From NCBI GenBank assembly GCA_030635045.1, contig DAOVZP010000005.1, positions 1 through 15,988 on the forward strand: a stretch of 15,988 bases of DNA, written 5' to 3'. Both the position numbers and the translations under genes were made by a program. This document shows, piece after piece, positions 1 through 15,988 of the stretch. This DNA is from Bacteroidota bacterium. Its GTDB lineage: Bacteria; Bacteroidota; Bacteroidia; Bacteroidales; B18-G4. The number at the start of each line of letters is the position of its first letter. The first letter of the stretch is position 1. The notes below the pieces were generated by a model that worked only from the letters and a program-made list of their open reading frames with translations, ran no database searches and was not told the DNA's origin.

Positions 1-652
1 GCAAGGCGGTAAGAACAAGAAGTGCTATAATAAGCAGCTGACTTGACAGGAGGGTGACCACGAACAAAAAAGCTACAAGGAGGCCTATTAGCAGTATGTT
101 GCCGGTTAAGCCCTCACGAAAGAGAACAAGTATAAAAGCAGCGTATACCAGGGCCGACCCTGTATCATTCTGTAGAAGCACAAGGCTTGCAGGGAGCAGG
201 ATAATAATTGATGCTATGATCTTGGAACGAAAGCGGCTCAGGCTGACATTAAAGGTGCTGAGGTATTTAGCAATTGCCAGGCAGGTGGCGAATTTGGCAA
301 ATTCGGCCGGCTGGATAGCTATGGTGCCGAACTGAAACCATGATTTGGAGCCGGCAATTTCGGTGCCGATCAGCAGCACCGCCACCAACGACAATATGCT
401 TAATGAATAAATTAAGTAGGAAAAAGTAGTGAAAAAAGTTGCATCGATTAGCATGATAATGAATGCAATACCCAGGGCTGCAAAAATCCAGATCAACTGT
501 TTGCCATAGCGTTGAGAAAAATCAAAAATATTGCTGTGTTCTTCGTTGTAAACGGCGGAATAAATATTGATCCAACCTATAAAAACAAGCAGCAGGAACA
601 ACAATACTGTGATCCAGTCAATATTTTGTAATATACCCTGTCTTTCTCTCAT
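1..652 (-). CDS. rodA: RodA, peptidoglycan glycosyltransferase of the elongasome (partial, C-terminus outside window)
   Basis: RodA is the SEDS-family membrane polymerase that makes glycan strands from lipid II during side-wall growth, acting with the PBP2 transpeptidase. The first 217 codons are visible and the gene runs off the left edge. I read it from the sequence: it starts MRERQGILQNIDW, has hydrophobic segments near residues 13-33, 52-70 and 78-97, then the SEDS hallmark GSKSWFQFG..IQPAEFAKF (101-121) and LLQNDTGSALV (159-169), where E. coli-type proteins have QPDLGTA. The catalytic loop lies beyond the window. The ATG overlaps the mrdA stop codon in an ATGA (652-649), so translation is probably coupled and the two are made together. 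No Shine-Dalgarno is visible. FtsW is the main alternative, but direct pairing with PBP2 favours RodA. Confidence 0.95.
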   Translation of the reverse strand, partial: MRERQGILQNIDWITVLLFLLLVFIGWINIYSAVYNEEHSNIFDFSQRYGKQLIWIFAALGIAFIIMLIDATFFTTFSYLIYSLSILSLVAVLLIGTEIAGSKSWFQFGTIAIQPAEFAKFATCLAIAKYLSTFNVSLSRFRSKIIASIIILLPASLVLLQNDTGSALVYAAFILVLFREGLTGNILLIGLLVAFLFVVTLLSSQLLIIALLVLTAL

Positions 653-2469
653 TCTTTGTCGATAAGATTTCCGGCGAGCATTCTTTCTTCCAGATAGGCT
701 CGTTTTGTTTCTCCGAAAAGATACTTTTCAATTAATAAGGTTGCTATTGGCGCCGCCCATGTTGATCCAAAACCAGAGTTTTCAACAATTACAGATAAAG
801 CAATCGTGGGATTGTCGAAAGGAGCAAATGCAATAAACATAGAATGATCATCACCATGCGGATTTTCAACCGTACCGGTTTTTCCGCAAACCAGAACAGA
901 GTCGATCCTGTACCACCTGGCAGTGCCATGCTCGCCCTCGAAGACATCCAGCATTGCCTTACGAATAATGTCAAAATTCTGTGGGTCTATGCTTGTGTAA
1001 TGCATATCAATAAATTCCTCATAAGGGTCATCATCGTTTCCGATGCCTTTTAAAATATGGGGGCGGTAGTAATAACCCCTGTTTGCAATTATTGCGGAAA
1101 GATTAGCCAGTTGAAGTGGTGTTACAAGGATCTCCCCCTGCCCGATGCCAAGAGAACGAACGGTAAGAGCCCTCCAGTGTCCGGGGGAATATATATTATC
1201 ATAATAGGCTTGTGTCGGGATGTTGCCATTAAGCTCAAAAGGAATATCGGTATTGAATTTATTACCAAAGCCAAAGCTGAAAACATGATCACGCCAGTGT
1301 CTGAAGCCTATGGAATCATGGCCATATAATGGATTCTTGAGCACTGAACGAAAGACATTCCAGAAGTAAGAGTTACAGCTTTGCAGGATTGCCTCATTGA
1401 GCCGGAGAGGTGTTTCATGGAAGTGAGTGCATCTGATCGGCCTGCTGTCAGGCCCATCGCAATGATACTGGGTTGACGGGAAGAGTACCGCTTCCTGCAT
1501 AGCGACCAGGGCGTTGACTATTTTGAAGGTAGAGCCCGGAGGGTAGGTACCCATAATAGCACGGTTCATCAGCGGCTTAAGGCTGTCTTCGTTTAAACGG
1601 ATGTAATTATTGCTCCTGATGCGCCCAACCAATAAATTAGGGTCGTAAGAGGGTGAGGTGACCAGGGCAAGGATTTCTCCTGATGATGGCTCAAGAACAA
1701 CAATGCTTCCGAGCTTATTTTGCATGAGCAACTCCCCGTATGCCTGAAGTTCAGCATCAATAGAAATATGAAGGTCGTTGCCGGCTATTGCTGAGGTATC
1801 ATAACGGCCTTCAGCAAAGGATCCCTTTTCGCGGTTGAAAACATCCACCATTACAACAGACAATCCCTTTTCGCCACGCAAGCGTGATTCATATGACCTT
1901 TCGAGACCACTTTTACCAACATAATCACCCAGGGTATAATAATCATCCCTTTTCAGATCCCTTTTGTTTACCTCACCGATATAACCAAGCAGGTGGGCTG
2001 CGATGGGTTCGGGATACTTTCGTAATGTACGGGACTGAACATAAAAACCGGGGTACTTATATAGCTTTTCATCAATGAATCCAAAATCTTCCCTGGAGAT
2101 CTGCTCCAGGAATACCGAAGGCTTGCGATAAGAGTATTTCCTGGCTTTTGTGAGGCGCCTGCGGAAGTCTTCAGGCTCAAGATGAAGCAAAGAGCAAAAT
2201 TCGGTAGTGTCGAAAGCCGTTAATTGCCGTGGGATCACCATAAGGTCATAAGCAGCCTCATTGTACACCATCAACACTCCATTCCTGTCATAGATGAGTC
2301 CCCTGGCCGGGTATTCGGTAATATACCTTAATACGTTGTTCTCGGCAGATAATTTATAATCATTATTCAGCACCTGCAGCATGAAAAGGCGTATGGCATA
2401 CAAAATGCCTACAAGCAGGAAAATTGCTATAATGACGAACTTACGGTTTTGATAATCCTTAGATATCAT
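649..2469 (-). CDS. mrdA: Penicillin-binding protein 2, elongation-specific DD-transpeptidase
   Basis: This class B penicillin-binding protein cross-links peptidoglycan on the outer face of the inner membrane during cell elongation, working with RodA. At 606 residues it is close to family size. It has a short cytoplasmic start, one membrane anchor (about 11-29), a non-catalytic dimerisation domain (about 50-220, with LLGYIGEV) and a transpeptidase domain (about 250-590). All three active-site motifs are seen: STFK with nucleophile S313 and K316, SCN at 364-366, and KTGT starting at K530. The ATG at 2469 has a purine-rich AGGAG ten bases upstream, unusually clear for this phylum, supporting the start. 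A candidate promoter sits just upstream. It overlaps rodA downstream by ATGA. mreC/mreD, its usual upstream neighbours in many Bacteroidota, are replaced here by dut. Confidence 0.96.
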   Translation of the reverse strand: MISKDYQNRKFVIIAIFLLVGILYAIRLFMLQVLNNDYKLSAENNVLRYITEYPARGLIYDRNGVLMVYNEAAYDLMVIPRQLTAFDTTEFCSLLHLEPEDFRRRLTKARKYSYRKPSVFLEQISREDFGFIDEKLYKYPGFYVQSRTLRKYPEPIAAHLLGYIGEVNKRDLKRDDYYTLGDYVGKSGLERSYESRLRGEKGLSVVMVDVFNREKGSFAEGRYDTSAIAGNDLHISIDAELQAYGELLMQNKLGSIVVLEPSSGEILALVTSPSYDPNLLVGRIRSNNYIRLNEDSLKPLMNRAIMGTYPPGSTFKIVNALVAMQEAVLFPSTQYHCDGPDSRPIRCTHFHETPLRLNEAILQSCNSYFWNVFRSVLKNPLYGHDSIGFRHWRDHVFSFGFGNKFNTDIPFELNGNIPTQAYYDNIYSPGHWRALTVRSLGIGQGEILVTPLQLANLSAIIANRGYYYRPHILKGIGNDDDPYEEFIDMHYTSIDPQNFDIIRKAMLDVFEGEHGTARWYRIDSVLVCGKTGTVENPHGDDHSMFIAFAPFDNPTIALSVIVENSGFGSTWAAPIATLLIEKYLFGETKRAYLEERMLAGNLIDKE

Positions 2470-2479
2470 GGGGAACTTA

Positions 2480-2484
2480 CTCCT
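2480..2484 (-). promoter_or_regulatory. Shine-Dalgarno AGGAG of mrdA
   Basis: On the minus strand AGGAG ends ten bases before the mrdA ATG. It is one of very few good ribosome-binding sequences in the window, where most starts have none. It fixes the chosen start. The spacing is slightly longer than the optimum. Confidence 0.55.
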
Positions 2485-2489
2485 AAATA

Positions 2490-2497
2490 CAAAATTA
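2490..2497 (-). promoter_or_regulatory. Candidate -7 promoter element of mrdA-rodA
   Basis: On the minus strand the sequence TAATTTTG fits the Bacteroidota -7 consensus TAnnTTTG exactly. It would start transcription near 2484-2482, giving a leader of about 15 bases that begins at the AGGAG. No TTTG-like -33 element is present at the expected distance of about 19-20 bases, so this is a half-match in AT-rich DNA. It would let mrdA-rodA be transcribed apart from dut. Confidence 0.35.
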
Positions 2498-2522
2498 GGT
2501 GAATTTCCTGAATGCTTATTAT

Positions 2523-2546
2523 GGCTAAATGGTTAAATGGTTAAAG
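2523..2546. repeat. Three tandem copies of an 8-bp unit
   Basis: The units GGCTAAAT, GGTTAAAT and GGTTAAAG follow each other without spacer in the dut-mrdA gap, differing by one base each from the middle copy. The array lies about 25 bases upstream of the candidate mrdA -7 element, covering the place where an upstream regulator could bind. It could equally be chance or replication slippage. Confidence 0.5.
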
Positions 2547-2601
2547 GGCTATGGTGTTAGGTGATATTATTATTAAAGAAAGAAATGAATTATTTTAAGA
2601 T

Positions 2602-3036
2602 TTATTTGGTACCACTGTGGCCGAAACCACCCTCCCCGCGTGAGGTTTCGTTCAACTCTTCAACCTCAGTCCATTCGGCTGTTTCGTGACGGGAAATTAT
2701 CATTTGTGCTATGCGCTCTCCGTCATGAATGATAAAATCTTCGCCGGACAGGTTTATGGTAATGATCTTGATCTCTCCCCTGTAATCTGCATCAATGGTG
2801 CCCGGGGTATTTGCCAGGCTGATCCCCTTTTTAATTGCCAGGCCACTGCGTGGCCGGATCTGTGCTTCATAGCCCGCCGGCAGTTCGATAAAAAGACCGG
2901 TTGGCACAAGAATCCTTTCCATGGGCTTAAGAAGAATAGGCTTGTCAAGGCTTGCCCTGAGATCCATACCGGCTGAAAAAGCGGTTTCATATGCCGGAAG
3001 GGCATGCTTTGAATTGTTGACTATTTTAATTTTCAT
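2602..3036 (-). CDS. dut: dUTP diphosphatase (dUTPase)
   Basis: Homotrimeric cytoplasmic dUTPase hydrolyses dUTP to dUMP and pyrophosphate, keeping uracil out of DNA and supplying dUMP for thymidylate synthesis. The 144-residue protein is full length and carries all five family motifs in order: SAGMDLRA (21-28, metal-binding D25), RPRSGLA (61-67), [11 protein letters not shown] (79-89, catalytic D84 and uracil-pocket Y85), GERIAQMII (106-114), and the C-terminal flexible arm [10 protein letters not shown] (133-142) that closes over the substrate. It starts 30 bases after the flippase stop, so the two are probably co-transcribed. I recall flippase-dut adjacency from other Bacteroidota, but have not checked it here. 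No Shine-Dalgarno is visible. Confidence 0.96.
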
Positions 3037-3066
3037 ACAGCTTATAAGATATAAAATTGATAAGTA

Positions 3067-4560
3067 TTAGTGAAATTCGGTATGGTATTTTCTCCTTTCC
3101 AAAAGAAATGCAATTGCTATAAATAATACTATATATGCAAAATGCACAATATATTTCATGGCTCCCTCTGCAAAAGATATTTTTTCAGAAAGGAAGTATA
3201 AAACAAAGGCGATGAAAAAGTATAAAAAGATATTAAGAAAGTCATAATTGATCCTGTAGAACTTCCGGGCGCCAATAAACGAAAGTACAACCATGGAAAA
3301 ATAACAGGCAAGGTGGGCCCAGGCGGCACCGGTATAGCCATATTTTGGCACAAGGAGGACATTTAGCACAATGGTAATTATAGCACCAATAAAGGCGATA
3401 ACAGCCCCATATTTTGTCTTGTCTGTTAACTTGTACCAAACAGAAAGATTGAAGAAGATCCCAAGCAAAAGGTTAGCCAGCAGGATAATGGGAACAATTC
3501 CCAGGCCGGCGCGGAAATCCGGGCCAATAAAATATTTAAAAATGTCGAGGAAGAGGGTAACTGTTAAAAAGATCAAGAGGCAGAAAATGATAAAATATTT
3601 CATCACCGAGGCGTATAGCTGCTTCGCATTTTCTTCCCTCGCATGGGAAAAGAAAAATGGCTCTGCGGCATAACGGAACATCTGAATAAACAGTGTCATC
3701 AGTACGGCCAGGCGATAGTTTGCCCCATAAACACCCAGCTGGCTCAGGATATAGTTCTCCCTGTCGGGAATGTTATCCGGTACAGTGATGAGAAATTTAA
3801 AAAGCACTTTGTCGGAAACCTCGTTTATCATACCAAAAAGCCCCACCAGCAAAAGGGGAAAACCATAGGAAAGCATTTTCTTTAACAGCCTGTGATCAAA
3901 AGAAAATGACACCTTGAAAATATCAGGTATCAGAAGAATCAATGTTACGATACTTGCAATAAGGTTGGAAATAAAAGCGTAGCCAATACCAATGTTTTCG
4001 TTATATATACTGCTTAGAATTGAATCAGGATTATCTTTAAGGAACCACGGTAAAAAAAGAAGAAAGAAAAAATTAAAAAAGACATTGGTCGATACATTGA
4101 TGATCTTGATCCATGCAAAGCGAAAAGCCCTGTTTTGTTGTCTCAGCCTTGCAAAGGGAATTGACGTAAAGGCATCCACCCCGACAATGATCGCAAAATA
4201 GATTATGTATTCGGGATGCCCCGGATACCTTATCAGGGATGCGATTTCACCGGAAAAGATCAGGGCAAGAAAAATGAATACCGAGGAGGTTACAAGAAGG
4301 CTGCTTATTGCAGTGGAAAAAACACTGTCTTTATTTTTTTCTGACTGGGCATACCTGAAGAAAGAGGTTTCCATTCCGTAGGTAAGCAGAACCAGGAGAA
4401 AAGCAACGTAGGCATAGAGCTCGGTAACAACCCCATATTGACCTTCGGCAAAAATGCGGGTATAAAAGGGGGTTAAGAGCAGGTAATTAAGCAAGCGGGG
4501 AACAATTGTCCCCATACCGTAAACGGCAGTTTGTCCGGCTAGTTGTTTTAAGGGTTTCAA
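3067..4560 (-). CDS. Polysaccharide/oligosaccharide flippase (Wzx/RfbX-like, MOP superfamily)
   Basis: This 497-residue, almost entirely hydrophobic inner-membrane protein has the length and about 12-14 membrane segments of MOP-superfamily flippases, which move undecaprenyl-linked sugar units across the inner membrane. The N-terminus LAGQTAVYGMGTIVPRLLNY is the usual opening of Bacteroidota 'lipopolysaccharide biosynthesis protein' members, followed by PFYTRIF..GQYGVV. The family-typical start requires TTG at 4560; no in-frame ATG or GTG lies between it and the upstream TAA, and the next ATG (codon 16) would cut into the first conserved helix. No glycosyltransferases are nearby, so the substrate is unknown (O-antigen, exopolysaccharide or lipid II are all possible). 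It may have its own promoter in the 107-base gap upstream. Confidence 0.88.
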   Translation of the reverse strand: MKPLKQLAGQTAVYGMGTIVPRLLNYLLLTPFYTRIFAEGQYGVVTELYAYVAFLLVLLTYGMETSFFRYAQSEKNKDSVFSTAISSLLVTSSVFIFLALIFSGEIASLIRYPGHPEYIIYFAIIVGVDAFTSIPFARLRQQNRAFRFAWIKIINVSTNVFFNFFFLLFLPWFLKDNPDSILSSIYNENIGIGYAFISNLIASIVTLILLIPDIFKVSFSFDHRLLKKMLSYGFPLLLVGLFGMINEVSDKVLFKFLITVPDNIPDRENYILSQLGVYGANYRLAVLMTLFIQMFRYAAEPFFFSHAREENAKQLYASVMKYFIIFCLLIFLTVTLFLDIFKYFIGPDFRAGLGIVPIILLANLLLGIFFNLSVWYKLTDKTKYGAVIAFIGAIITIVLNVLLVPKYGYTGAAWAHLACYFSMVVLSFIGARKFYRINYDFLNIFLYFFIAFVLYFLSEKISFAEGAMKYIVHFAYIVLFIAIAFLLERRKYHTEFH

Positions 4561-4582
4561 TGCCTGGGCTAGTCTTAGGATG

Positions 4583-4590
4583 CAAATGTA
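4583..4590 (-). promoter_or_regulatory. Candidate -7 promoter element of flippase-dut
   Basis: TACATTTG on the minus strand matches TAnnTTTG exactly, 22 bases before the flippase TTG, giving a very short leader of about 16 bases. No convincing -33 TTTG is seen 19-20 bases upstream. The position in a 107-base gap after the kinase gene makes a promoter plausible but weakly supported. Confidence 0.3.
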
Positions 4591-4667
4591 AACATGAAAT
4601 TCAATTTGCAGGAAATATCGGGAAAGAAGTTAATAACAGTAGCTGATTAGTCGTGCTGGCAGCAAAA

Positions 4668-7600
4668 CTAAGACAACTGATAAGCGGGCAGGGTGATAAT
4701 AAATACAGTGCCGTCACTTGCTGAAGATTCGAAATTTATATTCCCACCCGCCTCAACAATGATACTGCGGACAAGCGCAAGGCCGAGCCCCATACCGCTT
4801 GATTTAGTAGTAAAGCTGGGAGAAAAGATCTTGTCCATCATTTCATAGGGTATGCCGGGACCATTATCAATAACCCTGATAACATAATTGTTGTGATCCG
4901 GATCAAGGGTAATTTTTATGATCCCTTCGTGCTTATGGCCAATTGCCTGGACGGAATTCTGGATCAGATTATTGAATACGCGGATCAATTGGTTTTTGTC
5001 AGCAAGTACAAAAGGTGGTGATGTAACAGAAGCATGGTAGGAGAAATGAATGTTTTCTGTATCAGAGAAAAGATCAAGCGACTTTTTAATGGTTTCCGAA
5101 AGATCGATCTTTTCTTCTTTTTTCTGGGGCATTTTGGCAAAGTCTGAGAACTCTGATGCGATAGCCGATAGCGTGTCAATATGTTCTACGATAGTTTGAG
5201 TAAAACGCTGCAGGCGCTCTTCCCAGTCCGGAGATTTTTCATCCCAGGCCTTTTTAAGATACTGCACGCTCAGCTTCATCGGTGTGAGCGGATTTTTGAT
5301 CTCGTGAGCAACCTGTTTGGCCATCTCACGCCAGGCACTCTCTCTCTCTGATTTGGCAAGAAGTTCCGCACTGCGCGACAGTTCGTCGATCATCCTGTTG
5401 TATTCAGCTACCAGGGTACCGATCTCGTCATTGCGCGACCAATGAATCTTTTCATTTGTGCCACCAAGGGAGAGGTTACGCATTTTATCACGTATCAGCT
5501 GTAGTGGCTGAGTAATGTATCTGGAGATAAGGATTGCTATGAAAATTGCCACCGCAATCAATAAAACATAAACATTAAGGAAGGTGTTAAGGAAAACAGA
5601 GATCTCTTTCTGAAGTTCGGTCTGGCGGGCAAAATAGGGAAGGTTCAGATATGCGACAACTTTGTTTTCTTCATTCATGAAGGGGACATAGGCAGAAAAA
5701 TAATCCTGGTCTCCGATGGTTTCGGTGTGGATGTATAGAAGCTTTTTGTCGATGGTTAAGGTACGAAATGCCTCTGAGTTCATCTTTGTTGAGATAAGCT
5801 GTTTCTGAAAGATCTGTGGCCTTGAAGAAGCGAGGAGATTTCCGTGAAGGTCATACAGGTTGATGTCGGAAAAGAAAACCTTGGAAAATTTAATTAGGTA
5901 GGTGGTAAGATATTCTTCCATATCTGCCGTAAGGAGGTCCTCTCCCGAAAGCTTATGCTCGAGTTCAATTAAAACCGAATGTGTCTTTTCCTGAAGGATT
6001 TCTTTGTTCTTACCGGTGTTCAGGTTAATAACGTAAGCTACCGAAATGATACCCACAATAACCAGCGATACTACGATGAGAGAAGTAATATAGAGCTGCA
6101 GCTGGTTACGGAAGTTCAATTCGAAACCGATACGCTTAAAAGGGATGCTGACCATTGCGATGAAAAGCAGGACAAAGAGTGTAAAAAAGATCAGTAAATA
6201 GGAAAATGGGGCCAGTACTTCAAGAAAACCCGACTCTTCTTCACTGATGATAAGGTATTCATTTTCATCGATCTTTGTAATATAGTGGCTTGAATTATTG
6301 TGGATAAAGAATGCACCGGTCTCAAATTCTCCGTACCTGTTAATATTTGTGCGGTAAGGGTAATCACCATATTTGAAAACAAGCTTGTCTTCCTTATATC
6401 TTGCGTATGAATAGTGTTCGAGGCCGCCAAAAGTTTTTATGTTTTCGTCGATCAGTAATTCCGGATAGCCCAGGCCTTCTTCAGGGATAAAAAATGAGAA
6501 CAATTCTATAAATACAGTGATTGTGTCAAGATTGTCATTCAGAATGTAATCCTGGGCGGAGATATAATTACATATTCCGGCTTCATTATCGTAATGGTAT
6601 TGCCCGCTGCCGAGTGCCGGCTGCCCTATTCTTTCAATGATATCTCCGAAGTATTCATGACAATTGACCAGATATCCCTCCGGCTGGATCAGCAGGTCAC
6701 GATCCGGAGTACACACGGTTACCATCCACTCGTATTTTCTCAGGCGGTCGGCCAGGTAGTTATCTTCGATATAGGCAATGGCATGATCTTCCTTTTCAAT
6801 ACTGTAAGGTGCTTCGGAAAGCAGTGAAAGCAGGCCGGTATCTGTAGCCATTTCTGCGGCGATGGATGCGAAGATATACTCAGTAAGCGGATCTTCACCA
6901 CTTGATAATTCTATGGCAAGCAGTTTTCGCTGTTCGGTTTCCCTTTGTGTATTATAAACGAACAATACGGCGGTGCTTAAAATTGCAAAAAGGAACAAAT
7001 ACAATACTACTCCCGAAAAACCTACCTTGTCCAGATCAGGGCGGGAAGCAGCTTGAAAATAGAATGCAATTGCATAGATGATCAAGGGTATGAATAACAG
7101 AAGATCACAGGTGTGGATGAGAGTACAGATAAGGAAATAGATCAGGCTGGTTAAAAGAAAAAATGCAAAATAGCGGATGAAGGACCGCCCGGCATAATGA
7201 TAGGCGAGGCCAAGGATGCGATATGAGACAAGGAAAAAGCTAAATAGCATTATCGTGAATGCAATCAGTGCAAGAAGAGAATCTGAGGTGAGGAAAAATA
7301 TCTCGTTTAGATTCAGGGAATAAGATGCATCAATTACCAGGCTCCTGGCTGCCCAAAGGAACAAGCGGTAAAAAATAAAAACATGCAGGAAAAGTGAGAA
7401 GGTTAGAAAATACTTCCGGAATGCAGGCTTTTTCCTGTCAAGCCTGATGTTTTTATATGTAATGAACAGCGTATAGGCGATAGTTAATATTGTGAGGGCA
7501 TTAAAGATGAAATCGCCCATGGAAGGCATAAAATCAGACGCTGCAAAAGAACCGGGTTTAAAGAAGGATGTATTGTGGAGGTTTACAGGCAGTTCGAAGA

Positions 7601-8384
7601 TGAACATAAGTATGCGGAGGAGGATCACATCTATAAGGTATGCGATAACCAAAAGCAAACGGGATTTGATCAGGCTGCCAAACCGCAGGTATAATTGATA
7701 TATGGCGGCATTAATTGCAAGAAAGGCAAAAGCATAAAGTATCAGTAAAAGCAATGAAGGTATTGCACCCGGGTCAGGGTTGTCGGGGGGGGTGATGGAA
7801 AACATAAACCTTTCGCCGGTGTAAATGTTATAATCACCCCGGCTAATGGAAATTTCGGTTTGTGGCGGAGCTGAAAACCCTGACTGAAAACGATTTTCGA
7901 GATAGATGTTCTGATACGGGTAGTTCCATTTAATCAGAAACAGGCCGGCAAGACGATATTCACCAATTATGGTGTCGTTATAAAAATATATTCCGTTGGC
8001 CAGGGAAATCGTACGGTTTCCGGCTTTCTCGACATGGGCTAATTGAGAAAGCGGTACAGAATTATCAGACCAGAATATTAGTGAGTCGTTCTTGTATGTA
8101 TAAAAGTGAAATGCGAAACAGCTGTTAACATGTTCACGGATGAAGGCACCGGCCTGATCCGACCCGGAAAGATAATTTGGCTGAGCGAGGGAATCGAGAT
8201 AAACCGAGAGTTTTTTTTCTGCATCATTAAAATCTGCCTGGAGTGTTTTAAGAATTTTTTCCGGGGAGGAACTATTATTGATGCGAAAATCATATATAAA
8301 CGATGTTAATATGAAAATAAGTGCAAGAGAAAGGTAAAAAAGAAATTTGCGGTTAATTTGCCGGTTATTTTCGGATTTGTCCAT
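4668..8384 (-). CDS. Large multi-sensor NtrY-like transmembrane histidine kinase
   Basis: This 1238-residue inner-membrane sensor kinase autophosphorylates on histidine and passes the phosphate to a response regulator. Visible layout: TM1 (14-33), extracytoplasmic domain (34-207), an eight-helix membrane block (about 208-477), a second extracytoplasmic domain (478-726), two helices (about 727-748 and 761-783), a third extracytoplasmic domain (784-935), TM12 (about 935-952), HAMP (953-1005), HisKA and HATPase. The H-box is VAHEIKNPLTP with phospho-acceptor H1027; the N-box has N1143; G1 is DNGPGIP from D1173; G2 is GMGLGL (1197-1202). The H-box wording is that of the NtrY group. No response regulator gene is in the window, so partner and signal are unknown. 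Coding strand has an 8-C run at codons 198-200. The ATG at 8384 lacks a Shine-Dalgarno. Confidence 0.9.
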   Translation of the reverse strand: MDKSENNRQINRKFLFYLSLALIFILTSFIYDFRINNSSSPEKILKTLQADFNDAEKKLSVYLDSLAQPNYLSGSDQAGAFIREHVNSCFAFHFYTYKNDSLIFWSDNSVPLSQLAHVEKAGNRTISLANGIYFYNDTIIGEYRLAGLFLIKWNYPYQNIYLENRFQSGFSAPPQTEISISRGDYNIYTGERFMFSITPPDNPDPGAIPSLLLLILYAFAFLAINAAIYQLYLRFGSLIKSRLLLVIAYLIDVILLRILMFIFELPVNLHNTSFFKPGSFAASDFMPSMGDFIFNALTILTIAYTLFITYKNIRLDRKKPAFRKYFLTFSLFLHVFIFYRLFLWAARSLVIDASYSLNLNEIFFLTSDSLLALIAFTIMLFSFFLVSYRILGLAYHYAGRSFIRYFAFFLLTSLIYFLICTLIHTCDLLLFIPLIIYAIAFYFQAASRPDLDKVGFSGVVLYLFLFAILSTAVLFVYNTQRETEQRKLLAIELSSGEDPLTEYIFASIAAEMATDTGLLSLLSEAPYSIEKEDHAIAYIEDNYLADRLRKYEWMVTVCTPDRDLLIQPEGYLVNCHEYFGDIIERIGQPALGSGQYHYDNEAGICNYISAQDYILNDNLDTITVFIELFSFFIPEEGLGYPELLIDENIKTFGGLEHYSYARYKEDKLVFKYGDYPYRTNINRYGEFETGAFFIHNNSSHYITKIDENEYLIISEEESGFLEVLAPFSYLLIFFTLFVLLFIAMVSIPFKRIGFELNFRNQLQLYITSLIVVSLVIVGIISVAYVINLNTGKNKEILQEKTHSVLIELEHKLSGEDLLTADMEEYLTTYLIKFSKVFFSDINLYDLHGNLLASSRPQIFQKQLISTKMNSEAFRTLTIDKKLLYIHTETIGDQDYFSAYVPFMNEENKVVAYLNLPYFARQTELQKEISVFLNTFLNVYVLLIAVAIFIAILISRYITQPLQLIRDKMRNLSLGGTNEKIHWSRNDEIGTLVAEYNRMIDELSRSAELLAKSERESAWREMAKQVAHEIKNPLTPMKLSVQYLKKAWDEKSPDWEERLQRFTQTIVEHIDTLSAIASEFSDFAKMPQKKEEKIDLSETIKKSLDLFSDTENIHFSYHASVTSPPFVLADKNQLIRVFNNLIQNSVQAIGHKHEGIIKITLDPDHNNYVIRVIDNGPGIPYEMMDKIFSPSFTTKSSGMGLGLALVRSIIVEAGGNINFESSASDGTVFIITLPAYQLS
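6299..6307 (-). other. Perfect DnaA-box 9-mer inside the kinase gene
   Basis: TGTGGATAA on the plus strand is the reverse complement of TTATCCACA. It encodes part of FIHNN in the kinase. It is isolated, about 5.2 kb from the other perfect box. Confidence 0.25.
7785..7792. repeat. Eight-base G/C homopolymer inside the kinase gene
   Basis: Eight G on the plus strand read as eight C in the coding strand at codons T198-P199-P200, just before the second membrane segment. Slippage here would frameshift the protein near its N-terminus. The frame is intact in this copy. Confidence 0.7.
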
Positions 8385-8440
8385 GTAAAAAGCTGTAAAT
8401 CAATTAAATACCCCTTGACCTCAAATTAGGCGTTGTGATA

Positions 8441-8490
8441 GACGATTTGCCTGATCGAAGGGGAATGTGCCACACAAGGGCAATCGTTTG
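8441..8490. repeat. Imperfect inverted repeat between methyltransferase and kinase genes
   Basis: CGATTTGCC (8443-8451) pairs with GGCAATCG (8479-8486) apart from one bulged base. The 27-base interior contains a smaller TGTGCCACA palindrome (8466-8474). No T-run follows on either strand, so it does not look like an intrinsic terminator. It occupies the 126-base gap upstream of the kinase and may be an mRNA structure or operator. No convincing TAnnTTTG promoter was seen in this gap; CTAATTTG at about 8422-8429 is only a partial match. Confidence 0.35.
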
Positions 8491-8510
8491 TCAGGAGCGC
8501 TGAAAATGGC

Positions 8511-9404
8511 TTATTTTGACTTTTTAAAGATATAGATTAAACTTGAATAATTTCTTCCTTTAACCGATGCCTGAATATTTGACAAAAGGCCGGTAAGACC
8601 TGCCTGAATTATTTTTGATCTTCCGGATTTATATTTTTCACTTAGCATCGAAATATAAAATGCATCAAGGAGCATTGGCCTGGAAGCGATCATGTCAAAT
8701 CCATGCTCTTTCATTAATGTATTGATGCTTTCCGGGGTAAAATGATAAATATGTCTCGGCACATCAAAAGCTGCCCAATAACTGCCGTAGCGTCTTGCAT
8801 CATATGAATTCATATTTGGAAGTGCTACAAACAATGTGCCATCAGGGCTAAGCTTTTCATGAAATGAGCTGATGCGTTCAGATATGGGATAAATGTGTTC
8901 AAGGACATGCCACATGCTGATTGCACTCAGGCTACCGTCCGGGATATCAGAAAGGCCTGCTTCATCTGTAATGGCAAGAGATTTGTTTTGTGAGGCCTGA
9001 TTGCGGGCTCCTTCATTTGGCTCAATGCCTGAACAATCCCAGCCGGCACGATCCATGGCATTCAGAAAATCACCGGTACCACAGCCATAATCCAGGATAG
9101 TGTTACCGGAAGTATATTTTTTAAGGATACGTTTTTTATAAGAAATCGTATAATTCCTGGAAAGATGAAATAAGCGGTTAGTTATACCTGAAGATGTTTT
9201 AGAATGTGATACGTAGGCATCAGATTCATAATAAGAACTGATTTGATCGATTGGAGGGCGCGGATTGGTAAAACAAAACCCACAGTTTTCGCATACCGCC
9301 AGTTTAAATTTCTCTCCGCTGACAAAATGATCCTTACATTCAAAATGTTCACGAAAGCCTTGGGCCCCGCAAACAATGCACTTTTTAACAGTTTCTGTTA
9401 TCAT
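8511..9404 (-). CDS. Class I SAM-dependent methyltransferase with N-terminal Cys-rich motif
   Basis: The 297-residue protein opens with a zinc-ribbon-like pair of cysteine motifs, CIVC (9-12) and CENCGFCFTNPRP (38-50), then a Rossmann methyltransferase domain with motif I LDYGCGTGDFL (104-114), the SAM-ribose acidic residue E128 in GIEP, and MWHVLEHI further on. Proteins with this arrangement act on small molecules, sugars or lipids; the substrate cannot be deduced. I set the start at the ATG at 9404. An in-frame extension to TTG 9521 exists, but it would begin inside mnmG and translate both parS-like sites, and the conserved protein begins just before the first Cys pair. The ATG directly abuts a parS-like site. 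The gene has its own candidate promoter and is not tightly linked to the kinase downstream. Confidence 0.85.
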   Translation of the reverse strand: MITETVKKCIVCGAQGFREHFECKDHFVSGEKFKLAVCENCGFCFTNPRPPIDQISSYYESDAYVSHSKTSSGITNRLFHLSRNYTISYKKRILKKYTSGNTILDYGCGTGDFLNAMDRAGWDCSGIEPNEGARNQASQNKSLAITDEAGLSDIPDGSLSAISMWHVLEHIYPISERISSFHEKLSPDGTLFVALPNMNSYDARRYGSYWAAFDVPRHIYHFTPESINTLMKEHGFDMIASRPMLLDAFYISMLSEKYKSGRSKIIQAGLTGLLSNIQASVKGRNYSSLIYIFKKSK

Positions 9405-9420
9405 GGTTCCACGTGAAACA
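9405..9420. other. parS-like ParB-binding site 1, abutting the methyltransferase start
   Basis: GGTTCCACGTGAAACA matches the bacterial parS consensus TGTTTCACGTGAAACA at 14 of 16 positions, including the whole CACGTG core and the right half. On the minus strand it reads TGTTTCACGTGGAACC. parS sites are bound by ParB (with ParA) to segregate chromosomes and load SMC, and usually cluster near the origin. The site ends one base before the ATG of the methyltransferase, so it forms the leader of that gene. parB is not in the window. Confidence 0.82.
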
Positions 9421-9427
9421 TAAACGG

Positions 9428-9459
9428 CAAAGATAGGGAAATATAAAGGTTGATAGAAA
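9428..9459 (-). promoter_or_regulatory. Candidate promoter of the methyltransferase gene, between the two parS-like sites
   Basis: On the minus strand TATCTTTG (9435-9428) matches the Bacteroidota -7 element TAnnTTTG exactly, and TTTC (9459-9456) lies 20 bases upstream in the -33 position, where TTTG is expected. It is the only candidate in the window with both elements at correct spacing. The predicted start near 9421 places parS-like site 1 at about +2 to +17. Confidence 0.5.
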
Positions 9460-9476
9460 GGGATTTTTTTGAGTTT

Positions 9477-9492
9477 GGTTCCACGTGAAACA
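9477..9492. other. parS-like ParB-binding site 2, just after mnmG
   Basis: A second exact copy of GGTTCCACGTGAAACA, in the same orientation and 72 bp from the first, begins six bases beyond the mnmG stop codon. Two identical 16-mers in a 94-base spacer cannot reasonably be chance. mnmG (gidA) lies near the origin and parAB in many bacteria, which fits. Confidence 0.82.
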
Positions 9493-9498
9493 ATCCGG

Positions 9499-11376
9499 CT
9501 AACCCCCAAGGTATATAGCAAGGACGGCTATATCGGCAGGAGAAACCCCACTGATCCTGGCTGCCTGCCCGATCGTAACCGGGCGTATTTTACTAAGCTT
9601 CTCACGGGCTTCAAACGAAAGGGATGTTAGTTGCTGATAATCGAAATCGTCCTTGATCACAACATTTTCGAGTTTGCCAAGTTTATTGGCAAGCTCCCTT
9701 TCCTTGTCAATATATCCCTGGTATTTAATGCGAATTTCGGCCTGTTCAATGATCTCAGTGTTCAGGCCTTCCAGGTTTTCGATAAAGGCAGATAAATGCG
9801 GAATGCTTGTTACAAGGTCACTGAAATGGATTTGTGGACGAAGCAATAAGGTGTCAATTTTTACTTTCTGCCTGAGCGGATCTGTTTCTTTTTCAGCCAG
9901 CATGTGATTGACCTCATCCGGAATGACACTTTCTTTTTTGCAAAACCGCATAAGTTGTTCCAATAACTGCTCTTTACGGTTCACCACCTCCAGCCTTGAT
10001 TTATCGGCCAGGCCAATGTCATATCCCATAGGAGTTAAACGCAGGTCGGCATTGTCCTGCCGCAGCAGGATGCGGTATTCTGCACGGGATGTGAACATGC
10101 GGTAGGGTTCATCAACACCCTTGGTGATGAGGTCGTCAATGAGCACACCGATATAAGCATCAGAACGCCTGAGTATGAAATCAGGAAGCTCCCGTAGCTT
10201 GCGATGTGCATTGATGCCAGCAATGAGCCCCTGGGCACCTGCTTCCTCATAGCCGGTAGTGCCGTTTATCTGTCCGGCAAAATATAAGTGCTCTATGAGC
10301 TTGGTCTCCAGCGAATATTTTAACTGTACAGGAGGGAAATAATCATATTCAATTGCATAACCGGGACGAAATACCTTGGCATTTTCAAAACCGGGTATTT
10401 TATGAAGGGCGGCAATCTGCACATCTTCCGGTAATGATGAAGAAAAACCATTTAGATAGTATTCAATCGTTGTCCAGCCTTCCGGTTCAACAAATAACTG
10501 GTGCTGGTCTTTGCCGGCAAAGCGATCGATCTTATCTTCGATAGAGGGGCAATACCTGGGGCCAATACCTTCAATCCTTCCGGTAAACATCGGGGATCGG
10601 GCAAATCCGGTCCGCAGGATATCATGTACGGCCTTATTGGTAAATGCCAGATAACAGCTTCTTTGTTTTAGCAGTGTGCCGGTATCAGTAAAAGAAAACT
10701 TTCCGGGTACTGCATCTCCCGGCTGCTCTTCAAGTTTTGAAAAATCTATGGTGCGGCCATCAATACGGACAGGGGTCCCGGTTTTCATTCGGGAAGCCTC
10801 GAAGCCGAGAGCAACAAGATCTTCGGTAATTCCTTTTGATGCGATCTCGCCCATGCGCCCGCCGGAGATTTTCTTTTCTCCAATATGCATGATGCCATTC
10901 AAAAATGTGCCGTTCGTTAATATCACTGAGCGGCCTTCAATCGTATGGCCAAGGGACGTTTTAACACCCAGGGCCCTGCCAGCTTTTATCATAATGGAGA
11001 CTACCATGTCCTGAAGAAAATCCAGAGAGGGGATTTGTTCAAGCTGATTTCTCCATTCCATAGAAAACAACATTCTGTCGCTTTGTGCCCGTGGGCTCCA
11101 CATTGCAGGGCCCTTGGATTTATTAAGCATCCTGAACTGGATCATGGTCTTGTCCGTGACAATGGCAGACAAGCCCCCTAGGGCATCTATCTCCCTGATG
11201 ATCTGACCCTTAGCTATGCCGCCCATGGCAGGATTACAGGACATCTGCGCCATATTTTCCATGCTCATCGTTACAAGCAAAACAGATGAACCCAAATGGG
11301 CTGCTGCTGCCGCTGCCTCACAGCCGGCATGGCCAGCTCCCACAACGATGACATCGTATTGACCGAACATATTCAT
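9499..11376 (-). CDS. mnmG: tRNA uridine-5-carboxymethylaminomethyl modification enzyme MnmG (GidA)
   Basis: MnmG, an FAD protein, works with the GTPase MnmE to put the cmnm5 group on wobble U34 of several tRNAs, securing accurate reading of purine-ending codons. The protein is 625 residues, normal size. It has the FAD dinucleotide-binding motif VVGAGHAGCEAA (11-22), SCNPAMGGIAKG, the first GidA signature GPRYCPSIEDK with conserved C276, the second signature AGQINGTTGYEEAGAQG (about 367-383), and the C-terminal MnmE-binding helical domain ending VSPADIAVLAIYLGG. The ATG at 11376 lies 20 bases after the ybeY stop; a second ATG two codons in would also serve. It is the last gene of the right-hand cluster and is followed at once by the parS pair. 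MnmE is not in the window. Confidence 0.98.
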   Translation of the reverse strand: MNMFGQYDVIVVGAGHAGCEAAAAAAHLGSSVLLVTMSMENMAQMSCNPAMGGIAKGQIIREIDALGGLSAIVTDKTMIQFRMLNKSKGPAMWSPRAQSDRMLFSMEWRNQLEQIPSLDFLQDMVVSIMIKAGRALGVKTSLGHTIEGRSVILTNGTFLNGIMHIGEKKISGGRMGEIASKGITEDLVALGFEASRMKTGTPVRIDGRTIDFSKLEEQPGDAVPGKFSFTDTGTLLKQRSCYLAFTNKAVHDILRTGFARSPMFTGRIEGIGPRYCPSIEDKIDRFAGKDQHQLFVEPEGWTTIEYYLNGFSSSLPEDVQIAALHKIPGFENAKVFRPGYAIEYDYFPPVQLKYSLETKLIEHLYFAGQINGTTGYEEAGAQGLIAGINAHRKLRELPDFILRRSDAYIGVLIDDLITKGVDEPYRMFTSRAEYRILLRQDNADLRLTPMGYDIGLADKSRLEVVNRKEQLLEQLMRFCKKESVIPDEVNHMLAEKETDPLRQKVKIDTLLLRPQIHFSDLVTSIPHLSAFIENLEGLNTEIIEQAEIRIKYQGYIDKERELANKLGKLENVVIKDDFDYQQLTSLSFEAREKLSKIRPVTIGQAARISGVSPADIAVLAIYLGG

Positions 11377-11396
11377 ACTTTAAGGGAAAAGTGCTT

Positions 11397-11825
11397 TTAA
11401 AGTGGCAGCAAAGATAGATAATTATCCTCTTTTTTTGTCATCGCCGCTTTCTTTTCAACAGTTTTATCAGAGTAGCCACAAAGGTGCAGGATTCCATGAA
11501 TAATGACCCTATGGTTTTCTTTATCAGGGGTTTGTCCAAACTTTATGGCGTTATCCACAGTACGGTCGTGGCTGATGAAAACATCACCCGACACCTCAGA
11601 ATCTTTTTCGCGATAATCAAATGCAATAACATCGGTGAGGGTATCCCGCTCGAGAAAACGTTGGTTTAGTTCCAGCAGATAAGTGTCATTGCAAAAAATA
11701 ATATTGATTACGCCGGCTTCGAAGCCCTCAGTTTCAATTACCTGAAGAATCCAATCATGGATAACCGGCTCTTGGTCTAAGCGATAATCAATATCTTCGG
11801 AGAAGAACTGGATAAGAGCACTCAT
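11397..11825 (-). CDS. ybeY: Endoribonuclease/rRNA maturation factor YbeY
   Basis: YbeY is a small metal-dependent endoribonuclease needed for 16S rRNA 3'-end maturation and ribosome quality control. At 142 residues it is typical. Seen: conserved R56 in NQRFLERDTLTDVIAFDY, SGDVFIS (79-85), and the metal site HGILHLCGYSD (110-120). H110 and H114 are the first two ligands; the third position, His in the usual HGxLHLxGYDH, is D120. From memory, Bacteroidota YbeY commonly has GYxDK here, so it is probably a phylum variant rather than damage; HxxxHxxGxxD also occurs in snapalysin-type metzincins. The gene sits 24 bases after the GHKL ATPase and 20 before mnmG. Confidence 0.95.
   Translation of the reverse strand: MSALIQFFSEDIDYRLDQEPVIHDWILQVIETEGFEAGVINIIFCNDTYLLELNQRFLERDTLTDVIAFDYREKDSEVSGDVFISHDRTVDNAIKFGQTPDKENHRVIIHGILHLCGYSDKTVEKKAAMTKKEDNYLSLLPL
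11551..11559 (+). other. Perfect DnaA-box 9-mer inside ybeY
   Basis: TTATCCACA matches the strong DnaA-box consensus exactly. It is a single box in coding DNA with no second box or AT-rich unwinding element next to it, so it is not itself an origin. Confidence 0.3.
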
Positions 11826-11849
11826 TATAGATCAGACTGGGGGAAAAGG

Positions 11850-12332
11850 TTAAACCTTTTGCTTTTTGGTTTGGAAATATTCGTTGAAGTGGCTGATCCT
11901 TTTTTTCATAGCCTCATGGCCGATTCCTGAAATAAGGAAAAACATTTCTATGCTTCTGCCTTCGTTTATGATCTCAACCTTATCAGAAAGGGAGCGGATT
12001 AAAAAAAGTCCCCGCCCTGTTTGGGTGGATGCGTCGATCTCAAGATCAAGCGGATCAGGCACTACGTCCGGATCAAAACCACTGCCTTCATCAGTCACGG
12101 TAAAAGACAAGCCTTTGGGTTTTGATTCGAAGACAACCAGAATCTTCCTTGATTCATCATTTTCGTTGCCATGGATCAATGCGTTCCTGAATGCTTCTGT
12201 AAGGGCTATGAGGATATTTCCGAAGTAAGTGTCGTTGATGTTATAATAGTCACAAATCTCTTCTACAAATCTTTCGATGGAGCTGATATTTTCAGGCCTG
12301 GAGTCTAGTGTAAGTTTTTCCTTCCTACCCAT
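11850..12332 (-). CDS. GHKL-fold ATPase of the anti-sigma factor / RsbW serine kinase type
   Basis: The 160-residue cytoplasmic protein has the Bergerat ATP-binding fold of RsbW/SpoIIAB proteins, which bind ATP and phosphorylate or sequester STAS-domain partners or sigma factors. Motifs: N-box EAFRNALIHGN (46-56, with E46 and N50), G1 DEGSGFD (81-87), G2 TGRGLFLIRSLSD (105-117). It has no membrane segment, HisKA or receiver domain. After the ATPase fold comes a short basic tail (about 138-160, MKKRISHFNEYF, TKKQKV). No STAS or PP2C phosphatase partner gene is in the window, so the target is unknown. The ATG at 12332 is 11 bases after the DUF4175 stop and it precedes ybeY by 24 bases, so it is surely co-transcribed with both. 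A generic 'ATP-binding protein' call is the safe alternative. Confidence 0.85.
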   Translation of the reverse strand: MGRKEKLTLDSRPENISSIERFVEEICDYYNINDTYFGNILIALTEAFRNALIHGNENDESRKILVVFESKPKGLSFTVTDEGSGFDPDVVPDPLDLEIDASTQTGRGLFLIRSLSDKVEIINEGRSIEMFFLISGIGHEAMKKRISHFNEYFQTKKQKV

Positions 12333-12343
12333 GGTAGATGCAT

Positions 12344-15300
12344 TTAATTACCAAAGTTATAAAAATATTCATTCACTTTGCGTTTATAATAAGGTTTTAA
12401 ATCGGGCGGAACTGTTTTTAGGAGTTCAACTTCTTTCGATAGTATTCTTTTATACTCTAAAAAGTTATCAGGGTTACTATATTCCTGGCTTTTTGCTTCC
12501 CTTGATTCACGACGCTCCTCTTTTTCTCTTTCACGCAGTGCTTTTTCATGCTTCAGGAGACGGGTGTAGATCTCTTCCTGCCTTTTCAAAGTTTCCTCTG
12601 TAAGTCTCTTATTTACAAGGTCCAGCTCGGTTTTCTCCATCTCTTCCATCAGCTTGCTCATGCCGCCATCACCCGTTTCGCCAGCAGCTTTTAATTCATC
12701 CAGATATTCTTGCATCTGACGCCGGATCGCCTCCTGCTCAGCAGCCATCCTGGCAAATTGCTCACTGAGTGACTTCTGTCCCTGTCCATCCATGCTTCCC
12801 TGTTCTCCTTCAGTGCCAGGATTATCCTGACCATTTTTCATTTTCTGCATCTGCTGGTTGAGCTGTTTCTGCATTTCCCCCATACTCTGTGGCATACCGC
12901 CCGGCTTACCCTGTCCGGGATTATTGCAACTGGAGTTCCCCGGCATATCCATGTTTTGCATCTGCTGCATTTGGTCAAGGACTTCTGAAAGAAGCAATGC
13001 GAGATTATTTACTGAGGTCATGACATATTGCTGGGCCATGGAGGCCTCTCCTTTTTTCCTCTCTTGCAGATATGAATTTGCGTCCTCTATGCTTTTATTG
13101 ATCTTGTCAACCTCATTGGTAACAAAAGGCTTGATCATTGCCTGACGTTTGCTTAATGCATAAAGAGAATCTTTAATGATCTCCATATTTTCCTGCAATT
13201 CAAACTGTTGTTTAATGACCTCCTGGTATCTTGGATCTGCAAAACTTGTATTGTTGAGATCAGAGATAAGCTCTTCCTGTTCAAACGATGTGATAAGCAG
13301 GTTCTCAAGGATCTCCCGAAGGACATTAATATCTTCGGCATTTGCCTGCTGCTGCATCTGCATTTGCATATTAAAAAGCATTTCTGCCATCTCCTTCATT
13401 TCCTCACCGGCTTTCTTTTGGGACTGCCCGGCCTTTTTCATTTTGCCATCCTGCAATTGCTCGAGGCTCTTGTCCATTTCCTCCTGAATGCTGTTCTCCA
13501 TATCTTCTGTTTCCAAGAGCTCATGGGATTTTTCCAACTCCTCATTCAGCTGTTCAATTTCTTCCAACTCCTCACGGATTTCTTTGAATGCCTCATTCAG
13601 CTCCTCCTGTTCTGACGACATTTCTTCCTTATCATTGCTTTTATCAGCTGATTCTTCAGAGAGCTTTTGCTGGTCTTCTGCGAGTTTATTTAATTTTTCA
13701 ATGGTTTCACTTAGTTTTTTATCAAATTCAAGTTGTTTGAAAAGCTCTAAAGTTTTATCGAGTTCCATCTCAATATCTTCAGCACTCATTTCCATTTTCT
13801 CGAGCATTTCCTGTACATCCTCCTTGCGGAGTTCGTCCAGCATCTTCTGTAGTTCTTCGAACAAGGCCTTCATTTCATCACTCATCACCTCGTCGAACAA
13901 TTCCTGTAATTGCTGCTGTTTGCGCAGGATGTCCTCGTCCACCTCTTTGTACTGCTGCTCACGAGAGTTTTTTTCGAGGTTTTTTTCTTCCATCAATTCC
14001 AGTCTATCCTGAAGCTGCTGTTGCTGGTTGAGCAGATTTCTGACCTGTTCCTTATCCTGCCAGCTCAGCGTTTCCTTATTGATCAGTTGTTTGTTGAGCT
14101 TTTGAATCTCCAACTGCAACATTTGTGATTCACGGATTATGTCTTCCATCTCATCCTTAATCTCACGGTTTTCCGTTTCGGTTTGTTCGTTGATATCTTC
14201 CAGGCTTGGCGCCCGGAATATCATGTTGTGAGAGCGGCTGCTCTTGTAGCCATTTACCTCATCGTTGTCCCAGACTTCAAAATAATACTGTATTTCATCA
14301 CCGGGTCCTACAGCCAGGCTGCTAAGGTCGAAATGATGAAAAACAAGCTGTTTAGTCTGGCCGGGGGAAAAGAGAACCTCATTCTTTACTACCCTGCCCT
14401 CTATTTTGGTTGAGTCAAAATTATTCAGGAACTCATAATTGAATGTAAGCCCGGTAAACCCGTAATCATCACCGATCTGCCCCCGGAAATATAATCGCTT
14501 ATCATAAACAGAGTCGCGAAATTCCTCAAAGACGGCAGTTGGATAAATATCCGGAATGACAGTAATAGCATAGGCGAGGGTGTCGGGATTCAATAAGTGT
14601 TCATTCGCTGCGGAAATAGAATAAGTAAGGCTGTTAAAAAGCCTCTTTTTGTATTTAAATGCATTGGATCCCTGTGCCTGCAGCCGGACGGTGTCGCCGG
14701 GGAAGCGAAACATTATGGATCGGGTATCACGTGTGATGACCTTCCATTCGGCGTAAGTCCCTTCCGGAACAACAAAGTCGCCGGTGTTTTCAAAAACCTC
14801 ATTTTTTTTACCTGTATATGGCGGGTAGTTCAGGGCCACCTCATAATTGATGATGACAGGCCTGGGTAAAACCCTCAGATAGAATGGCCCGAAATTATAA
14901 TCTTCGGCGATGATGTTAAATTGCATATCCTGCTGCAATTTATTCAGGGTGTAACTAAAGAGCCCGGACGACTCCTTGCGAAAGGGAAGGATGTTGGTAT
15001 TGGAGGATAAATACATCCCGGCAGGGAGTTCTTCCCCATTTACCTGAACCATCAGGGTAAAGTCATCGTGCTGCATTACTTCCAGCTTGTGGTTGAGGAT
15101 ATGTACACTGAAGGGCATGGGCCGCTCAAACTGCAAACGGTGGTTGATTAGTCTTTGCGAAGGTTCCGTTATTATAGACGGAGAAGCAAAAAGCAATATT
15201 ATTATGACCAGAACAGGGGGGATGGCATATTTCAGGTACTTCCTGTTTTTCCTGAGATCAATTGCTTTCACGAACGGAACAGGATGCAGTGTTTTGGTTT

Positions 15301-15703
15301 TCTGTTCTATCCCCGCCTCTAATAATTCCAGGGTTCCGTTCTCCTCACTGAGCTTTTTTAACTGTATGGTATTGATCAGCTTGTCCTTCACCTCCGGAAA
15401 ATATGCCCCGATAATTGAGGCCGCTTCCTCCTCTTTCATTGTTTTACCAATCCTGAAAAGCTTCATCAGCGGGATAATAATAAGCCTTATAAGAATGAAC
15501 AGGTTTAAAGCCAGGTAAGTATAGAACAGCACGGTGCGGACCCAGGGGCTGCTCCAGGTGTAATATTCGAAGGCATTGACAAGAAGGAAAAACAATGTAA
15601 ATACAGCAATGAACCAGATTCCTCCGCGAAATACCTGGTTCAGGTAATACTTGCGAATGAAGCGGTGTAATTTACCGAGCAGTATGTTATAATTATCCTG
15701 CAT
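12344..15703 (-). CDS. DUF4175-like membrane protein with long coiled-coil region
   Basis: This 1119-residue protein resembles the DUF4175 family; its function is unknown. Seen in order: three membrane segments (about 27-45, 57-80, 158-174); a probably extracytoplasmic beta-rich part (about 180-495, with repeated short strands such as YPPYTGKK and YYFEVWDNDE that suggest Ig-like folds); a long Glu/Lys/Gln-rich coiled coil (about 505-850) including a Met/Gln block LFNMQMQMQQQAN near 785; a Gly/Asn/Gln/Met-rich low-complexity linker (about 907-977); and a second coiled coil to the end. The coil could make a rod spanning the periplasm or a scaffold. It is the first gene of the rsbW-like/ybeY/mnmG cluster. 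The ATG at 15703 follows GCAACAAA with no Shine-Dalgarno. Long plus-strand frames opposite it are shadows of its skewed composition. Confidence 0.8.
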   Translation of the reverse strand: MQDNYNILLGKLHRFIRKYYLNQVFRGGIWFIAVFTLFFLLVNAFEYYTWSSPWVRTVLFYTYLALNLFILIRLIIIPLMKLFRIGKTMKEEEAASIIGAYFPEVKDKLINTIQLKKLSEENGTLELLEAGIEQKTKTLHPVPFVKAIDLRKNRKYLKYAIPPVLVIIILLFASPSIITEPSQRLINHRLQFERPMPFSVHILNHKLEVMQHDDFTLMVQVNGEELPAGMYLSSNTNILPFRKESSGLFSYTLNKLQQDMQFNIIAEDYNFGPFYLRVLPRPVIINYEVALNYPPYTGKKNEVFENTGDFVVPEGTYAEWKVITRDTRSIMFRFPGDTVRLQAQGSNAFKYKKRLFNSLTYSISAANEHLLNPDTLAYAITVIPDIYPTAVFEEFRDSVYDKRLYFRGQIGDDYGFTGLTFNYEFLNNFDSTKIEGRVVKNEVLFSPGQTKQLVFHHFDLSSLAVGPGDEIQYYFEVWDNDEVNGYKSSRSHNMIFRAPSLEDINEQTETENREIKDEMEDIIRESQMLQLEIQKLNKQLINKETLSWQDKEQVRNLLNQQQQLQDRLELMEEKNLEKNSREQQYKEVDEDILRKQQQLQELFDEVMSDEMKALFEELQKMLDELRKEDVQEMLEKMEMSAEDIEMELDKTLELFKQLEFDKKLSETIEKLNKLAEDQQKLSEESADKSNDKEEMSSEQEELNEAFKEIREELEEIEQLNEELEKSHELLETEDMENSIQEEMDKSLEQLQDGKMKKAGQSQKKAGEEMKEMAEMLFNMQMQMQQQANAEDINVLREILENLLITSFEQEELISDLNNTSFADPRYQEVIKQQFELQENMEIIKDSLYALSKRQAMIKPFVTNEVDKINKSIEDANSYLQERKKGEASMAQQYVMTSVNNLALLLSEVLDQMQQMQNMDMPGNSSCNNPGQGKPGGMPQSMGEMQKQLNQQMQKMKNGQDNPGTEGEQGSMDGQGQKSLSEQFARMAAEQEAIRRQMQEYLDELKAAGETGDGGMSKLMEEMEKTELDLVNKRLTEETLKRQEEIYTRLLKHEKALREREKEERRESREAKSQEYSNPDNFLEYKRILSKEVELLKTVPPDLKPYYKRKVNEYFYNFGN

Positions 15704-15988
15704 TTTGTTGCTTACTCTTTCAAATGCGAACGAATGTACGAAAGCAATTATTTCAAAATAGTATACAAAGGTAAATATTCGATACCGATTTTATCGCTTT
15801 CTGATATCTGAATCTTTAGTGTTCGGTTAAAATTTATCTGGATTGGGAAAACACATGTAGATGTTAAGTCTTGAAGCAACTGGGTTAAAAGGGGCTAAAA
15901 AATGCTCAAATGGAAGAGGCCCCTCGACTCCGCTCGGGATGACAACTTATTAGGCTTAAAACAAGGAAGAGCGCGGCGCTAAACTTAC
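15704..15988. other. Gene-free stretch upstream of the DUF4175 gene, to the window edge
   Basis: No supportable coding frame, tRNA or terminator is visible in these 285 bases. The left half is AT-rich and holds the candidate promoter. The right part (from about 15911) is more GC-rich, with CCCTCGACTCCGCTCGGGAT (15921-15940) and the odd-centred palindrome AGCGCGGCGCT (15970-15980). The CGACTCCGCTCGGGATGACA wording (15924-15943) resembles intergenic dispersed repeats I recall from environmental genomes; only one copy is present here. Confidence 0.4.
15766..15773 (-). promoter_or_regulatory. Candidate -7 promoter element of the DUF4175-mnmG cluster
   Basis: TACCTTTG on the minus strand matches TAnnTTTG exactly, 62 bases before the DUF4175 ATG, giving a leader of roughly 56 bases. 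The -33 region shows no clear TTTG. It is the best candidate in the only long gap upstream of this cluster. Confidence 0.35.

Follow-up and report, generated by a model that had tools for sequence, protein, structure and literature searches.

The mnmG spacer and its surroundings

The window, as the whole stretch of 15,988 nucleotides that was analysed is called here, carries mnmG (gidA) next to a gene for a SAM-dependent methyltransferase (Table 1), and all genes read in it lie on the minus strand. The methyltransferase gene was taken to start at the ATG at 9404 rather than at a TTG at 9521, because its same-genus relatives begin at the matching position. The spacer between the two genes is limited by the mnmG stop codon (9499-9501) and by this ATG (CAT at 9402-9404). 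Further genes of the window are dut, the gene for penicillin-binding protein 2, rodA, which is cut off at the contig edge, a weakly matched polysaccharide-type transporter gene, and the genes of an ATP-binding protein and of a large sensor kinase, each matched only under the curated cut-offs. By its gene content the contig is chromosomal. Positions 12344-15703 encode a protein of 1119 amino acids with a long glutamate- and glutamine-rich stretch; it found no match in NCBIfam, and proteins with a similar end occur in the same neighbourhood in relatives.

Table 1. Features of the mnmG region in the window
Feature	Position	Strand or sequence	Remarks
mnmG (gidA)	9499..11376	-	TIGR00136, 806.8 bits; parS tied to its borders in most relatives checked
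SAM-dependent methyltransferase	8511..9404	-	Methyltransf_23
ybeY	11397..11825	-	TIGR00043; neighbour upstream of mnmG
Spacer mnmG/methyltransferase	9405..9498	94 bases	one probable parS near either end; putative ParB loading zone
Probable parS copy 1	9405..9420	GGTTCCACGTGAAACA on +, TGTTTCACGTGGAACC on -	immediately abuts the methyltransferase ATG
Probable parS copy 2	9477..9492	sequence as copy 1	6 bp beyond the mnmG stop codon

The spacer holds two identical 16-mers, GGTTCCACGTGAAACA, both on the plus strand and 72 bp apart from start to start, exactly as the original prediction had described them. No third match with up to three mismatches is present in the window. When the window was shuffled, matches at this stringency averaged 0.10, and at least two were obtained in 1 of 200 shuffles. 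Each copy departs at two positions from the classical 16-bp palindrome TGTTTCACGTGAAACA, for which at least two matches with up to three mismatches were obtained in none of 200 shuffles, and at one position from the pattern TGTTYCACGTGRAACA. With the half-sites numbered as in the part of PMC7383237 consulted, and with the register of the 16-mer assigned in this analysis, both half-sites have G at position 1 and A at position 6.

Rarity of the sites and the ParA and ParB of the genome

The genome assembly comprises 392 contigs with 2,111,639 bases. At up to one mismatch, TGTTYCACGTGRAACA occurs in it at two sites in total, both inside this one spacer, and about 0.09 sites are expected by chance with equal base frequencies. 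At two mismatches there are three further places, compared with one for a reversed control pattern at the same stringency. The absence of further sites is provisional, because the genome is 75% complete and divided among so many contigs. Copies scattered over the genome, or a genome lacking parB, had been named as observations that would speak against a centromere; the sites at up to one mismatch share a single spacer, and parA and parB are both present.

The ParB gene adjoins the gene of a ParA-type ATPase on another contig (C93), where no parS-like site with up to two mismatches was found in the 3.5 kb around parB. The protein has the domains ParB_N, HTH_ParB and ParB_C, matches TIGR00180 at 174.4 bits, and finds its best PDB matches in ParB and Noc chains. 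It contains the motifs GERR and ENxxR, which are presumably its CTP-binding motifs. In the alignment with Noc (7ng0), Arg and Gly stand opposite the residues that, judged by their spacing, are taken to be Noc Q158 and R186, and the two permissive positions are occupied by Tyr and Lys. The RXXG pair is described in the part of PMC7383237 consulted as parS-specific and conserved in all extant ParB. The specificity residues of the genome's ParB are accordingly predicted from the alignment to be of the parS type and not of the Noc type.

The same part of PMC7383237 describes the NBS, a related palindrome that is bound by the ParB paralogue Noc and has adenine at position 1 and cytosine at position 6 of its half-site. 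In contrast, the sites of the window keep the guanine 1 and adenine 6 of parS, and the switching positions of the ParB are occupied by Arg and Gly. An identity of the sites with NBS was rejected, because their half-sites are G1/A6 rather than A1/C6.

The sites in the genus, family and order

Exact TGTTYCACGTGRAACV is found in six of nine genomes of the family, this genome included. One genome has its site between mnmG and the methyltransferase gene, another upstream of mnmG, and three have a pair of sites that flank mnmG at a distance of 1.90 kb from each other, which is roughly the length of the gene. Within the genus, two genomes have a single site each (up to one mismatch) ahead of the methyltransferase gene, and a third, 75% complete, has no site at up to one mismatch. 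A same-genus locus, L079, which probably belongs to one of these two genomes (G002), has two sites at a distance of 198 bp, GGTTCCACGTGAAACT following mnmG and AGTTTCACGTGAAACA preceding the methyltransferase gene. Since the pair is present there at both positions, it is older than this species, and since the distance is 198 bp in L079 and 72 bp in the window, the spacing has not been held. The spacer between the two sites of this locus (L079:5534-5747) is expanded by a short ATCCAGT-like tandem repeat.

Throughout the order, exact TGTTYCACGTGRAACV is present in 145 of 198 genomes, again counting this one. The distances from mnmG were taken from a cross-table covering 62 of the 145 genomes with listed sites, 54 of them with a listed mnmG; the 8 genomes without one were excluded before counting. 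Among those listed, mnmG has a site no more than 1 kb away in 53 of 54 genomes, with 71 of 76 sites being that close. The median distance between a downstream site and the end of the mnmG domain match is 13 bases. The gap between ybeY and mnmG, too, often holds a parS in relatives. A second look at up to one mismatch was taken at 26 genomes, namely the three of the same genus and 23 chosen from the 53 that lack an exact site, and yielded a site in 16. By hand comparison, 11 of these 16 have it within 1 kb of mnmG; in one same-genus genome it is beside the methyltransferase gene, in two (G190 and G128) it is elsewhere, and two (G087 and G016) have no listed mnmG. The site of G079 also lies away from mnmG. 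In G099, a genome of 1.2 Mb that is 99% complete, no ParB match was obtained, and exact TGTTYCACGTGRAACV is absent.

Variants with A, C or G for the outer T are frequent at mnmG in relatives; five genomes (G015, G038, G101, G123 and G202) showed no sites other than these at up to one mismatch. Two related genomes (G192 and G089; loci L184 and L185 on G192:C9 and G089:C7) lack an exact site; each has TGTTTCACATGAAACA, a variant of parS with a changed central base, in three copies located at mnmG or no more than 2 kb away from it.

The tie to mnmG across the phylum

A collection of named mnmG loci, the best 80 of 588, consists of 78 loci from Bacteroidota, one from Limnohabitans and one from a source named only as bacterium, and overlaps in part with the genomes of the order sample. 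A site with up to one mismatch lies within 250 bp of an mnmG border in 62 of the 80 loci: on both sides in 38, only upstream in 20 and only downstream in 4. The other 18 have no such site within 250 bp of mnmG. On the same 80 loci, 20 shuffled palindromes and the reversed pattern jointly gave 2 matches, compared with 156 for parS.

From the phylum, 118 evenly sampled genomes were scanned with TGTTYCACGTGRAACA, a stricter pattern that the window's own sites do not match exactly, and exact matches were obtained in 86. Of the 44 genomes listed, 18 are inside the class and 26 outside it; a site no more than 1 kb from mnmG was seen in 15 of the former, the other 3 having theirs elsewhere, and in all of the latter, 25 of which belong to one family, f135. 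Ten whole named genomes were taken from the 80 for their long contigs, and distances in them were compared by hand: of their 30 sites, 25 are no more than about 1.1 kb from mnmG, 29 are within 5.6 kb of it, and one is elsewhere. Three of these genomes (G208:C1:643759, G210:C1:462734 and G212:C24:470786, corresponding to loci L155, L122 and L127) have in common a TCTTCCACGTGAAACA site on the downstream side of mnmG, at a distance of about 5.1-5.6 kb.

parS is thus tied to the borders of mnmG, with exceptions, in most of the relatives checked, and the tie extends over most Bacteroidota checked and at least two families outside the class. The parS is often less than 20 bp from mnmG and often on both sides of it, with parAB and usually dnaA elsewhere.

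Spacing of paired sites

The original prediction placed both ParB dimers on nearly the same face of the DNA. The distance of 72 bp corresponds to 6.86 turns of 10.5 bp. A complete scripted count of successive pairs up to 200 bp apart over the 80 named loci gave 40 pairs in 20 loci, with spacings from 37 to 172 bp; 22 of the 40 fall at 35-49 bp, a cluster that does not include the 72 bp of the window. No helical phasing was detected in the 40 spacings (Rayleigh p about 0.64 for 10.5 bp, 0.61 for 10.0 bp and 0.12 for 11.0 bp), and with spacings so variable the idea of a common face finds no support. An earlier hand-picked list of 47 spacings, in which the pairs of loci L131 and L142 were missing, had given p of about 0.065, 0.12 and 0.002 for 10.5, 10.0 and 11.0 bp, respectively, and was set aside.

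Position relative to the replication origin

Two relatives of the same order whose genomes are in one contig, G140 and G202, have a GC-skew switch within about 50 kb of mnmG and parS. In G140 the skew was taken at fourfold sites in 40 stretches (795 kb of 4.30 Mb). It is negative in six stretches from 1.525 to 1.645 Mb, positive in six from 1.645 to 1.760 Mb and wavering thereafter, which puts the switch between 1.625-1.645 and 1.645-1.663 Mb; parS is at 1.673 Mb, parB at 1.728 Mb and dnaA at 0.467 Mb. In G202 (20 stretches, 400 kb) the switch falls between 90-110 and 110-130 kb, with parS at 122.5 kb, parB at 1.020 Mb and dnaA at 1.944 Mb. The genes underlying both profiles were called by a crude longest-ORF rule, and the skew is weak: the G140 stretches past the switch are partly of opposite sign, both switches are noisy at 5-kb steps, and genes on the plus and minus strands of G202 often differ in sign, the summed value carrying the result.

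The gene dnaA, which the original prediction had proposed to locate, is an unsafe landmark of the origin here, as it lies 1.2 and 1.8 Mb from parS in these two relatives. Among ten other genomes it is on the mnmG contig in two, about 370 kb from mnmG in G099 and 9 kb from it in G095. G095 has an exact TGTTYCACGTGRAACV site somewhere in its genome, yet no parS-like site with up to two mismatches occurs in the 20 kb around its mnmG (L215, G095:C2:263001-283000). Two exact DnaA boxes and one near-match stand beside dnaA at this locus.

At the skew switch of G140, an AT-rich intergenic gap (L166:7461-8083, that is G140:C1:1652461-1653083) contains a cluster of DnaA-box-like sites of the TTATCAACA type; parS is about 20 kb away and dnaA 1.18 Mb. 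This gap is a candidate oriC. No comparable cluster was found near the G202 switch in the stretches scanned.

An origin inside the window itself was considered and rejected. The raw skew is mostly positive to the left of the sites and about zero or negative to the right, which is the sense of a cumulative maximum and not of a minimum, and the fourfold-site skew is equal on both sides (+0.25 and +0.24, with all genes on one strand). The DnaA-box-like sites of the window, four at up to one mismatch of which two are exact, are unclustered. By analogy with the two one-contig relatives, the region of this genome that contains the window is probably near the replication origin.

Published work bears on this placement. 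The part of PMC10197239 consulted reports that parS clusters together with GC skew placed the origins of twelve OMM12 gut species, including two Bacteroidetes, that in Bacteroidetes the origin is marked by parS clusters, and that the origin and dnaA do not always coincide. The origin was defined there as the skew shift nearest the parS cluster, so that the agreement of the two is partly one of definition, with read coverage as support. The parS clusters of its two Bacteroidetes, Bacteroides caecimuris and Muribaculum intestinale, resemble the present case in that they belong to the same phylum and most sites are clustered; the likeness was drawn without a comparison of coordinates, and mnmG is not mentioned in the part consulted. 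In enterobacteria, according to the part of PMC10225481 consulted, the origin lies between gidA and mioC.

Identity and proposed function of the sites

The two 16-mers are best explained as chromosomal parS sites of a Bacteroidales bacterium whose cognate ParB and ParA are encoded elsewhere in the genome, a reading to which a probability of about 0.93 is given. The identification as parS, already proposed from the sequence of the window, is supported by the rarity of the sites, by the presence of parA and parB, and by the tie to mnmG in most relatives. Like the parS of chromosomal ParABS systems, the sites are 16-bp palindromes around CACGTG, present in few, clustered copies in a genome with ParA and ParB, and in two relatives such sites are near a skew switch. 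They differ from the classical form in one half-site, which is GGTTCCAC instead of TGTTTCAC, and from classical systems in that parA and parB are on a separate contig; in the two relatives with a single contig, 55 kb and 0.9 Mb separate parB from parS, and dnaA is at the distances given above.

Copy 1 ends at the base that directly precedes the methyltransferase ATG, and in L079 a site stands 6 bases ahead of the start of the same gene, as might be expected if the sites were operators of another CACGTG-binding regulator controlling the methyltransferase gene. Copy 2, however, is at the opposite end of the spacer, the sites in relatives go with mnmG on one or both of its sides, and among the 62 named loci with a site close to mnmG there are 20 in which it lies upstream of mnmG only, which makes control of the methyltransferase gene a very unlikely role. 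That both copies deviate from the classical 16-mer at two positions in an assembly only three-quarters complete would also agree with decayed, unbound parS, the working parS being in the missing quarter of the genome. Such decay is highly improbable, given that the copies are identical and retain guanine 1 and adenine 6, the positions distinguishing parS from NBS in the part of PMC7383237 consulted, and that outer-base variants are common at mnmG in relatives and, in the five genomes named above, stand as sole sites. ParABS systems are common on plasmids, and the sites might in principle belong to a plasmid or mobile element with its own parS; this is contradicted by the gene content of the contig, with its housekeeping genes mnmG, ybeY, dut, penicillin-binding protein 2 and rodA, and the same neighbour genes recur in relatives, which leaves such an origin with a negligible probability.

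ParB works as a CTP-dependent clamp. If the two 16-mers are chromosomal parS sites, the genome's own ParB would bind both through its HTH domain, close at parS into the clamp and slide onto the adjoining DNA, and ParA would move the parS region after replication. Binding, clamp loading, sliding and ParA-driven movement are expected at the sites of the window by analogy. Two sites would raise ParB loading, and a sliding clamp would need no fixed helical phase. The two-base departure from the classical 16-mer may lower the affinity. A review (PMC7333895, consulted in part) likewise describes ParB as loading at parS, spreading to neighbouring DNA and being moved by a ParA gradient.

Significance

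A chromosomal parS pair is a known kind of element, and the window taken alone is ordinary. The tie of parS to mnmG in Bacteroidota was not found named in the literature searched, at the level of titles and abstracts and without Livny et al. (2007), which reportedly treats the parS of chromosomal ParABS systems. Within that literature, an association with mnmG across much of a phylum, with parAB and usually dnaA elsewhere, thus appears unreported.

One tentative reading is that mnmG and its parS pair are the fixed core of an ancestral oriC-mnmG-parAB cluster held by selection, the flanks of mnmG being the centromere of the phylum. It is made less probable, and on balance doubtful, by the restriction of nearly all the outside-class genomes to one family and by G095, which has dnaA but no parS beside mnmG. 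If it were true, the flanks of mnmG could serve to locate the origin of draft genomes for which dnaA is misleading.

No homologue of the known bacterial condensins is reported for the two Bacteroidetes in the part of PMC10197239 consulted, and a well-defined ParB loading site would therefore allow a test of what, if anything, ParB recruits in this phylum. Should the tie prove general, parS at mnmG would be a sequence landmark by which draft contigs of Bacteroidota could be placed near the origin.
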